Of a stretch of 64,000 nucleotides of DNA, positions 1 through 64,000 are shown one piece after another. The stretch covers positions 57,620 through 121,619 of the forward strand of contig ONFG01000001.1 in assembly GCA_900317025.1 (NCBI GenBank). The letters are read 5' to 3'. The position numbers and the translations under genes are program-made. Each line of letters begins with the position of its first letter. Position 1 is the stretch's first letter. Under the pieces are notes generated by a model, which did no database searches, was not told the DNA's origin, and saw only the letters and a list, made by a program, of their open reading frames with translations. Source of the DNA: an uncultured Eubacteriales bacterium (GTDB lineage Bacteria > Bacillota > Clostridia > Oscillospirales > Acutalibacteraceae).

Positions 1-1643
1 TCTCTGATATTCTCCTCACCTGTGAGCAGCATTATCATTCTGTCTACGCCGGGAGCCATGCCTGCGTGCGGCGGCGCACCGTATTGGAATGCGTTGTAAA
101 GCGCCGTAAACTTTGCTTTAAGCTCCTCCTCGGAGTAGCCTGCGATAGCGAACGCCTTCTTCATGATCTCTACGTCGTGGTTTCTTACCGCGCCCGACGA
201 AAGCTCTACGCCGTCGCATACGATGTCGTACTGATATGCGAGGATATCGACGGGGTTCATCGTCTCGAGAGCCTCAAGGCCGCCCTGCGGCATCGAGAAC
301 GGGTTGTGAGTAAAAATCACCTTGCCATCATCGTCATACTCATACATCGGGAAGTCCACGATGAAGCAAAGCTCAAAGCGGCTCTCGTCGATGATACCGA
401 GGCGGTTAGCGACCTCTGTTCTAATCTGACCTGCAAGCTTCGGTGCGTCCTCTTTTGTGTCTGCGATGAAGTAGCAGACCGCGCCGGGCTTAAGACCGGT
501 TCTCTCGATGAGAGCAAGCTTGTCCTCAGCGGGAAGGAACTTGTCGATCGGACCGTCGAACGTCATGTCATCACGTACCTTGACGTAACCAAGACCCTTC
601 ATGCCGATGGAGAGTGCAAACTCCTCCATCTTCTTGAACCAGCTCTTCGACTGACCTGCGCAGTCGGGAACGTTGATGGCGCGAACCGTCTTGCCGCAGA
701 AGGGCTTGAAGTCGGTCTCAACGAACATATCGGAAATATCGGTGATGACAAGCGGATTTCTGAGGTCGGGCTTGTCAGTGCCGTACTTTATCATAGCCTC
801 TTTGTAGGGGATACGCTTGAACGGAGGCTTGCTTACCTCTTTGCCGCCGCCGAACTTTGTGAAGGTGTTGTAAAGCACCTGCTCGGCAACTGCGAAAACG
901 TCCTCCTGCTCTGCGAATGCCATCTCGAAATCGAGCTGATAGAACTCGCCCGGCGAACGGTCCGCTCTTGCGTCTTCGTCGCGGAAGCAGGGAGCGATCT
1001 GGAAGTACTTGTCAAAGCCGGAGACCATGAGAAGCTGCTTGAAGATCTGCGGAGCCTGCGGAAGAGCGTAGAACTTGCCCTTGTGCTTGCGGCTGGGGAT
1101 AAGGTAGTCTCTCGCGCCCTCGGGCGAAGACGTAGAGAGGATCGGCGTGGAGATCTCCATAAAGCCCATCTCGTTCATCTGAGAGCGAAGGTAAGAAACG
1201 ATCTCGCTTCTCAAAACGATGTTGTCGTGATTCTTCTTGTTTCTGAGGTCGAGGAAACGGTATTTAAGGCGTACCTCCTCCTTTACCTCCTTTGAGGCAG
1301 CGACCTCGAACGGAAGGTTTACCTTGCACTTGCCAAGGACCTTCAGGCTGTCGGTATGTACCTCGACCATACCTGTTGCGATCTTCGGGTTGATCGTATC
1401 CTCGTCTCTCTTTACGACCTTACCGGAAACGGTAACAGTACACTCTCTATTTATGCCCTTAAGCAAATTATCGTCATGCACAACGACCTGTACGATACCG
1501 TACTGGTCACGGATATCGAGGAACATTACGCCGCCGTGGTCTCTGATATTCTCGACCCAGCCTGCTACTCTTACGTCCTTTCCGATGTCGCTCTCGCGGA
1601 GCTCACCGCAGTTATGCGTGCGATACTGATTTTCTCTCGTCAT
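1..1643 (-). CDS. aspS: Aspartyl-tRNA synthetase (C-terminus cut by window edge)
   Basis: Class II aminoacyl-tRNA synthetase that charges tRNA-Asp in the cytoplasm. The minus strand is open from an ATG at 1643 to the window edge, about 547 codons against roughly 590 in the family, so about 40 residues are missing. The N-terminus (MTRENQYRTHNCGEL) leads into the OB-fold anticodon-binding domain. At the window edge the frame reads GAPPHAGMAPGVDRMIML, the class II motif 3 (ATP-binding arginine) of bacterial AspRS. An AGGAAAGG ribosome site precedes the ATG and a strong promoter lies about 75 bp upstream. No T-box is visible in the short leader. The truncation is an artefact of the window. Confidence 0.96.
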   Translation of the reverse strand, partial: MTRENQYRTHNCGELRESDIGKDVRVAGWVENIRDHGGVMFLDIRDQYGIVQVVVHDDNLLKGINRECTVTVSGKVVKRDEDTINPKIATGMVEVHTDSLKVLGKCKVNLPFEVAASKEVKEEVRLKYRFLDLRNKKNHDNIVLRSEIVSYLRSQMNEMGFMEISTPILSTSSPEGARDYLIPSRKHKGKFYALPQAPQIFKQLLMVSGFDKYFQIAPCFRDEDARADRSPGEFYQLDFEMAFAEQEDVFAVAEQVLYNTFTKFGGGKEVSKPPFKRIPYKEAMIKYGTDKPDLRNPLVITDISDMFVETDFKPFCGKTVRAINVPDCAGQSKSWFKKMEEFALSIGMKGLGYVKVRDDMTFDGPIDKFLPAEDKLALIERTGLKPGAVCYFIADTKEDAPKLAGQIRTEVANRLGIIDESRFELCFIVDFPMYEYDDDGKVIFTHNPFSMPQGGLEALETMNPVDILAYQYDIVCDGVELSSGAVRNHDVEIMKKAFAIAGYSEEELKAKFTALYNAFQYGAPPHAGMAPGVDRMIMLLTGEENIR

Positions 1644-1716
1644 ATTTCTCTGCCCTTTCCTGCGATTTTTCTGTACAAGGGGTACAGTAAGCCCCTATAT
1701 ACTCACAATTGAATTT

Positions 1717-1745
1717 ATTATACCATTTTTTGACTGCGGTATCAA
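1717..1745 (-). promoter_or_regulatory. Sigma-A type promoter of aspS
   Basis: On the minus strand TTGATA and TATAAT are separated by exactly 17 bp. The transcript would have a leader of about 65 nt containing the small hairpin CTGTAC-ccctt-GTACAG ahead of aspS. Confidence 0.75.
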
Positions 1746-1837
1746 GATTTTTTTCAGTGTTGAGTGAAAAAAATAACAATTATTCACTGCAAAAGCGCTC
1801 ACGGAACCAAAATTTACGTCTACGAGCGGGCTCTGAG

Positions 1838-1886
1838 CAAAAAAGCTGCACCGATCGGTGTTTAGATCAGGATCGGCACAGCAGCT
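1838..1886 (-). terminator. Terminator after spoVM
   Basis: On the minus strand AGCTGC..CCGATC pairs with GATCGG.GCAGCT, with an asymmetric internal loop, and is followed by a run of T. It separates spoVM from aspS. Confidence 0.7.
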
Positions 1887-1912
1887 CCGCTCATCACGGC
1901 GAGTAAAGAATA

Positions 1913-1999
1913 TTACTCTTCCTTCACCTTCTTTATCTTAAACATCTTTCTAAGTATCGGCGCCCAGAATTTCGGATTGTCTACTACGATAAATTTCAT
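1913..1999 (-). CDS. spoVM: SpoVM-like spore coat anchoring peptide (28 residues)
   Basis: SpoVM is a tiny amphipathic peptide that binds the convex outer forespore membrane and anchors coat assembly with SpoIVA. The frame starts MKFIVVDNPKF and ends in a basic tail. It keeps the MKF start, the helix-breaking Pro9, the PKF motif and an I-L/V-R-x-M pattern that line up with the 26-residue Bacillus SpoVM. GGGAGG lies 8 nt before the ATG at 1999. A longer frame reading through from 2161 is a chance extension. It follows the 47-residue peptide gene by 20 nt, with a terminator after it, so the two probably form a small operon. Naming rests on my recall of the Bacillus sequence. Confidence 0.82.
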   Translation of the reverse strand: MKFIVVDNPKFWAPILRKMFKIKKVKEE

Positions 2000-2019
2000 A
2001 ACGTATGCCTCCCGGAGGT

Positions 2020-2163
2020 TCAGCGCTGGCGAAGTGCGAAGGAAAGTATCACAAACGCAGCACCGACAAGAAATATTGCCGCGCCGTTCTTGAAGAACGA
2101 CGAGAGCATCAATGCAAGACCGAATGAAAGTATGCATTTTGAAGCACAGTTTTTGCCGCACAT
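2020..2163 (-). CDS. Small membrane peptide, 47 residues, unknown function
   Basis: The frame runs from ATG (2163) to TGA (2020) with a GAGGTG ribosome site about 7 nt upstream. The peptide starts MCGKNCASKC, is hydrophobic through most of its length (two short hydrophobic segments around residues 10-24 and 28-43) and ends LRQR. Three Cys sit in the first ten residues. It is the first gene of a two-gene unit with spoVM. I do not recognise the family. Its position suggests, but does not show, a role at the forespore membrane. Confidence 0.6.
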   Translation of the reverse strand: MCGKNCASKCILSFGLALMLSSFFKNGAAIFLVGAAFVILSFALRQR

Positions 2164-2231
2164 AATTAACACCTCACAACGCTGTAGATTTGTGTCTTAC
2201 TACATAATATCGGAAGGGTGGAAAAAGGTGA

Positions 2232-2262
2232 CAAAAATCCCCGCCTGAGGTCAGACGGGGAT
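2232..2262 (-). terminator. Terminator after secF
   Basis: On the minus strand ATCCCCGTCTGA pairs with TCAGGCGGGGAT and is followed by TTTTTGT, just past the secF stop. Confidence 0.8.
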
Positions 2263-2271
2263 AAAAATCAA

Positions 2272-3243
2272 TTATTTGGAAGCCTTTACCTTCTTCTCGG
2301 GCTCCTTGCTCTTCTTGTGGAGCTGCCAGATGACCCAAAGCGGGGTGGCAATGCAAATAGAAGAGTAGCAGCCGGAGACAAGACCGATCATCATCGGAAG
2401 AGCGAAGCTCTGAATAGACGTGATGTTGTAAACAAGGCAAACAACGTAAACGGAGGTGATAGCCGCAAGCGTTGTGATTGACGTCATGATCGTTCTCTTG
2501 ATGCACTGTGTCATGCTGAGGTTGTAAACGTCGATGAGAGACGCCTTCGGACCCATCTTAGCCTTGTTTTCTCTGACACGGTCGTAGATAACGATCGTGT
2601 CATTGAGCGAATAACCGAGGATCATAAGAACAACTGCGATGAAGTTGCTGTCGATCGGCATTCTGAACAGAACGAATACGATGTATACCATGATGATATC
2701 GTGGAAGAGAGCCACAAGACCGAACACACCTGCCGACATACCGCCAATCCTCTTGAATCGGATAGTTACGTAAATAACCATGAGTGCGCCGGCGATGGCA
2801 ACCGCAACGATACACTTTACGAAGAACTTGAGACCCATCGTTGCGTCTACCGATGTAAATTCGTTTGTCTCGAAGCCGTTGTCGGGGTACTTCTCCTGGA
2901 GAGACTTGAGGATCTCGGACTGAGTCTCGGTGCTGATAGCGTCAGTGCCGGAGAACTGAACGGTGAGCGTGTAGCCGTCACCGTTTTCGCTGTTGCCGGC
3001 GATATCCTTTGCGATGGTGAACGTTACCTTATCGTCGGGAGTCTTCTCCTGAATGAGAGCCTTCATCTCCTCTTCGTTGACCTCGCCGCTGTAGGAGTAG
3101 GAGATCATCGAGCCGCCCGAGAACTGAATGTCGAGCGATACGCCGAAGATGATGTTGAAAATAATACCTATTGCGATAATTCCGAGGGAAATGCCAAAGA
3201 AAATTTTTCTTTTTCCGTAGAAATCGAGCATCTTATCCTTCAT
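2272..3243 (-). CDS. secF: Protein translocase subunit SecF
   Basis: Membrane subunit that, with SecD, uses proton motive force to pull proteins through SecYEG. It has 323 residues, the usual length. It has an N-terminal transmembrane segment, a periplasmic-type domain opening DIQFSGGSM, and five further membrane segments containing GYSLNDTIVIYDRVREN, the conserved SecF motif. The ATG at 3243 is chosen because GGAGG lies 8 nt upstream; a GTG 9 nt earlier is too close to it. The start overlaps the secD stop, indicating translational coupling. The C-terminus is basic. Confidence 0.97.
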   Translation of the reverse strand: MKDKMLDFYGKRKIFFGISLGIIAIGIIFNIIFGVSLDIQFSGGSMISYSYSGEVNEEEMKALIQEKTPDDKVTFTIAKDIAGNSENGDGYTLTVQFSGTDAISTETQSEILKSLQEKYPDNGFETNEFTSVDATMGLKFFVKCIVAVAIAGALMVIYVTIRFKRIGGMSAGVFGLVALFHDIIMVYIVFVLFRMPIDSNFIAVVLMILGYSLNDTIVIYDRVRENKAKMGPKASLIDVYNLSMTQCIKRTIMTSITTLAAITSVYVVCLVYNITSIQSFALPMMIGLVSGCYSSICIATPLWVIWQLHKKSKEPEKKVKASK

Positions 3244-4642
3244 TCTTAGCACCTCCGTAAAGTCTGGGATTTCTCAGGAACTTGAAGCCCGAGATCGACT
3301 TGAGCATAAGTCTTGCCGCACCGATACCCATGATGAAGTTTGCGATGGTACCTACAAGAAGCGTGTAGCCGAAGGCGTAGATCGCACCCGTTGTGGAAAG
3401 ACCGAATATGAACGAAAGCATATTGAACGGACCAAACACAAGGATAAGGATAACGGCAACGATAACGATCGTCATGTTACCGTCGATGATAGCGGAGAGG
3501 GAGTTCTTCGTACCGGCGTTGATGGCGCTGTCGAGCGATTTGCCGCGCTTTAACTCCTCTCTGATTCGCTCTGCCGTAAGGATGTTGGCGTCAACGCCCG
3601 TACCGAGCGAGAGGATCATGCCGGCGATACCGGGGAGCGTCATCGTAAAGCTGTTGAATACCGGGAAGTAACCGGAAACGGCAACGATGATGATAGCCAT
3701 CTGACCCACGAGTGCGATAACGGAAACGAAGCCCGGCACTCTGAAGAATACGATCATGAAGATCGTGATAAAGCAAAGAGCGATGATAGCCGCAAGACCC
3801 ATGGCATAAAGCGAGTTGGAGCCGAGAGTCGGGCTGATAGACGAAACGTTTACCGTTTCAAGAGTGAACGGCAGCGCGCCCGCATTGATCTTCGTAGCGA
3901 GAGCCGTAGCCTCTTCCGCTGTGAAATCACCGGAAATCTGAGCCTTGCCCTCGGAGATGACCTCGTTTACCGTCGGGTAAGAGAGAAGCGTGTCGTCCAT
4001 CCAGATAGAGATCGTCTTGTTGAGATATGTAGTCGTAGCGTCCTTAAAAAGCTGCGTGCCTTCGTCGTTGAATTCAAGAGAAACGACGTACTTGATCTGA
4101 CCGTTGTCGTCATAAACGCCTGCCTCGGCCTTTTTAACGGTCGAGCCGTCGAGAAGGACTGTCTCTGCCGTCTCGCCGGACGGGGTCTTCATGACGGGGT
4201 TGCCGTCTGCGTCGTAGTCTACCGTCTCGTAGCCGTTGCCCGGGCGGAAGGTGAGAACGGCTGTTGCCGAGATCTCTTCGATAGCCTCGTTCGGGTCATA
4301 GTTTGTGGTGTCTTCCTTCCAAGGAAAGCGGACGATAATCCTGTTGGAGCTTTCGTCTGCGTAAAGCTCGTAGTCGGTGATGCTGTTTGATACAAGTCTC
4401 GTTTCGATAACGGACTTCGCCGACTCCAGCTGTTCGGGCGTAGCGTCCACGCCGTCTGCGGGCTGGAACGTAGCCTCAACGCCGCCCTTGATGTCGATTC
4501 CCCATCGAATGTCATCGATACCCTTGATACGGGTCGTCTTTACATCACCGTACTGCGTGTCAATGCCGCAAACCGACGTGACAGCCAATGCGATGATGAG
4601 AAGCGCAACGATGAAGAATACGGGTTTTGCAACTCTTTTCAT
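3233..4642 (-). CDS. secD: Protein translocase subunit SecD
   Basis: Partner of SecF in the auxiliary translocon complex. It has 469 residues. An N-terminal membrane anchor is followed by the conserved WGIDIKGGV segment, a large extracytoplasmic domain, and a C-terminal membrane block with GTGVDANILTAERIREEL, the SecD signature with the membrane Asp. GGAGG lies 9 nt before the ATG. The gene is transcribed from a strong promoter at 4788-4816 through a structured leader of about 140 nt. yajC is not adjacent. Confidence 0.97.
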   Translation of the reverse strand: MKRVAKPVFFIVALLIIALAVTSVCGIDTQYGDVKTTRIKGIDDIRWGIDIKGGVEATFQPADGVDATPEQLESAKSVIETRLVSNSITDYELYADESSNRIIVRFPWKEDTTNYDPNEAIEEISATAVLTFRPGNGYETVDYDADGNPVMKTPSGETAETVLLDGSTVKKAEAGVYDDNGQIKYVVSLEFNDEGTQLFKDATTTYLNKTISIWMDDTLLSYPTVNEVISEGKAQISGDFTAEEATALATKINAGALPFTLETVNVSSISPTLGSNSLYAMGLAAIIALCFITIFMIVFFRVPGFVSVIALVGQMAIIIVAVSGYFPVFNSFTMTLPGIAGMILSLGTGVDANILTAERIREELKRGKSLDSAINAGTKNSLSAIIDGNMTIVIVAVILILVFGPFNMLSFIFGLSTTGAIYAFGYTLLVGTIANFIMGIGAARLMLKSISGFKFLRNPRLYGGAKNEG

Positions 4643-4787
4643 GCGTTTTAACCTCCGTTAAATGTATGATTACCGCCGCCGCGAATTACCTTCCGCTGCG
4701 GCCGTACCGCCAAAATAACTCTGCTGCGGCTTATTTGAGAGCCGTTTGGCGACAATTCGCCCGGCTTCAAAAGGTCGTAACAGAGTT
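4643..4787 (-). promoter_or_regulatory. Structured leader of secDF mRNA
   Basis: The untranslated leader can fold into three stacked helices: GCGAATT with AATTCGC (outer), CGCCAAA with TTTGGCG (middle) and CGGCT with AGCCG (inner hairpin). The ribosome site follows the outer helix by about 30 nt. The pairing is exact in sequence. I cannot match it to a named riboswitch. Confidence 0.5.
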
Positions 4788-4816
4788 ATTATAAGATTTT
4801 TCTCGTTAAAAGTCAA
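4788..4816 (-). promoter_or_regulatory. Sigma-A type promoter of secDF
   Basis: Minus strand TTGACT, 17 bp, TATAAT. The rest of the gap to 4959 is AT-rich; I see no clear terminator there for the upstream oxidoreductase operon. Confidence 0.85.
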
Positions 4817-4959
4817 TAAATTTATAAGAATTTAGTAAATAAATTTGATTTTTTCTCTTTTATTGAGCACAATTCCTATTTTATTCACATCAATTTAAGC
4901 TAAAATGTATATTAAATACGCAGCATTAAACTGTTGCTTTCAGCAAGCAGAGAGCCTGC

Positions 4960-5495
4960 TCAGCACTCGTAAGCGTAGCCTGCCCCGAGCATCTTCATGT
5001 TGATGTCGAGCAGGTCGCGGTGCCTTGCCGAGATGACCTTCTCGATCGCCGCTTTTACGCTGTCAAACGGGAAGCAGTCGCTCTTGCTCATAACGCTGCC
5101 GTGGATGACCATGTTGCCGAGGCGGTTGTCGCCGTTTTCGGAAGCGATCTCCGCTGCCGGAATGTAATAGACGTTTATGTCGTCACGCTCCGCCTTGCGG
5201 TCGATCAGCGAGGACTCGATAAAGAGCTTGCCTCCCTTTGCGACCGTCGGCTCATATTTGTCGAGCGAGGGGCGGTTCATCGCAATGACGATATCGGGAT
5301 TGTCGATGATTGGGGAGCCTATTGGCTCGTCGCTGACGATGACCGAGCAGTTGCACGTGCCGCCTCTGACCTCGGGGCCGTAGGACGGCAGCCAGCTTAC
5401 GTATCTGCCGGCGATCATGCCCTGGTACGCCATCAGCTTGCCCGTGAAGAGAATGCCCTGACCGCCGAAGCCGGCGATGATGATCTTTGTCGTAC

Positions 5496-5499
<4 letters not shown>
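4960..5499 (-). CDS. 2-oxoacid:ferredoxin oxidoreductase, gamma subunit
   Basis: Gamma subunit of a four-subunit 2-oxoacid:ferredoxin oxidoreductase, which makes acyl-CoA and reduced ferredoxin from a 2-oxoacid and CoA. It has 179 residues with the family start (I)[16 protein letters not shown] and the [17 protein letters not shown] core. It overlaps the beta subunit stop/start by 4 nt (ATGA type), so it is co-translated. The substrate (2-oxoisovalerate versus 2-oxoglutarate) cannot be settled from this subunit. Confidence 0.92.
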
Positions 5500-6250
<751 letters not shown>

Positions 6251-6251
<1 letters not shown>

Positions 6252-7321
6252 TATAAAGCACCTCCTAAGCCGTTTACTTCCATGATCTTATTGAGAACGT
6301 AGTCGGGCGAGGTTATCATGCCGCCGACTCTGTTGCAAAGGTGTACAGGCTTTTTGCACTGCGACGCAAGCCTTACGTCGTAGATAAGCTGACCCATCGA
6401 AAGCTCTACCGAGATGAACGACTTCACCCTGTCGGCTGCGGCTCTGATCGGCGCTTCGGGGAAAGGCCAGAGAGTTATCGGGCGGATAAGACCGACCTTG
6501 ACGCCCTGCTTTCTCGCCTCCATTATCGCAGACTTCGCAACGCGGGAAGCGATACCGAACGCAACGATGCAGATCTCGGCATCATCCATCATGAACTCTT
6601 CGAAACGTGTCTCCTCCCGCTCGACTATCTTATATTTTTCGTAGCGCTCAAGGTTGAGCTGCTCAAGTATCTCGGGCTTAAGAATGAGCGAATTGATTAT
6701 ATTATGCTCACGTTTGAGCTGCGTGCCGGTACACGCCCAGGGCTTTTCGTACTTCGTCTCGTGCATATCCTCGGCAAGCTCTACCGGCTCCATCATCTGA
6801 CCGATCGTTCCGTCGGCAAGGATCATCGAGGGCATTCTGTGCTTGTCCGCAAGATCGAACGCAAGCGACGTAAGATCCGCCATCTCCTGAACTGACGAGG
6901 GCGCAAGGACGATCATGCGGAAGTCGCCGTGACCGGAGCCTTTCGTCGCCTGGAAATAGTCAGACTGCGACGGCTGGATACCGCCAAGACCGGGGCCGCC
7001 TCTCTGAACGTTGACAATGACCGAGGGAAGGTCGCACGCCGCAAGATAAGACAAGCCCTCGCATTTGAGCGAGATTCCGGGGCTGGAGCTTGAAGTCATG
7101 CAGCGCTTGCCCGTCGAGGCAACGCCGTATACCATATTCACGGCCGAGATCTCGCTTTCCGCCTGCAAAAACGTTCCGCCTATCTTCGGCATTCTCTTTG
7201 CCATATAAGCGGCAACCTCCGTCTGCGGAGTTATCGGGTAACCGAGGTAATAGCGGCAGCCGGATCTTATAGCGGCTTCGGCGATCGCCTCGTTGCCCTT
7301 CATGAGTACCTTTTCAGACAT
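6251..7321 (-). CDS. vorB: 2-oxoacid:ferredoxin oxidoreductase, alpha subunit (VorB-like)
   Basis: Alpha (pyrimidine-binding) subunit, 356 residues from the ATG at 7321, which follows GTAGGTG at good spacing; a GTG three codons earlier lacks a site. It begins MSEKVLMKGNEAIAEAA, contains YLGYPITPQTEV and SSPGISLKCEGLSY, and ends with the domain carrying RPITLWPFP. These match subunits usually called VorB (2-oxoisovalerate). 2-oxoglutarate specificity is the alternative. Such enzymes ferment branched-chain amino acids or supply acyl-CoA or amino-acid precursors in anaerobes. Confidence 0.88.
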
Positions 7322-7330
7322 TCTCAGCAC

Positions 7331-7537
7331 CTACCTTTCAACCTTGATAACGCAGTCGGGACACATCATCGCACAAAAGGCGCAGCCGATGCACTTTTCT
7401 TCGTCTGTCATTTCGGCGTAATGCATACCCTTTTTGTTGATCTTTTCCTCCGACATTCTGAGGATCTTCTTCGGGCAGACGCTTACGCACAGTCCGCAGC
7501 CCTTACAGGCGTTGGAATCAATTGTAACCTTTGGCAC
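7331..7537 (-). CDS. 2-oxoacid:ferredoxin oxidoreductase, delta subunit (2x4Fe-4S ferredoxin)
   Basis: A 68-residue ferredoxin-like subunit with two complete CxxCxxCxxxCP clusters (CKGCGLCVSVCP and CIGCAFCAMMCP). It carries electrons from the TPP site to external ferredoxin. It sits directly upstream of the alpha gene in the same operon. Confidence 0.94.
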   Translation of the reverse strand: MPKVTIDSNACKGCGLCVSVCPKKILRMSEEKINKKGMHYAEMTDEEKCIGCAFCAMMCPDCVIKVER

Positions 7538-7548
7538 ATCAATACCTC

Positions 7549-8214
7549 CTATATCAATTTGCTCTGGAGTGTCAGGCAGAACAAATTGTCTATTTTATCC
7601 TTTAGTTCACCGCAAAGGCGTTTCTCCGCAGTCGTCATTTTTATCGGAAGCCCCGACTCTCTGGAAACCTCTTCGGCATATCCGACGGAATCGAGCACCG
7701 TCTGAGCCGTTGTGTCTCTGCCGAGGTTTGAGTTATTAACTATCGCCGTGAACTTCATCCGGCACGCCGCCTCGATCTCCTTCATTATCTCGAGCGTGGT
7801 GGTGCTGTCGGGAGTGAGCGGACGATATTTATTTATAACGAGCAAAAGCTCATAATTATTCTCTTCGAGAATTTTCGGTACAAATCTGCCGAGAGCGTAA
7901 GCGCCCCGATCGTCGCCGCCGACGTCGATAACGGAATAAAAGCTCTTATCATCAACAACGGAATAAAGCTCCTTCGGGAGCGACGGAAGGTCGACGTTTG
8001 AATTTGCGTAGGGCGACGAGATGAGCTTTATGCCCCACTCTTCAAAGTCGGCAGCGCTGTCTTTCGTGCGGAAATACGGGTTCACTATATCGAGGTCCGC
8101 AACTGAGACACGTTTTCCCTCGTCCCTCAGATATTTCGCCCAATTGACGGCGATATTCGTTTTTCCGCTGCCGTAGTGACCGGCAAGCAGCGTTATCCTT
8201 TTTGTATCAAACAA
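7549..8214 (-). CDS. MinD/CobQ-like P-loop ATPase
   Basis: First gene of the oxidoreductase operon, 11 bp before the ferredoxin gene. It opens with KRITLLAGHYGSGKTNIAVN, a deviant Walker A of the ParA/MinD/CobQ class, then VADLDIVNPYFRT (switch) and VIDVGGDDRGA (Walker B region). It has about 221 residues from a TTG at 8214; upstream TTG codons extend the frame to 8247 but lie in a GC hairpin without a ribosome site, so the start is uncertain. I infer a role in maturation or activation of the oxidoreductase from operon position only. Confidence 0.8.
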   Translation of the reverse strand: MFDTKRITLLAGHYGSGKTNIAVNWAKYLRDEGKRVSVADLDIVNPYFRTKDSAADFEEWGIKLISSPYANSNVDLPSLPKELYSVVDDKSFYSVIDVGGDDRGAYALGRFVPKILEENNYELLLVINKYRPLTPDSTTTLEIMKEIEAACRMKFTAIVNNSNLGRDTTAQTVLDSVGYAEEVSRESGLPIKMTTAEKRLCGELKDKIDNLFCLTLQSKLI

Positions 8215-8308
8215 ATCAAATTCCGACCTTTCAACGAGCGCCCACAAAAATCCCGGGCGTTGACAGTGACCTGTAGCAGGCTTTATTTTGCTGTCACGCT
8301 CAAATTAA

Positions 8309-8337
8309 ATTGTATCACTCGTTCATTGAAAAGTCAA
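8309..8337 (-). promoter_or_regulatory. Promoter of the 2-oxoacid oxidoreductase operon
   Basis: Minus strand TTGACT, 17 bp, TACAAT. The leader contains a CGCCC/GGGCG hairpin near 8235-8255 just before the first gene. Confidence 0.8.
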
Positions 8338-8524
8338 TCGATTTTATTCATTTTAACGGTGATTAAAAAACTGATCGGAAAACATACGCATCGCTGCCGT
8401 GAGAAAGGAGCTGATATGCGCCAAAACAATAAATCCCGGTAAGAGACATCGTGATCGCCCGCCCTCGTATACGGTCAGTATAATAACAGAATTAAAAATT
8501 ATTTGATAAATTTGGGATACGGTA
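8338..8524. other. Intergenic stretch between divergent transcription units
   Basis: Holds no recognisable long gene. A plus-strand mini-frame of 8 codons (ATG 8416 to TAA 8442, MRQNNKSR) has a good AAAGGAG site 6 nt upstream. It may be a leader peptide or chance. The remainder shows no repeat or RNA motif that I recognise. Confidence 0.4.
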
Positions 8525-8553
8525 TTGTAAAACTCAGAGAAATGTGATAGAAT
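8525..8553 (+). promoter_or_regulatory. Promoter of the 98-residue orphan gene
   Basis: Plus strand TTGTAA, 17 bp, TAGAAT, placed about 35 bp before the start codon. Confidence 0.65.
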
Positions 8554-8589
8554 ATTATCGGTGAAATATATGCGGAAGGAGCGCAGCAG

Positions 8590-8886
8590 ATGTTTTTTAC
8601 GATTATGAATAAAGACAGAGCGCCCCTCGTTGAGAGAGGCTACATTCTCTCAGAGGAGCACGAAACGATCATCGACGACAAGATCTTTGACGCTGTTGTT
8701 AAAGAAAAGGGTAAGGAATACGCCGACAGCATCATCGAAAACTTCGGTGACTGCGAGGCGATTTGCCTGGGTGAAGACGGCGTTTTCTACACCGTTCTTT
8801 TTGAGGATGTGAGCGTCGACGGTGACGGTCCGATGCCCTGCGCCGTTGCGTGGCATGAGATCGAGGTAATTCTTGGGAAAAAGTGA
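8590..8886 (+). CDS. Conserved-looking hypothetical protein, 98 residues
   Basis: It starts at ATG 8590 with GGAAGGAG upstream, has its own promoter and a strong terminator. The protein is acidic and soluble, with no signal peptide or membrane segment. Features are an N-terminal MFFTIMNKDRAP segment, a helix-forming middle and a C-terminal half with FGDCEAICLGEDGVFYTV and two more acidic strands. I do not recognise the family. The monocistronic arrangement supports a real gene. Confidence 0.75.
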   Translation: MFFTIMNKDRAPLVERGYILSEEHETIIDDKIFDAVVKEKGKEYADSIIENFGDCEAICLGEDGVFYTVLFEDVSVDGDGPMPCAVAWHEIEVILGKK

Positions 8887-8904
8887 TCCACCTGATATTG
8901 GAGG

Positions 8905-8936
8905 AAAAGAGGCTTCAGATCGAAGCCTCTTTTTTT
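8905..8936 (+). terminator. Terminator, probably bidirectional
   Basis: AGAGGCTTC and GAAGCCTCT flank a 5-nt loop and are followed by seven T. The reverse strand also has a T-rich tail, so it may serve the convergent PLP lyase gene as well. Confidence 0.88.
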
Positions 8937-8940
8937 GCAT

Positions 8941-10221
8941 TTATTTCAGCTCGACCAGCCCGTTTTCATAAAGCTTTTGCAGCGACATCATGATTCCGAG
9001 CTTTGCATGGTACCACGTAAGCCCGCCCTGGAAGTAGACGGCGTACGGCTCCTTGATCGGGCCGTCGGCTGAAAGCTCGATGCTCGAGCCTTGAACGAAC
9101 GCACCGGCAGCCATGATAACGTCGGAATCATAGCCCGGCATTGGCCACGGCTCGGGGGTAACATAGCTGTCGACGGGCGCAGCCGCCTGTATGCCTCTGC
9201 AAAAAGCGACCATGCGCTCCTTTGAGCCAAGCTCGACCGCCTGAATTATGTCGTACCTCTCCTCCGTGCCGTTGGGAACGCACTTGAAACCGAGCTTTTC
9301 ATAGAGAAGCCCCGCGAAGACCGCGCCCTTCAACGCGCCCGCAACGACGGTCGGCGCCATGAAAAAGCCCTGGTAAAATGCGGGCATGATCCCGAGGTTT
9401 GCGCCGACCTCCTGCCCGAGACCCGGCGCGCTCAAACGATAGGCGCACTGCTCGACGCACTCCTTCGTGCCGCAGATATAGCCGCCGATGGGCGCAAGTC
9501 CGCCGCCGGGATTTTTGATGAGCGAGCCGACGATCATATCAGCGCCGACGTTTGACGGCTCGATCTTCTCGACAAATTCGCCGTAGCAGTTATCGACCAT
9601 GCAGATGATGTCAGGCTTTACCGATCTGATGAACGCGATAAGCTCGCCTATTCTCTCGACCGAAAGCGTGGGGCGGGTCTGGTAGCCCTTTGAACGCTGT
9701 ATTGTAACCATTTTTGTTTTGTCGGTTATGGCGGCTTTAATGCCGTCGAAGTCAAACGAGCCGTCCGGCAGCAGATCGACCTGGGCGTAGTTTATGCCAA
9801 ACTCCCGAAGCGAACACTTCGATTCGCGTATGCCGATGACCTCCTCGAGCGTATCGTACGGCTTGCCAACGGGCGACAGCAGCGTATCTCCCGGGCGGAG
9901 TATCGCAGAAAGAGCAACGGCAAGGGCGTGGGTGCCGCACGTTATCTGCGGGCGCACGAGCGCCGCCTCGGTACCGAAGACGGACGCATAGACATTTTCG
10001 AGGTTATCGCGTCCTGCATCGTCGTAACCGTAGCCCGTCGTTGCGGCGAAGCAGGCGGCGTTTACTCTGTGCTCATGCATTGCCGAGATAACCTTGAGCT
10101 GGTTATACTCGGCTGTCTCGTCGATCTTTTTGAAACGCAGGGAAAGCTCGTCGAGAGTATCCTCGCAGAAAGAGAGCACCTCGTCGCTTAACCCGAGCTT
10201 TTTGTACATAGTATTATCCAT
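8941..10221 (-). CDS. PLP-dependent lyase, methionine gamma-lyase/YnbB-like
   Basis: Fold-type I PLP enzyme of the group often labelled aluminium resistance protein or methionine gamma-lyase family. It has 426 residues from the ATG at 10221 (AAAGGAA 8 nt upstream; a GTG two codons earlier is too close). VGSLIKNPGGGLAPIGGY carries the likely Schiff-base Lys236; MVDNCYGEF supplies the Asp that contacts the pyridine nitrogen. It is probably a cytoplasmic sulfur amino-acid lyase, although the true substrate of this subgroup is poorly defined. It lies 15 bp after the Cys-rich small gene and shares its promoter. Confidence 0.85.
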   Translation of the reverse strand: MDNTMYKKLGLSDEVLSFCEDTLDELSLRFKKIDETAEYNQLKVISAMHEHRVNAACFAATTGYGYDDAGRDNLENVYASVFGTEAALVRPQITCGTHALAVALSAILRPGDTLLSPVGKPYDTLEEVIGIRESKCSLREFGINYAQVDLLPDGSFDFDGIKAAITDKTKMVTIQRSKGYQTRPTLSVERIGELIAFIRSVKPDIICMVDNCYGEFVEKIEPSNVGADMIVGSLIKNPGGGLAPIGGYICGTKECVEQCAYRLSAPGLGQEVGANLGIMPAFYQGFFMAPTVVAGALKGAVFAGLLYEKLGFKCVPNGTEERYDIIQAVELGSKERMVAFCRGIQAAAPVDSYVTPEPWPMPGYDSDVIMAAGAFVQGSSIELSADGPIKEPYAVYFQGGLTWYHAKLGIMMSLQKLYENGLVELK

Positions 10222-10236
10222 AAACACATTCCTTTA

Positions 10237-10422
10237 TCAATTCTGCTTTTGAACGATCTTATACTCGTCTCCCATACGGAAGTACGGGCAGCTTCTGTAC
10301 TCATGGTTCATGAAGCTGTACATCTCGTCCTCGTCGAGGTCGATGACGCACTCATACTGATCGTACTCCTCGTTATAGGCGTAGTTTACGCAGTAATCGC
10401 AATTTGACTTTTGCTTCTTCAC
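10237..10422 (-). CDS. Small Cys-rich protein (DUF6472-like)
   Basis: A 61-residue acidic protein starting at GTG 10422, with GGAGGAG 6 nt upstream. It has CDYCVNY (CxxC), a further Cys in YECVID and one in YRSCPYF, plus DLDEDEM. The four Cys suggest a small metal site. It resembles a short family common in Clostridia that I recall as DUF6472; function unknown. It is the first gene of a unit with the PLP lyase. Confidence 0.78.
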   Translation of the reverse strand: MKKQKSNCDYCVNYAYNEEYDQYECVIDLDEDEMYSFMNHEYRSCPYFRMGDEYKIVQKQN

Positions 10423-10442
10423 GCTATCTCCTCCTTTTTTCC

Positions 10443-10470
10443 ATTATAACATATTTCTCCAAAAAATCAA
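10443..10470 (-). promoter_or_regulatory. Promoter of the DUF6472-like/PLP lyase unit
   Basis: Minus strand TTGATT, 16 bp, TATAAT, 20 bp before the ribosome site. Confidence 0.7.
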
Positions 10471-10526
10471 CCTTTGGCGGCAGTCAAGCGCCTGCAGGCA
10501 GTTCCGATTTTAGTTTATAGTTAAGA

Positions 10527-10562
10527 TCAGCCGGTCTCCGCACCGAGAGCCGGCTGCCAGAA
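10527..10562 (-). terminator. GC-rich hairpin after spoIIIAD
   Basis: AGCCGG(c)TCTC pairs with GAGACCGGCT (one bulge) about 60 bp after the spoIIIAD stop on the minus strand. The tail is only weakly T-rich (GATCTTAACTAT), so it may be a poor terminator or an RNA end-protecting stem. Confidence 0.45.
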
Positions 10563-10622
10563 TTATACAATTGACCGCTTGTTCACTTTGAGTAAATCCG
10601 GCTTGCCTGCTTTTCCTAGATC

Positions 10623-11009
10623 TTACTTCAGAAACGAGCCGACGAGGGAGATAAGGTCGGCGTAGAGCGGGCAGGCGATCATGAGAATTGCAAGTCTTCC
10701 GCATAGCTCCACCTCGGACGCTGCCGACTGTCCGCCGTTTTCACGGCATATATCGGCGGATATTCGGGTCAGAAAGCAGATACCGACCGATTTTATGAGA
10801 GCCTGCACGTATTCCGTTCTGACGGCTGCCTGTTCGGAAAGCCCGGTGATTGAGACGATCACGCTCTGCGCGTATGGCAGCGCCAGCAGCGAGAGCATAA
10901 CTACGGCAGCGAGAGTCAGCAGCCCGGCTATCTCGCTGCCATAGCTTCTGAGCGCGGCGCTGCATATCACAGCGAAAACGGCTATTACGCAGACCGATAT
11001 AATATTCAT
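10623..11009 (-). CDS. spoIIIAD: Stage III sporulation protein AD
   Basis: Membrane component of the mother-cell-to-forespore SpoIIIA-SpoIIQ channel. It has 128 residues (Bacillus about 133) and starts MNIISVCVIAVFAVICSAAL, with four hydrophobic segments and the amphipathic RTEYVQALIKSVGICFLT stretch typical of AD. It begins 6 nt after the AC stop. It is the last spoIIIA gene here: AE, AF, AG and AH, which normally follow, are absent downstream. Confidence 0.9.
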   Translation of the reverse strand: MNIISVCVIAVFAVICSAALRSYGSEIAGLLTLAAVVMLSLLALPYAQSVIVSITGLSEQAAVRTEYVQALIKSVGICFLTRISADICRENGGQSAASEVELCGRLAILMIACPLYADLISLVGSFLK

Positions 11010-11015
11010 TCAACA

Positions 11016-11210
11016 TCACAGCCCGAAAAGCGATTTGACCGTTGTGAACAGCGTGCTGACCTCACGAATTACCATTGTGAGTACGATCACAAGCCCCGCA
11101 AGCGCCGTGAGCATCGCCTGATCGTCACGTCCGGCGCGGGTAAGCACCTGCCCGAGCACCGAGACGATTATCCCGACTGCGGCTATCTTAAAAAGCATAT
11201 CTACTTCCAT
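11016..11210 (-). CDS. spoIIIAC: Stage III sporulation protein AC
   Basis: A 64-residue membrane protein of the SpoIIIA complex with two hydrophobic segments around LFKIAAVGIIVSVLGQVL and the RDDQAMLTALAGLVIVL motif, as in AC homologues. GGGGGAG lies before the ATG. It lies between spoIIIAB and spoIIIAD with short gaps. Confidence 0.92.
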   Translation of the reverse strand: MEVDMLFKIAAVGIIVSVLGQVLTRAGRDDQAMLTALAGLVIVLTMVIREVSTLFTTVKSLFGL

Positions 11211-11221
11211 TTTTTCTCCCC

Positions 11222-11725
11222 CTACATCATCAAGATCATGGCAGCAAGCCCTATGTAGGCCGAAACGGCAAGGCTCACCTTTGAGTTTTTCCGCTCCTCT
11301 TCGGCGGCGCTTTCTGTGTAAAGCTCAAGCTGCGCCTGCAGGTAGCCGAGCGTTTCTTCTGCGCTTTGCAGGTCACCGCTGCCGAGAGTCGAAAGCGTTT
11401 TTGCGAGGTATTCTCTTTCGTCGGGCTTGAGCAGACGTTTGGCATACTGTGAGGAAAAAGCGTTCTCGACGGCAGTGTGCGGCATTTCTCCGCTTGATAT
11501 CGCCGAAGCAATCATGTCTGTTATCGGCTTTGTGCGCTCGTTTTCGTTCATTGAGAAAAGTTCCCGAAGTTCGGGCATCGCCACCGAAAGCTCTCGCCGG
11601 ACGTTCATCACAAAAAGCTTCAACGCCCCCAGCAGGCAAACTCGCTCCCTAAGCCGCAAAACGGACGAAAGCCCGAACAAAAGCGACGCCAGAAGTATCA
11701 GTAAAGCTCCGCTAAGCCTTAGCAT
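11222..11725 (-). CDS. spoIIIAB: Stage III sporulation protein AB
   Basis: A 167-residue protein with an N-terminal membrane anchor, a helical body (LLGALKLFVMNVRREL, DEREYLAKTLSTLGSGD) and a C-terminal hydrophobic segment, as in SpoIIIAB, which is related to type II secretion GspF. GGAGG precedes the ATG. The start overlaps the end of spoIIIAA by 14 nt, implying coupling. Confidence 0.92.
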   Translation of the reverse strand: MLRLSGALLILLASLLFGLSSVLRLRERVCLLGALKLFVMNVRRELSVAMPELRELFSMNENERTKPITDMIASAISSGEMPHTAVENAFSSQYAKRLLKPDEREYLAKTLSTLGSGDLQSAEETLGYLQAQLELYTESAAEEERKNSKVSLAVSAYIGLAAMILMM

Positions 11726-12629
11726 TTTTTACCTCCTCCGTGTCGATTATTCCGGATATTTCGGGCGGGATACTCCCGCTCAGAAAAACAAGCTTACGGA
11801 ATGCACCCGTAGCTGTCAGCGCTTTCACCGACGGATTTTTAAGCGCCGATTGAAGACTTGTACAATGGACCGACGAGATGACCGAAACTCCGCAGTTGAG
11901 TGCGCGGGAAACCGCCGCCGCATCTTCGCCCGTAAGCTCGTCGCATATGATGAATTCCGGCGACATCGTGCGCACGGCAAGCAGCATCGCCGTGCTTTTA
12001 GGGTAGCCGCTGTAAACGTCGGAAAGCCCGACGTCAAAGCCCGAATGCCCGCCGACGCTTGAAGCAAGCTCAAGCCGCTCGTCGATAACGCTTACACGGC
12101 GCAGCATTTCAAAAGAGAGCTTTCTTGCAGCGTCACGCAGGAGAGTCGTCTTGCCCGACGAGGGAGCGCCGCATATAAGCGTGCCTTCTAAGAGATCGAC
12201 CGATCGGAACAAAGGCTCACAGCAGCCGGGAAACTCCTTTGCCGATCTGATGTTAAGGCTCGTGATTTCGGAAACGGCGCGCACATCATTCCCCGACATC
12301 ACTGCCGTGCCGCATACGCCGACGCGATGACCGCCCGGAAGCGTTATAAATCCGCTGCCGATGCTCTGCATATGCTTATACACCGAATAGGAGCACAGTC
12401 TTGCAAACGCCGCTTTAAGCTCGTCAAAGCCGACCGTCACTGCGTTTTCGCAGGCAGTCGGGCAAAGCTCACCTTCAGCGCCGATAAAATACGGTCTGTT
12501 CAACAGGCACAAAACTACGGGCTTGTCCGCCCTTATGCGTATTTCGCAAAGCTCGTCCGGGTATCGGCGAACCGCCGCCGCAAGCGTCTTTCCGAAGCAT
12601 TCTTCTATTTTTTCCGCCAGACCTTCCAC
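11712..12629 (-). CDS. spoIIIAA: Stage III sporulation protein AA (ATPase)
   Basis: Cytoplasmic ATPase thought to power the SpoIIIA channel in the mother cell, related to secretion ATPases. It has 305 residues. Walker A is GAPSSGKTTLLRD and Walker B is EFIICDELT. The start is GTG 12629 with GAGGTG 5 nt upstream. Just upstream the minus strand reads CATATACT, which resembles a sigma-E -10 box, the expected regulator; I could not find a convincing -35 because the ligA terminator abuts it. Confidence 0.94.
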   Translation of the reverse strand: MEGLAEKIEECFGKTLAAAVRRYPDELCEIRIRADKPVVLCLLNRPYFIGAEGELCPTACENAVTVGFDELKAAFARLCSYSVYKHMQSIGSGFITLPGGHRVGVCGTAVMSGNDVRAVSEITSLNIRSAKEFPGCCEPLFRSVDLLEGTLICGAPSSGKTTLLRDAARKLSFEMLRRVSVIDERLELASSVGGHSGFDVGLSDVYSGYPKSTAMLLAVRTMSPEFIICDELTGEDAAAVSRALNCGVSVISSVHCTSLQSALKNPSVKALTATGAFRKLVFLSGSIPPEISGIIDTEEVKNAKA

Positions 12630-12671
12630 ACTCTCACCTCGTTATCACTAAGAGTATATGCGCGAGAGGGC

Positions 12672-12700
12672 AAAAAAAGAACAGGCACGAATGCCTGTTC
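12672..12700 (-). terminator. Terminator between ligA and spoIIIAA
   Basis: Minus strand GAACAGGCA, 4-nt loop, TGCCTGTTC, then seven T. Confidence 0.9.
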
Positions 12701-12725
12701 AGTCGGCGTATCCCCCGCCGTTTAC

Positions 12726-14808
<2,083 letters not shown>

Positions 14809-14814
14809 TTAGTG

Positions 14815-14845
14815 ATAAAGAGAAAGGCACCCTTTCGGATGCCTT
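14815..14845 (-). terminator. Terminator between ispH-S1 and ligA
   Basis: Minus strand AAGGCATCC, GAAA loop, GGGTGCCTT, then TCTCTTTATC. The T-run is moderate. Confidence 0.65.
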
Positions 14846-14872
14846 CCGCTGAAATTCTTATTTAATTGGGAA

Positions 14873-16849
14873 TTACTCCTCAACGGGAACCTCTTCGACA
14901 GCTTCCTCTGCTGCCTGATCTGCGAGTACGGCTCTGATGGAGAGGGAAACTCTCTTGCTCTCGTTGTTGATCTCTGTGATCTTAGCTTTAACAGTCTCGC
15001 CTACTTTAAGCTCGTCCTGCGGCTTCTCAACTCTGTGATCTGCGATCTGAGAGATGTGGATAAGGCCCTTTACGCCGGGGATGATAACGGCAAATGCACC
15101 GAAGGTGGAAAGACCGTCGATCGTTACGTCGATAACGTCGCCGACATTGTAGTTAGCCGTGAACTTGTTCCACGGATTGTCTTCTTCCTTCTTGTAGCCG
15201 AGGGAGATATTGCCCTTCTCGTTGTCGATGCCCTTAACATAGACCTCGACTGTATCACCAACATTTACGACCTCGGAGGGGTGCTTGATCCTTGTCCAGG
15301 AAAGCTCGGAAATGTGGATCATGCCGTCTACGCCGCCGATATCTACGAATGCACCGTAGCTTGTGAGCGACTTAACAACACCTGTATACTTCTTGCCGAC
15401 CTCGACTGTGCTCCAGAATGCCTCTTTTGCAGCGTCTGCGCGCTCTTTGAGCACAGAACGGATCGAGCCGACAGCTCTTCTTCTTCTCTTATCGATCTCA
15501 AGAAGGCGGAACTCAACCTCTTTTGAAACGAGATCCTCGAGCGGATCCTTTCTCGAAGCCGTTGCCTGCGAAGCGGGAACGAATACTCTGATCGCGTTGG
15601 AAACAACAATAACGCCGCCCTTTACGACCTCTGTTACAACGCCTGTAAGGATCTCCTTGTTCTCTTCAGCCTTTTCAAACACATCCCAGCCCTTAGTAGC
15701 GTCTACACGCTTCTTGGAGAGCATGATCATACCTTCCTGATCGTTTGTGCGCATGATAAGAAGCTCGAGCTTATCGCCAACCTTGACAATATCCTCTGTC
15801 TTTGCTGCAGGATCGCCGGAAAGCTCGTCAACGGGAATGTATCCCGTCTGCTTTCTGTCGTCAAGCGTTACATACACTGCGTTCGGCTCGATGCTCTCAA
15901 CAACACCGAAAACCTTGTCGTTAGTATTAACGTTCTTGAGGGACTCTTCCAACATCTCCTCAAAATTCTGCTCTGCAGCAGTTTCAATTACTTCACCGGA
16001 TTTTTCACTCATTCTATCCAGTACCTCCTTAATTATACTTGCCGGCGTAGAAGCCCCGGCAGTAATACCTATGTTATCGTCCTCCCGGAAAGAAATGTGT
16101 TCAAGCTCGGCAGCAGTTTCGATCAGAAACGTTCTGCCGCACGACTTTTTGCAAATGTCATACAGCTTGTTCGTGTTTGAACTGTGCCTTCCACCAATTA
16201 CAATTACTGCATCTGATGTTTCAGCCAACTCATACGCATCAACTTGTCTTTGTGAGGTCGCATTACATATTGTACCAAAAAAAATTGAATTTGTACATAG
16301 TTTTTCAAATTTTTTTAAAGATTTTTTCCATTCTTCCATGTCAAACGTCGTTTGAGCCACCAAACAGACTTTTTTGTCCATCAATTCAGGGTGATCTTCA
16401 ACGAGTTTTTCAAGCTCACGCTCATTTTTGAACGTGTAAGCCTTCGTTTTGCAGAAGCCCATGATCCCGATCACCTCGGGGTGGCTGCTGTCGCCGGCGA
16501 TCAGAACATCGGCGCCGTTTTCAGACTGTTCGCGAACGATCTTGTGGATCTTCGCCACAAACGGACAGGTTGCGTCGACATAGCGAACGCCTTTTTCGTT
16601 TAAAAAACTATATACGCCGTCCCCCACTCCGTGGGAACGGATCACGAGGATCCTGTCATCCGACGCCTGTTCGGGCGAGTCGGCAACAGTTACTCCCGCA
16701 GCTTCAAGCTCATCTACGACTTGCTTGTTATGAATGATTGGACCGAGGGTGCTTACCCGCTCCCCCTTTTCGATCAGCTCTCTGACGATGTTTACGGCAC
16801 GGTCAACGCCAAAGCAGAAGCCCGCGCTCTTCGCGACGGTTATTTTCAT
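14873..16849 (-). CDS. ispH: IspH-S1 fusion: HMBPP reductase with ribosomal S1-like domains
   Basis: Residues 1-285 are IspH, the last enzyme of the MEP isoprenoid pathway: AGFCFGVDRAV (first cluster Cys), DATCPFV and ICNATSQRQ hold the three 4Fe-4S Cys ligands, and RSHG and HPE are present. Residues about 310-640 are four S1 RNA-binding repeats (for example SYGAFVDIGGVDGMIHISELSW). The fusion, 658 residues, is known from many Clostridia. It ends in an acidic tail. The gene starts 4 bp after the plsC stop in the cmk-plsC-ispH unit. With dxr, ispG and uppS in this window, much of the isoprenoid route is nearby. Confidence 0.96.
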   Translation of the reverse strand: MKITVAKSAGFCFGVDRAVNIVRELIEKGERVSTLGPIIHNKQVVDELEAAGVTVADSPEQASDDRILVIRSHGVGDGVYSFLNEKGVRYVDATCPFVAKIHKIVREQSENGADVLIAGDSSHPEVIGIMGFCKTKAYTFKNERELEKLVEDHPELMDKKVCLVAQTTFDMEEWKKSLKKFEKLCTNSIFFGTICNATSQRQVDAYELAETSDAVIVIGGRHSSNTNKLYDICKKSCGRTFLIETAAELEHISFREDDNIGITAGASTPASIIKEVLDRMSEKSGEVIETAAEQNFEEMLEESLKNVNTNDKVFGVVESIEPNAVYVTLDDRKQTGYIPVDELSGDPAAKTEDIVKVGDKLELLIMRTNDQEGMIMLSKKRVDATKGWDVFEKAEENKEILTGVVTEVVKGGVIVVSNAIRVFVPASQATASRKDPLEDLVSKEVEFRLLEIDKRRRRAVGSIRSVLKERADAAKEAFWSTVEVGKKYTGVVKSLTSYGAFVDIGGVDGMIHISELSWTRIKHPSEVVNVGDTVEVYVKGIDNEKGNISLGYKKEEDNPWNKFTANYNVGDVIDVTIDGLSTFGAFAVIIPGVKGLIHISQIADHRVEKPQDELKVGETVKAKITEINNESKRVSLSIRAVLADQAAEEAVEEVPVEE

Positions 16850-16853
16850 TAGA

Positions 16854-17489
16854 TCATTTACCCTTCGACTTTGCCTCGAATTCGGCGAGATGCTCCTCGC
16901 GAAGCTCCCCGATCTTTTCCATTACAATTGCTGCAGCGGCGCGAAGCTCCTTTGAGTCGCCCGTTTTAAGCCCGAGCTGCTCGCAGGTCAGCGGTTCGCC
17001 GTACGTTATCTTCGTCTTGCGGAAGGGCTTGACGAAGATCTTTTTGCCGGTAATGCAGCACGGAACGACCGGAGCGCCCGTCGCCTGCGCTATCAGCATC
17101 GCACCCATGTGACCGCGGCCAAGCTTGCCGGTCTTTGAGCGCGTACCCTCGATGAAAATACCAATGCACTCGCCGTCGTTTATAAGCTTCTCTGCCGTAC
17201 CGATAGCTTTGCCGCCGTCGCTTCCCCTGTTTACGGGGAACGCGCCGAGCTTCGTTATCAGCGCACCAAAAAGCTTGTTCTTGAAAAGCTCCTTCTTCGC
17301 CATAAAATGGAGAAGACGGCTCTGGGTAGTATTGAGAAAAACAGGGTCGAGGTAGCTTAAATGGTTGCTGCACACGATGCACGCCTCGCCATCGGGGATG
17401 GAGTTGCCGTTTTTTACCTCATATGGGTAAAACAGCTTCACAAAGCCTCGGCATACGACCTTGGCTACCTTATAGAACTGAGGTCCCAT
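16854..17489 (-). CDS. plsC: 1-acyl-glycerol-3-phosphate acyltransferase
   Basis: Makes phosphatidic acid, the substrate of CdsA encoded elsewhere in this window. It has 211 residues from ATG 17489 (GGAG 10 nt upstream); the longer frame to 17540 lies inside cmk. NHLSYLD (HX4D, His43/Asp48) and FIEGTRSKTGKLGRG are the catalytic and glycerol-phosphate motifs; AFPVNRG and VVPCCI follow the family pattern. It is a peripheral membrane enzyme, starting two bases before the cmk stop ends. Confidence 0.93.
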   Translation of the reverse strand: MGPQFYKVAKVVCRGFVKLFYPYEVKNGNSIPDGEACIVCSNHLSYLDPVFLNTTQSRLLHFMAKKELFKNKLFGALITKLGAFPVNRGSDGGKAIGTAEKLINDGECIGIFIEGTRSKTGKLGRGHMGAMLIAQATGAPVVPCCITGKKIFVKPFRKTKITYGEPLTCEQLGLKTGDSKELRAAAAIVMEKIGELREEHLAEFEAKSKGK

Positions 17490-17490
17490 T

Positions 17491-18153
17491 TTACATACGC
17501 TCCTTGATAAGACGTGTGATAGCCTCGACCGACTCGTCAAAGCTCATTTCGCTCGTATCGACAATCACGGAATCCTCCGACGGCCTGAGCGGAGCGATCT
17601 CTCTTTCCATATCCTGCCTGTCTCTCTTAATTACGTCTTCTAATATCTTATTATACTCTACTTCTTCGTTTTTTGCAAGTAGTTCTTTGTATCTTCTTTC
17701 GGCTCTTTTTTCCGGTGAAGCGGTCAAAAAGACCTTAACATCGGCGTTCGGAAGCACTACGGTCGCAATGTCGCGGCCGTCCATTATGACGTTCATCTCT
17801 TCGGCGGTCTTTCTCTGAGTATCGAGCAAAAACGCCCTTACAGCGGGTATCTTGGAGATGTTCGACGCCGCCATCGACACCTGCTCGGTGCGAAGCTGCC
17901 CGGTGACGTCCTCGCCGTTTATGAGCACCTTCTGCCCGTCGGCGTCGAGCTTTAAGGAAAGCTTTGTGTTTGTGAGCATTTCGTTCACGGCGTCGGCGTT
18001 CGAGATGTCGACGCTGTTTTTTATCGAGGTGAAGGCAAGCGCCCTGTAAAGCGCGCCCGTGTCGACATGGACGAAACCCGCCGCCTTTGCGACAGCCTTT
18101 GAAACGGAGCTTTTTCCGGCTCCCGAAGGTCCGTCTATAGCTACTGAAAACAT
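17491..18153 (-). CDS. cmk: Cytidylate kinase
   Basis: Phosphorylates CMP/dCMP. It has 220 residues. P-loop IDGPSGAGKSS, GALYRA near residue 38, and the IMDGRDIATVVLPNADVKVFLTAS motif are characteristic of bacterial CMP kinase. It is first in the cmk-plsC-ispH set, a common clostridial arrangement. Confidence 0.96.
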   Translation of the reverse strand: MFSVAIDGPSGAGKSSVSKAVAKAAGFVHVDTGALYRALAFTSIKNSVDISNADAVNEMLTNTKLSLKLDADGQKVLINGEDVTGQLRTEQVSMAASNISKIPAVRAFLLDTQRKTAEEMNVIMDGRDIATVVLPNADVKVFLTASPEKRAERRYKELLAKNEEVEYNKILEDVIKRDRQDMEREIAPLRPSEDSVIVDTSEMSFDESVEAITRLIKERM

Positions 18154-18180
18154 AGTAGTTTCCTCCTGGATAATTTGATG

Positions 18181-19422
18181 TCAGTCTTTTGATTCAAGCG
18201 AGCTTGCCGCAAGGAAGCCCGTAGAAAACGCTATCTGCAGATTGAAGCCGCCTGTGTATGCGTTGACGTCGATGATCTCGCCGGCGAGGTAAAGCCCCGG
18301 TGAGAGCTTCGACTGCATCGTCTTCGGGTCGATCTCCTTGACCTTGACGCCGCCGCGCGTAATTATCGCTTCTTCTATCGGGCGGAAGTTTTCAAATGTG
18401 AGCGTTAAGCATTTCAAGGTTTTTACCAGCCTGCGGCGCTCCTCTTTCTGAAGCTCGCTGCACTTTTTGTGCGCGTCGAGGTCTGCAAGCTTCACCACGA
18501 CCGGTATGAGCCGCTTCGGGAGAAGCTCGTCGAGGGAGTTTATGATGTCTCTGTTGTGAAAAGCTTCAAGATCCCGCAGCACGCGCTTGTCGAGCTGCTC
18601 CTCGGTAATGGCTGGCTTGAGGTCGATCGTCAGCGTGTAGTCTCGGCTTTTTCGCACGTCGATGTGAGAGCTTGCGGAGAGCACGAGCGGACCGGTCACG
18701 CCGTAATGAGTGAAAAGCATCTCGCCAAGCTCGGAGTATACGGTCTTATTCTTTTCGTTTTTAAGCGTCAGGGTCACGTTTCTGAGTGAAAGCCCCTGAA
18801 GCTCTGCGCACCATTTCTCCTTTGTAACGATCGGGATAAGCGACGGCAGCGGCGGAACTATCGTGTGCCCGGCGCTTTCGGCAAGCCTGTAGCCGAAGCC
18901 GTCGGAGCCTGTCTGCGGATAGGAGCAGCCGCCGGTGCAGAGTATCACGCTGTCGGCGGTGTAGGTGCGGTTATTCGTTTTCACGCCTGTTACGGCGTTG
19001 TTTTCATCAAAGACAAAAGCAATTACGCTTTCGTTTACGAGCCTTATATGAAGCTCGCGAATATTTCGGAAGAACGCGTCGATTATATCGGTCGACTTAT
19101 CGGACTGGGGAAAAACGCGCTTTCCTCGCTCCGTTTTGAGCGGCACGCCGTTTTTCTCGAAGAACTCTATCGTGTCCTGCGGAGTGAATGCTGCAAACGC
19201 GCTGTAAAGGAAACGCCCGTTCACGGGGACGGCGCTCATAAGCTCGTCTTTGCCGCAGTTGTTCGTTACGTTGCAGCGGCCTTTGCCCGTTATGAGCATC
19301 TTCCTGCCAATCTTCTCATTCCTGTCAAAGAGAGTGACGTCAAAGCCCCGCCTTGCGGCAGTAACGGCTGCCATGCAGCCCGCCGCGCCCGCGCCGACTA
19401 CGATCACGCTATTTTTCCTCAT
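18181..19422 (-). CDS. Flavoprotein of the HI0933/YhiN (BaiN-like) family
   Basis: FAD-dependent oxidoreductase of unknown substrate, 413 residues. The N-terminal dinucleotide fold is VVGAGAAGCMAAVTAARRG, followed by the family marker GRKMLITGKGRCNVTNN; the C-terminus has AGEIIDVNAYTGGFNLQIAFSTG, a second FAD contact. The start overlaps the end of the RpiR gene by 14 nt. Relatives have been linked to bile-acid 7-dehydroxylation (BaiN), but this cannot be inferred here. Confidence 0.9.
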   Translation of the reverse strand: MRKNSVIVVGAGAAGCMAAVTAARRGFDVTLFDRNEKIGRKMLITGKGRCNVTNNCGKDELMSAVPVNGRFLYSAFAAFTPQDTIEFFEKNGVPLKTERGKRVFPQSDKSTDIIDAFFRNIRELHIRLVNESVIAFVFDENNAVTGVKTNNRTYTADSVILCTGGCSYPQTGSDGFGYRLAESAGHTIVPPLPSLIPIVTKEKWCAELQGLSLRNVTLTLKNEKNKTVYSELGEMLFTHYGVTGPLVLSASSHIDVRKSRDYTLTIDLKPAITEEQLDKRVLRDLEAFHNRDIINSLDELLPKRLIPVVVKLADLDAHKKCSELQKEERRRLVKTLKCLTLTFENFRPIEEAIITRGGVKVKEIDPKTMQSKLSPGLYLAGEIIDVNAYTGGFNLQIAFSTGFLAASSLESKD

Positions 19423-20290
19423 CGGAACTGTTCTCTCCGTTCTTTAAATAGATGTTGTATCTGTCCCAGATGCTCTCGAGCTGACGGAAGGTGTGGGTAA
19501 CGTCGTCGCGCTTTCTCGAAACGGTCGCGACTATGAGCGCATTTATAAGGCTCAATGGCGCTACGAGCGAATCTACGACCGACGCCATATCGCTCTTTGC
19601 GACCAACACACAGTCGGAGATCTTTGTAACGGGAGACGTCATGCTGTCGGTTATAGCGATGACCTTTGCGCCCTGCTGCGAGGCAAACTGCATCGCCTCC
19701 ATCGTACTCGAGGAGTACCTCGGGAAGCTTATGCCAATCATAACGTCGTTTTCGCCGGTGCGAAAAAGCTGCTCATACATTTCGCTTTTGCTCGTCGTCT
19801 CGATGATCTTTACGTTGCCGAAGATCAGTTCAAGGTAGTAGCCGAGGAAGCGCGCGAGAGCAAAGGAGCTTTTTACGGCAAAGATATATATTTTATGAGC
19901 ATTGAGGATATAGTCAACGGAGCGCTCGAAGGCTTCGCTGTTGTTCTCTTCGATAGTTTTCTTGATGAGCTTGATATCCTGATTGAGCACGCTCGTGAGG
20001 ATATCGTCGGAATCTATCCTGTCATTGGCTACGTTGATGCGCTGTACCGAGGTAAGCTTGTCACGGATCATCTCCTGCATTGCACGCTGCAGCTCAGGGT
20101 AACCCTCGTAGCCGATCTCAACGGCGAAGCGCACAACGGTCGATTCGCTTACGCCGACTGTCTCGCCGAGCTTCGACGCAGTCATGTAAGCCGCCTTGTC
20201 GTAATGGTTGATGATGTAGTCCGCGATCAGCTTCTGCCTTTTAGAAAGCCCGCTGAAGGAATCGTTTACTCTGTCCAATAGGTTTTGCAC
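19409..20290 (-). CDS. RpiR/MurR-family transcriptional regulator
   Basis: A 293-residue regulator. The N-terminal winged HTH (residues about 1-77) contains LSKRQKLIADYIINHYDKAAYMTASKLGETVGVSESTVVRF in broken form, typical of RpiR. The C-terminal SIS domain (about 125-265) holds IYIFAVKSSFALARFLGYY and GISFPRYSSSTMEAM and would sense a phosphosugar. No sugar gene is adjacent, so the target is unclear. Confidence 0.92.
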   Translation of the reverse strand: MQNLLDRVNDSFSGLSKRQKLIADYIINHYDKAAYMTASKLGETVGVSESTVVRFAVEIGYEGYPELQRAMQEMIRDKLTSVQRINVANDRIDSDDILTSVLNQDIKLIKKTIEENNSEAFERSVDYILNAHKIYIFAVKSSFALARFLGYYLELIFGNVKIIETTSKSEMYEQLFRTGENDVMIGISFPRYSSSTMEAMQFASQQGAKVIAITDSMTSPVTKISDCVLVAKSDMASVVDSLVAPLSLINALIVATVSRKRDDVTHTFRQLESIWDRYNIYLKNGENSSDEEK

Positions 20291-20337
20291 TTTTAGTGAC
20301 CTCTTTTCACCCTGCGCCGTCGGTCGCTGGTAAAGAT

Positions 20338-21702
20338 TTAAAAGAATTCGTCGCCGTCTTCGTCAGCCTCCGTGGGAAGATCCTCGGGGATATCCTCCTC
20401 TTCGACGAAAAGGATCTCGTCTTCTTCGTCGTCATCGGCGATGATGTGACCGTCTTCATAGGCGACCTGTGGGAGTGGGTCGACCCTGACGCTCTGCTGA
20501 GTCGCAAAGCCGAGGCGAACAAGCCTGTCGTTTACCTTCTCGCCGACGATCAGATAGATAACGGCGAAGATCGGCACGCTGAGCAGCAGCCCCATAAATC
20601 CGAACAGACCGCCGCCTACAAGAACGCTGAACATTATCCAGAAGCCGGAAATGCCGAGCTGATCGCCGAGGATCTTCGGACCGATGATGTTGCCGTCGAC
20701 CTGCTGGAGAACGATCACAATGATTATAAAGGTAAGCGCCTGCAGCGGGTCTATCATTAAAAGAAGTACGACGCCCGGGATTGCTCCGATGATCGGACCG
20801 AAAAATGGGATTATGTTCGTAACGCCAACAAAAACGCTGAGAAGCACGGCGTATTCAATGCCAAAGATCTTCAGCACGATGAAGCAAAGTATACCTATGA
20901 TCGTGGAGTCGATGATCTTGCCGTAAAGGAATCTGCCGACCTTGTTGTTGCACAGGTCGACGGTACGCAGTACCCTTCCGAGATACTTCTGCGGAACGAC
21001 CGTGTATGTGACCTTCTTGATCTGATTGATGAGCATTTCCTTGTTAGCAAGGTAGTATACGGAAACTACTATGCTGAGGATAACATTATAGATAAAGCTG
21101 TAGAGGTTCTTTGTAAAATCGAAGATGTGCGGGAACAGATAGTTCGTTATACCGGAGACGATCGTCCCGACGTCTATCATTCCTGAAGCGTCTGTTATGT
21201 CGCCGCCCGTGTACTGCGCGATGAACTCGTTTATGCTCGCGAACACGTCGGACATCGTCTCGGTCTGGAAGCCGAAGCGCGCCGCGACCTTGAAGACCCA
21301 TTGCTGGAACGACGAATAGTAAATTCCGAAGTTGTCGACAACACCCTGGATACTGTTCGTGATCTGCGGTATGATGATACTCAGAAGGAGTATCACTACG
21401 GCGAAAAGTATCGCGAAAGAGAGGATTAGCGAGAGCGGCTTTCTCAGCTTTGCGAGGAACTCGTCGAGCCTGCCTTTCCGCTCATCGATTGGCTTGTCGA
21501 GAACGCGAAATGCCCTGTTCATAAAGAAGGTGTACGGAATATTGAGCACGTAGGCGATTATAAAGCCCACGATAAACGGCGTGAGTACTCCAAGAACCTC
21601 GTTAAAAGCGGCTATTAGGATATCAAGCCTTGTCAGCACCATGACCAGAACAGCCGCAAGCACGAGCAGCAGCGCTACCGATCTGAATACGCTTTTTGAC
21701 AA
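20338..21702 (-). CDS. AI-2E family (PerM/YtvI-like) membrane protein
   Basis: A 454-residue integral membrane protein with about eight hydrophobic segments. It has the AI-2E family core (IIPFFGPIIGAIPGVVLLL; GDQLGISGFWIMFSVLVGGGLFGFMGLLLSVPIFA). The last 60 residues are very acidic and cytoplasmic. A TTG at 21702 is chosen because GGGAGG lies 9 nt upstream; the GTG two codons earlier is too close. Relatives are permeases, some antiporters; YtvI-type members are linked to sporulation in Bacillus. Confidence 0.88.
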   Translation of the reverse strand: MSKSVFRSVALLLVLAAVLVMVLTRLDILIAAFNEVLGVLTPFIVGFIIAYVLNIPYTFFMNRAFRVLDKPIDERKGRLDEFLAKLRKPLSLILSFAILFAVVILLLSIIIPQITNSIQGVVDNFGIYYSSFQQWVFKVAARFGFQTETMSDVFASINEFIAQYTGGDITDASGMIDVGTIVSGITNYLFPHIFDFTKNLYSFIYNVILSIVVSVYYLANKEMLINQIKKVTYTVVPQKYLGRVLRTVDLCNNKVGRFLYGKIIDSTIIGILCFIVLKIFGIEYAVLLSVFVGVTNIIPFFGPIIGAIPGVVLLLMIDPLQALTFIIIVIVLQQVDGNIIGPKILGDQLGISGFWIMFSVLVGGGLFGFMGLLLSVPIFAVIYLIVGEKVNDRLVRLGFATQQSVRVDPLPQVAYEDGHIIADDDEEDEILFVEEEDIPEDLPTEADEDGDEFF

Positions 21703-21738
21703 GTACACACACCTCCCAATAATATGGTATCATTTACT

Positions 21739-21767
21739 ATAATATATCAAAAAAGGAAAAATGTAAA
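21739..21767 (-). promoter_or_regulatory. Promoter of the AI-2E family gene
   Basis: Minus strand TTTACA, 17 bp, TATTAT. Confidence 0.65.
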
Positions 21768-21849
21768 GAGGATTACAAAAAATTTACCTTTAGTTTATTA
21801 ATGAAAATCTCTTCGTATTGAAAACAATTCAAATATTAAACGGTAATGG

Positions 21850-22104
21850 GTGCGAAAGCTTTATATACTCACTCTGACGCTTAAATGAGTTCCGCTCAGG
21901 TTATTGTTTGCCGTACAGACGTAAAAATACATTTTCATGATCAGATAAAACCTGATTAAGACTATGCTTTGCCGGAGAATGTGCAGAGCATCTTAAGCGA
22001 TCCCGTCCGACATTCTGCATACGATCAAAAAAACGCTGTGTACCGTGACAGTGGTACTCAAAGCAAAGCTCACCGGGGCAAAACCTTCGGTGAGCTTTTT
22101 CTTC
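21850..22104 (+). ncRNA. Candidate structured RNA ending in a terminator
   Basis: This gene-free stretch has ordered pairings: GATCAG/CTGATT (21939/21952); TATGC plus AGAATGT with ACATTCT plus GCATA (21963-22021, a 12-bp arm with one 8-nt bulge); GTACC/GGTAC (22040/22053); and a final hairpin AAAGCTCACCG/CGGTGAGCTTT with a T-rich tail on the plus strand. No coding frame fits. Strand is inferred from the terminator tail; I found no strong promoter and no match to 6S, SRP, RNase P or tmRNA cores. Confidence 0.35.
22065..22104. terminator. Strong hairpin after polC, probably bidirectional
   Basis: AAAGCTCACCG pairs with CGGTGAGCTTT. The plus-strand tail is TTTTTCTTC; the minus-strand tail (for polC) is TTTGCTTT. 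Confidence 0.8.
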
Positions 22105-22118
22105 ATATATAGAGGCGG

Positions 22119-25100
22119 TCAGAACAGCGACATCTGGTTAGATTCGGGGAGGTCGCCGAACGCACCTACCTCTTTTAGCATTTCGATGACAGTTTTCGAG
22201 ACTTTCGAGGAGCGTGCGACGTCTTCTATCGAGAGGAAGCCGCCGTTTTTAACAACCTCACTAAGGCTTTCCGCCGCTGCCTCGCCGACTCCCGGCATTG
22301 ACGAGAACGGCAGGCGCAGCGCGCCGTCTTCGATGAGGAACTTCTTCGCCTCGGACTTGTAGATGCTTATCGGCAGCACCTTGATGCCCCTTGCAAGCAT
22401 CTCGTTTACGATCTGGAGCGTTGCAAGGTCGGTTTTCTCCTTTGCGGAGGCGGCGTTGCCCTTGTCGGTGATCTCCTTGATCTTTTTCTCGACCGCAGGC
22501 TTGCCCTCGAGCGCGGACTTTGCGTCGAAGCTCTCACCGCGCACGGTGAAGTATGCAGCGTAGTATTCGAGCGGCTTATAGACCTTGTACCAACCAAGAC
22601 GCAGCGTCGAGATCATGTAAGCCGCCGCATGAGCCTTCGGGAACATATACTTGATCTTCATACATGAGTCAATGTACCAGTCGGGAACGTCGTGCTCCTT
22701 CATCGCCTTGATGTGATCTTCTGTAAGCAGCTTTGTGGCGTTGCCCTTTCTGACGATTTCCATTATCTTGAACGCCATCTTCGGCTCAAGCCCTTTGTGC
22801 AGAAGGTACGTCATGATGCTGTCTCGTGTTCCGATAACCTCGGAGATCGTGCAGGTGCCGTTGTGGATAAGCTCCTGCGCATTGCCAAGCCAAACGTCGG
22901 TGCCGTGGGAAAGACCGGCGATCTGCATGAGGTCGTCGAACGTCTTCGGTCTTGCCTCGACGAGCATCTGACGAACGAAGCTCGTACCCGTCTCGGGCAG
23001 CGAGAATGTACCCGTTTCGCTGCCGATGTCCTCGGGCTTTACGCCGAGCGCCTCGGTCGAGGTGAAGAGCGACATTACCTTTTCGTCTGACATCGAGACG
23101 TCCATCACCTTGATCCCGGTGAACTCCTCTAAATAGTGGTAGATCGTCGGGACATCGTGACCAAGCTCGTCGAGCTTGCAGATCGTATCGTGGATAGAAT
23201 GGAAGTCGAAGTGGGTCGTTATGTTGTCGTTTTTCATGTCGTTGGCGGGGTGCTGTATCGGGCAGAAGTCAAAAATGCTCTTGCCCCTCGGCACAACGAC
23301 CATGCCGCCGGGGTGCTGACCCGTCGTGCGCTTTATTCCGGTGCAGCCCATCGCAAGGCGCTGCTCCTCCGCTTTATGGAATATGTGTTCCGTTTCCTCG
23401 GCGTACTTCTTGACGTATCCGAACGCCGTTTTGTCGGCGACGGTTGCGATCGTTCCCGCCTTGAAGACATTTTCCTTGCCGAAAAGCACCTCTGTGTAGC
23501 GGTGAGAACGCGACTGGTATTCGCCGGCGATGTTGAGGTCAATATCGGGGACCTTGTCTCCATCGAAGCCTAGGAACGTCTCAAACGGGATCTCATGTCC
23601 GTCGCGGTGGTAGAGCGTGCCGCAGTTGGGGCATTTCTTTTCGGGCAGATCGAAGCCCGAGCCGTAGCTGCCGTCGGTGATGAATTCGCTGTTCTTGCAG
23701 TTGGGGCAGATATAATGCGGGGAAAGCGGGTTTACCTCGGAGATACCCGACATCGTGGCGACGAATGACGAGCCTACCGATCCTCTCGAACCGACGAGGT
23801 AGCCGTGCGCCTCCGAGTCGGCAACGAGCTTCTGCGCCGTCATGTACAGAACGGAGAAGCCGTGTTTGTTGATCGAGCCAAGCTCTCGGTCGAGCCTGTC
23901 TTTAACGATCTTCGGCAGCGGGTCGCCGTACATCTTCTTAGCTCTCTCCCATGTGATCGAGTTGAGCTGCTCCTCTGCGCCGTCGATGAACGGCGGGAAG
24001 TTGCCGTCGGGTATCGGCTTTATCTGCTCGACCATGTCGGAGATCAGATTTGAGTTTGTAACGACGATCTCATAAGCCTTCTCGTCGCCGAGGTAGTCAA
24101 ATTCCCGGAGCATTTCCTTCGTTGTGCGCAGGTAGAGCGGCGCCTGCTTGTCAGCGTCTTCAAAGCCCTTGCCGTGCATGATTATCTTGCGGTACTCCGC
24201 CATATGCGGGTCTAGGAAGTGGACGTCACAGGTGGCAACAACGGGCTTTTGCAGCTTTTCGCCGAGGGCGACGATCTTCCGGTTAAAGTCCTTTACGCCC
24301 TCTATGCTGTCGACCGTGCCGTTTCTTGTCATAAAGGCGTTGTTGCCGAGCGGCTGTATCTCGAGGTAGTCGTAATACGAGGCGATCTTTTCAAGCTCTT
24401 CGTCACATTTGCCGATAACGACCGAATGGTAAAGCTCGCCGATCTCGCACGCCGACCCTAGGATAAGCCCCTCTCTGTGGCGGTTGAGAACGGAACGGGG
24501 GATCCTCGGCCTTCTATAGAAATAGTTAAGATGAGCATAGGAGATCAGCTTGTAAAGATTTTTAAGCCCGACGAGATCCTTGACGAGAATGATTATATGG
24601 TACGTCTTCTTCTTTTTGAGCTGCTCCATTGTAAGCTGCGAACAATTTTCGCAGATAGCGTCTTCGCCGTCGTAGGGCTTGCTCTCCTCGTCGTCCATAT
24701 CGTCGACGAGGTATCCCTCGCAGCCGTAGATAACCTTGAACTCGCCGCCGTTTTTATGTATCTTATTCACGGCGTTCATCGCGTCAGGGAAGGCCTGCGC
24801 AACGCCGTGGTCGGTTATCGCGATCGCCGGCATACCCCACTCGAACGCCCTGTTGATAAGATCGGCGGCGGGGGTGATACCGTCCATGTCTGACATATTC
24901 GTGTGAAGGTGCAGCTCGACACGCTTTGTTGGCGCATTGTCGACGATCTTCACCTTTTCGCCGGTGGAGATACTATCCGCCATAACGACGATCTCGTTGT
25001 CGTAGCGGTCAAACTGAACGCTGCCCTTGACGATTATTGTCTTGCCCGCTTTCAGAAGCTCGATCGGCTTGCAGGCTTCGATCGAGTCGATAAGCTTTAC

Positions 25101-25955
25101 CGTCATCGAGCCGGTGTAATCGGTTATTAAAATAGAAACGATGTACTTCTTACCGTCGCGGGTGGTGCGGAAATCGAGTGAGAAGATGTCGCCCCAGATC
25201 ATGGCGCTGCCGGAATCGGCGGAGATCGTGTTTATCGGGACGGTGCTGACCTTCGTTATCGCTCTGCCGTAGAGCGGATGAGCAGAATTCGGCGCAAGCA
25301 CCGGGTTTAAACTGTCAGCCTCGCGCACCTCTATCTTGACGGCGGATGCCGCCGCCTTTTTCTCACGCTCCTTCGCCGCAGCCATTACCTCTTCCTGACG
25401 CTGGAGTTTCTGCTCGTCGGCGGCGCGCTTTACCTCGATTTCGAACTGCTTCTGCATCTCAATGTAGACGTCGTCGTCAGCCGAAAGAGACGAAACGCCT
25501 GTAAACTCGACCGAAACGTTTACGCCGAACATATCGGAAATCGCCTTTGAGATCATCTTTCCTGCGTTCTGCCCCTTTATGACCGCTTCGCCGCCGTGGA
25601 AAAGCTCGATGGTCAGCGCGCTGCCGTTGAGTGTGGCGTTTGCATCCTTGAAGGTGCCGTTGAGCGTCATGTTATCGCGCTTTAAGTGAGTAACGATCTC
25701 CTGGAAGTAATCGGCGGTGAAAAGCGATTCGGGGAACTGCGTGTTTATGCGCACCGAGGAAAGCTCCAGGCTCTTCACAAGCTCCCGCTCCATTGCGAGG
25801 ACGTCGCCCTGCGGGACAAGCCTGTCAAATTCGAGCATCACAGTCATTGTATTTGATTCTTTGTTTACGGAGATCCTGCTGACCCGACCCAAACCGAGGC
25901 TGTCGGAAACGGAGGGCGATATATAATCTTTAAATACTTTAAGTACCGTACTCAA
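22119..25955 (-). CDS. polC: PolC-type DNA polymerase III alpha subunit lacking the exonuclease domain
   Basis: Replicative polymerase, 1278 residues against about 1440 for Bacillus PolC. Order: N-terminal domain (1-200), OB fold (about 245-335), PHP part 1 (HLHTNMSDMDG at 349; ITDHG at 380; VIYGCEGYLVDD at 408), PHP part 2 from about 451 (TYHIIILVKDLVGLKNLYKL), the zinc module (CPNCKNSEF..CPNCGTLYH), catalytic palm with PDIDLNIAGEYQSRSH, and C-terminal HhH and DLPESNQMSLF clamp tail. In canonical PolC the proofreading exonuclease lies inside the PHP after YLVDD. Here it is replaced by about 32 residues containing CENC, and no DVETTGL-type motif exists anywhere. The gene otherwise looks intact. 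Confidence 0.96.
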   Translation of the reverse strand: MSTVLKVFKDYISPSVSDSLGLGRVSRISVNKESNTMTVMLEFDRLVPQGDVLAMERELVKSLELSSVRINTQFPESLFTADYFQEIVTHLKRDNMTLNGTFKDANATLNGSALTIELFHGGEAVIKGQNAGKMISKAISDMFGVNVSVEFTGVSSLSADDDVYIEMQKQFEIEVKRAADEQKLQRQEEVMAAAKEREKKAAASAVKIEVREADSLNPVLAPNSAHPLYGRAITKVSTVPINTISADSGSAMIWGDIFSLDFRTTRDGKKYIVSILITDYTGSMTVKLIDSIEACKPIELLKAGKTIIVKGSVQFDRYDNEIVVMADSISTGEKVKIVDNAPTKRVELHLHTNMSDMDGITPAADLINRAFEWGMPAIAITDHGVAQAFPDAMNAVNKIHKNGGEFKVIYGCEGYLVDDMDDEESKPYDGEDAICENCSQLTMEQLKKKKTYHIIILVKDLVGLKNLYKLISYAHLNYFYRRPRIPRSVLNRHREGLILGSACEIGELYHSVVIGKCDEELEKIASYYDYLEIQPLGNNAFMTRNGTVDSIEGVKDFNRKIVALGEKLQKPVVATCDVHFLDPHMAEYRKIIMHGKGFEDADKQAPLYLRTTKEMLREFDYLGDEKAYEIVVTNSNLISDMVEQIKPIPDGNFPPFIDGAEEQLNSITWERAKKMYGDPLPKIVKDRLDRELGSINKHGFSVLYMTAQKLVADSEAHGYLVGSRGSVGSSFVATMSGISEVNPLSPHYICPNCKNSEFITDGSYGSGFDLPEKKCPNCGTLYHRDGHEIPFETFLGFDGDKVPDIDLNIAGEYQSRSHRYTEVLFGKENVFKAGTIATVADKTAFGYVKKYAEETEHIFHKAEEQRLAMGCTGIKRTTGQHPGGMVVVPRGKSIFDFCPIQHPANDMKNDNITTHFDFHSIHDTICKLDELGHDVPTIYHYLEEFTGIKVMDVSMSDEKVMSLFTSTEALGVKPEDIGSETGTFSLPETGTSFVRQMLVEARPKTFDDLMQIAGLSHGTDVWLGNAQELIHNGTCTISEVIGTRDSIMTYLLHKGLEPKMAFKIMEIVRKGNATKLLTEDHIKAMKEHDVPDWYIDSCMKIKYMFPKAHAAAYMISTLRLGWYKVYKPLEYYAAYFTVRGESFDAKSALEGKPAVEKKIKEITDKGNAASAKEKTDLATLQIVNEMLARGIKVLPISIYKSEAKKFLIEDGALRLPFSSMPGVGEAAAESLSEVVKNGGFLSIEDVARSSKVSKTVIEMLKEVGAFGDLPESNQMSLF

Positions 25956-25978
25956 AATACCATTCCTTTTCTATATAT

Positions 25979-26004
25979 AAGCCGGCAGCAAAGCGCCGCC
26001 GGCA
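25979..26004 (-). other. GC hairpin between ispG and polC
   Basis: GCCGGCgGC and GCtGCCGGC pair around a short loop in the 55-bp ispG-polC gap. The minus-strand tail is TTATATATAG rather than a T-run, so this looks like an attenuator or processing stem inside the operon rather than a full terminator. Confidence 0.5.
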
Positions 26005-26010
26005 TTTTAT

Positions 26011-27054
26011 TCATATCTTTTCTATCTCTTCCATGAGCGCGGCAACAAGCTCCGACTCGCTCACCTTGCGGACGATCTCGCCCTTTTTGAAGATAAGCCC
26101 TACGCCGTCGCCGCCTGCGATGCCAATGTCGGCTTCTCTCGCCTCGCCGGGGCCGTTGACTACGCAGCCCATCACAGCGACCGTGATAGATTTATCGCAG
26201 TCCCTCAGGCGCTTCTGCACCTCGTTTGCGATGCCGATGAGGTCGATTCTGGTGCGGCCGCACGTCGGGCAGGAAATGAACTTCACGCCGCTTTTGTCGA
26301 TGTCGATCGCTTTGAGGATATCCTTTGCGGCGTAAACCTCCTTAACGGGCGAATCGGTGAGCGATACTCTGACGGTGTCACCGATACCTTTGAGAAGGAG
26401 CGAGCCTAAACCTGCCGCCGACTTGATAAGCCCCATTCGCTCCGTGCCTGCCTCGGTAACGCCGAGGTGGAGCGGGTAATCGCAGCGCTCGCTTGCAAGC
26501 TCATATGCACGTATCATAGTAGAAACGGTCGACGACTTCATCGAAAGCACGATGTCGGTAAAGTCGAACTTTTCGAGCAGCGAGGCGTGGTAAAGCGCAC
26601 TTTCGCAGAGCGCCTCGGCGGTGGGAGAGCCGTACTTTGCGAGGATATGCTTCTCGAGCGAGCCGGAATTTACGCCGATCCTGATCGGGATATTTCTCGA
26701 GCGGCACGCCTTGACGACCTCGTGAACTCTGTCGTCGCTGCCGATGTTGCCGGGGTTGATGCGCACCTTGTCGATGCCTGCCGCTACCGACTCGATAGCT
26801 AAACGATAATCAAAATGGATATCGGCGACTATCGGCACGGAAACCGCCTTTTTTATCGGCTTGATAAGCGATACCGCCTCCATGTTTGGTATAGCAATAC
26901 GGATTATCTGACAGCCCGCCTTTTCAAGCTCAACGCACTGCGCAACGCTGCCTTCAATGTCGGTAGACGGAACGTTTACCATCGACTGAACGGAGATCGG
27001 AGCACCGCCGCCGATCTCGACATTGCCTGCCTTTACCTTTATCTTACTGCTCAT
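26011..27054 (-). CDS. ispG: HMBPP synthase (flavodoxin/ferredoxin)
   Basis: Converts methylerythritol cyclodiphosphate to HMBPP, the step before IspH. It has 347 residues. TIM-barrel part begins with GGAPISVQSMVNVPSTD; the C-terminal 4Fe-4S domain has CPTCGRTRIDL and MGCVVNGPGEA, the ligand motifs. It is part of the dxr-rseP-ispG-polC run. Confidence 0.97.
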   Translation of the reverse strand: MSSKIKVKAGNVEIGGGAPISVQSMVNVPSTDIEGSVAQCVELEKAGCQIIRIAIPNMEAVSLIKPIKKAVSVPIVADIHFDYRLAIESVAAGIDKVRINPGNIGSDDRVHEVVKACRSRNIPIRIGVNSGSLEKHILAKYGSPTAEALCESALYHASLLEKFDFTDIVLSMKSSTVSTMIRAYELASERCDYPLHLGVTEAGTERMGLIKSAAGLGSLLLKGIGDTVRVSLTDSPVKEVYAAKDILKAIDIDKSGVKFISCPTCGRTRIDLIGIANEVQKRLRDCDKSITVAVMGCVVNGPGEAREADIGIAGGDGVGLIFKKGEIVRKVSESELVAALMEEIEKI

Positions 27055-27064
27055 AGTAACACCT

Positions 27065-28429
27065 CTACCCTCCGATGCCTGTGCCTGTTATAAGCCTTAC
27101 GATGTCGTTCATTGTTATCACGGCGATAAATCCCAGCAGGAGAATGAATCCCGCCGCATGGACCCAGCCCTCGTATTTCTGAGGGACGGGCTTGCGCATG
27201 ATGACCTCGATCACCATAAAGAGGAAGCGTCCGCCGTCGAGCGCCGGAAGCGGCAAAAGGTTGACGATGCCAAGATTTACGGTTATTATCATCATCATAT
27301 ATAGGATATTGTTGACGGCGTCGAGAAAGCTCGTTTTCAAGCCGACCTGTGCCGCCTGAGTTACTACGGACGCCGCGCCTACCGGCCCCGCCATGTCGTT
27401 CATTCCGTACGTTCCGGTAACAAGCCCGAAAAGGCTCTTCCAGATCATGCGAACGACAGAGAACGTGCTGTTCCAAGATTCGGAAACGAGCGTCAAAAAC
27501 GTCTTCTCAACAGGCTCGACGGTGAAGTCGATAGCCACTGCGGGCTGGTCGTCTTCGCCTAGGTAGGTGTAAAAGTCGACGTCGTAAAGCGTTGTCTCAA
27601 CGCCCCCTCGAAGCACCGTTACATCGGTTCTGAAGCGCTTGCGCTCCGGCATATACTCCTGCTTCTCCGGCACATAGTCCTTGCCCGAAAGCTCGTTTAC
27701 CGCGGCGAGCGTTTCCTGCGTTATCCTGTCCGCCTCTTCCTTCGAGGCGCATACGTTTATCTTGTTGATGCCTTCGTTGAAAGCTTCGGTTATCGCGCGA
27801 AGCTCGTCGTCGGTGTAGTCCTCCGCTTTTAAGGAGGTATACTGACGGAGCAGCGTATAGCCGCAGTCTTCCCTATAGATCGAAAAGTCGCCGCCGTCAA
27901 CGATCTTAAGGTCAAGCATCGCGACGGCAAACTGGATATCACGCGAGCAATTTATCTTGTAGCCGCCGATATTGAGCAGCTTGTCGCCGACCTCCAAACC
28001 CGACTTTGACGTAAACGCCGCCTGAGCAAAATCGGAAACGGTCGTGGACGAAAAGGCGGGCGATTGAGCCGTGAGGATCGTCATCATGATAAGACCGAGC
28101 ACTATATTATTGAATGCACCCGCAACAATCACGATCATGCGCTGCCATACGGGCTTGTTGATGAAGGCTCGCTCGTTGTCGCTCTCTTCGTTTTCGCCCT
28201 CAAGCGCACAGTATCCGCCTATCGGAAGCATACGCAAAGAATACTTCGTCTCACCCCTATGGAACTGAAAAAGCTTAGGACCCATGCCTATAGCGAATTC
28301 ATTGACCTGTACCCCGAATTTTTTCGCCGTTATGAAGTGACCGAACTCATGGATAAACACGATAAGCTCAAACAGCAGAACTCCGATCGCTATCAATGCG
28401 GCGGTGGTTAAAATTTTCGTTATGATCAT
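27065..28429 (-). CDS. rseP: RIP metalloprotease RseP (site-2 protease, M50)
   Basis: Membrane zinc protease that cuts membrane-bound regulators or signal-peptide remnants. It has 454 residues. Zinc motif FIHEFGHF (His27, Glu28, His31) is in the first membrane segment; a PDZ domain carries SGLEVGDKLLNIGGYKI; the second site is NLLPLPALDGGR (NxxPxxxLDGG type). A long insert of about 100 residues with charged helices lies after the PDZ domain. GGAAGG is close to the ATG, so the start is the least certain point. Confidence 0.95.
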   Translation of the reverse strand: MIITKILTTAALIAIGVLLFELIVFIHEFGHFITAKKFGVQVNEFAIGMGPKLFQFHRGETKYSLRMLPIGGYCALEGENEESDNERAFINKPVWQRMIVIVAGAFNNIVLGLIMMTILTAQSPAFSSTTVSDFAQAAFTSKSGLEVGDKLLNIGGYKINCSRDIQFAVAMLDLKIVDGGDFSIYREDCGYTLLRQYTSLKAEDYTDDELRAITEAFNEGINKINVCASKEEADRITQETLAAVNELSGKDYVPEKQEYMPERKRFRTDVTVLRGGVETTLYDVDFYTYLGEDDQPAVAIDFTVEPVEKTFLTLVSESWNSTFSVVRMIWKSLFGLVTGTYGMNDMAGPVGAASVVTQAAQVGLKTSFLDAVNNILYMMMIITVNLGIVNLLPLPALDGGRFLFMVIEVIMRKPVPQKYEGWVHAAGFILLLGFIAVITMNDIVRLITGTGIGG

Positions 28430-28444
28430 ATCCTTCCGATTTTA

Positions 28445-29590
28445 TTATCTGAACGAGCGGACGTATTCGCGCGCAGCAGCGTCCGCTTCAAGAACGTCGT
28501 CCAGAGAGGTTATCTCCTTTGGCTTTAACGCGTTCAGCGCGTCGCGAACGAAATACCCGATATCTACGAACCGGCACATTCCTTTAAGGAAGCGGCTGAC
28601 CGCCTCTTCATTTGCACCGTTCGCTATCGCTGTTGCTGTGCCGCCCATTTCCATGGCTCTTTTGCACTCGCTCAAGCATACGAACGTATCATAATCAGGC
28701 TTATAAAATGTCAGCTTGCCGATTTCAGCCAGATCGAGCACCCCGACGTCGCAGGGGTAACGCTCCGGGTATGTCAGCGCGTACTGGATCGGTATTTTCA
28801 TGTCGGGAACGCCCATCTGAGCGATCACCGAGTTGTCGTTAAATTCGATCATGGAGTGGACGATGCTTTCACGGTGTACCACAACGTCGATGTTCTCGAC
28901 GGGGACGTCGAAAAGCCAGCGGGCCTCGATGACCTCAAGCCCCTTGTTCATCATCGTTGCGGAGTCGATGGTGATCTTTGCTCCCATGCTCCAGTTGGGG
29001 TGATTGAGCGCCTGCTCGATTGTCACGCTTTCGAGGTCGGCAAGCTTTCTGCCGAAGAACGGCCCGCCCGACGCCGTGAGTATCAGCTTTTTAAGCATCT
29101 TTTTGTCGGGGCAGCCCTGCAAACACTGGAAAACGGCGGAATGTTCGCTGTCTACGGGGTAGATCTTTATCCCTTTTTCCTTAGCGCTCTGCATAACGAG
29201 ACTGCCGCCCGCAACGAGCGTTTCTTTGTTTGCAAGGGCGATGTTCTTGCCGGCAGCTATCGCCGTAAGAGTGGGCTTTAAGCCAATCATGCCGACAACG
29301 GCGGTAAGCACCGTGTCTGCGCCGTCGATCGCCGCCGCCTCGCACAAGCCGTCCATTCCGTATGACACGGCGGTATCGGTATCTGCAAGGCGCACTTTGA
29401 GGTCTGCGGCAAGCTCCTCGCTGCCAATTACGGCAAGCTTCGGCTTGAATTTTCTGACCTGCTGTTCAAGCAGGTCAATGTTTCTGTTGGCCGTCAGCGC
29501 CGACACCCTGATCCCCAGCTTTTCGCAAACACTGAGAGTCTGAGTGCCGATCGAGCCTGTCGAGCCTAGTATTGAAAGATTTTCAGTCAT
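28445..29590 (-). CDS. dxr: 1-deoxy-D-xylulose-5-phosphate reductoisomerase
   Basis: First committed enzyme of the MEP pathway, NADPH-dependent. It has 381 residues. ILGSTGSIGTQTL is the NADPH fold; ALANKETLVAGG, PVDSEHSAVFQCLQG, SGGPFFGR and MNKGLEVIEARWLF are the metal and substrate motifs. GAGGG precedes the ATG. Confidence 0.97.
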   Translation of the reverse strand: MTENLSILGSTGSIGTQTLSVCEKLGIRVSALTANRNIDLLEQQVRKFKPKLAVIGSEELAADLKVRLADTDTAVSYGMDGLCEAAAIDGADTVLTAVVGMIGLKPTLTAIAAGKNIALANKETLVAGGSLVMQSAKEKGIKIYPVDSEHSAVFQCLQGCPDKKMLKKLILTASGGPFFGRKLADLESVTIEQALNHPNWSMGAKITIDSATMMNKGLEVIEARWLFDVPVENIDVVVHRESIVHSMIEFNDNSVIAQMGVPDMKIPIQYALTYPERYPCDVGVLDLAEIGKLTFYKPDYDTFVCLSECKRAMEMGGTATAIANGANEEAVSRFLKGMCRFVDIGYFVRDALNALKPKEITSLDDVLEADAAAREYVRSFR

Positions 29591-29608
29591 ATTTTAAACC
29601 CTCTGCGC

Positions 29609-30439
29609 TCATCCCGTAACTATGGGGAGCACCATGTCGAGAATCATAATGAGCGGAGCCGTGAAGATCACACTGTCGAAACGGTCAAGCATTCCGCCGT
29701 GACCGGGGATAAGCGAGCCGTAGTCCTTGATATTGCAGCTTCTTTTGATGAGCGAAAAGCTGAGGTCGCCGAGTATCGAGATAAGCGAGCCGCAAAAGCC
29801 GATGATCGCAAAATTGACGTAGTTTACGCTCACAGAAGAGTCAAAGAAGAACTGCGTAAAGATAACGCCCTCAACGAGTGGGAGGAGAGTTCCGACGATA
29901 ATGCCGGAAACTGCGCCCTCGACCGTTTTTTTCGGGCTGATCTTCGGGCAAAGCTTATGCTTGCCGAGCGCGCTGCCCCCGAAGTAAGCGCCGCCGTCGG
30001 CAAACCACGGTATTGCGAGAGCCGCGATAACGTAGAAAATGCCTACAATCGACTTTCGCAGATCATACATATAAACGAGCGACCACATACCGAGCGTACA
30101 CATCGTAGTAATGGTAAGCGCAAACGAGAGGTCGTGGAAAACGAGGTGCTCGTGGTTGAAGACCATCGCCATGTAAAGCGCCACGATAAATGCAAAGACT
30201 ATCACCATGCACGCAAGCTTGTTCCAATAGAAAAGGCAGAACAGCACGCAGAATACCGTGCAGGGAATAAGCATTGTTACCTTTTTGTCGAGCTTCTTTG
30301 CCGAAAGCCCCTCTACTATGCACATAGCGGCGATCGCAGCAAGGCTGATGTCGATAATGACCGGGAAGTAAGCGCCAAGGATTATAAGACCGAGCGCAAC
30401 GCTTATGCCGATCACCGCAGATAAGATCCTAACTTTCAT
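29609..30439 (-). CDS. cdsA: Phosphatidate cytidylyltransferase
   Basis: Makes CDP-diacylglycerol from phosphatidic acid. It has 276 residues and about eight membrane segments. The C-terminal signature SLIKRSCNIKDYGSLIPGHGGMLDRFDS, given here in pieces, and FADGGAYFGGSALGKHKLCPKISPKKT mark CdsA. It lies between uppS and dxr. Confidence 0.96.
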   Translation of the reverse strand: MKVRILSAVIGISVALGLIILGAYFPVIIDISLAAIAAMCIVEGLSAKKLDKKVTMLIPCTVFCVLFCLFYWNKLACMVIVFAFIVALYMAMVFNHEHLVFHDLSFALTITTMCTLGMWSLVYMYDLRKSIVGIFYVIAALAIPWFADGGAYFGGSALGKHKLCPKISPKKTVEGAVSGIIVGTLLPLVEGVIFTQFFFDSSVSVNYVNFAIIGFCGSLISILGDLSFSLIKRSCNIKDYGSLIPGHGGMLDRFDSVIFTAPLIMILDMVLPIVTG

Positions 30440-30444
30440 TTAAA

Positions 30445-31197
30445 TCACACACCACCAAATCTTCTGCTTCGCTTGGAGTATTCCAGAAGCGCCCTGTTTA
30501 GATGCTCAGCGGTGTAATCAGGCCAAAGAACATCGTCGATATAGTATTCGGAATAAGCGGACTGCCACAGCAGGAAATTCGAGGTGCGGTGCTCTCCGCT
30601 CGGTCTTATGATAAGATCGGGGTCTGGTATACCTTTTGTATAGAGGTGGTCGGAGATGAGGCTTTCCGTTATATCCTCCTTTTTCAGCTCGCCCGAGAGC
30701 AGCTTGTCGGAGATGTCGCGGAAAGCGTGGACAAGCTCGTCGCGCCCGCCGTAGTTCATGGCGAGATTCAGCACCATGCCTTCGTGAGCGGCGGAAAACG
30801 TCTGATTTTTTATCATAAGCTCGCGAAGCTCGGGCGAAAAGCGGCTGATGTCGCCGATAAAGCGAAGAGCGATCGTGTCGTCCGCAAAGTCGCGCAGCGC
30901 CTCTTCGAGATAATCCTTGAAGTAGCGCATGAGCGTATCGACCTCTTCCTGCGGGCGGCTCCAGTTTTCGGTCGAAAAAGCGTAAAGCGTGAGGTACTTA
31001 ATACCGATGTCGCTGCAGTAGCGGCTGATGCGGCGGAAGGTCTCGGCGCCCGCCTTATGCCCCGCGGTTCGCGGGAGACCGCGCTTTTTCGCCCAGCGGC
31101 CGTTGCCGTCCATTATTATGCCGACGTGCTCGGGGAGCTTGATCCCCGAGATATCGGTCGTATTTTCTTTATCCTTGCTGCCAGAAAAAATTCCCAT
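30445..31197 (-). CDS. uppS: Isoprenyl transferase (undecaprenyl diphosphate synthase)
   Basis: Builds the C55 carrier lipid for cell-wall synthesis. It has 250 residues. VGIIMDGNGRWAKKRGLPR contains the catalytic Asp30; AFSTENWSRP, NYGGRDEL and DLIIRPSGEHRTSNFLLWQSAYSE (in pieces) are family motifs. AAGGA is 8 nt before the ATG. Confidence 0.96.
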   Translation of the reverse strand: MGIFSGSKDKENTTDISGIKLPEHVGIIMDGNGRWAKKRGLPRTAGHKAGAETFRRISRYCSDIGIKYLTLYAFSTENWSRPQEEVDTLMRYFKDYLEEALRDFADDTIALRFIGDISRFSPELRELMIKNQTFSAAHEGMVLNLAMNYGGRDELVHAFRDISDKLLSGELKKEDITESLISDHLYTKGIPDPDLIIRPSGEHRTSNFLLWQSAYSEYYIDDVLWPDYTAEHLNRALLEYSKRSRRFGGV

Positions 31198-31218
31198 GTG
31201 AACAGTCCTTACGTTTTA

Positions 31219-31773
31219 TCAGATAGACATGATCTCTTTCTGCTTATCCTCGGTCATGCCGTCGATAAGCTTGATGTACTTGTCGGTAAGTTCCTGTACC
31301 TTCTTCTCGCCCTTCTTCTGGTCGTCCTCGGTGATGTCGCCGCTCTTTTTGAGCTTTTTGAGGTCGTCCATTGTGTCGCGGCGGATGTTGCGCACGTGAA
31401 CCTTCTTAGCCTCTGCCATCTTTGCGATATCTTTGCTGATCTCCTTACGTCTGTCTTCCGTGAGCGGCGGGAAGATGAGTCTGATGACCTTGCCGTCGTT
31501 CTGCGGGTTGATACCGATATCGGAGGACTGGATAGCCTTCTCGATAGCTCTCAGAACGCTTGCGTCCCAAGGCTGGATAGTGAGCGTGCGCGCCTCCGTA
31601 ACGGAAACTGCTGCAACGCCGTTAATCGGAGTGGGCGTGCCGTAATAATCAACAGTGAGCTTGTCGAGCACGTTCGGATTGGCTCTGCCTGCTCTGATGC
31701 CCTTAAATTCGATGTCGAGGTGGTCGACTCTTTTCTTCATGCGCTCCTCGCACTTGTTTAACGTTTCTTTCAT
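31219..31773 (-). CDS. frr: Ribosome recycling factor
   Basis: Splits post-termination ribosomes with EF-G. It has 184 residues, the normal length. FKGIRAGRANPNVLDKL, VDYYGTPTPINGVA and the C-terminal coiled helix DDLKKLKKSGDITEDD match RRF. GGAGG lies 9 nt before the ATG. A mobile repeat sits between this gene and pyrH, which are usually tightly linked. Confidence 0.97.
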   Translation of the reverse strand: MKETLNKCEERMKKRVDHLDIEFKGIRAGRANPNVLDKLTVDYYGTPTPINGVAAVSVTEARTLTIQPWDASVLRAIEKAIQSSDIGINPQNDGKVIRLIFPPLTEDRRKEISKDIAKMAEAKKVHVRNIRRDTMDDLKKLKKSGDITEDDQKKGEKKVQELTDKYIKLIDGMTEDKQKEIMSI

Positions 31774-31803
31774 GGAAAAATACCTCCGTTTTATATAAAA
31801 ATG

Positions 31804-31947
31804 TTAGGGAGACACTGATTAAATCGAGTGCCAAAATTGCGCAGTCGGATTTCGTGGCAAATTGGACAAAAAAGCCGCAGTAATACTGACGTATTTCAAG
31901 AGTTTGGTGCTCAGTCCGCAGGACGTGATTTATTCAGTGGCTCCTTA
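31804..31947 (-). repeat. Repeat family A, copy 1 (MITE-like), pyrH-frr gap
   Basis: About 144 bp including flanking TTA on both sides. Terminal inverted repeats: GGAGCCACTGAATAAATC at one end and GGAGACACTGATTAAATC at the other (16 of 19 bases). No coding capacity. It begins 2 bp after the pyrH stop codon. The flanking TTA resembles a target-site duplication of the TA-targeting transposon type. Confidence 0.85.
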
Positions 31948-31949
31948 GA

Positions 31950-32657
31950 TCAGTTTTCTACTATCGTACCCACGTTCTCGCCGCAGACAGCCTTAACGAT
32001 GTTTTCGGGGTCTTCAAGGCTGAAGACGAGGATCGGCAGATCGTTGTCCATGCAGAGCGAAGCGGCTGTGCTGTCCATGACCTGAAGTCCTTTGTCGAGA
32101 ACGTCGTGGAAGGTGATGCGGTCATACTTGACAGCGTTGGGGTCCTTGTGGGGGTCGCTGCTGTAAACGCCGTCTACCATCGTTGCTTTGAGCATGATGT
32201 CAGCCTCGATCTCCGTTGCGCGAAGAGCCGCGCCTGTATCGGTCGAGAAGAAAGGGTTGCCCGTGCCGCAGCCGAAAACGACTACTCTGCCCTTTTCCAT
32301 GTGGCGGATCGCCTTGTTGCGGATATACGGCTCGGCTACCTGCGGCATCGAGATTGCAGTCTGAACACGCGCCGTTACGCCAAGGCTTTCGAGTGTATCG
32401 GCAACGCCGAGCGCATTTATAACGGTCGCAAGCATTCCCATGTGGTCTGCTCTCGTTCTGTCCATCTGACCGCTGCTTCTTCCTCTCCAGAAGTTGCCGC
32501 CGCCTACTACTACGGCTACCTGAACGCCCATGTCGACGAGCTTCTTGATCGGCATACAGTAGCGCTCTACCGTTTCAAAGTCGATGCCTGTTTTCTTTTC
32601 GCCTGCGAGAGCCTCGCCGCTGAGCTTTAAAAGTACTCTTTTATATTTAGGTTCCAT
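31950..32657 (-). CDS. pyrH: UMP kinase
   Basis: Phosphorylates UMP; amino-acid-kinase fold hexamer. It has 235 residues. [44 protein letters not shown] and the [10 protein letters not shown]-terminus are typical. GGAGG lies ahead of the ATG and a promoter about 40 bp upstream. rpsB and tsf, often just before pyrH, are not present; a P-type ATPase gene lies there instead. Confidence 0.97.
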
Positions 32658-32692
32658 TGTGATATATCCTCCATTAAAATACTCTACCCTAT

Positions 32693-32721
32693 ATTTTACA
32701 ATAAACTTTGCGTTCTGTAAA
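32693..32721 (-). promoter_or_regulatory. Promoter of pyrH and the following essential genes
   Basis: Minus strand TTTACA, 17 bp, TAAAAT. Confidence 0.7.
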
Positions 32722-32738
32722 GGTGAATCATGAAATAT

Positions 32739-35072
32739 TTACCTTTCCTTAAAGAAATTAACGGTTCGGGCGATTTTTAGCGGCGGCAGCTTTGAAAAGG
32801 CGGTTAGCAAAAGCGACAAAACAGCCAAGTCAGATATAGTAATAATCACCATATATACGTCGATGTGGGTAAAGATCTGCGGAAGCCCGAAAAAAGAGCC
32901 GAAGAGAGAGAACGCAAGCGTGAAGCCCGCCGCCGATACTATCGGGACCATAAGCTTAACGCCTGTGAGCGGGCGGTATATCTTTACGATTAGTGCAAGC
33001 CCCGTCACGGCGAGCGCCGAAACGCAAAGCGCGGCGATCTCGCTGCCGACCAGGTGCATCGTCTCGGAAAGGAGCACGGCGGCAAGCACCGAGGAAATAT
33101 TTGCCAGCGCTGCGGGCAGCGAATTGGAGATAATATGCCTTAGAAGGCTGCCGCTGATCGGGCGCTCGTTCTTTATAAATGAAAGCACAAAGGATGGAAA
33201 GCCGATAGTCAGCGTGCTGACGAGCGTCATCTGGATCGGGTCGAACGGATACTCCCTGTTGAGGAATATGAAGATGATCGCCATTAATGTAGAGAATATC
33301 GTTTTAGCAAGGAAAAGCGAGGAGCTGTTCTGCAAATTGTTGATCGCCTGCCGCCCCTGCGCCGCAACAGACGGCAGCGAACGGAAATCAGAATCGAGCA
33401 GCACAAGCTGAGACACGTTTCTTGCCGCAGCGCTGCCCATTGCGGGCGCTATGGAGCAGTCGCTCTCTTTCAGGGCGAGAACGTCGTTTACGCCGTCGCC
33501 GACCATCGCTACGGTGTGACCGTTTTTTCTGAGCGCCGAGACTATGAGCTTCTTCTGCTTCGGCGTTGCACGGCCAAAGATCGCCGTTTTTTCCGCTTCG
33601 GAAGCTATCTCTTCGTCGGAAAGCTGCGAGAGGTCGGCGCAGGAGCTTCCAACAGGAAGCCCCGAGCAAAGCCTGCGAACGCTCCGGGGCGCGTCGCCGG
33701 AGATAAGCTTGACCTCAACGCCCTGCCGCTTGAAAAATTCAAGCGTTTCACTTACTCCCGGGCGCACAGTTTCATTTAAAAGCACGAAGCCCAGAAGCGT
33801 TTTATTCTCCGGAAGCGCCGTTCCGATCGGCGGCTCGTCGGATGCAGCGACACAGATCGCCCTGTAATTCTCGGTGACGCCCTCCTCGAGGGTGCTTTCG
33901 CCGAAGATCATCTCCTGCGAGCCGAGAATGACCGTTCCGTGGTCCTTTGAGGTAACGGACGACCACTTCCTTTCGCTAGAAAACGGGCAGAGCGAGAGCG
34001 CTGTCGGCGGCTTGTCTGTATGAAAAGCCTCTCTTATGGCGTTTGCGGTCGAGTTGCCGTCCTGCGTCAAATCGGCAAAGACCGAGACGGCGGCTTCAAG
34101 GCGCTCCTTCCCGACGCCCTCCGCCGCGATGAGCTTTTCGAACGTCATCTCTCCCGTTGTTATTGTGCCTGTTTTGTCGAGACAAATAACGTCGGTGCGG
34201 GCAAGCACCTCGAGCGAGTAAAGATCCTGCGAGAGCACATTTTTTCTTGAAAGCCGCACGACGCCGAGGGCAAACACGGTCGACGAGAGCAGCACAAGCC
34301 CCTCGGGGATCATCCCGATCAGCGCCGCCGCGGTGCTTTCGACCGCCTCGCGCACCGTCGCCTGCGACTGCGTTATCTGATTTAAGAAGAGCAGCGCGCC
34401 GATCGGTACGATACAAACGCTCAGGACGGTGATGATCCGCTTTATTACCAAGACGATCTCGGAGTTGGTTCTTTTTACGTATTTTATCTGAGAGAGAATC
34501 GAGTCGGAGTAGTTCTCCCTGCCGACCGCTGTTATTTCGCAAAGACATCTTCCCGCCGCGATAACGCTGCCCGAAAGCAGCCTGTCGCCGCGGTGCTTTA
34601 CCAGTGCGTCCGCTTCGCCGGTAAGCAGCGCTTCGTTGACCTCGCACTGCCCCGAAATCACGGTGCAGTCGTTCGGAACCTGACAGCCCATTGAAAGCTC
34701 GATCACGTCGCCCTTTACAAGCTCCTGCGTCTTTGCCTCGCGCCTCTTTCCCGAGCGTATCAGCGTTACGGTCGGCTGGCTCACGATGGACAAGCGGTCG
34801 GTCACACGCTTCGAGCGTATCTCCTGAATGATTCCGATCAGCGTGTTGGAAATAACAGCCAGCATGAAAAGGCAGTTTTTGAAAGATCCGACGTAGATAA
34901 GAGAAAGCGCTATGACGGCGTTTATCATATTAAATACGGAGAATATGTTTTCAAAAAATATGTGTCGGTACGACTTCGTTGACGATCTTTGAGGGCGATT
35001 GCACAAGCCAAGCCGCCGCTGCTCCTCCGCCTGCTGTTCGGAAAGCCCTTTAATCTTCTCTTTTTCTTCCAT
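32739..35072 (-). CDS. CtpE-like cation-transporting P-type ATPase
   Basis: A 777-residue pump from ATG 35072 (AGAGGTGG upstream). The N-terminus is cytoplasmic; the actuator loop has NEALLTGEADAL; the M4 segment reads LIGMIPEGLVLLSS; the phosphorylation motif is CLDKTGTITTGE (Asp299), and the hinge is MVGDGVNDVLALKES. The PEGL M4 motif and NDVLALK replace the usual ND(A/S)PALK and resemble mycobacterial CtpE, a calcium transporter, so calcium or another divalent cation is a fair guess. Ten predicted membrane segments. Divergent from spoIVB. Confidence 0.88.
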   Translation of the reverse strand: MEEKEKIKGLSEQQAEEQRRLGLCNRPQRSSTKSYRHIFFENIFSVFNMINAVIALSLIYVGSFKNCLFMLAVISNTLIGIIQEIRSKRVTDRLSIVSQPTVTLIRSGKRREAKTQELVKGDVIELSMGCQVPNDCTVISGQCEVNEALLTGEADALVKHRGDRLLSGSVIAAGRCLCEITAVGRENYSDSILSQIKYVKRTNSEIVLVIKRIITVLSVCIVPIGALLFLNQITQSQATVREAVESTAAALIGMIPEGLVLLSSTVFALGVVRLSRKNVLSQDLYSLEVLARTDVICLDKTGTITTGEMTFEKLIAAEGVGKERLEAAVSVFADLTQDGNSTANAIREAFHTDKPPTALSLCPFSSERKWSSVTSKDHGTVILGSQEMIFGESTLEEGVTENYRAICVAASDEPPIGTALPENKTLLGFVLLNETVRPGVSETLEFFKRQGVEVKLISGDAPRSVRRLCSGLPVGSSCADLSQLSDEEIASEAEKTAIFGRATPKQKKLIVSALRKNGHTVAMVGDGVNDVLALKESDCSIAPAMGSAAARNVSQLVLLDSDFRSLPSVAAQGRQAINNLQNSSSLFLAKTIFSTLMAIIFIFLNREYPFDPIQMTLVSTLTIGFPSFVLSFIKNERPISGSLLRHIISNSLPAALANISSVLAAVLLSETMHLVGSEIAALCVSALAVTGLALIVKIYRPLTGVKLMVPIVSAAGFTLAFSLFGSFFGLPQIFTHIDVYMVIITISDLAVLSLLLTAFSKLPPLKIARTVNFFKER

Positions 35073-35213
35073 TGCGCCTGCCACCTCTCTTTCCAACAAA
35101 ACTTTTTACCGCCGCATTTTCCATTTTAATATCCGCCGTTTTGCGTAAAATATTATTACGCGGGCTCGCCTTGCACGGGCTTGCGATAATATCAACGAAA
35201 GGAGGCGGTAAGA

Positions 35214-36419
35214 TTGAAGCGGGCTGTTAAAGGCTCGGCTGCCGTTCTCGCCGTGATCTGCGCCTGCATTTTCGGCGTGTGCTCGAAGCTCGGGAAAGCT
35301 CTTCCCGACGAGCTGACGGCATATAAAGATGAAAATATTTCCTTTACCAATTTTAACACAATTTCGTATAGGAATCAACCGAAAAAAGGATCAGGCGCCG
35401 ACCTGACGAGCGACGGCCTTTACCGCGGGAACATCGAGCTTTTTAATATTATACCCGTAAAAAGCGTTACAGTACGCCAAACGGAGAAAAAATATGTCGT
35501 GCCGTGCGGAACACTTTTCGGAATAAAGTTTTACGCAAAGGGCGTCGCCGTGATCGAGTGCTGCTCTGTCGGGGCGGACGGCTCTTCGGTAAACCCGGGA
35601 AAGGACTGCGGGCTTGAGCCGGGCGACACGATACTCGCCATTGACGGGATCGAGCCGGAATGCTGCGGCGATGTTGAGAGCATAACGGAAAAAAGCGGCG
35701 GATGCGCTCTTCGCTTGCTTTGCAGGCGTGACGGGCATGACTTTGAAACGGAAATCACCCCGGCACAGGTCGGCGGCAGCTATCGCCTCGGCCTATGGAT
35801 AAGAGACAGCGCTGCGGGACTTGGCACCATGACGTTTTTTGATCCCGAAAGCGGCACCTTCGCCTCTCTGGGTCACGGGATATGCGACGACTCCACGGGC
35901 GGGCTGCTTGAGATCGACCGAGCCGAGCTTACCCGTGTCGAGATCGCCGGGATAACTAAGGGCGCCGACGGCTTTCCCGGCAGCATAAACGGCTACTTCG
36001 CCGACGAGCCGCCCTTGGGCGCGGCAACGGTCAACAGCGACTGCGGGCTTTACGGCGAGCTTTCGTACCCCATCGTAAACGCCGAGCCTGTCGAGGTCGC
36101 CACGATCCAGGAGATCCACCGGGGAAAGGCGCAGATACTTTGCACGCTCGACGGCGGCGAACCCAAGCTCTACGACATCGAGATAACAAAGGTCGATTAT
36201 GATGAAAAAAATAAGACAAAGAATTTACAAATTATTGCGACCGACGAGGAGCTTATAAGCAAAACGGGCGGTATAATCCAAGGCATGAGCGGAAGCCCGA
36301 TATTACAAAACGGTAAACTAGCGGGGGCGGTAACTCACGTTCTGATAACAAATTCCGTCAAAGGCTACGGCATATTTGCTCAGAATATGTTTGATGAAAT
36401 GGAGAAAGCACGGAATTGA
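35214..36419 (+). CDS. spoIVB: SpoIVB signalling peptidase
   Basis: Serine peptidase made in the forespore that triggers sigma-K processing (or its equivalent) in the mother cell. It has 401 residues from TTG 35214 with AGGAGG 8 nt upstream. N-terminal membrane anchor (residues 9-23), PDZ domain (about 105-180; GLEPGDTILAIDG), catalytic His in ASLGHGI (221) and Ser in QGMSGSPI (around 359). It stands directly before spo0A, the conserved Firmicute order. Confidence 0.96.
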   Translation: MKRAVKGSAAVLAVICACIFGVCSKLGKALPDELTAYKDENISFTNFNTISYRNQPKKGSGADLTSDGLYRGNIELFNIIPVKSVTVRQTEKKYVVPCGTLFGIKFYAKGVAVIECCSVGADGSSVNPGKDCGLEPGDTILAIDGIEPECCGDVESITEKSGGCALRLLCRRDGHDFETEITPAQVGGSYRLGLWIRDSAAGLGTMTFFDPESGTFASLGHGICDDSTGGLLEIDRAELTRVEIAGITKGADGFPGSINGYFADEPPLGAATVNSDCGLYGELSYPIVNAEPVEVATIQEIHRGKAQILCTLDGGEPKLYDIEITKVDYDEKNKTKNLQIIATDEELISKTGGIIQGMSGSPILQNGKLAGAVTHVLITNSVKGYGIFAQNMFDEMEKARN

Positions 36420-36428
36420 TCGCCGAGA

Positions 36429-36444
36429 TATTACAACTTTGTAA
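36429..36444 (+). other. Short inverted repeat between spoIVB and spo0A
   Basis: ATTACAA-ct-TTGTAAT, a perfect 7-bp palindrome 10 bp after the spoIVB stop. It could be a weak AT-rich terminator or an operator. Confidence 0.4.
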
Positions 36445-36476
36445 TTCCATTTTGCAAAAATATAACCATTTGGGTA

Positions 36477-36505
36477 TTGCTATTTTTACCAATTTATGGT
36501 AAACT
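36477..36505 (+). promoter_or_regulatory. Promoter and operator-like palindrome of spo0A
   Basis: TTGCTA, 17 bp, TAAACT forms a plausible promoter. It overlaps the perfect inverted repeat TTTACC-N7-GGTAAA (36485-36503). ACCAATT recurs three times between 36488 and 36533, up to the ribosome site. The arrangement suggests a repressor or autoregulatory site. Confidence 0.5.
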
Positions 36506-36548
36506 ATGTACAACAAACCAATTATTACCAATTTGGAGGAACGAAACC

Positions 36549-37322
36549 ATGGAAAACCAGATCAAGTTGTTGATATCAGAAGAAAAGACCGCTTTCAGCG
36601 CAGAAGAGCTGGAGTTTTTCGGCTCTGAGGGGATCGCCGTAAGCTTTTGCGGCAAAGACGGCGGTCTCGTTATGGAGGAGATAGAGAAAAGCCGCCCCGA
36701 CGTTGTGATCGTAGATATGTTCATGACAAGAACGGACGCCGTGGGCGTTTTGAAAACTTATCAGGAAAAATCCGAAAAGCCTCTGTTCATCGTTGCATCG
36801 TCTTTTGACAGCGACGTTCTCCAGCGGGAGGTCATGAGCGTGGGCGCCTCTTACTACGTGCTGAAGCCATTTTCCGCGCGCAGCCTCGCTCTCAGCGTTT
36901 CTCAGCTTTACAAGACGAAGCACAGCGCGCCCAAGTCCGTTTTGCAGCAGCTTGGCGACAGCGGCGACCCGATCGAGATTACCGTAACGTCGATTCTTCA
37001 CCAGATAGGCGTACCCGCACACATCAAGGGGTACCACTATCTGCGCGACTCCATCATCATGTGCGTGGAGTCGCCCGATATCATCAACGCGGTAACGAAG
37101 AAGCTTTACCCCTCCGTCGCGAAGAAGTATGAGACGACCTCATCGCGCGTTGAGAGAGCGATACGCCACGCCATCGAGGTCGCGTGGGACAGGGGCGACG
37201 TCGATATCCTCAACTCCTATTTCGGCTACACGATCCACAACGGCAGGGGCAAGCCGACCAACAGCGAATTCATCGCCATGATCTCCGACAAGCTGAGACT
37301 GCGCATGAAAAACGCATCGTAA
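36549..37322 (+). CDS. spo0A: Sporulation master regulator Spo0A
   Basis: Response regulator that commits cells to sporulation. It has 257 residues from ATG 36549 (GGAGG 8 nt upstream); the frame extends upstream by chance. Receiver: phospho-acceptor Asp56 in VVIVDMFM, the switch Ser in IVASSFD and Lys in YYVLKPF. The usual DD acidic pair near residue 11 is Glu-Glu. Effector domain: [38 protein letters not shown] and [21 protein letters not shown] (in parts), nearly invariant in Spo0A. Two repeat elements follow the stop. Confidence 0.98.
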
Positions 37323-37327
37323 TATTA

Positions 37328-37465
37328 TACTAAACTCAATTAAAAAGCTTTTTATATCGCCGCAGGAGCGTTTGAGTTTGTATGAGACGGGATGACGCGC
37401 TTTGCGCGGCATCAGCGTGCGCAGCACGCGCATTTCAAATTAAAGCATTTAATTTGAAATTAGTA
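37328..37465 (+). repeat. Repeat family B, copy 2 (full length)
   Basis: A 138-bp complete copy with both ends: TACTAAACTC...AATTAGTA. It contains AAAAGCTTTTT, GC-rich palindromes (GCGTGCGCAGCACGCG; GCGCTTTGCGC) and a terminal 12-bp AT stem. It starts 5 bp after the spo0A stop codon and touches repeat family A copy 2. Confidence 0.85.
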
Positions 37466-37466
37466 C

Positions 37467-37639
37467 TAAGGAGCCACTGAATAAATCACGTCCTGCGGAC
37501 TGAGTACCAAACTTGCTTGCATCTTTCGGTCAAATTGAACTCAAAAGCCTTGAAATACGTCAGTATTACTGCGGCTTTTTTGTCCAATTTGCCACGAAAT
37601 CCGAAATTTTGGCACTCGATTTAATCAGTGTCTCCCTAA
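37467..37639 (+). repeat. Repeat family A, copy 2 (longest)
   Basis: About 173 bp flanked by TAA on both sides, inverted relative to copies 1 and 3. It has the same terminal inverted repeats and the shared core (CAGTATTACTGCGGC, TTTTTTGTCCAATTTGCC), plus about 30 extra internal bases (37509-37542) absent from the other copies. No coding frame. Confidence 0.85.
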
Positions 37640-37661
37640 ATGTAACAAATGACAGAACAAA

Positions 37662-37697
37662 GGGAGAAGCACCTCGGTACTTCTCCCCTATTTTTTT
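37662..37697. terminator. Bidirectional terminator between spo0A and the beta-CASP gene
   Basis: GGGAGAAG, 10-nt loop, CTTCTCCC. The plus-strand tail is ATTTTTTT; the minus-strand tail is TTTGTTCTG. Confidence 0.85.
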
Positions 37698-37717
37698 ATA
37701 ATTCAAATTATCAGCGC

Positions 37718-39316
37718 TTACTTGCGCTCCCACTTGTTGCAAAGCTCGTTGATCTGGTCGGCAAATTTCGCGATATCCTTGTTGGCGCAGCCGCGGTTTT
37801 GCTCGATAACCTCCATCAAGCGCTTGCCCGCCATAACGAGTCGGTCGAAAACAGCCTTCGCCCGCTTGTTCGGACGCTGCTTCAGCTTTACCGTATTGCC
37901 GAACTTCAAACACCTGAAATCTATGAGATCGTACTGGGTGCCGCTATATGGCGCTGTTGCGGGTATCGCGAGGCGGTGAACGATCGTTTGCGCAAACTCG
38001 TCGCATACGGTATCGTTGCCGTGGTTGACGAAAACCATTTCGGGACGGTTCTGAAGGTGCTCGAGCCAGTCGAGCAGCATATTCATATCGGCGTGACCGC
38101 TTATGCCGTCCATTTTTGCGATCTCGGCGTTGACCATTATCTCCTCGCCGAAGAGCTTCACGGTGTGGGCGCCATCAAGCAGCACCCTGCCGAGCGTTCC
38201 CTCCGCCTGGTAGCCGACGAAGAGGATCGTCGATTCGCTTCGCCACAGATTGTGCTTCAGATGGTGACGAATACGCCCTGCCTCGCACATTCCGCTTGCC
38301 GAGAGAATGACCTTCGGCGTCGGGTCGGCGTTTATAGCGACGGAATCCTCCGTTGTGACGGAGAGGTTGAGATTCGGGAACTTTATCGGGTCTATGCCGT
38401 CCCTGAGCAGCTCGCGCGTTTCGTCGTCGCAGTAGTCGTACATATCCTCGTTGTAGATATTGGTCGCTTCAACGGCGAGCGGGCTGTCTACCCATACGGG
38501 AAAGTTGCCGAACTTACTCAGAAGCCCTCTGTCTTTGATCTCTCGGATAATATATAGCATCTCCTGCGTTCTACCGACGGCAAATGACGGGATAACGACG
38601 TTGCCGCCGCGCTCGAAGGTGCGGTAGATTATCTCGATGAGCTGGCTTACGTAGTCCATGCGCGCGCCGTGAAGCCTGTTGCCGTAAGTCGACTCAATAA
38701 CGACGTAATCGGCGTAGTCGGGCTTCTGCGGATTTTTGATAAGCGGGCGGTCGACGTTTCCGACGTCGCCGGAGAAAAGGATGACCTTGCGTTCCATGCC
38801 CTCGGTTATCGTGATCTCGATCGACGCGGAGCCGAGAAGATGACCGGCGTCAATAAACTTTACCGATACGCCGCCCGCGATCGGTATATTCTCGTTGTAG
38901 CGGCAGGATCTGAAATGCTCCATACACCTTTCGGCGTCCCTGATTGTGTAGAGCGGCGTATACTCGATGCCGCCGGAGCGCTTCGACTTCCTGTTTTTCC
39001 ACTCGGCCTCCATCTCCTGAATATGAGCCGAATCGACGAGCATTATTGAGCAGAGCTTCGTCGTTGCGTCGGTGGCGTAGATATTGCCGCGAAAGCCGCC
39101 CGAGCAGAGAAGCGGCAGCTTACCGGAGTGGTCGATGTGAGCGTGGGTCAGCAGCACAAAGTCAACGCTGCCGGGCGACACGGGCAGATCGCAGTTTTCG
39201 TAAAGGTCTGCGCCCTGTTCCATGCCGCAGTCGACCAGGAATTTAAGCTCCCCCGTCTCGATCAGCGTACACGAACCGGTGACCTCATGGGCAGCGCCCA
39301 GAAATGTTATCTTCAT
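37718..39316 (-). CDS. Beta-CASP metallo-beta-lactamase-fold RNA hydrolase
   Basis: Zinc-dependent nuclease-like enzyme, 532 residues. HAHIDHSG (His58, His60, Asp62, His63), AGHLLGSA and SGDVGN are the MBL metal motifs; VIPSFAVGRTQEML, SASGMCEAGR and the terminal NHGN..ISGHAD set are the beta-CASP motifs of RNA-processing members (Ysh1/CPSF73-like). The ATG at 39316 has AGGAAG 9 nt upstream; one two codons earlier is possible. A hairpin GGGAGA/TCTCCC lies in its leader (about 39335-39358). Confidence 0.9.
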   Translation of the reverse strand: MKITFLGAAHEVTGSCTLIETGELKFLVDCGMEQGADLYENCDLPVSPGSVDFVLLTHAHIDHSGKLPLLCSGGFRGNIYATDATTKLCSIMLVDSAHIQEMEAEWKNRKSKRSGGIEYTPLYTIRDAERCMEHFRSCRYNENIPIAGGVSVKFIDAGHLLGSASIEITITEGMERKVILFSGDVGNVDRPLIKNPQKPDYADYVVIESTYGNRLHGARMDYVSQLIEIIYRTFERGGNVVIPSFAVGRTQEMLYIIREIKDRGLLSKFGNFPVWVDSPLAVEATNIYNEDMYDYCDDETRELLRDGIDPIKFPNLNLSVTTEDSVAINADPTPKVILSASGMCEAGRIRHHLKHNLWRSESTILFVGYQAEGTLGRVLLDGAHTVKLFGEEIMVNAEIAKMDGISGHADMNMLLDWLEHLQNRPEMVFVNHGNDTVCDEFAQTIVHRLAIPATAPYSGTQYDLIDFRCLKFGNTVKLKQRPNKRAKAVFDRLVMAGKRLMEVIEQNRGCANKDIAKFADQINELCNKWERK

Positions 39317-39468
39317 AAACATTCACTTCCTAACAGGGAGAAAGCGGACGCCGTCTCCCATATGCAGTATACTTTTCAGTGAAAATTAATACTGAAAGCT
39401 TAAGATTTGATAATAGTTGCTCAAACGCAGCGCGTTTTTCTTGTGATCTTCCGATCGGAAGAATACTC

Positions 39469-42400
39469 TTACATCATAAGGCTCTTTCTGAGAACGGCAA
39501 GGGCGTCGGCGGAATCGACCGCACCGTCGCCGTTGATGTCTGCTGTTTCGAGCGACATATCGTCTTCCGTCGGGAAGCCGACGGAGTAGCGCAGGATACT
39601 GAGCGCGTCGGACGAATCGAGGCAGCCGTCGCCGTTTACATCGCCGAGAAGCCCCTTTGAGACGGTAATCTCAAACGAAGCCGTTTTGCCGTCGTAGGAG
39701 ACCTCTACCTTCTGAACGCCGGGCGTCGAGACATCGTAACCGCCAAGAGTTACCTGCGACGTTACGTCTCTTGCGCTGCCGTCGGTGAAGTATGCCGTTA
39801 CTGTCATGCCGTCGAGAACAAGTTCCTCGCCGAGGCTGTAAGATAGTTTTTCGGGAGGCGTCAGCTCGAGCCTTGAAACCGCAGCCTCGCCATCGCTCTG
39901 AGGTCTTACAGAAATATTCACCGTAAAGCGCTCGCTGAATCCGGAGTACTCGACCGTAACGGCGCGTTCGCCTTCCGAGGAGGCGTCAAAGCCGCTTATC
40001 TTCGCCTTTGAGGTGACGTCGGCGGTGGTGTCGTTGGAGTAAACCGCCTCGACCTTCATTCCGGAGGTATCGAGCGCGTCGCCGACGTAGTAGGAAAGCC
40101 TGCCCGGAGGCGTAAGAGAGATGCCGGTTATCGAATAATCGCTTCTCGTGAAGAGGCAGTTGCCCTTAAAGCTGCCGTAAACGACCGTTACAAGCGTATC
40201 GTTAAGGCTGTTGAGGTCAATATCTGCGACATCGGTCACGTCGATCCTCTCGCCGTTTGAATAGCGCGCGATCACCCTGATCTCATTGTAAGGGATCTCC
40301 TCGCCCTTTGCGTACTGCGTCTTCTCCGGGGGGACAACGTCGATGCCGATAAGCTCGGCGTCGCCGACCGTTACGGTGAAGCTCTGTCTCATCCCATCGT
40401 AAGCTGCCGTTATCGTCTTCTCGCCGGGCGTTTTGCTGTCAAAGCCCGAAAGCTCTGTTTTGTCGGTAACATCGACCGATGTGCCATCGGAGTAATTCGC
40501 GATAACGCTCATTCCCGATGTGCTGAAAACGTCGCCGATGTAGTATTCGCTCTTTAACGGCGGCGTGAGAATAACGCTCAGGAGAACGACGCTGGCGTCT
40601 CTGCTGACGGTAACCTCAAACTGATCAGTCATCGTACCGTAGCGGACCATTACCGTTTGTTTTCCGGGGAGCGTGCCGTCAAAGCCTGTGATCGTCACTC
40701 TCTGGGTTATGTTCTGAGAGGTGCCGTTGGAGTAGCGCGCGATGACCGCCATGCCGTCGGGGTTAAAGGACTCACCGAAGCTGTACTCCGTCTTAGCGGG
40801 AAGCTGCTTTACGGAGATGCTCTCAAGCGAAACGTCGGAAACGTAGACCTTGAACTCCGCGGTAAGGCCGCCGAACTCTACGGTGATCGTCTTTTCGCCC
40901 GGGGTCGCGCTGTCAAAGCCGGTAAGCTGCGCCTGGTTCGTGACGAACGTCGAGGTACCGCCCGTGTAGCTTGCGATAACGATAAGCCCCTCCAGACTTA
41001 GCTCGTCGCCCATATAATACTGGGCTTTGATCGGCGGGGTAACGCTGAGAGAGCTGATGTCCAGCCCAATCACGACTACCGTAAACTCCGAGGTAAGACC
41101 GCCGTAGCTTACCTTTACGACCTTCTCTCCGGGGACAGACGTATCCGGCTCCGAGATCTGCACCTGCTTCGTAACGATCGAGGCGGTGCCGTTTGTATAG
41201 CTTACCGTTACCGTCATGCCCTCAGTGCTGAGCTTCTCGCCGACGAAGTACTCCGTCTTCTCGGGCGGCGTTACGGTGAGCGATGCAATGTCGATATTGT
41301 AGACCGTTATCTCGAAGCTTGATTTCTTGCCGCCGAACGAAACGTTTACTGTATGAGTGCCGACCTTTGAGGTATCCGCGCCGGAAAGCACCGCCTGCTG
41401 AGTGACGTTCTCGGAGACGCCGCTCGAATAGTTGGCGGTAACGCTCAGACCGTCTGCGCTGAATGCGTCGCCGACGTAGTATTCAAGGAGCGACGGCGGC
41501 AGCACCGTGATGCTCACGAGACTTGTACCCGAGACAGTAACGGTAAACGACGCGGACCGGTTGCCGTAGGAAACGATGATCGTGTATTCGCCGGGAGCCG
41601 TGGAGTCGAAGCCCGCAGTGACGGCAGCCTCGGTAACGATCGCGGAAGTACCGTTTGAATAATGAGCCGTCAATACCATACCCGAAACATCAAGCTCGTC
41701 ACCCGTGAAATACTCCGTTCTGTCGGGCGGCGTCACGCTGACGCTCTCAAGGACGACATCATGTACAATGATGTCAAACTCAGCCGCAGCAGCGCCGTAG
41801 GAGACCGTTACTCTCTGAGCGCCCGTATTCATCGAATCGAAGCCCGTAAGCTCCGCCTGCTCCGTTACGTCCAGCTTTTCGCCGTTTGAATAAGCAGCGG
41901 TAACAGTCATTCCGGCGGTTATGAGCGAATCGCCCTTGTAATACTCCGTTCTTTCAGGCGGCGTTACGGTGATCCCCGTAAGCTTTATCTCGGTCACGGT
42001 AACCTCGAAGGAAACGAGCTTGCCGCCGTAGGTGACCTTGACGTTCTTCTTGCCTGCCGAGGAGCTGTCAAAACCGGAAAGCTCCGCCTGCTTTGTAACA
42101 TCGTCAAAGCTTCCGTCGGAGTAGGAGGCGGTCACTCTCAGCCCCGTCTTGTCGAGCGCGTCGCCCTCATAATATTCCGTTTTTGACGGAGGCGTTACCG
42201 TGATGCCGGTAAGGTTCACCTCGTTGACGGTGATCTCGTAGGATGCCGTTTTATCGCCGTAGGAGACGGTGATCGTCTGCTTGCCGGGCTTCGAGCCGTC
42301 AAAGCCCGAGGTCTTCACGCTCGAGGTTACGTCTCTCGAGGTATTGTTCTCATAATGTGCGACAACGGTTACACCTGCAAAGGAGAATTCGTCGCCGACG

Positions 42401-45400
42401 TAATAGCTCGTTTTTGCGCTGCCAAGGCTTATGCGAAGGTCGGTCAGAGCCGGAGCCTTGATGGTTACGGTAAACTCTGCCTTCGACGAGCCGTAAACCG
42501 CTGTTACGGTCTGCTTGCCCTCGAAGGCGCTCGAGAAGCCCGTATAGCCGACGCTTGAGGAAACGTCTTTCTTGCTGCCGTCGTTGTAGGAGGCGGTTAC
42601 GACGATCCCCGTTTTGTCGAACTTATCGCCGACGAAGTAGTCAAGCCTTGCGTTTGTTGTGGAAACTGTGATGCCGGTTACGGAAGCGTCGGTCACGTCG
42701 ACGTTGAACTGCGCGGTGCAGCCATCGAACGATACGGTGACGGTCTGGCTGCCCGCCTTTGACGGATCGTAGCCGTTCACAGTGACCTTGGAGGTCACGT
42801 TCTGCGTCGTTCCGTTGTTGTATGCCGCTTCGATCTTCATGCCCGAGGTATCGAGGTTTTCGCCGGTGAAGTAGGCTGTCTTTGTCGGGAGGCTTTTAAG
42901 GACGATGCCCGTTACCTTCAGCGATTCGACGTTTACCGTGAAGCTGGGTGAGGAACCGCTGAAGCCGTCCATTGTGATTGTTATCGTCTTTGCGCCGGGC
43001 GTCGAGGTGTTGAAGGCGCTGTACTTAACGCCGGCAGTTGCGTCGAACGTTTTGCCGCTGTTGTACGTTCCGGTGACCTTGATTCCGGTGGTGTCGAGCG
43101 TGGTATCGCCGACGTAGTACGTCTTTTTCGTTGGCCGGGAGGTGAGGTCTAGCTTTACGACCGCAAGCGCATTGACGTTTATCTCGAAGTAAGTCGAAGC
43201 GCTCGTATTGTCGGTCGACGTTACCGTGATGCGCTGGGTGCCTGTTTTGCCGCTTGTAAATCCGCTGTATGTTACCCTGCTCGTCGCGTCGAACGTTTTG
43301 CCGCTGTTGTACGTTCCGGTAACCTTAATTCCGGAGGTGTCGAGCGTCTTATCGTCTGCGAAATAGATTTTCTTAGCGGGCTGCGTCTCAATGACGATTC
43401 CCGTTACGCTGAGGGAATTCACGTTTACCTCAAAGTAAGTCGAAACGCTTGTGTTGTCGGTCGATGTTACCGTGATGCGCTGGGTGCCTGTTTTGCCGCT
43501 CGTAAATCCGCTGTACGTTACCTTGCTCGTCGCGTCGAACGTTTTGCCGCTGTTGTACGTTCCGGTAAGCTTTATGCCGGAAGTGTCGAGCGTCTTATCG
43601 TCGGGGTAATACGTCTTTTTTGTCGGTTGGTTCGTAATGACAAGCCCCGTTACCTCGATCGGCGTTACGGTGATCTCGAAGCAGGTCGAAACGTCCATGT
43701 TGTCGGTCGACGTTACAGTAATGCGCTGTGTGCCTGTTTTCCCCGTCGGGAACGCGCTGTATTTTACCCTGCTCGTCGCGTCGAACGTTTTGCCGCTGTT
43801 GTATGTTCCGGTAACTTTGATTCCGGAGGTATCAAGCGCTGTGTCGTCGGAAAAATACGTCGTTTTAGACGGATTTGCCGTCACGGAGAGCGACGATACG
43901 GCTATCTCCTCTATCGTTATATTGAAATACGTTGTGATGCCGGTGTTCTCGGTCGAGGTCACAGTGATCTGCCGGGTGCCTGTCTTGCCGGCGGGGAATG
44001 AGCCGAAGGTCACCTTGCCTGTAGCGTCGTAAGTCTCGCCTGTGTTGTACGTTCCGGTAACCTTTATACCGGCGGTGTTGAGAGTGGTGTCGTCGGTGAA
44101 GTACCTCGTCTTCGTCGGCTGAGTCGTCACGGCTATGGAGGCAAGCGCCTTCGCTTCGATATAGATATCAAAGTAATCGGCAGCGCTTGTATTGTCGGTC
44201 GACGTTACCGTAATGCGCTGTGTGCCTGTCTTGCCCGTCGGGAACGCGCTGTAGGTAACTTTATTGGTCGCGTCGAACGTTGCGCCGGTGTTGTACGTTC
44301 CGGTGATCTTGATACCGGCGGTGCTGAGCGTTGTCTCGTTCGGCAGGTAATTTGTCTTTGTCGGGTTCGTTTTTACTTCGATCTTTGTTACCGTCAGAGG
44401 TTCTATGTAGATATCAAAGTAATCGGCAGCGCTTGTATTGTCGGTCGACGTTACCGTGATGCGCTGAGTGCCTGTCTTGCCTGTGGGGAACGCGCTGTAG
44501 GTGACTTTATTGGTCGCGTCAAACGTCTCCCCGGTGTTGTACGTTCCGGTGATCTTTATACCGGCGGTGCTGAGCGTTGTCTCGTTCGGCAGGTAATTTG
44601 TCTTTGTCGGATTCGTTTTTACCTCGATCTTTGTTACCGTCTTCACGGCAGGTGCATTGATCGTTATCTCGAACGACGTCTTTGCGGAGGAGTTCTCTGT
44701 TGAGGTGAGGGTCACGGTCTGCGCGCCTGTTTTGCCTGTCGGGTATGCACTTACGCTGAACTTGTTCCGAGGAAGTACTGCCATTGTCTCGTCGGTATAT
44801 GTGGCGGTGACCTCCAGCCCGGCAAGGTCAAAAGAGGTATCGGTCGACTCATATGTAAGCTTTGTCGGCAGCTTTGAGACCGTAAGCTTTTCGACTCGGT
44901 TGTCAACAAGGCTGATCCTGAAATAGTTCGACGAAAAAAGAAATACTCCGTTGAAGGTAAAAAATGCGTATTCCGTCAGCGTATCGTCTATATCGGTAAA
45001 CTGGACCTCGTTCGTTACGTCAAGCACGCTGCCGTCAGACATCGTCGCCTTTACGACGGCGCCCGACGGGTCTATCTGCGTCGTTCCCTTGACGTAGGTC
45101 AGCTTATCGGGGTTCTTCTCGATCTTCAGAGATTTAGGCGTTGCTAGCTGTTCGATCCGGATATCGAGCTTCGACGCGGGGATATCGTTCTGATATTTGT
45201 CGTAGAATTCGTCGGCTACGAGCTTTATAGTCTTGCTTGCGGAAGTGCTGTTCAGGTTCGTAACGACGATCCTAACAAGCTCGGTCTTCTTCGTGAACGT
45301 GTAGCCGTTTGAAGCGTCACACAGGAGTGTACCCATAGCCTGGGTGCCGTCGTAGTTGAAATCGCCGTTGAACGTGGTCACGCCAACCGAGTCGCCGACC

Positions 45401-45645
45401 GACCATGTGGCGCTTTTTGCGGTGACGTTTCCACCAAGACCGGTAAGCCTGAAGGAAAGCCCCTGCACGTTCACGCCGGAATCTATCGAGATAACGGCGC
45501 AAACGGAGCTTTGCCCATCAAGCGTTACCGCTGCCTGCTGGGTGTTGCCCGAGATAGCGGGGGCAGTTGCCGCGAACGCCGACAGCGGCAGGCAGGTCAG
45601 TATCATCAATATTGTCAGTAATATAGCAGTCAGTTTTTTTAACAT
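39469..45645 (-). CDS. Giant secreted protein: cohesin-like domain, about 23 Ig-like repeats, C-terminal dockerin
   Basis: 2058 residues. Signal peptide 1-25 (LPLSAFAA cut site). Residues about 26-165 look like a cohesin/carbohydrate-module beta-sandwich (AAVTLDGQSSVCAVISI; GTLLCDASNG). From about 172 to 1995 come about 23 units of 70-83 residues of bacterial Ig-like type, each with a YxxGD..T(S/A)G motif; units 3-9 share TSTDNTS..YF, later units share VSYGGKTASFEITV. Residues 1997-2058 are a type I dockerin with two calcium loops (DVNGDGCLDSSDAL, DINGDGAVDSADAL). It is likely exported and attached through a partner's cohesin. No sortase motif or catalytic domain is present. GGAGGG lies 8 nt before the ATG. 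Confidence 0.93.
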   Translation of the reverse strand: MLKKLTAILLTILMILTCLPLSAFAATAPAISGNTQQAAVTLDGQSSVCAVISIDSGVNVQGLSFRLTGLGGNVTAKSATWSVGDSVGVTTFNGDFNYDGTQAMGTLLCDASNGYTFTKKTELVRIVVTNLNSTSASKTIKLVADEFYDKYQNDIPASKLDIRIEQLATPKSLKIEKNPDKLTYVKGTTQIDPSGAVVKATMSDGSVLDVTNEVQFTDIDDTLTEYAFFTFNGVFLFSSNYFRISLVDNRVEKLTVSKLPTKLTYESTDTSFDLAGLEVTATYTDETMAVLPRNKFSVSAYPTGKTGAQTVTLTSTENSSAKTSFEITINAPAVKTVTKIEVKTNPTKTNYLPNETTLSTAGIKITGTYNTGETFDATNKVTYSAFPTGKTGTQRITVTSTDNTSAADYFDIYIEPLTVTKIEVKTNPTKTNYLPNETTLSTAGIKITGTYNTGATFDATNKVTYSAFPTGKTGTQRITVTSTDNTSAADYFDIYIEAKALASIAVTTQPTKTRYFTDDTTLNTAGIKVTGTYNTGETYDATGKVTFGSFPAGKTGTRQITVTSTENTGITTYFNITIEEIAVSSLSVTANPSKTTYFSDDTALDTSGIKVTGTYNSGKTFDATSRVKYSAFPTGKTGTQRITVTSTDNMDVSTCFEITVTPIEVTGLVITNQPTKKTYYPDDKTLDTSGIKLTGTYNSGKTFDATSKVTYSGFTSGKTGTQRITVTSTDNTSVSTYFEVNVNSLSVTGIVIETQPAKKIYFADDKTLDTSGIKVTGTYNSGKTFDATSRVTYSGFTSGKTGTQRITVTSTDNTSASTYFEINVNALAVVKLDLTSRPTKKTYYVGDTTLDTTGIKVTGTYNSGKTFDATAGVKYSAFNTSTPGAKTITITMDGFSGSSPSFTVNVESLKVTGIVLKSLPTKTAYFTGENLDTSGMKIEAAYNNGTTQNVTSKVTVNGYDPSKAGSQTVTVSFDGCTAQFNVDVTDASVTGITVSTTNARLDYFVGDKFDKTGIVVTASYNDGSKKDVSSSVGYTGFSSAFEGKQTVTAVYGSSKAEFTVTIKAPALTDLRISLGSAKTSYYVGDEFSFAGVTVVAHYENNTSRDVTSSVKTSGFDGSKPGKQTITVSYGDKTASYEITVNEVNLTGITVTPPSKTEYYEGDALDKTGLRVTASYSDGSFDDVTKQAELSGFDSSSAGKKNVKVTYGGKLVSFEVTVTEIKLTGITVTPPERTEYYKGDSLITAGMTVTAAYSNGEKLDVTEQAELTGFDSMNTGAQRVTVSYGAAAAEFDIIVHDVVLESVSVTPPDRTEYFTGDELDVSGMVLTAHYSNGTSAIVTEAAVTAGFDSTAPGEYTIIVSYGNRSASFTVTVSGTSLVSITVLPPSLLEYYVGDAFSADGLSVTANYSSGVSENVTQQAVLSGADTSKVGTHTVNVSFGGKKSSFEITVYNIDIASLTVTPPEKTEYFVGEKLSTEGMTVTVSYTNGTASIVTKQVQISEPDTSVPGEKVVKVSYGGLTSEFTVVVIGLDISSLSVTPPIKAQYYMGDELSLEGLIVIASYTGGTSTFVTNQAQLTGFDSATPGEKTITVEFGGLTAEFKVYVSDVSLESISVKQLPAKTEYSFGESFNPDGMAVIARYSNGTSQNITQRVTITGFDGTLPGKQTVMVRYGTMTDQFEVTVSRDASVVLLSVILTPPLKSEYYIGDVFSTSGMSVIANYSDGTSVDVTDKTELSGFDSKTPGEKTITAAYDGMRQSFTVTVGDAELIGIDVVPPEKTQYAKGEEIPYNEIRVIARYSNGERIDVTDVADIDLNSLNDTLVTVVYGSFKGNCLFTRSDYSITGISLTPPGRLSYYVGDALDTSGMKVEAVYSNDTTADVTSKAKISGFDASSEGERAVTVEYSGFSERFTVNISVRPQSDGEAAVSRLELTPPEKLSYSLGEELVLDGMTVTAYFTDGSARDVTSQVTLGGYDVSTPGVQKVEVSYDGKTASFEITVSKGLLGDVNGDGCLDSSDALSILRYSVGFPTEDDMSLETADINGDGAVDSADALAVLRKSLMM
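44152..44643 (-). repeat. Near-identical tandem 246-bp repeat inside the Ig-repeat gene
   Basis: Ig units 3 and 4 share 77 residues with a single difference (Glu/Ala) and nearly identical DNA, while other units differ much more. This marks a recent duplication or gene conversion. Units 7 and 8 are a second similar pair. Confidence 0.8.
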
Positions 45646-45676
45646 ATGGCTATCCCTCCGCGTTTTATATGGTATT

Positions 45677-45705
45677 ATTTTAACACAACGAAGGAATTTT
45701 GTAAA
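45677..45705 (-). promoter_or_regulatory. Promoter of the Ig-repeat/dockerin gene
   Basis: Minus strand TTTACA, 17 bp, TAAAAT, about 25 bp before the ribosome site. Confidence 0.7.
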
Positions 45706-45793
45706 TATTCAACACTGAATTTGTTGTTTGTCATCATTAAAAATATGCACTTGTCACAATCGCCTGCCAAGATTTTTATACAATACACACTAA

Positions 45794-45920
45794 TACTAAT
45801 TTCAAATTAGATGCTTTAATTTAAATGCACGCGCTGCGCACGCTGATGCCGCGCAAAGCGCGTCATCCCGTCTTATACAAGCTCAAACGCGTCTGCGGCG
45901 CTATAAAAAGCTTTTTAATT
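45794..45920 (-). repeat. Repeat family B, copy 3
   Basis: A 127-bp copy with the AT stem and GC-rich centre complete. The end nearest feoB stops at AGCTTTTTAATT and lacks the last terminal bases. The element overlaps the feoB TAA stop codon, as copy 1 does with ligA. Confidence 0.8.
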
Positions 45921-47784
45921 AAAAGCTATTTATGAACGTTATGACTGCGCAGAGGACGCATCCGATAAGGAACGGCAGCACCATCGAAAGCGCCGTCCAG
46001 CGCAGGCTCTTTGTCTCCTTGTAGATCGTAAGGCACGTAGTCGAGCACGGAAAGTGGAACATCGAGAAGACGATAACGCAGACCGCGGTGACCGAGGTCC
46101 AGCCGTGAAGCGAGAGCAGAGCGGAAAGCGACGCAAGGTCCGGCACCTCGGAGAGCGTTTGCTGCGAGAGGTAGATCATCAGCGCGATAGGCAGTACGAT
46201 CTCATTTGCCGGAAAGCCGAGGATAAATGCCGCAAGTATTGCGCCGTCAAGCCCGATCAGCACGGCGAACGGGTCGAGAAACGACGTAAAGTGTTCGATC
46301 AGCGGAGAGCCGCCTACGCTCACGTTTGCAAGAAGCCAGATCACAAGCCCCGCGGGCGCGGCGACCGCCACGGCGCGAAGCAGCACAAAAACTGTTCTGT
46401 CAAACAGAGAGCGCACGATCACCCTGCCGATTTGCGGGCGCCTGTACGGCGGAAGCTCGAGCACAAACGAAGAGCCAACGCCGCGAAGCACCGTCTTTGA
46501 AAGCAGCTTCGACGCCGCAAGCGACACCAGCACGCTCAAAACGATAAACAGCGTGAGCACAGCCGCCCGGATCAGCGCAGAAAGCGCGCCGCCGCCTGCC
46601 GGGCAGAGAAAGACCGAGATCAGTGCGATAATCATCGGGAAGCGCCCGTTGCAGGGGATCAGGCTGTTTGTCAGTATCGCTATAAGCCGCTCACGCTTTG
46701 AGTCGATGATGCGGCAGCCCGTGACGGCGCAGGCGTTGCAGCCGAAGCCCATCGCCGTTGTGAGCGACTGCTTGCCGTGAGCGCCGGCACAGCGAAAGCA
46801 GGTATCGAGATTAAATGCGACCCTCGGCAGGTAGCCGAGATCCTCCAGAAGTGTGAACAGCGGAAAGAATATAGCCATCGGCGGCAGCATGACGGCAACA
46901 ACCCACGAAAGCGTTGTGTAAACGCCGTCGATGAGCGCAGACTCAAGCCCCCCGGGGCAGCCCGCATTGTCAAGCAGCAGGCGAAGCTTCACCCCGAGCC
47001 ATGAAAAGAATCTGCTCAGAAGCTGAGACGGGTAGTTCGCCCCGACGATCGTTATCCAGAAGATAAGGAGCATAAGCAGCAGCATTATCGGTATGCCGAA
47101 CGCTTTTGAAAGAATGACCCGATCTACCCTGCGGTCGAACTCGTCGCTTCCCTCGCCTTTTTTTACACATTCCTTCATGATCCCGGCGGCAAGCTCGCCG
47201 GGATTGCTTGCCTTTCGGAGCGCCGCGCTCCTGCAACATTCGGAGGAGCAGTGTGAACACACGCTGCACGGCGTCTTCCCCGCCTTTGCCGCGCGCTCGA
47301 TCTGCGTTTTCAGCTCGTCAAGCCCCCGCCCGCTTCGCGCCGCCGCAGTAACTACCGGCGTGCCGAGCATTTCCGACATTTTCCTGTCGTCGATAAAAAT
47401 GCCCTTTTTCTCTGCTTCGTCAATAAGATTGAGGCAGACTATGACGGGCGCTTTGCTGCGGCTTATAAGCTCGGCGGCAAAACGCAGGTTGCGCTCGGGG
47501 CAGACCGCATCGAGCACGATAACGAGCACGTCGCAAAGCCCCTTTTGTATGTAGCCGCACGCAGCCTCTTCCTCCGCCGACGAGGGATTCAGCGAGTACG
47601 TTCCGGGCAGGTCGATGATCGTGTAGCTTGCTCCGTGAAAGCGGTACTCGCCCTTTGCGTTCTCTACCGTTTTGCCGGTCCAGTTGCCGGTGTGCTGGTG
47701 CATTCCGGTGAAGCTGTTGAAAATGGTGCTTTTGCCGACGTTAGGGTTTCCCGTCAGCGCAACGTTATATACAGGCTCGCTCAT
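45919..47784 (-). CDS. feoB: Ferrous iron transporter FeoB
   Basis: Membrane Fe(II) importer with an N-terminal GTPase, 621 residues from ATG 47784 (GGAGGAG upstream). G1 GNPNVGKST, G3 DLPGTYSL, G4 LNLID. The link between G domain and membrane part carries an unusual Cys cluster, CSVCSHCSSECC. Two gate regions GCNACAVTGCR and IPCNGRFPM follow the short clostridial FeoB type. Its last codons and stop touch repeat family B copy 3. It follows feoA by 32 bp. Confidence 0.95.
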   Translation of the reverse strand: MSEPVYNVALTGNPNVGKSTIFNSFTGMHQHTGNWTGKTVENAKGEYRFHGASYTIIDLPGTYSLNPSSAEEEAACGYIQKGLCDVLVIVLDAVCPERNLRFAAELISRSKAPVIVCLNLIDEAEKKGIFIDDRKMSEMLGTPVVTAAARSGRGLDELKTQIERAAKAGKTPCSVCSHCSSECCRSAALRKASNPGELAAGIMKECVKKGEGSDEFDRRVDRVILSKAFGIPIMLLLMLLIFWITIVGANYPSQLLSRFFSWLGVKLRLLLDNAGCPGGLESALIDGVYTTLSWVVAVMLPPMAIFFPLFTLLEDLGYLPRVAFNLDTCFRCAGAHGKQSLTTAMGFGCNACAVTGCRIIDSKRERLIAILTNSLIPCNGRFPMIIALISVFLCPAGGGALSALIRAAVLTLFIVLSVLVSLAASKLLSKTVLRGVGSSFVLELPPYRRPQIGRVIVRSLFDRTVFVLLRAVAVAAPAGLVIWLLANVSVGGSPLIEHFTSFLDPFAVLIGLDGAILAAFILGFPANEIVLPIALMIYLSQQTLSEVPDLASLSALLSLHGWTSVTAVCVIVFSMFHFPCSTTCLTIYKETKSLRWTALSMVLPFLIGCVLCAVITFINSF

Positions 47785-47816
47785 ACTTATCTCCTCCCAA
47801 CAAAAAAGACGCCGCT

Positions 47817-48059
47817 TCAAAAAGTTTGGCGTCCTTTGATCTTGTTTGCGTCTTCCCTTCTGACGGCTATGACGGCGCCGCTCACCCTTACGGCGATCGG
47901 GCTGCCGCCGAAGCCGACGTACAGCTTATCGACCGTTGCACCCTTTGTAAAGCCAAGCTCGCCGAGCCTGCGCCAAACGGGGCTGCCGGTTCCGACAGCG
48001 CTTATATTCAGGCTTTCGCCCGGGAGTATCTCGCCAAGCGTTTTCTCCTCTTTCTCCAT
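47817..48059 (-). CDS. feoA: FeoA domain protein
   Basis: An 80-residue SH3-like partner of FeoB. TLGEILPGESLNISAV and RRLGELGFTKGATVDKLY are family motifs. ATG 48059 is chosen since AAAGGGG lies 7 nt upstream; an ATG two codons earlier is too close. It is transcribed with feoB. Confidence 0.94.
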   Translation of the reverse strand: MEKEEKTLGEILPGESLNISAVGTGSPVWRRLGELGFTKGATVDKLYVGFGGSPIAVRVSGAVIAVRREDANKIKGRQTF

Positions 48060-48093
48060 ATACATTCCCCTTTGTTCTTTCCTATGGTGTCAT

Positions 48094-48122
48094 TTTATGC
48101 CGAAAACGAAGATACGTGACAA
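48094..48122 (-). promoter_or_regulatory. Probable promoter of feoAB
   Basis: Minus strand TTGTCA, 17 bp, CATAAA. The -35 overlaps the T-run of the preceding terminator. I could not identify a Fur or DtxR box with confidence. Confidence 0.5.
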
Positions 48123-48163
48123 AAAGCGCACCGCCGAAGGGACAGCCCTTTTGCGGTGCGCTT
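48119..48163 (-). terminator. Terminator upstream of feoAB
   Basis: Minus strand AAGCGCACCGC pairs with GCGGTGCGCTT, then TTTTTGT. It would end transcripts from ilvE that pass the repeat at 48196-48323. The rest of the ilvE-feoA gap (48324-48463) has one AAAGCCC/GGGCTTT hairpin and no gene. Confidence 0.8.
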
Positions 48164-48195
48164 GGATATTCACTATCAACAACTTAAGAAAAAAC

Positions 48196-48323
48196 TTAAG
48201 GAGACACTGATTAAATCGAGTGCCAAAATTGCGCAGTCGGATTTCGTGGCAAATTGGACAAAAAAGCCGCAGTAATACTGACGTATTTCAAGGCAGGACG
48301 TGATTTATTCAGTGGCTCCTTAA
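48196..48323 (-). repeat. Repeat family A, copy 3 (short)
   Basis: About 128 bp flanked by TTAA on both sides. It is the same sequence and orientation as copy 1, with a deletion of about 20 bp near the end (the AGAGTTTGGTGCTCAGTCC segment is missing). No coding frame. Confidence 0.85.
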
Positions 48324-48463
48324 TACTTTTTGTAATCCGAAGGGATACAGGAGACGACCGGAAAGCCCCCTGCAAAGGGCTTTGAATAAACAAAAATCCA
48401 ACATATTAACTCAAGCTATAGACAGTGATTGGATATTATAAGATATAATAAATCATTCCGTAA

Positions 48464-49534
48464 TCAGCAGACCTTTACTCTCCAGCCGAACGGATCGTCA
48501 AGCTTGCCGTACTGGATGCCTGTCATTGTATCGTAGAGCTTCTGGCTGAGCTCGCCGATCTCGCCGTTGTTGATCACCATAACGTCGTCAACGTATCTGA
48601 GCTTGCCTACGGGTGAGATAACAGCCGCCGTACCCGTGCCGAATACCTCTTCGAGCTTGCCTGTCTTCTGAGCCTCGATCAGCTCGTCAACAGAGATCCT
48701 TCTCTCCTCAACCTCGTAGCCCCAGCTCTTGCAAAGCTCGATCGTGGACATTCTCGTAACGCCAGGGAGAATGCTGCCGTTGAGCATCGGAGTTACGACC
48801 TTGCCGTCGATCTTGAAGAAGATGTTCATAGAACCAACTTCCTCGATGTACTTGCGCTCTACGCCGTCGAGCCAGAGAACCTGAGAGTAATCGTCATTGT
48901 GAGCCTTTACCTGACCGATGAGGCTTGCTGCGTAGTTGCCGCCTGTCTTAGCGAAGCCCATACCGCCTCTTACGGCACGAACATACTCGTCTTCGATCCA
49001 GATGCCTACCGGGTCAAGACCGCTCTCATAGTAAGCGCCGCTCGGTGCGAGGATAATCATGAAGAGGTATGTCTGGGACGGAGCAACTCCGAGGAACTCA
49101 TCTGTTGCGATGATGAACGGACGAATGTAGAGAGATGTGCCGGGATCTGTGGGAATCCAGTCTTTGTCGACCTCTACAACTGCCTTACATGCCTGTACGA
49201 AGTCCTCAACGGGGATCTGCGGGATGCAGAGACGGTCGTTAGTCTTCTGCGCTCTCTCGGCGTTCTTCTCGGGTCTGAAAAGGTAAACCTCGCCGTTGTC
49301 GCCCTTGTAAGCCTTCAGGCCCTCGAACATTTCCTGACCGTAGTGATAAACCATTGCGGCAGGAGAAAGGCTGAGATTCTGAAACGGTACGATCCTCGGA
49401 TCATGCCAGCCCTTGCCCTCGGTGTAGTTCATGATAAACATATGGTCGGTGAAAATCTTGCCGAAACCAAGCGGCTTTCCCGGCTCTGGCTTCTGCTTCG
49501 GCGTCGTTGTCTTTGTGATCTTGATATCCAACAC
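48464..49534 (-). CDS. ilvE: Branched-chain amino-acid aminotransferase
   Basis: Last step of Ile/Val/Leu synthesis, also the entry to their 2-oxoacids used by the oxidoreductase at 5-7.3 kb. It has 356 residues, fold type [18 protein letters not shown] and the PLP Lys in [13 protein letters not shown], then [12 protein letters not shown], are characteristic. GTG start 49534 with AAGGAG 10 nt upstream and a very good promoter at 49598-49626. Confidence 0.96.
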
Positions 49535-49597
49535 GAAAATGCATCTCCTTAAAGATATAAGTATAAATATTGGGTATATCGCACCCTAACAAGTACG

Positions 49598-49626
49598 ATT
49601 ATATAACGATTAATTGCAAAAGTCAA
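49598..49626 (-). promoter_or_regulatory. Promoter of ilvE
   Basis: Minus strand TTGACT, 17 bp, TATAAT. The leader is about 55 nt with no obvious attenuator or T-box. Confidence 0.85.
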
Positions 49627-49701
49627 GAATTTGAAGGGAGAAATTACGCTTTTGAGGGAAAATTCTGCAATTTTGTTTTTGAAATCCTGCAAAAATAAGC
49701 T

Positions 49702-51543
49702 TTACTCGCCGTCTTCTCCGTTTTCCTCGGCATAGCGGCGTATCTCCTGCATGAATATTTCGCCGAAGCGTTCGAGCTTTGCCTGCCCGACGCCGTTTAC
49801 CCCGGCAAACTCGCTCCTCGTTACAGGCTTTTTCATCGCCATGTCGCGAAGAGAAGCGTCGGTGAAAACGACATAGGCGGGAACTCCGGCTTTTTCTGCA
49901 AGGCTTTTTCTGAGCGCCTTCAATTGTGCAAAGAGAGCGCCGTCCTCCGTCTTGCCGGGCTTCGAGGCGCGCTCGTCTTTCAAGACCTTAGTTTCGATTG
50001 TCTCTTCCCCGCGAAGTACTGCGCCCGAGCGGTGGGTAAGCTGAAGCACGGGGTACTCTCCGCCCGACTGCTGCAAATACTCCTTCGAGAGCAGCTCGTT
50101 TATCTTCGAGCGAACGGCGCTTTCGGACTGCTCCTTCATCAGCCCGTAGGTCGAAAGGCGGTCAAGCCCGAGCGACTTTATGCGCGCGTTCTCGCTGCCG
50201 CGCAGGATATCGCAGATCATTTTCACGCCGAAGCGCTGGCGCGTTCTCACGACGCAGGAAAGTATCTTCTGCGCGTCGACGGTTATGTCCCGAAGCTCGT
50301 AGTGCAGCAGGCAGTTTGAGCATTTGCCGCAGGCGCCCGTGTGCTTTTCTCCGAAGTATCCCAGCATAAACGAGCGCAGGCAGTCGTTTGTCGTGCTGTA
50401 GACGACCATGTATTTGAGCCTCATCTCGTCGCGCAGGCGAAGCTCGCGGCGCTCCTGCTCGGAAAGCTGCTCGTTCGGCTCGGAGTTCTCGATAAGAAAT
50501 TTCGCCGTTCGGACGTCCTTCGGTTCATACATAAGGATACACTCGGCTTCGCTGCCGTCGCGCCCGGCGCGCCCCGCCTCCTGATAGTAGCTCTCGAGGT
50601 CCTTCGGCATATTGTAGTGGATTATGTAAGACACGTTCGACTTGTCGATGCCCATTCCGAAGGCGTTCGTCGCGACCATCACCGACACACGGTCGTATAC
50701 GAAATCGTCCTGACTGCGCCGTCTCTCGCTCTCGTCAAGCCCGGCGTGGTATCTCACGGCGCGAAAGCCATTGTCGTTGAGAAGATCGCAGACATTCTCG
50801 ACGGCAAGGCGCGTGGAGCAGTAGATTATCCCGCTGAGCGACTGGCGCTCCCGCACAAGCTCCAGAAGCTTTGCCGACTTTGTCGTCGGCGAGATTACGG
50901 AGAAAAAGAGATTCGGACGGTCGAACCCCGTCGTCACGCAAACGGGATTTTGAAGAGAGAGCAGGCGGACGATATCGTTTCTGACATTCTCGGTCGCCGT
51001 TGCGGTGAAGGCGCCGACCACGGGGCGCTTTGACAATTCGGAGATGAAGCGCTCGATCTTCAGGTAGCTCGGGCGGAAATCCTGCCCCCAATGCGACACG
51101 CAGTGAGCCTCGTCGACGGCGACCATCGAGATATCCATTCTTTTGCAGACCTCGATAAATCCCTCCGATTCGAGCCGTTCGGGAGCAACGTAAACGAGCT
51201 TGTACCTCCCCTGCTCCATAAGCGACAGCACTTTCGTATACTGCGTCATCGTCAGCGTACTGTTGATATACGCCGCGCGGACGCCCGACCCAACGAGCGA
51301 CGTCACCTGATCGCGCATCAGCGATATCAGCGGCGAGATAACGAGCGTAACGCCCGGCAGCAGCATCGCGGGGATCTGGTAGCACATCGACTTCCCTGCG
51401 CCCGTCGGCATGATGCAGACGGCGTCTCTGCCCGAGGAAAGGCTGTCGATGATTTCCTCCTGCCCGCTGCGGAAATCGTCGTGACCGAAGTATTCTTTTA
51501 GTATCTCGTATTTCCGGCCTTTGCCGGTCAATGGGGTATTCAT
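49702..51543 (-). CDS. recQ: ATP-dependent DNA helicase RecQ
   Basis: 3'-5' DNA helicase in recombination and repair, 613 residues from ATG 51543 (AAGGA 8 nt upstream). PTGAGKS (Walker A), VDEAHCVSHWGQDFRPSY, ATNAFGMGIDKSNV and QEAGRAGRDG motifs; zinc site with CGKCSNC; RQC winged helix; C-terminal HRDC (AYVVFTDASLRDMA; FAGVNGVGQAKLERFG). Complete domain set. Confidence 0.96.
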   Translation of the reverse strand: MNTPLTGKGRKYEILKEYFGHDDFRSGQEEIIDSLSSGRDAVCIMPTGAGKSMCYQIPAMLLPGVTLVISPLISLMRDQVTSLVGSGVRAAYINSTLTMTQYTKVLSLMEQGRYKLVYVAPERLESEGFIEVCKRMDISMVAVDEAHCVSHWGQDFRPSYLKIERFISELSKRPVVGAFTATATENVRNDIVRLLSLQNPVCVTTGFDRPNLFFSVISPTTKSAKLLELVRERQSLSGIIYCSTRLAVENVCDLLNDNGFRAVRYHAGLDESERRRSQDDFVYDRVSVMVATNAFGMGIDKSNVSYIIHYNMPKDLESYYQEAGRAGRDGSEAECILMYEPKDVRTAKFLIENSEPNEQLSEQERRELRLRDEMRLKYMVVYSTTNDCLRSFMLGYFGEKHTGACGKCSNCLLHYELRDITVDAQKILSCVVRTRQRFGVKMICDILRGSENARIKSLGLDRLSTYGLMKEQSESAVRSKINELLSKEYLQQSGGEYPVLQLTHRSGAVLRGEETIETKVLKDERASKPGKTEDGALFAQLKALRKSLAEKAGVPAYVVFTDASLRDMAMKKPVTRSEFAGVNGVGQAKLERFGEIFMQEIRRYAEENGEDGE

Positions 51544-51641
51544 ATGCGGCGTCCTTTTTCTTTGGAATGAGTATATTTTATCATATATGTCTCTATTTAG
51601 CAAGATTTGCGGCAGGCGGCGTGTCGCACCCCGGAAGGCAC

Positions 51642-51700
51642 TTCAAACGCCAGCCAATCAGCCTGCGGCGCTATAAAAAGCTTTTTAATTAAGTTTAGTA
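51642..51700 (-). repeat. Repeat family B, copy 4 (partial)
   Basis: About 59 bp corresponding to one end (GCGGCGCTATAAAAAGC, TTTTTAATTAAGTTTAGTA) with a degenerate inner part; the AT-stem half is missing. It lies between recQ and the divergent PLP gene. The rest of the 319-bp gap has an AAAAACT/AGTTTTT hairpin near 51740-51761 and the promoter below. Confidence 0.65.
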
Positions 51701-51777
51701 TAATTCGCCATCGTTAAACTTTTGTCATTTAGAATAATAAAAAACTCCATGCCGAAAGTTTTTTAGCGGTTTAACAG

Positions 51778-51806
51778 TAGAAATTTTTCCCGAATAGTAT
51801 TATAAT
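51778..51806 (+). promoter_or_regulatory. Promoter of the PLP sulfur-enzyme gene
   Basis: TAGAAA, 17 bp, TATAAT on the plus strand. Confidence 0.6.
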
Positions 51807-51862
51807 TGAAAAAGCGGGCGCACGCCTGCCTAACCTTCACATCATCACGGGAGTGAATTAAT

Positions 51863-53056
51863 ATGGAAAAGAAACCTAACGGCGAAGCTTACGGCTTCCA
51901 GACAAGAGCGATCCATTCCGGCAACGGCATAGACCCCGCTACGGGAGCGATCCAGCACCCGATCAACCTTGCAAACAGCTACCTGCTGCCCTACGACGCC
52001 AGCGCGGCTAACTGGAGCGACCCCAACATAAACATTTACACGAGAAACGGCGGCACGAATCAGAAGGATCTTCAGAACAAGATCAAAGATCTCGAAAACG
52101 GCGAGGACTGCGTAGTTCTTGCAAGCGGCGTTGCGGCGCTTTCGGGTCTGTTCTTCGCTATGCTCAAAAGCGGCGACCACGTTATCTTCTCGAAAATTAC
52201 ATATATCGCAGTTTACAGACTCTTCAACGAGCTTTTCAACAAGAAGTTCGGCGTTGAGACGACGATCGTAGACGTTTCCGATCTCGACGCGGTAAAGGCG
52301 GCTATCCGCCCGAACACGAAGCTTATCCACGTTGAGTCGCCGGGCAACCCGACTCTTCAGATCTGCGACATCAGAGCGCTTGCCGACATCGCACACGAAA
52401 ACGGCGCGTTTCTCTCTGTCGACAACACGTTCTGTTCGCCCTACGTTTCCCGCCCGATCGAGTTCGGCGCAGACTTCGTTGTCGAGAGCCTTACGAAGTA
52501 CATCAACGGTCACGGCGACGCAATGGGCGGCGCTATCATCGGAAAGACGAAGTACCTCGACGAGATCCGCTACCAGTCGCAGGTAAACCTTGGCGGCGTT
52601 ATCAACCCGTTTGCCGCATGGCTCATCATGAGAGGCGCGGTAACGTTCCCGATGCGTATGCAGCGCCACTGCGACAACGCCATGGCAGTTGCGCGCTTCC
52701 TCAAGACGGTAAAGGGCGTAAGCTTCGTAGCATACCCCGGTCTTGAAGATCACAAGGATCACGACATCGCAGTAAAGCAGATGGAACACGGCTTCGGCGG
52801 TGTGCTTTCGTTCGGTCTTAAAGCCGACCACGACACGTACAACAGAGTAGTCAGCCACTTGAAGCTCATCACCTCCGCCGTTTCGCTCGGTCACGACGGC
52901 ACGCTCATCGCCTTCATAGGAGAGGACGACGAGAGACAGTACCTCTACCCCGAGGAGTTCCACAACGGCTTCTTCCGCATGAGCGTTGGTCTTGAAGACG
53001 AAAAGGACATCATCGACGATTTGAAGCAGGCACTCGAGCTTGAAGGACTTATGTAA
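51863..53056 (+). CDS. Trans-sulfuration family PLP enzyme (Cys/Met metabolism)
   Basis: A 397-residue fold-type I enzyme. TRAIHSGNG start; LASGVAALS; HVESPGNPTLQICDI; PLP Lys212 in VESLTKYINGHGDAMGG. The region that normally reads YSR.GNPT is YTRNGGTNQKD, and the usual LYG.T loop is KITYIAVYRL, so it is not a textbook cystathionine gamma-synthase or methionine lyase. Cystathionine synthase/lyase or O-acylhomoserine sulfhydrylase roles are all possible. Single gene with a GGGAG site and strong terminator. Confidence 0.85.
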   Translation: MEKKPNGEAYGFQTRAIHSGNGIDPATGAIQHPINLANSYLLPYDASAANWSDPNINIYTRNGGTNQKDLQNKIKDLENGEDCVVLASGVAALSGLFFAMLKSGDHVIFSKITYIAVYRLFNELFNKKFGVETTIVDVSDLDAVKAAIRPNTKLIHVESPGNPTLQICDIRALADIAHENGAFLSVDNTFCSPYVSRPIEFGADFVVESLTKYINGHGDAMGGAIIGKTKYLDEIRYQSQVNLGGVINPFAAWLIMRGAVTFPMRMQRHCDNAMAVARFLKTVKGVSFVAYPGLEDHKDHDIAVKQMEHGFGGVLSFGLKADHDTYNRVVSHLKLITSAVSLGHDGTLIAFIGEDDERQYLYPEEFHNGFFRMSVGLEDEKDIIDDLKQALELEGLM

Positions 53057-53074
53057 AGACAATAATAGACATCA

Positions 53075-53109
53075 CCCGCCGCAAGAGCTTTTTTGCGGCG
53101 GGCTTTTTT
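53075..53109 (+). terminator. Terminator of the PLP sulfur-enzyme gene
   Basis: CCCGCCGCAA pairs with TTGCGGCGGG, then CTTTTTT. Confidence 0.92.
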
Positions 53110-53110
53110 G

Positions 53111-53458
53111 TCACATATTGTCCATGTTGTCTTCGTCGTCGGTGTTGTCCATAGCATCGTTGATGTTGGAGGCTACAGACGATCCAACTCTGCCTGCGCC
53201 CTCGGCGATATCCTCGCCTACCTCGCCGATTGTGCTTGCGGTATCGTGGAGAACGCCTTCGCCGCTATGTGCGTCGGTATCTCTGCTGACCGCTCTCGAA
53301 GACGTAATCCTGCTTTCGTTCGCTCTCGACGCAGCCGCGCTGCTCGATACGACAGCGGGCGCGCTGTTGTCTCTGATCTTGCCGTCTCTGGCGTCGCAGG
53401 CAGCGAGCGCTGAGGCTGCAAGCGCGGCGCAGGCAGCAATTGCCAGTACCTTCTTCAT
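53111..53458 (-). CDS. Small predicted lipoprotein, 115 residues
   Basis: ATG 53458 with GGAG 8 nt upstream. Signal peptide MKKVLAIAACAALAASALAAC with a lipobox LAAC, so lipid-attached at Cys21. The mature part is Ser/Ala-rich then very acidic (NTDDEDNMDNM end), with a GEVGEDIAEGAGRVGSSV helix. No family recognised. It follows the MscS-type gene behind a terminator. Confidence 0.8.
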   Translation of the reverse strand: MKKVLAIAACAALAASALAACDARDGKIRDNSAPAVVSSSAAASRANESRITSSRAVSRDTDAHSGEGVLHDTASTIGEVGEDIAEGAGRVGSSVASNINDAMDNTDDEDNMDNM

Positions 53459-53474
53459 TTCATTCACTCCAATA

Positions 53475-53521
53475 TAAAAAATACTTGTGAAACGCTCCAA
53501 TAAGAACGTATCACAAGTATT
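53475..53521 (-). terminator. Terminator after the MscS-type gene
   Basis: Minus strand AATACTTGTGA pairs with TCACAAGTATT around a 20-nt loop, followed by TTTTT. Confidence 0.8.
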
Positions 53522-53540
53522 GTTACCGGAAATCTTTAAA

Positions 53541-54377
53541 TTATGAATTATGAACGTCGATTTGTTTGAATGGGATAACGATACCGTTTTCACCAAACGA
53601 TTTGAAGACCGTTTCCTTCATGTAGAAGAACACGTCCCAGTAATCTTTCGTTTTGCACCAGACTCTCACGGTGAAGTCGACGCTGCTGTCGGCAAGCTCG
53701 CTCACCGCGACGAACGGCTCGGGATCCTTTAAGATCTTTTCGTTGCCGGAGATCACATCGCCGATGACATTTTTTACCTTTTTTAGGTCGGAGTCATATG
53801 CAACGCCGAAAACGAGATCGACGCGGCGCTTTTCCTGCGACGAGAAATTGGTGATGTTGTTGACTGTTATATTGGAGTTTGGGAAAATGACCTCCTTGTT
53901 GTCAAGCGTGAGAAGGTGCGTGCTTGCGATGTCTATCCTTGTGACGGTACCCTCAAAACCGCTGATCTGAACGTAGTCGCCGACCTTGAAAGGCTTGTTT
54001 ACAAGCACCGTGATGCCGCTGGCTACGTTTTTCAGCGTATCCTGCAAGGCAAGACCTATCGCTACGGTCGCTGCGCCGAGCGCCGTTATGAGCGACGCGA
54101 TATTGAAGCCAAGCGTCCCGACCGCCGCCACGATAACCAGCACCTTCAGCGCGATCTTCACAAAGGAATGGACGAACGTCACGACCTCGGTACCGATCTT
54201 CGCGCGCTTCATCGCCTTTGAAACGATGTTGGCGATCAAGCCTGAAAGCCACATTCCGACGATCAGTATAATAATCGCCCCAATGAGGTTAGGCAGGAAA
54301 TCCTTGAGCCACGAGATCGCCGTATCCATGAATTTCTCGGTAGTCGTTTTCACCTGATCCATCTGACCTGTGTCCAT
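53541..54377 (-). CDS. MscS-type mechanosensitive channel
   Basis: A 278-residue small-conductance channel for osmotic relief. Three membrane segments: LIGAIIILIVGMWLSGLI, ALKVLVIVAAVGTLG, and the pore helix ALGAATVAIGLALQDTLKNVASG. The beta domain has PFKVGDYVQISGFEGTV and VIFPNSNI, with ERRR-type KRRVD nearby. AGGAG precedes the ATG. It follows the MORN gene by 23 bp and is probably co-transcribed. Confidence 0.93.
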   Translation of the reverse strand: MDTGQMDQVKTTTEKFMDTAISWLKDFLPNLIGAIIILIVGMWLSGLIANIVSKAMKRAKIGTEVVTFVHSFVKIALKVLVIVAAVGTLGFNIASLITALGAATVAIGLALQDTLKNVASGITVLVNKPFKVGDYVQISGFEGTVTRIDIASTHLLTLDNKEVIFPNSNITVNNITNFSSQEKRRVDLVFGVAYDSDLKKVKNVIGDVISGNEKILKDPEPFVAVSELADSSVDFTVRVWCKTKDYWDVFFYMKETVFKSFGENGIVIPFKQIDVHNS

Positions 54378-54400
54378 TGCTACACTCTCCTGAAAGTTAT

Positions 54401-57400
54401 TTATGTATTGCTGCCGAGGTCTTCCTTCATAAGGTGGTACGTTACGCCGTCGGCAAAGGTGATCTCTGTCGTGCCGCTGCCGGCTTCTTTAGCGAACGTA
54501 CCCTTTACCTCGCTGCCGTTCCACTCGTAGATAACGCCGAGACCACACGCCGAGCCGTCTTCAAACGAGCCGGTGTAACCGTGGTCGGTGTAAATGATAG
54601 TACCCTTGCCAAACGGTCTGCCGCCGACGAGCATACCGGAATAGGAGCCGGAGCCGACCTCGCGCTCGATAACGTAGTTCGGACCTTTTATGAAGCGGCT
54701 GTACTCGCTGCCGATAAGCTTTGAACGCAACGGGAGATCGTCGAGACGCTGCAGGCGCACCTTCATGCTTTTGAACGGCTTGCCGCCCTTGAAGATGCCC
54801 TCGAAATACTTCTCGCCGTACTGCGAGAAGCCGCAGCCCATGCCTTCGTAAACACCGTCTTTGACGTAGCCCTCATACTTTACACTGAGTCCGTCATCGG
54901 TGAATTCTCTCATGTATACGCACTTGCCGTCGCTGAATATACACTCTTTAACGACGACGCCGTTTTTTATCTCGTTTATCCTTCCGTCGGGAATACCCAT
55001 GGAGAAGCTGCCCGCAAGGTACGGCTTGCCGTCTTTATAGAGAAGGCCCTCGCCGTCTTTTCTGCCCTCGCTCCAGTGGCCGCTGTATTCCGTTTTGCCG
55101 TCGGGGGTGAAGCTCGTTCCGACGCCGCGCCTTACGTTTTCTTTGAACTTTCCCTTGTAAACGAGCATACCGCCTCTGTATTCGCTGCCTACGCCGGAGC
55201 GCACTCCGTTTTTCCACTCGCCCTCGTAGACCTTTTCGCCGTCTTCGTAGCCGACGCCTGTGCCGTGGTAAACCTCGTTGCGAAGCTCGCCCTTATAGAT
55301 GAGGTTGCCGTCGCGGTCGTAGCAGGAGAGTACGCCGACGGGGCGGCCGTCAGCAAATGTTCCCTTGTACCACGAGCCTGTTTTGATGTCAAACTTTTTG
55401 CCCTCGCCGTGGAAGTGGTTTCTGACCCACTCACCCTCGTAGAGCTTCTTGCCTCGCTTCGTCGTAAAAACGGCGTAGCCGTCGATAGTTCCCATGACGA
55501 AATTGCCGGAAACGCGGCAGCCGTTGGAGAGCGTTAAAATGCCGTCGCCGTTGAACTTGCCGTCCTTCCACTCGCCGTGGTAGCTTACCTGACCGCTCGC
55601 ATCGTACTGTGTGCCGACGCCGTTGCGCTTGCCGTTTTTCCACGAACCGTTATATATAAGATTGCCGTTGGAATCGAAGAGAGTACCCTTGTCGGAGAGG
55701 CGGTCGTCCTCCCAGCGGGAAACGAAGACGCTTTCGTCGCTCGGGTTGTAGAGCATACCGACGCCCTCGCGGCTGCCGTTTTCCCAGCGGCCGACAAATT
55801 TAAGGTCGCCGTTTTCGTCAAACTTCGCGCCCATGCCGACGGGGCAGTTGTTCTCCCATTTGCCGACATACATCGAGCGATCTTTCGGCTTGAAGGAAAT
55901 ACCGATGCCGTTGCGGCGGTTCTCCTTCCAGTCGCCGACGTAGCAGATACTTCCGTTGCTGTAGTAGTATGCGCCGAAGCCGCTGCGCTTATCGTTTTCG
56001 TACTCGCCGTCGTAGGCGGTGAGGTCGCCCTTCATCGCCGTTCTGCCTCTGCCGTGGCGCTGACCGTCTTCGTTTAATTCACCGTAGTAGTAATACGCGT
56101 CGGCACCCTGCGCACCGATAACTTTTGCAGGCTCAAGCGAGCCGTCAACGCTTTCCTTGCGGAAGGTCCTGACCGGCTGCGGCTCGGGCTTCTTTTCGAG
56201 CGAGGGCTTTTCAGCAGGCTTCTCGACGGGCTTGTCGTCCTTCGGCGGGTCTGCCGGGGTGCTGTTCAGCGCGTCGGAAAGCGACTGCTTCATAAATTCT
56301 ATCGTCTTGCGGCTTGCGCGCTCGTCGAGCGTAGATATGCTCTCATTCGCAGCAGGGCGAGCACGCTTGTAGCCGTAGGAGCGCTCGCCCGTTTTTGCGG
56401 CAGCGCCGATGTCAAATTCCTGCGTTATATCAAGGTCGGAGTCGTCCTCTTCAAGCTCCTCGTCGTCTTCGTCGTCAAGCTCGTCGTCTTCGTGTAAGGT
56501 GTCGGGAGCGGAGGTGTTTTCCTCGACGAACTCGTCCTCCTCTTCGTCCTCGTCATCATCGTCGTCCTTGTCGTCAAAAAGGATATCGAAGACGTCGCGC
56601 TTTTTCTCCGGCTCGGTCTTCTGCTGCTCGTCCTTTTCGATCTTTTCGAGCAGTGAATCGGAGTGGAGCTTCGGAAGCTCCGGCTCGTCGGAGGAAGGCT
56701 TTGCGCCCCACGACCTCGAGGGCGGCAGCGAGTCGCTCTTGTCGAAGCTGAAAACAAGGCTGTCCTTCGGCTTCTCCTCGGGGACGATAACGTCGCTTGT
56801 CTGCGTGAGATCTATCTTCCTCTGAGGTGCGTCTGCGCTCGGCTTGTCGGTGGACTTCGTCTGATCGCCGAGCAGCGACGGGTCGTCGCAGTAGCGCTCC
56901 CAAAGGCGCGCTATTCTGTCGTTCGCGAAGAAAACGTAGCCGTTTGAGCAAAGCGTGCTGACCTCGGGAACTCCGAGCTTGTCGGTAAGCTTTTCGAGAA
57001 GCGCCTGATCCTCGACAACGCGGCACGGGTGAAGCACCTCGGGTCGGCTGTCATCGCCGCCCGCCGTATATTTAAGGATCGCCGCCATGCCGTTCTTGTC
57101 CCAGTAGACAAGCTCCACCTCCGGCTCGGAGCTGTTAGAACCGTAGTACTTAGTCTTGATCCAGTTGTGGTACGGGCCGAAATACATACATTTCAATATC
57201 TTGCCGAAATTATCGCGTACCTCGACTCTGTAGTCGTCGCCGTCACGCTGCGGGGGAACTCGCTCGAGCACCCTGTTCGCGGTATTGACGACCTTCCACT
57301 TGAGGACTGTATCTTCGTTCAAAGAATAATTATATTTATAGATCTTGCCGTCGTCGCCCATATCGGTGAACTTGCGCTTCTGGGTCTGCAAGCCCGACTC

Positions 57401-57523
57401 GTAATAGTTCTTGCGAACGACCGTCAGTTTATCTTTATAAGGGTTTCCCTTATCGTAGCCTTTTAAAAACACACCGTAATAATTAACGGCATTTCGTTTA
57501 AAATATGTTAAATCGCCCGGCAT
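54401..57523 (-). CDS. MORN-repeat protein with acidic linker and unknown N-terminal domain
   Basis: 1040 residues from ATG 57523 (AAAGGGG 8 nt upstream). No signal or membrane segment, so cytoplasmic. Residues 1-215: aromatic, charged domain I do not recognise. Residues 220-470: disordered, with a long Asp/Glu tract (317-365) and a Pro/Lys part. Residues 477-900: about 18-20 MORN units of pattern YxGxW(K/E)xGxxxGxG. The tail has further degenerate units. MORN arrays often bind membranes or act as scaffolds. It sits directly upstream of the MscS channel. The same class of repeats is common but this layout is not one I know. Confidence 0.85.
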   Translation of the reverse strand: MPGDLTYFKRNAVNYYGVFLKGYDKGNPYKDKLTVVRKNYYESGLQTQKRKFTDMGDDGKIYKYNYSLNEDTVLKWKVVNTANRVLERVPPQRDGDDYRVEVRDNFGKILKCMYFGPYHNWIKTKYYGSNSSEPEVELVYWDKNGMAAILKYTAGGDDSRPEVLHPCRVVEDQALLEKLTDKLGVPEVSTLCSNGYVFFANDRIARLWERYCDDPSLLGDQTKSTDKPSADAPQRKIDLTQTSDVIVPEEKPKDSLVFSFDKSDSLPPSRSWGAKPSSDEPELPKLHSDSLLEKIEKDEQQKTEPEKKRDVFDILFDDKDDDDDEDEEEDEFVEENTSAPDTLHEDDELDDEDDEELEEDDSDLDITQEFDIGAAAKTGERSYGYKRARPAANESISTLDERASRKTIEFMKQSLSDALNSTPADPPKDDKPVEKPAEKPSLEKKPEPQPVRTFRKESVDGSLEPAKVIGAQGADAYYYYGELNEDGQRHGRGRTAMKGDLTAYDGEYENDKRSGFGAYYYSNGSICYVGDWKENRRNGIGISFKPKDRSMYVGKWENNCPVGMGAKFDENGDLKFVGRWENGSREGVGMLYNPSDESVFVSRWEDDRLSDKGTLFDSNGNLIYNGSWKNGKRNGVGTQYDASGQVSYHGEWKDGKFNGDGILTLSNGCRVSGNFVMGTIDGYAVFTTKRGKKLYEGEWVRNHFHGEGKKFDIKTGSWYKGTFADGRPVGVLSCYDRDGNLIYKGELRNEVYHGTGVGYEDGEKVYEGEWKNGVRSGVGSEYRGGMLVYKGKFKENVRRGVGTSFTPDGKTEYSGHWSEGRKDGEGLLYKDGKPYLAGSFSMGIPDGRINEIKNGVVVKECIFSDGKCVYMREFTDDGLSVKYEGYVKDGVYEGMGCGFSQYGEKYFEGIFKGGKPFKSMKVRLQRLDDLPLRSKLIGSEYSRFIKGPNYVIEREVGSGSYSGMLVGGRPFGKGTIIYTDHGYTGSFEDGSACGLGVIYEWNGSEVKGTFAKEAGSGTTEITFADGVTYHLMKEDLGSNT

Positions 57524-57598
57524 TTTTGTAACCCCTTTCAAAACCGCTTAGATTTATTATATGAAAAATCGGGTGGTATTTCAAGAGGTTTTGTCTGA

Positions 57599-57626
57599 TT
57601 TTCGGATTATATGTCAATTTGTAATT
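57599..57626 (-). promoter_or_regulatory. Probable promoter of the MORN gene
   Basis: Minus strand has TATAAT preceded by a TTACAA box at about 18 bp in a very AT-rich stretch; exact box limits are approximate. Confidence 0.45.
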
Positions 57627-57658
57627 ATTTTGTAATATTTAGTCGCTCACAAAGGTTA

Positions 57659-57689
57659 CAAAAAACCGCCCCGGCAAACGCCGAAGCGG
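57659..57689 (-). terminator. Terminator after the HAD phosphatase gene
   Basis: Minus strand CCGCTTCGGC, GTTT loop, GCCGGGGCGG, then TTTTTT. Confidence 0.88.
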
Positions 57690-57696
57690 ATCGTGT

Positions 57697-58335
57697 TCAA
57701 TCTATTATCCCGGACAGCTCGTAGGCGCTGCCGAGAACGGCAACATCGCCGTAGCTTTTGAGTACCTCTGCCCCCTGATGCCCCTTCGCGATCAAAACGC
57801 AGTCTGCGCCGACACGAGAAGCCGTCTCGAAGTCGTGGTACATATCGCCGATGAAGAGCGTTTCCTTCGGGTCGTAGCCGTATTTCTTGACGATAGCCGC
57901 CGCGCGCTCGCTTTTGGAGCCGCAGTCGACGTCGTCGGCGCCCGACATGAAGTCAAAGAAGCCGTCAAGTCCAAACTTTTCAAGGCTAGACGTAAGCCGC
58001 CCCGTCTCAAAACCCGAGATAACGCCCTGATGAAGCCCCAGCCTTTCAAAGCGCCTTATCGCCTCGCACACCTCGGGGAAGGGCTTTGCTTCCGCTGAAA
58101 TACGGTCGTAATTTTCGAGGAAGGCGTCGGCTACCTGCCGGAAGTCACAGACGGAAAAGTCGTAGATCTTGTCGTAAAAATTGCGAATCGGCATCTCACA
58201 CTCGCGAAGGTAAAAGTCCATGTTGATCTCGGGGTTGCCGTGAGCCTTCAGAACGATGTTCTCGGCGGCAACAGCGACCCACGCGTCGTCGATGATGGTT
58301 CCGTTGTAGTCCCAAACGATGAATTTATACTTCAA
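57697..58335 (-). CDS. HAD-family phosphatase
   Basis: A 212-residue phosphoglycolate-phosphatase-like enzyme. Motif I is VWDYNGTIIDD: nucleophile Asp9, but the usual second Asp is Asn11. Motif II VISGF, motif III Lys near GSKSE, motif IV FIGDMYHDFETA. A helical cap lies between. TTG 58335 is preferred (AAGGTG 9 nt upstream); it overlaps the exonuclease stop. An upstream GTG at 58371 would add 12 residues. Substrate unknown. Confidence 0.83.
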   Translation of the reverse strand: MKYKFIVWDYNGTIIDDAWVAVAAENIVLKAHGNPEINMDFYLRECEMPIRNFYDKIYDFSVCDFRQVADAFLENYDRISAEAKPFPEVCEAIRRFERLGLHQGVISGFETGRLTSSLEKFGLDGFFDFMSGADDVDCGSKSERAAAIVKKYGYDPKETLFIGDMYHDFETASRVGADCVLIAKGHQGAEVLKSYGDVAVLGSAYELSGIID

Positions 58336-59227
58336 GCCGCTGTTCACCTTCTCTGCCTGTTTTTTCCGCACTCCCGCCGTTTTCGTCTTCCTCGGCGATC
58401 GGCACGAGCTTTTTCTTGATCGACATACCGTTGTAGTTGATCTTGAACTTGACCTTGCCGGTCATCTTTCTGCCGCAGCTTTCGCATTTCAATACGGCGG
58501 TAAAGCCCTTACTCTTGACAGACCAGTCGGTAAGCGGCACAAGCGGGCTGCCGCAGCTTCCGCAGCGAAGTTCAAACTCGCTCTTGTTGACAAGCGGACT
58601 GTTGATGTCGGTAACGTAGTACGACTTGAAGGTCAGGCGATAATGCAGCTCGTCCGCAGTCTCGAGGTACTTAGGGAATTTCTCGGGGTAATAAAGGTTT
58701 TTGAAAATGCTCATCGAAAGCATACTGTCCTGTAAAGCGCGATGAGCAACATAATCGGCGGGGTCGATGCCAATAAGCTCCGCCGCAGGCGCAAGTCCGA
58801 GCTGCCGCCCTGCGTTGTAAACTCCCAGCACCTCCGCACAGTAGACCTGAAGGTCACAGTAGCGGTAGATGAAGTCGACGCGGTCGGTCTTTTCGTAATA
58901 CTGTGTGTTCTCCATGAGCGCGAGGATATCGCACGTACCCCACGTCAGGAGTATATCGTTTCCGAGGAATTTCTTGAATTTGCTGAGTACACGAGTGTAG
59001 GTAGCTCCGCCTTTCAACAGCTCTTCGTTGCTGATGTTCGTAAGCTCCCGCACCTTGCCCGTGAGCTTCTTTGCGACCTGGGGCGCAACGAGCATCGAGA
59101 AGGTGTCGAGCACCTCGAACTTATCGTTGAAGCGCACCGCTCCGAACTCTATGATCTCACTCATAAAGCCTTTGTATTTTTTACTGTAGGAGCTGTTCCA
59201 TTCAAGGTCAAGTATTACAAAATTCAT
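58325..59227 (-). CDS. DEDDh 3'-5' exonuclease with C-terminal zinc ribbon
   Basis: 300 residues. ExoI VILDLEWNSS (Asp7, Glu9), ExoII LLTWGTCD, ExoIII YVAHRALQDSM (HxAxxD), so the catalytic set is complete; the WG.CD form resembles KapD-type members. The C-terminal part has CGSCG and CESCG, a four-Cys ribbon, then a basic segment. Between typA and the HAD gene. It could act on RNA or DNA; interesting here because PolC lacks its own exonuclease domain. Confidence 0.88.
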   Translation of the reverse strand: MNFVILDLEWNSSYSKKYKGFMSEIIEFGAVRFNDKFEVLDTFSMLVAPQVAKKLTGKVRELTNISNEELLKGGATYTRVLSKFKKFLGNDILLTWGTCDILALMENTQYYEKTDRVDFIYRYCDLQVYCAEVLGVYNAGRQLGLAPAAELIGIDPADYVAHRALQDSMLSMSIFKNLYYPEKFPKYLETADELHYRLTFKSYYVTDINSPLVNKSEFELRCGSCGSPLVPLTDWSVKSKGFTAVLKCESCGRKMTGKVKFKINYNGMSIKKKLVPIAEEDENGGSAEKTGREGEQRLEV

Positions 59228-59262
59228 TTTATCACCCCCGGATATCGTTCGCTGTTTGAAAA

Positions 59263-61080
59263 CTATTTCTTGAACATCTTCTTCATTCTCTGTTCCTTGC
59301 TGAGGATCGTCTTTCTGAGCCTTATGTTCTTCGGCGTTACCTCGACTAGCTCATCGTCGGCGATAAATTCAAGGCTCTGGTCAAGGCTCAGGATCGTCGG
59401 CGGAACGAGCTTGAGCGCCTCGTCGCTGCCGGAAGCTCTCGTATTGGTAGCGTGCTTCTTCTTGCAAACGTTTACTACGATGTCTTCGTTCTTCGGGCAG
59501 GCGCCTACGATCATGCCCTCATATACGGGAACGCCGGGTCCGATGAACATTCTGCCTCTGTCCTGAACATTGAAGAGACCGTAGCCCGTCGATTCGCCCG
59601 TTTCGTGAGCGATTAGCGAGCCCTGATGGCGGGAGACGATGTCACCCTTATACGGCTCGTAGCTGTCGAAAACATGGTTCATGATGCCGTTGCCGTTCGT
59701 ATCGGTGAGGAACTCCGAACGGTAGCCCATAAGACCTCTTGCAGGTATCTTGTACTCGATGTGAGTCGTGCCGCCGTCTCTTGTACCCATGTCGACAAGC
59801 TCAGCCTTTCTCGAACCGAGCTTCTCCATGACCGCGCCGACATACTCCTCAGGCACCTCGATGATGAGGTACTCGATCGGCTCGCACATAACGCCGTCGA
59901 TCTTCTTGAAGATAACGGTCGGGCGGGAAACCTGGAATTCGTAGCCCTGACGGCGCATCTGCTCGATAAGGATAGACAGGTGAAGCTCGCCTCTGCCGGA
60001 AACGCGAAAAGTGTCGGCGGAATCGGTCTCTTCAACGCGCATTGCGACGTTCGTCTCGACCTCCTTGAAAAGGCGGTCGCGAAGGTTTCTCGACGTTACG
60101 AACTTGCCCTCTCTGCCGGCAAACGGGCTGTTGTTTACGAGGAAGTTCATCGAAACGGTCGGCTCGTCGATCTTTATGAATGGGAGCGGCTCAACGCAGT
60201 CGACCGCGCACGCCGTCTCGCCGATGTTGAGGTCTGCGATGCCGCTTACGGAGACGATGTCTCCAAGCTCTGCGGACTCGGCCTCTACTCTTTTAAGCCC
60301 CTCAAACTGATAAAGCTTTACGATTTTTGCGTTTGTTACCGAGCCGTCGGAGTGGCAGAGAGCGACCTGCTGCCCCGCCTTGATCGAGCCTCGCTCAACT
60401 CTGCCGATACCGATCCTGCCGACGTAATCGTCGTAGTCAATATTGGAAAAGAGGAGCTGGAGCGGACCGTCAAGATCTCCCTGCGGAGCGGGTATCTCCT
60501 CAAGAATCTTCTCAAAGAGCGGCTGCATATCGGTACCCGGAACGTCAGGGTCGAGCGACGCATAGCCGTCTCTGCCGGACGCGTAAACTACGGGGAATTC
60601 GAGCTGGTCGTCGTCCGCGCCAAGCTCGATGAAGAGGTCGAGCACCTCGTCGACGATCTCGGCAGGTCTTGCGCCGGGGCGGTCTATCTTGTTGATAACG
60701 ACAAGGGGCTTCTTGCCGAGGCTGAGAGCCTTCTTGAGCACGAAACGCGTCTGCGGCATACAGCCCTCGAAGGCGTCTACAAGAAGCAGAACGCCGTCGA
60801 CCATCATCAGTATACGCTCCACCTCGCCGCCGAAATCGGCGTGACCGGGAGTGTCGACGATATTGATCTTCGTACCCTTATACATAACGGACGTATTTTT
60901 TGAAAGAATGGTGATACCTCTTTCTCTTTCGAGGTCGCCGCTGTCCATTACACGCTCGGCAACGGCTTCATTTTCACGGAAGGTACCGCTCTGCATCAGG
61001 AGCTGATCGACGAGCGTCGTCTTGCCGTGGTCTACGTGAGCGATAATCGCTACATTTCTGAGATTTTCTCTTATACCCAC
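59263..61080 (-). CDS. typA: Ribosome-associated GTPase TypA/BipA
   Basis: Translational GTPase linked to stress and ribosome assembly. It has 605 residues. G1 [10 protein letters not shown]2 RGITI, G3 [13 protein letters not shown]4 NKIDRPGA; the C-terminal BipA domain has [23 protein letters not shown] (in parts). GTG start at 61080 with GAGGTAAG upstream and a strong promoter. Confidence 0.97.
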
Positions 61081-61118
61081 ATTTCTTACCTCTTTTACTT
61101 AATAACTTTAACTGTGTA

Positions 61119-61147
61119 ATTATAACACGTTTGGAGTGTGTTTTCAA
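61119..61147 (-). promoter_or_regulatory. Promoter of typA
   Basis: Minus strand TTGAAA, 17 bp, TATAAT. Between here and 61263 there is a CCGAAAA/TTTTCGG hairpin and no gene. Confidence 0.8.
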
Positions 61148-61263
61148 TTAAAGATACACGACCGAAAACATTTTCGGCAATTCGTCTTAAAAGCTGAGTT
61201 TGCCCGACGTATTTTTACTAATCTTCATCAAATGTAGTATTGCTGTAATTTTACTGTTTAGAC

Positions 61264-61304
61264 AAAAAATCAAAAGACCGGATCTTTATTGAGAAGACCC
61301 GGTC
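61264..61304 (-). terminator. Terminator after queA
   Basis: Minus strand GACCGGGTCTT pairs with AAGATCCGGTC (one mismatch), followed by TTTTGATTTTTTG. Confidence 0.85.
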
Positions 61305-61339
61305 AAATATATATACGCTTTTAAGAGCTGACAACCCCC

Positions 61340-62365
61340 TCACAAAATCAGCATCGCATCTCCGAAGCTGAAAAAGCGGTAGCGCTCCTTTACGGCTTCC
61401 TTGTAGGCGTTCATAACGTGGTCGTAGCCCGCGAAGGCGGAAACGAGCATGATGAGTGTGCTTTCGGGGAGGTGGAAATTCGTTATAAGCCCGTCGAGAA
61501 CACGGAATTCGTAGGGCGGGTAAATGAAGATGTCGGTCCAGCCGTCGCAGGCGATGACCTCGCCGTGCTCCTTTGCGACCGCTTCCAGCGTGCGGCACGA
61601 CGTCGTGCCTACGGAGATGACGCGCCCGCCGTTTTTCTTCGTTTCACGAATGAGGTCGGCAGTTTCCTGCGGCACCTCGTAATGCTCACTGTGCATCTTG
61701 TGTTTCGTCACGTCGTCGACCTTTACGGGGCGAAACGTGCCAAGACCTACGTGAAGCGTAACGTAGCCGAGCTTTACGCCCTTTTCTCTGAGCTTTCCGA
61801 GAAGCTCGTTCGTAAAGTGAAGGCCGGCTGTCGGCGCGGCGGCGCTTCCAAGCTCGCGGCTATAGACTGTCTGATAGCGCTCCTTGTCGGTAAGCTTTTC
61901 CGTTATGTACGGCGGCAGCGGCATTTCGCCGAGGCGGTCGAGGGCTGCGAAAAAGGTTTCTTCGCTCTCAAACTCGACGAGCCTGTTGCCGTTATCCAGA
62001 ACCTCGAGCACACGCCCCGTCATCACGCCGTCGCCGAAGGTAAATTCGCTGTTCTCCTTCGCCTTTTTGCCGGGACCCGCAAGGCATTCCCAGACATTCT
62101 GCCTGTGCTGCGTGAGCAGAAGGAACTCGACCCTTGCGCCCGTCTCCTTTTTCACGCCGTATATCCTCGCAGGAAGCACTCTTGAATCGTTCATGATAAG
62201 GCAGTCGCCATCTTTTAAATAGTTGAGGATATCGTAAAAGTGCTTATGCTCAAACTCGCCCGTCTCCCTGTCAAGTACGAACAGGCGGGATGCGTCCCTT
62301 CTTTCAAGAGGAGTCTGCGCGATAAGCTCCTTTGGAAGGTCGTAATAGTAATCGCTTGTTTTCAT
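61340..62365 (-). CDS. queA: tRNA preQ1(34) S-adenosylmethionine ribosyltransferase-isomerase
   Basis: Late queuosine step in tRNA wobble modification. It has 341 residues from ATG 62365 (AAAGGA 10 nt upstream). [25 protein letters not shown] (in parts), [32 protein letters not shown] and [10 protein letters not shown] are QueA signatures. No tgt is next to it. Confidence 0.96.
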
Positions 62366-62390
62366 AGCCGCATGATCCTTTCGCATTACA

Positions 62391-62422
62391 TCACGCCGAC
62401 CGGTCATTCAGTTTCGGCGTGA
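62391..62422 (-). promoter_or_regulatory. Inverted repeat in the queA leader
   Basis: TCACGCCGA and TCGGCGTGA, a perfect 9-bp stem with a 14-nt loop, about 26 nt before the queA start. It does not look like a preQ1 riboswitch. It could be an operator or RNA stem. Confidence 0.45.
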
Positions 62423-62467
62423 AAATGAATTTTTTTCAAAAAAAATTGCAAAAATATCGTTAAACAT

Positions 62468-62496
62468 TTGACAACGTATGATTATGATGATATATT
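62468..62496 (+). promoter_or_regulatory. Promoter of asd
   Basis: TTGACA, 17 bp, TATATT, near consensus. Confidence 0.85.
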
Positions 62497-62502
62497 ATAA
62501 AG

Positions 62503-62660
62503 TGGGCGTTTGGTTTTGCCGGATAAGGCACGCCGCTGCCCCGTTCATATTTTTATTTTAAAGTCTCAAGGCTTTTGATGGTGTCAACAATATATTGTAC
62601 ACGGTTTGCAGCCGATTGTCAATACACACCGCCCTTGGAGATAAGAAAGGATTGATTAAC
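62503..62660 (+). promoter_or_regulatory. Leader of asd mRNA, about 155 nt, partly structured
   Basis: It contains a GC-rich hairpin region (GGGCG..TTGCC/GGCA..CGCC, 62502-62532) and a strong palindromic stem GTGT-ACAATAT/ATTGT-ACAC (62580-62602). It lacks recognisable lysine riboswitch landmarks. Confidence 0.4.
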
Positions 62661-63737
62661 ATGAAGCAGTATAATGTAGGCATCATCGGCGCTACAGGCA
62701 TGGTTGGTCAGCGCTTCGCAACACTGCTCGCAGACCACCCGTGGTTCAATGTTACGGCGCTCGCCGCAAGCGCAAGAAGCGCAGGCAAGACCTACGAAGA
62801 GGCTGCAGGCGGCAGATGGGCTCTCGCGGCTCCGATGCCCGAAAAGCTCAAGGATATGGTCATCATCGACGCTGCCGACATCAAGGCTGTAACGGAGAAG
62901 GTAGATTTCGTATTCTGCGCAGTCGACATGAAGAAGGAAGACATCAGAGCTTTGGAGGAGGCTTACGCAAAGGCTGAATGCCCCGTTGTATCGAACAACT
63001 CCGCTCACCGCTTCACCCCCGACGTTCCGATGATAATCCCCGAGATCAACGCTCAGCACCTTGACATCATCGCTTCCCAGAAGGAGCGCCTCGGCACAAA
63101 GAAGGGCTTCATTGCTGTTAAATCCAACTGCTCTCTCCAGAGCTACGTTCCTGCTATCCACCCCCTCATGGATATGGGCGTGACTAAGGTCCTCGCCTGC
63201 ACATATCAGGCGATCTCCGGCGCAGGCAAGACGTTTGAGCGCTGGCCCGAGATGGTAGACAACCTTATCCCCTACATCGGCGGCGAGGAAGAAAAGAGCG
63301 AGAAGGAGCCTCTTAAGATCTGGGGTACGATCGAGAATGGCGAGATCAAGCCGGCAACAAATCCTTCAATCACCTCTCAGTGCCTGAGAGTTCCCGTAAG
63401 CGACGGTCACACTGCCGCAGTATTCGTATCGTTCGACAAGAAGCCCGATCTTGAAGAGATCAAGGAGCGTTGGGCTAACTACAGCGGTGAGCCTCAGAAG
63501 CTCAACCTGCCGAGCGCACCGAAGCAGTTCCTTCACTACTTCACCGAGCCGGACAGACCGCAGATCAAGTCGGAGCGCAACCTCGAGGGCGGCATGGCTG
63601 TTTCGATCGGCCGCCTCAGAGAAGACACTCAGTACGACATCAAGTTTGTATGTATGTCTCACAACACGCTCAGAGGCGCAGCAGGCGGCGCAGTCCTCCT
63701 TGCAGAGCTTCTCGCAGCTAAGGGCTACTTTGACTGA
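62661..63737 (+). CDS. asd: Aspartate-semialdehyde dehydrogenase (archaeal/fungal type)
   Basis: Second step of the aspartate pathway to Lys, Thr and Met. It has 358 residues from ATG 62661 (AAAGGA upstream). NADP fold VGIIGATGMVGQRF; catalytic Cys157 in VKSNCSLQSYVP; CTYQAISGAGKTFERWPEM and RVPVSDGHTAAVFV follow. The SNCSLQS form is that of the archaeal/yeast class of ASADH rather than the enterobacterial one. Codon use is richer in AAG/ATC than neighbours, suggesting high expression. Confidence 0.95.
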   Translation: MKQYNVGIIGATGMVGQRFATLLADHPWFNVTALAASARSAGKTYEEAAGGRWALAAPMPEKLKDMVIIDAADIKAVTEKVDFVFCAVDMKKEDIRALEEAYAKAECPVVSNNSAHRFTPDVPMIIPEINAQHLDIIASQKERLGTKKGFIAVKSNCSLQSYVPAIHPLMDMGVTKVLACTYQAISGAGKTFERWPEMVDNLIPYIGGEEEKSEKEPLKIWGTIENGEIKPATNPSITSQCLRVPVSDGHTAAVFVSFDKKPDLEEIKERWANYSGEPQKLNLPSAPKQFLHYFTEPDRPQIKSERNLEGGMAVSIGRLREDTQYDIKFVCMSHNTLRGAAGGAVLLAELLAAKGYFD

Positions 63738-63773
63738 TCCTAACGTTTTCAGGGTATAAGTTTAGATATTCTT

Positions 63774-63809
63774 CGGGCAGCGGACAGATGTTTCTGCTGC
63801 CCGTTTTTT
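63774..63809 (+). terminator. Terminator of asd
   Basis: CGGGCAG..ACAGA pairs with TCTG.CTGCCCG, followed by TTTTTT. Confidence 0.9.
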
Positions 63810-63877
63810 ATATGAAATAAACACACTTAAAAGGAATAATTCGCAGTCCACAACTTAATGTAATCTGTTAGTTTTTA

Positions 63878-64000
63878 TACTAAACTCAATTAAAAAGCTT
63901 TAAAAGCTTTAAAAGCTTTTTATAGCGCCGCAGGCGCGTTTGAGTTTGTATGAGACGGGATGACGCGCTTTGCGCGGCATCAGCGTGCGCAGCACGCGCT
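63878..64000 (+). repeat. Repeat family B, copy 5 (cut by window edge)
   Basis: Same start TACTAAACTCAATTAAAAAGC as copy 2 and the same GC-rich centre, with two extra TTTAAAAGC units near the start. The AT-stem end lies beyond the window. Confidence 0.85.

Follow-up and report, generated by a model that had tools for sequence, protein, structure and literature searches.

The polC locus and its product

The window, by which we mean the whole stretch of 64,000 nucleotides that was analysed, comes from an uncultured gut or rumen bacterium and carries a polC gene with a TTG start codon. Translation of the window ORF gave a frame unbroken over 1278 amino acids. The features discussed here are as follows.

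22119..25955, reverse strand: polC ORF, a single open frame encoding a PolC of 1278 aa (PRK00448, 1494 bits against a cut-off of 873)
24969..25943, reverse strand: NI and NII domains and OB fold, residues 5-329 (PF14480, PF11490; PF01336 under its cut-off)
24705..24923, reverse strand: first part of the PHP domain, residues 345-417, with ligands H349, H351, D358, H383 and E413 (Pfam and alignments)
24600..24704, reverse strand: linker replacing the DEDDh exonuclease (Exo), residues 418-452 (D418 to Y452, 35 residues; alignments and sequence)
24156..24599, reverse strand: second part of the PHP domain, residues 453-600, with ligands H453, C503, D577 and H579 (Pfam and alignments)
22704..23969, reverse strand: polymerase region, residues 663-1084, with PDIDLN at 803 (Pfam and motif check)
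22122..22388, reverse strand: helix-hairpin-helix region and C-terminal QMSLF, a beta-clamp-type motif, residues 1190-1278 (Pfam and sequence)
26011..28429, reverse strand: upstream neighbours of polC among the window ORFs, presumably ispG-like (26011-27054) and rseP-like (27065-28429)
58325..59227, reverse strand: stand-alone DEDDh exonuclease of 300 aa (best NCBIfam match KapD, under cut-off), not PolC-derived

Pfam recognized the NI and NII domains, PHP as a single stretch (residues 347-528), DNA_pol3_alpha, the finger and HHH_6, which together with the OB match under its cut-off gave the PolC domain order NI-NII-OB-PHP-Pol3-finger-HhH, while no RNase_T domain was matched at E <= 0.001. In NCBIfam the protein also exceeded the TIGR01405 cut-off (1364 against 1043 bits), and since the best DnaE model scored 204 bits against a cut-off of 1260, it is not a DnaE1. 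It shares with canonical PolC (B. subtilis; PRK00448 / TIGR01405) the NI, NII, OB, PHP, Pol3, finger and HhH domains, the clamp-type motif and the status of a single ortholog. It differs in that neither Pfam nor an alignment of 94 PolCs showed the DEDDh Exo that is nested in the PHP domain of the canonical enzyme. The earlier note had read the gene as a PolC without its exonuclease domain, and this was borne out by the missing RNase_T match, the linker at residues 418-452 and the two length classes described below. The protein is also shorter than its exo-bearing relatives, as had been claimed, but the figure of about 160 residues was slightly low, most of their frames being ~1430-1500 aa long. 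An AlphaFold model of residues 225-1278 was of moderate quality (mean pLDDT 78.9, pTM 0.57), with parts of the polymerase region below 50 and a mostly confident PHP domain; its best fold matches were 3F2C and 3F2B.

The genome has a single PolC, a single DnaE and two DEDDh proteins that stand alone, neither of them derived from PolC. A second PolC, with or without an exonuclease, was looked for in the 92% complete draft, as the earlier note had proposed, and none was found; the only RNase_T matches in the genome were the two stand-alone genes, none being attached to a PolC. Of 80 named loci, 72 gave a match to an ispG homologue, which lies upstream of polC whether or not the genome has the Exo; the other eight gave none. 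Therefore, the window polC is the ortholog rather than an additional copy. Elsewhere in the window, a 1046-aa ORF on the reverse strand (54401-57541) contains many putative MORN-like repeats after an acidic low-complexity stretch.

The linker at the exonuclease site

The linker sits between the metal ligands E413 and H453, at the site of the DEDDh domain in other PolCs, and formed a low-confidence loop in the AlphaFold model (block pLDDT 54-64, around residues 425-444). Among the 94 aligned PolCs, the equivalent stretch measured 7-36 residues in the 50 exo-less rows and 177-214 residues in the 44 rows that carry an Exo, whether intact or dead, and no intermediate lengths occurred. The linkers of the exo-less lineages varied in both length and sequence, and an impression of equal linker length across exo-less PolCs, obtained from BLAST segments, was consequently dropped. 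This segment estimate misscored the exo-bearing row L160/G043 as insert-free and left some rows unmeasurable, but otherwise returned the same two classes.

The CENC-containing linker that had been reported in place of the Exo is real: C.NC was present in 17 of the 18 genomes of the window's genus and NC in all 18, and among the rows aligned the CENC-containing stretch occurred only in this genus. A KPxxGEDxICENC-like stretch was kept in most of the genus, while the whole linker varied more than the core; it might be a binding peptide. The same junction, which the earlier note had suggested looking for in related genomes, was found in all 22 genomes of the genus searched (18 in the alignment; G004, G008 and G012 by BLAST segments; G009 by one match to residues 1-596 that leaves no room for an insert). 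An assembly or binning artefact might be considered, the window's genome being a draft of 47 contigs and 92% completeness, but an identical junction in 22 of 22 genomes excludes an assembly deletion, and we put the chance of an artefact close to nil.

Separate origins of exo-less PolC

Within the order, exo-less PolCs are spread over several separate lineages rather than united in a single clade. For the largest PolC tree, 14 fragment or duplicate loci were dropped, and 152 rows were reduced to 125 by removing identical C-terminal 800 residues and to 88 by thinning at 85% identity. In the FastTree of these rows without the insert, the exo-less rows needed seven changes, six of them forced by supported branches. 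The smaller trees of 49, 38 and 23 rows used rows hand-picked from the 94 to cover the clades. Seven changes were forced in the quick 49-row PolC tree and six in the careful 38-row PolC tree, in which a single exo-less clade was rejected (AU p = 1.3e-5; the tested clade was defined by its trait, with an earlier tree already in view). In the 60-genome DnaE tree, ten changes in exo state were needed, with seven forced. A loss-only count on the 38-row PolC tree gave nine exo-less clades, but collapsing branches changed nothing and may not have worked, and we claim only those changes that supported branches force. Both states occurred within genus g15 (G035 without Exo, G439 with it) and within family f19 (genus g34 without, genus g72 with).

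In the PolC tree, the window's genus lay within a set of 14 rows that mixes exo-less, dead-exo and exo-bearing PolCs and has 100/100 support, and it was likewise nested in a 13-row set of the DnaE tree with a support of 99. Change counts cannot tell loss from regain by gene transfer, and such transfer could account for G439 and G036, which bear an Exo but lie among exo-less rows. Loss is the simple reading for the window's genus, in which the absence of the Exo is fixed, because of its nested position among exo-bearing rows. The clean domain loss postulated in the earlier note is thus upheld by this nesting in both trees together with the continuity of the PHP domain across the site.

A dead exonuclease in the sister genus

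The ExoI, ExoII and ExoIII motifs were all present in 110 of 112 exo-bearing rows, a set in which many genomes appear twice and which comprises 78 distinct sequences, 77 of them intact. The two failing rows, L086 and G440, are one organism entered twice, and the other two genomes of its genus, G456 and G457, likewise had no Exo motifs on reading. All three genomes of this genus keep an insert of approximately exonuclease size with none of the DEDDh motifs left. The inserts are homologous to the PolC Exo: they matched a PolC-Exo profile built without them at 34, 47 and 52 bits, against a best score of 6.8 in 600 shuffles, and an hhalign comparison with the PolC Exo gave 98.8% over 101 columns. 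A model of the dead insert folded like an exonuclease, and its best matches included PolC and DnaQ structures, a result that is biased because the underlying alignment otherwise consisted of intact Exo rows. At 80% core identity the dead insert was 39% identical, whereas none of 49 exo-bearing pairs with core identities of 78-90% fell below 62%. Its dN/dS in the closest pair was ~0.085, so that it is seemingly still constrained and may have a role.

This genus was recovered as sister to the window's genus in the DnaE FastTree (support 98) and in the 23-row trees of DnaE alone (97/98) and of the PolC and DnaE concatenation (99/97). PolC alone neither recovered nor rejected the sister pair, the best free tree being better by 6.6 lnL (p = 0.37); support for the sister relation comes from DnaE and the concatenation. 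The motif-less, exonuclease-sized insert of the sister genus suggests an inactivation that was followed by excision, while two separate events in two sister genera could also have given this picture. One could further suppose that exo-less PolC is the old form, which never had the insertion, and the clean short linkers of several exo-less lineages would suit such a history. With a single exo-less clade rejected, the window's genus placed inside exo-bearing rows and a ruined Exo present in the sister genus, we consider this very improbable.

In the same dead-exo genus, G457 carries an additional PolC-like protein of 841 aa that lacks the N-terminal domains and the Exo (L280:1969-4494, reverse strand) and in which several PHP ligands appeared changed and PDIDLN kept when inspected by eye.

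PHP site, polymerase motifs and rates of evolution

The PHP ligands HHDHEHCDH were complete in all 94 PolCs (50 exo-less, 41 exo-bearing and 3 dead-exo), and the window PolC accordingly has the nine ligands HHDHEH[C/H]DH of a PHP-exonuclease replicase. All nine were also found in 71 of 73 DnaEs, the other two being cut by a contig end (G027) or broken by a run of N (G402), and the DnaE of the window's genome keeps them all. PHP-based activity, one of the consequences proposed in the earlier note, is the best supported of its options in that the nine ligands are kept; they are equally intact in exo-bearing relatives, so they do not show a takeover by PHP and do not discriminate among these options.

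The distance-ratio comparisons omitted G203 and G456 as fragments. The ratio of the PHP rate to that of the polymerase core was 2.01 in the window's genus (152 pairs), 1.51 in exo-bearing genomes (354 pairs) and 1.44 in the other exo-less ones (56 pairs). A tighter constraint on PHP after the loss of the Exo was therefore rejected, the window's genus showing the opposite (2.01 versus 1.51). The PolC/DnaE distance ratio was 0.30 in the window's genus (36 pairs), 0.70 in exo-bearing (323 pairs) and 0.76 in other exo-less genomes (413 pairs), these pairs not being matched for divergence; measured from outgroups, it was 0.45-0.55 in the window's genus versus 0.49-0.59 in sister exo-bearing genomes. 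By these ratios, faster PolC evolution after the loss was not seen in the window's genus. PDIDLN was present in 92 of the 94 aligned rows (one variant, one row cut off), the commonest PolC C-termini were QxxLF-like clamp motifs, and the core dN/dS of the closest pair of the window's genus was ~0.026 (0.029/1.126). With intact motifs, this low core dN/dS and a PolC that is conserved relative to DnaE, the protein looks like a working replicase.

Alternative readings of an intact but exo-less PolC

A stand-alone DnaQ-like protein could have taken over the exonuclease role of PolC in the window's genus, as the earlier note had suggested in naming proofreading in trans. At least one RNase_T protein besides the ~300-aa KapD-like one was indeed found in 11 of 13 genomes of the genus. 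On the same side, of the 21 family members with a PolC-Exo-like best match, G455 with a frame of only 469 aa included, 18 had one other match (17 of 291-372 aa and one 122-aa fragment), two had none and one had three, and the dead-exo G440 had one other match (294 aa). The additional proteins of the genus are not PolC-derived; the nine compared fell into at least three distinct types, were closer within a type, and were 27-40% identical to the nearest PolC Exo, and no such protein was found in G011 and G018, which are 97% and 95% complete. In the window's genome the second stand-alone RNase_T protein is a 194-aa DnaQ-like one on another contig. It and the KapD-like protein were 33% and 27% identical to the nearest PolC Exo rows, respectively, and no clamp motif or C-terminal extension was seen by eye in the 194-aa protein. 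Since G203 and G453 combine an exo-less PolC with the lack of any RNase_T match at E <= 0.001, a DEDDh partner is seemingly not generally required. A takeover by a stand-alone protein appears unlikely. Domain fission, with the Exo moved to a separate gene, found no support in a comparison of 22 stand-alone exonucleases with the Exo domains of PolCs; the top-scoring ones, from G054 and G037, were 40-42% identical to the nearest PolC Exo, and the nearest row of the G054 protein came from outside its own family. Stand-alone DnaQ-like exonucleases are also found at L174 and L175 (genomes G021 and G016), and the G021 copy ends in TYSLF, which by eye resembles a clamp-binding tail.

It may also be asked whether PolC has been demoted, with DnaE replicating the genome and PolC serving as a helper that needs no proofreading and is on its way to loss. 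A minor role in Clostridia was raised by Timinskas et al. 2013 (PMC3919608), who asked whether PolC there serves only special situations. Among the matches listed, PolC was missing from all ten sampled genomes of family f10 and from some f1 genomes, and five PolC-less genomes adjoin exo-less lineages at three places in the DnaE tree. These placements, three out of three, carry little weight because most rows of that tree are exo-less, and completeness is only 69% and 82% for two of the five. The demotion is further opposed by the intact polymerase and clamp motifs and by PolC being the more conserved of the two polymerases in the window's genus (ratio 0.30, against 0.70 and 0.76), and we judge it quite unlikely. 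In the window's own family, the genomes lacking a PolC match include G402, G029 and G450, and the DnaE tree places them next to exo-less lineages. The reverse pattern was seen in G030 (99% complete), G026 and G453, which have a PolC and no DnaE besides PolC itself at E <= 1e-5. Draft gaps are a possible cause; a PolC-only genome, if real, would break the published rule that a DnaE is present in every bacterium.

Relation to known polymerases

Exo-less PolC was published in 2013, and the class is therefore not new. According to Timinskas et al. (PMC3919608), 6% of PolCs lack the Exo, nearly all of them in Clostridia and Negativicutes, and the subtype without the Exo insertion in PHP pairs with DnaE1 and not with DnaE3. 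The window PolC belongs to this subtype in lacking the Exo and in coming from Clostridia, its host being probably a member of Acutalibacteraceae, as named relatives such as Caproiciproducens suggest. The one DnaE of its genome has all nine PHP ligands, as reported for DnaE1, and may be of that type. The accessible part of that survey, which gives the class as a proportion of PolCs, does not describe separate origins or a dead-exo intermediate, and searches of an open-access library, supplementary files apart, found no description of either. New here are the separate origins in the order, the dead Exo in the sister genus and the nine PHP ligands in all 94 PolCs. According to a 2026 survey (PMC12926913), the inactivated proofreader is not the DnaQ one of Pol III alpha subunits; the dead-exo genus departs from this statement.

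The closest artificial counterparts are the engineered deltaN-deltaExo PolCs of G. kaustophilus and S. aureus (PDB 3F2B; PMC3656037), in which the Exo was reportedly removed at the same point and which, unlike the window protein, are also without the N-terminal domain. The 3F2B sequence, the G. kaustophilus construct, aligned through the linker site with a short linker of its own, and the S. aureus construct was reported to be kinetically active (PMC3656037). Polymerases of the exo-less architecture therefore work, as these constructs show. PMC5636811 describes an altered PHP ligand and no PHP exonuclease activity in G. kaustophilus PolC, whereas the window PolC keeps all nine ligands. The same paper reports that mycobacterial DnaE1 proofreads with PHP, and that the groove leading to its PHP exonuclease site is lined by a loop at the position of the PolC insertion. 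DnaE1 of M. tuberculosis and T. aquaticus resembles the window protein in its nine ligands and in having a loop at the corresponding position next to the PHP site; it differs in having the OB domain at the C-terminus (PMC3919608), and the window protein is not a DnaE.

Proposed course of the loss and its meaning

We consider it probable that the window gene is a normal single polC whose Exo was lost by inactivation and subsequent excision, the product being a working replicase with built-in proofreading, if any, provided by PHP. The DEDDh exonuclease would first have been inactivated in this lineage, and the dead Exo would then have been excised to a short loop, at a point where DnaE1 also has a loop beside the PHP active site. 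The exo-less PolC would still act as a clamp-bound replicase; any built-in proofreading would come from the nine-ligand PHP sites of PolC and of its DnaE partner, and MutS-type mismatch repair could serve as a backup behind PHP. As regards the altered replication fidelity that the earlier note named as a further possible consequence, MutS is present in the window's genome, and MutS_V was matched in 30 of 30 genomes, with a high-scoring MutS1-like protein in 29. A PHP exonuclease activity of the exo-less PolC is what we infer, and by analogy the enzyme may fall back on the PHP and loop arrangement of mycobacterial DnaE1. More tentatively, PolC may have given up its DEDDh proofreader repeatedly within one order, here by inactivation and then excision via an intermediate still living in the sister genus, so that an intact PHP site with a DnaE1-like loop would be its only built-in means of proofreading.

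When a main replicase loses its proofreading, a mutator normally results. Combining a proofreading-deficient polC allele with a mutL allele in B. subtilis was reported to raise the rate of rifampicin-resistance mutations ~6000-fold (PMC11890065). Screens that define PolC by its RNase_T insertion, as that of PMC11963600 is reported to do, would miss the exo-less enzymes. The exo-less lineages beside exo-bearing kin, even within g15, and one ruined copy amount to a natural experiment on PHP proofreading in PolC. If this tentative reading is true, clostridial PolC would carry two redundant proofreaders, of which evolution freely discards the DEDDh one.
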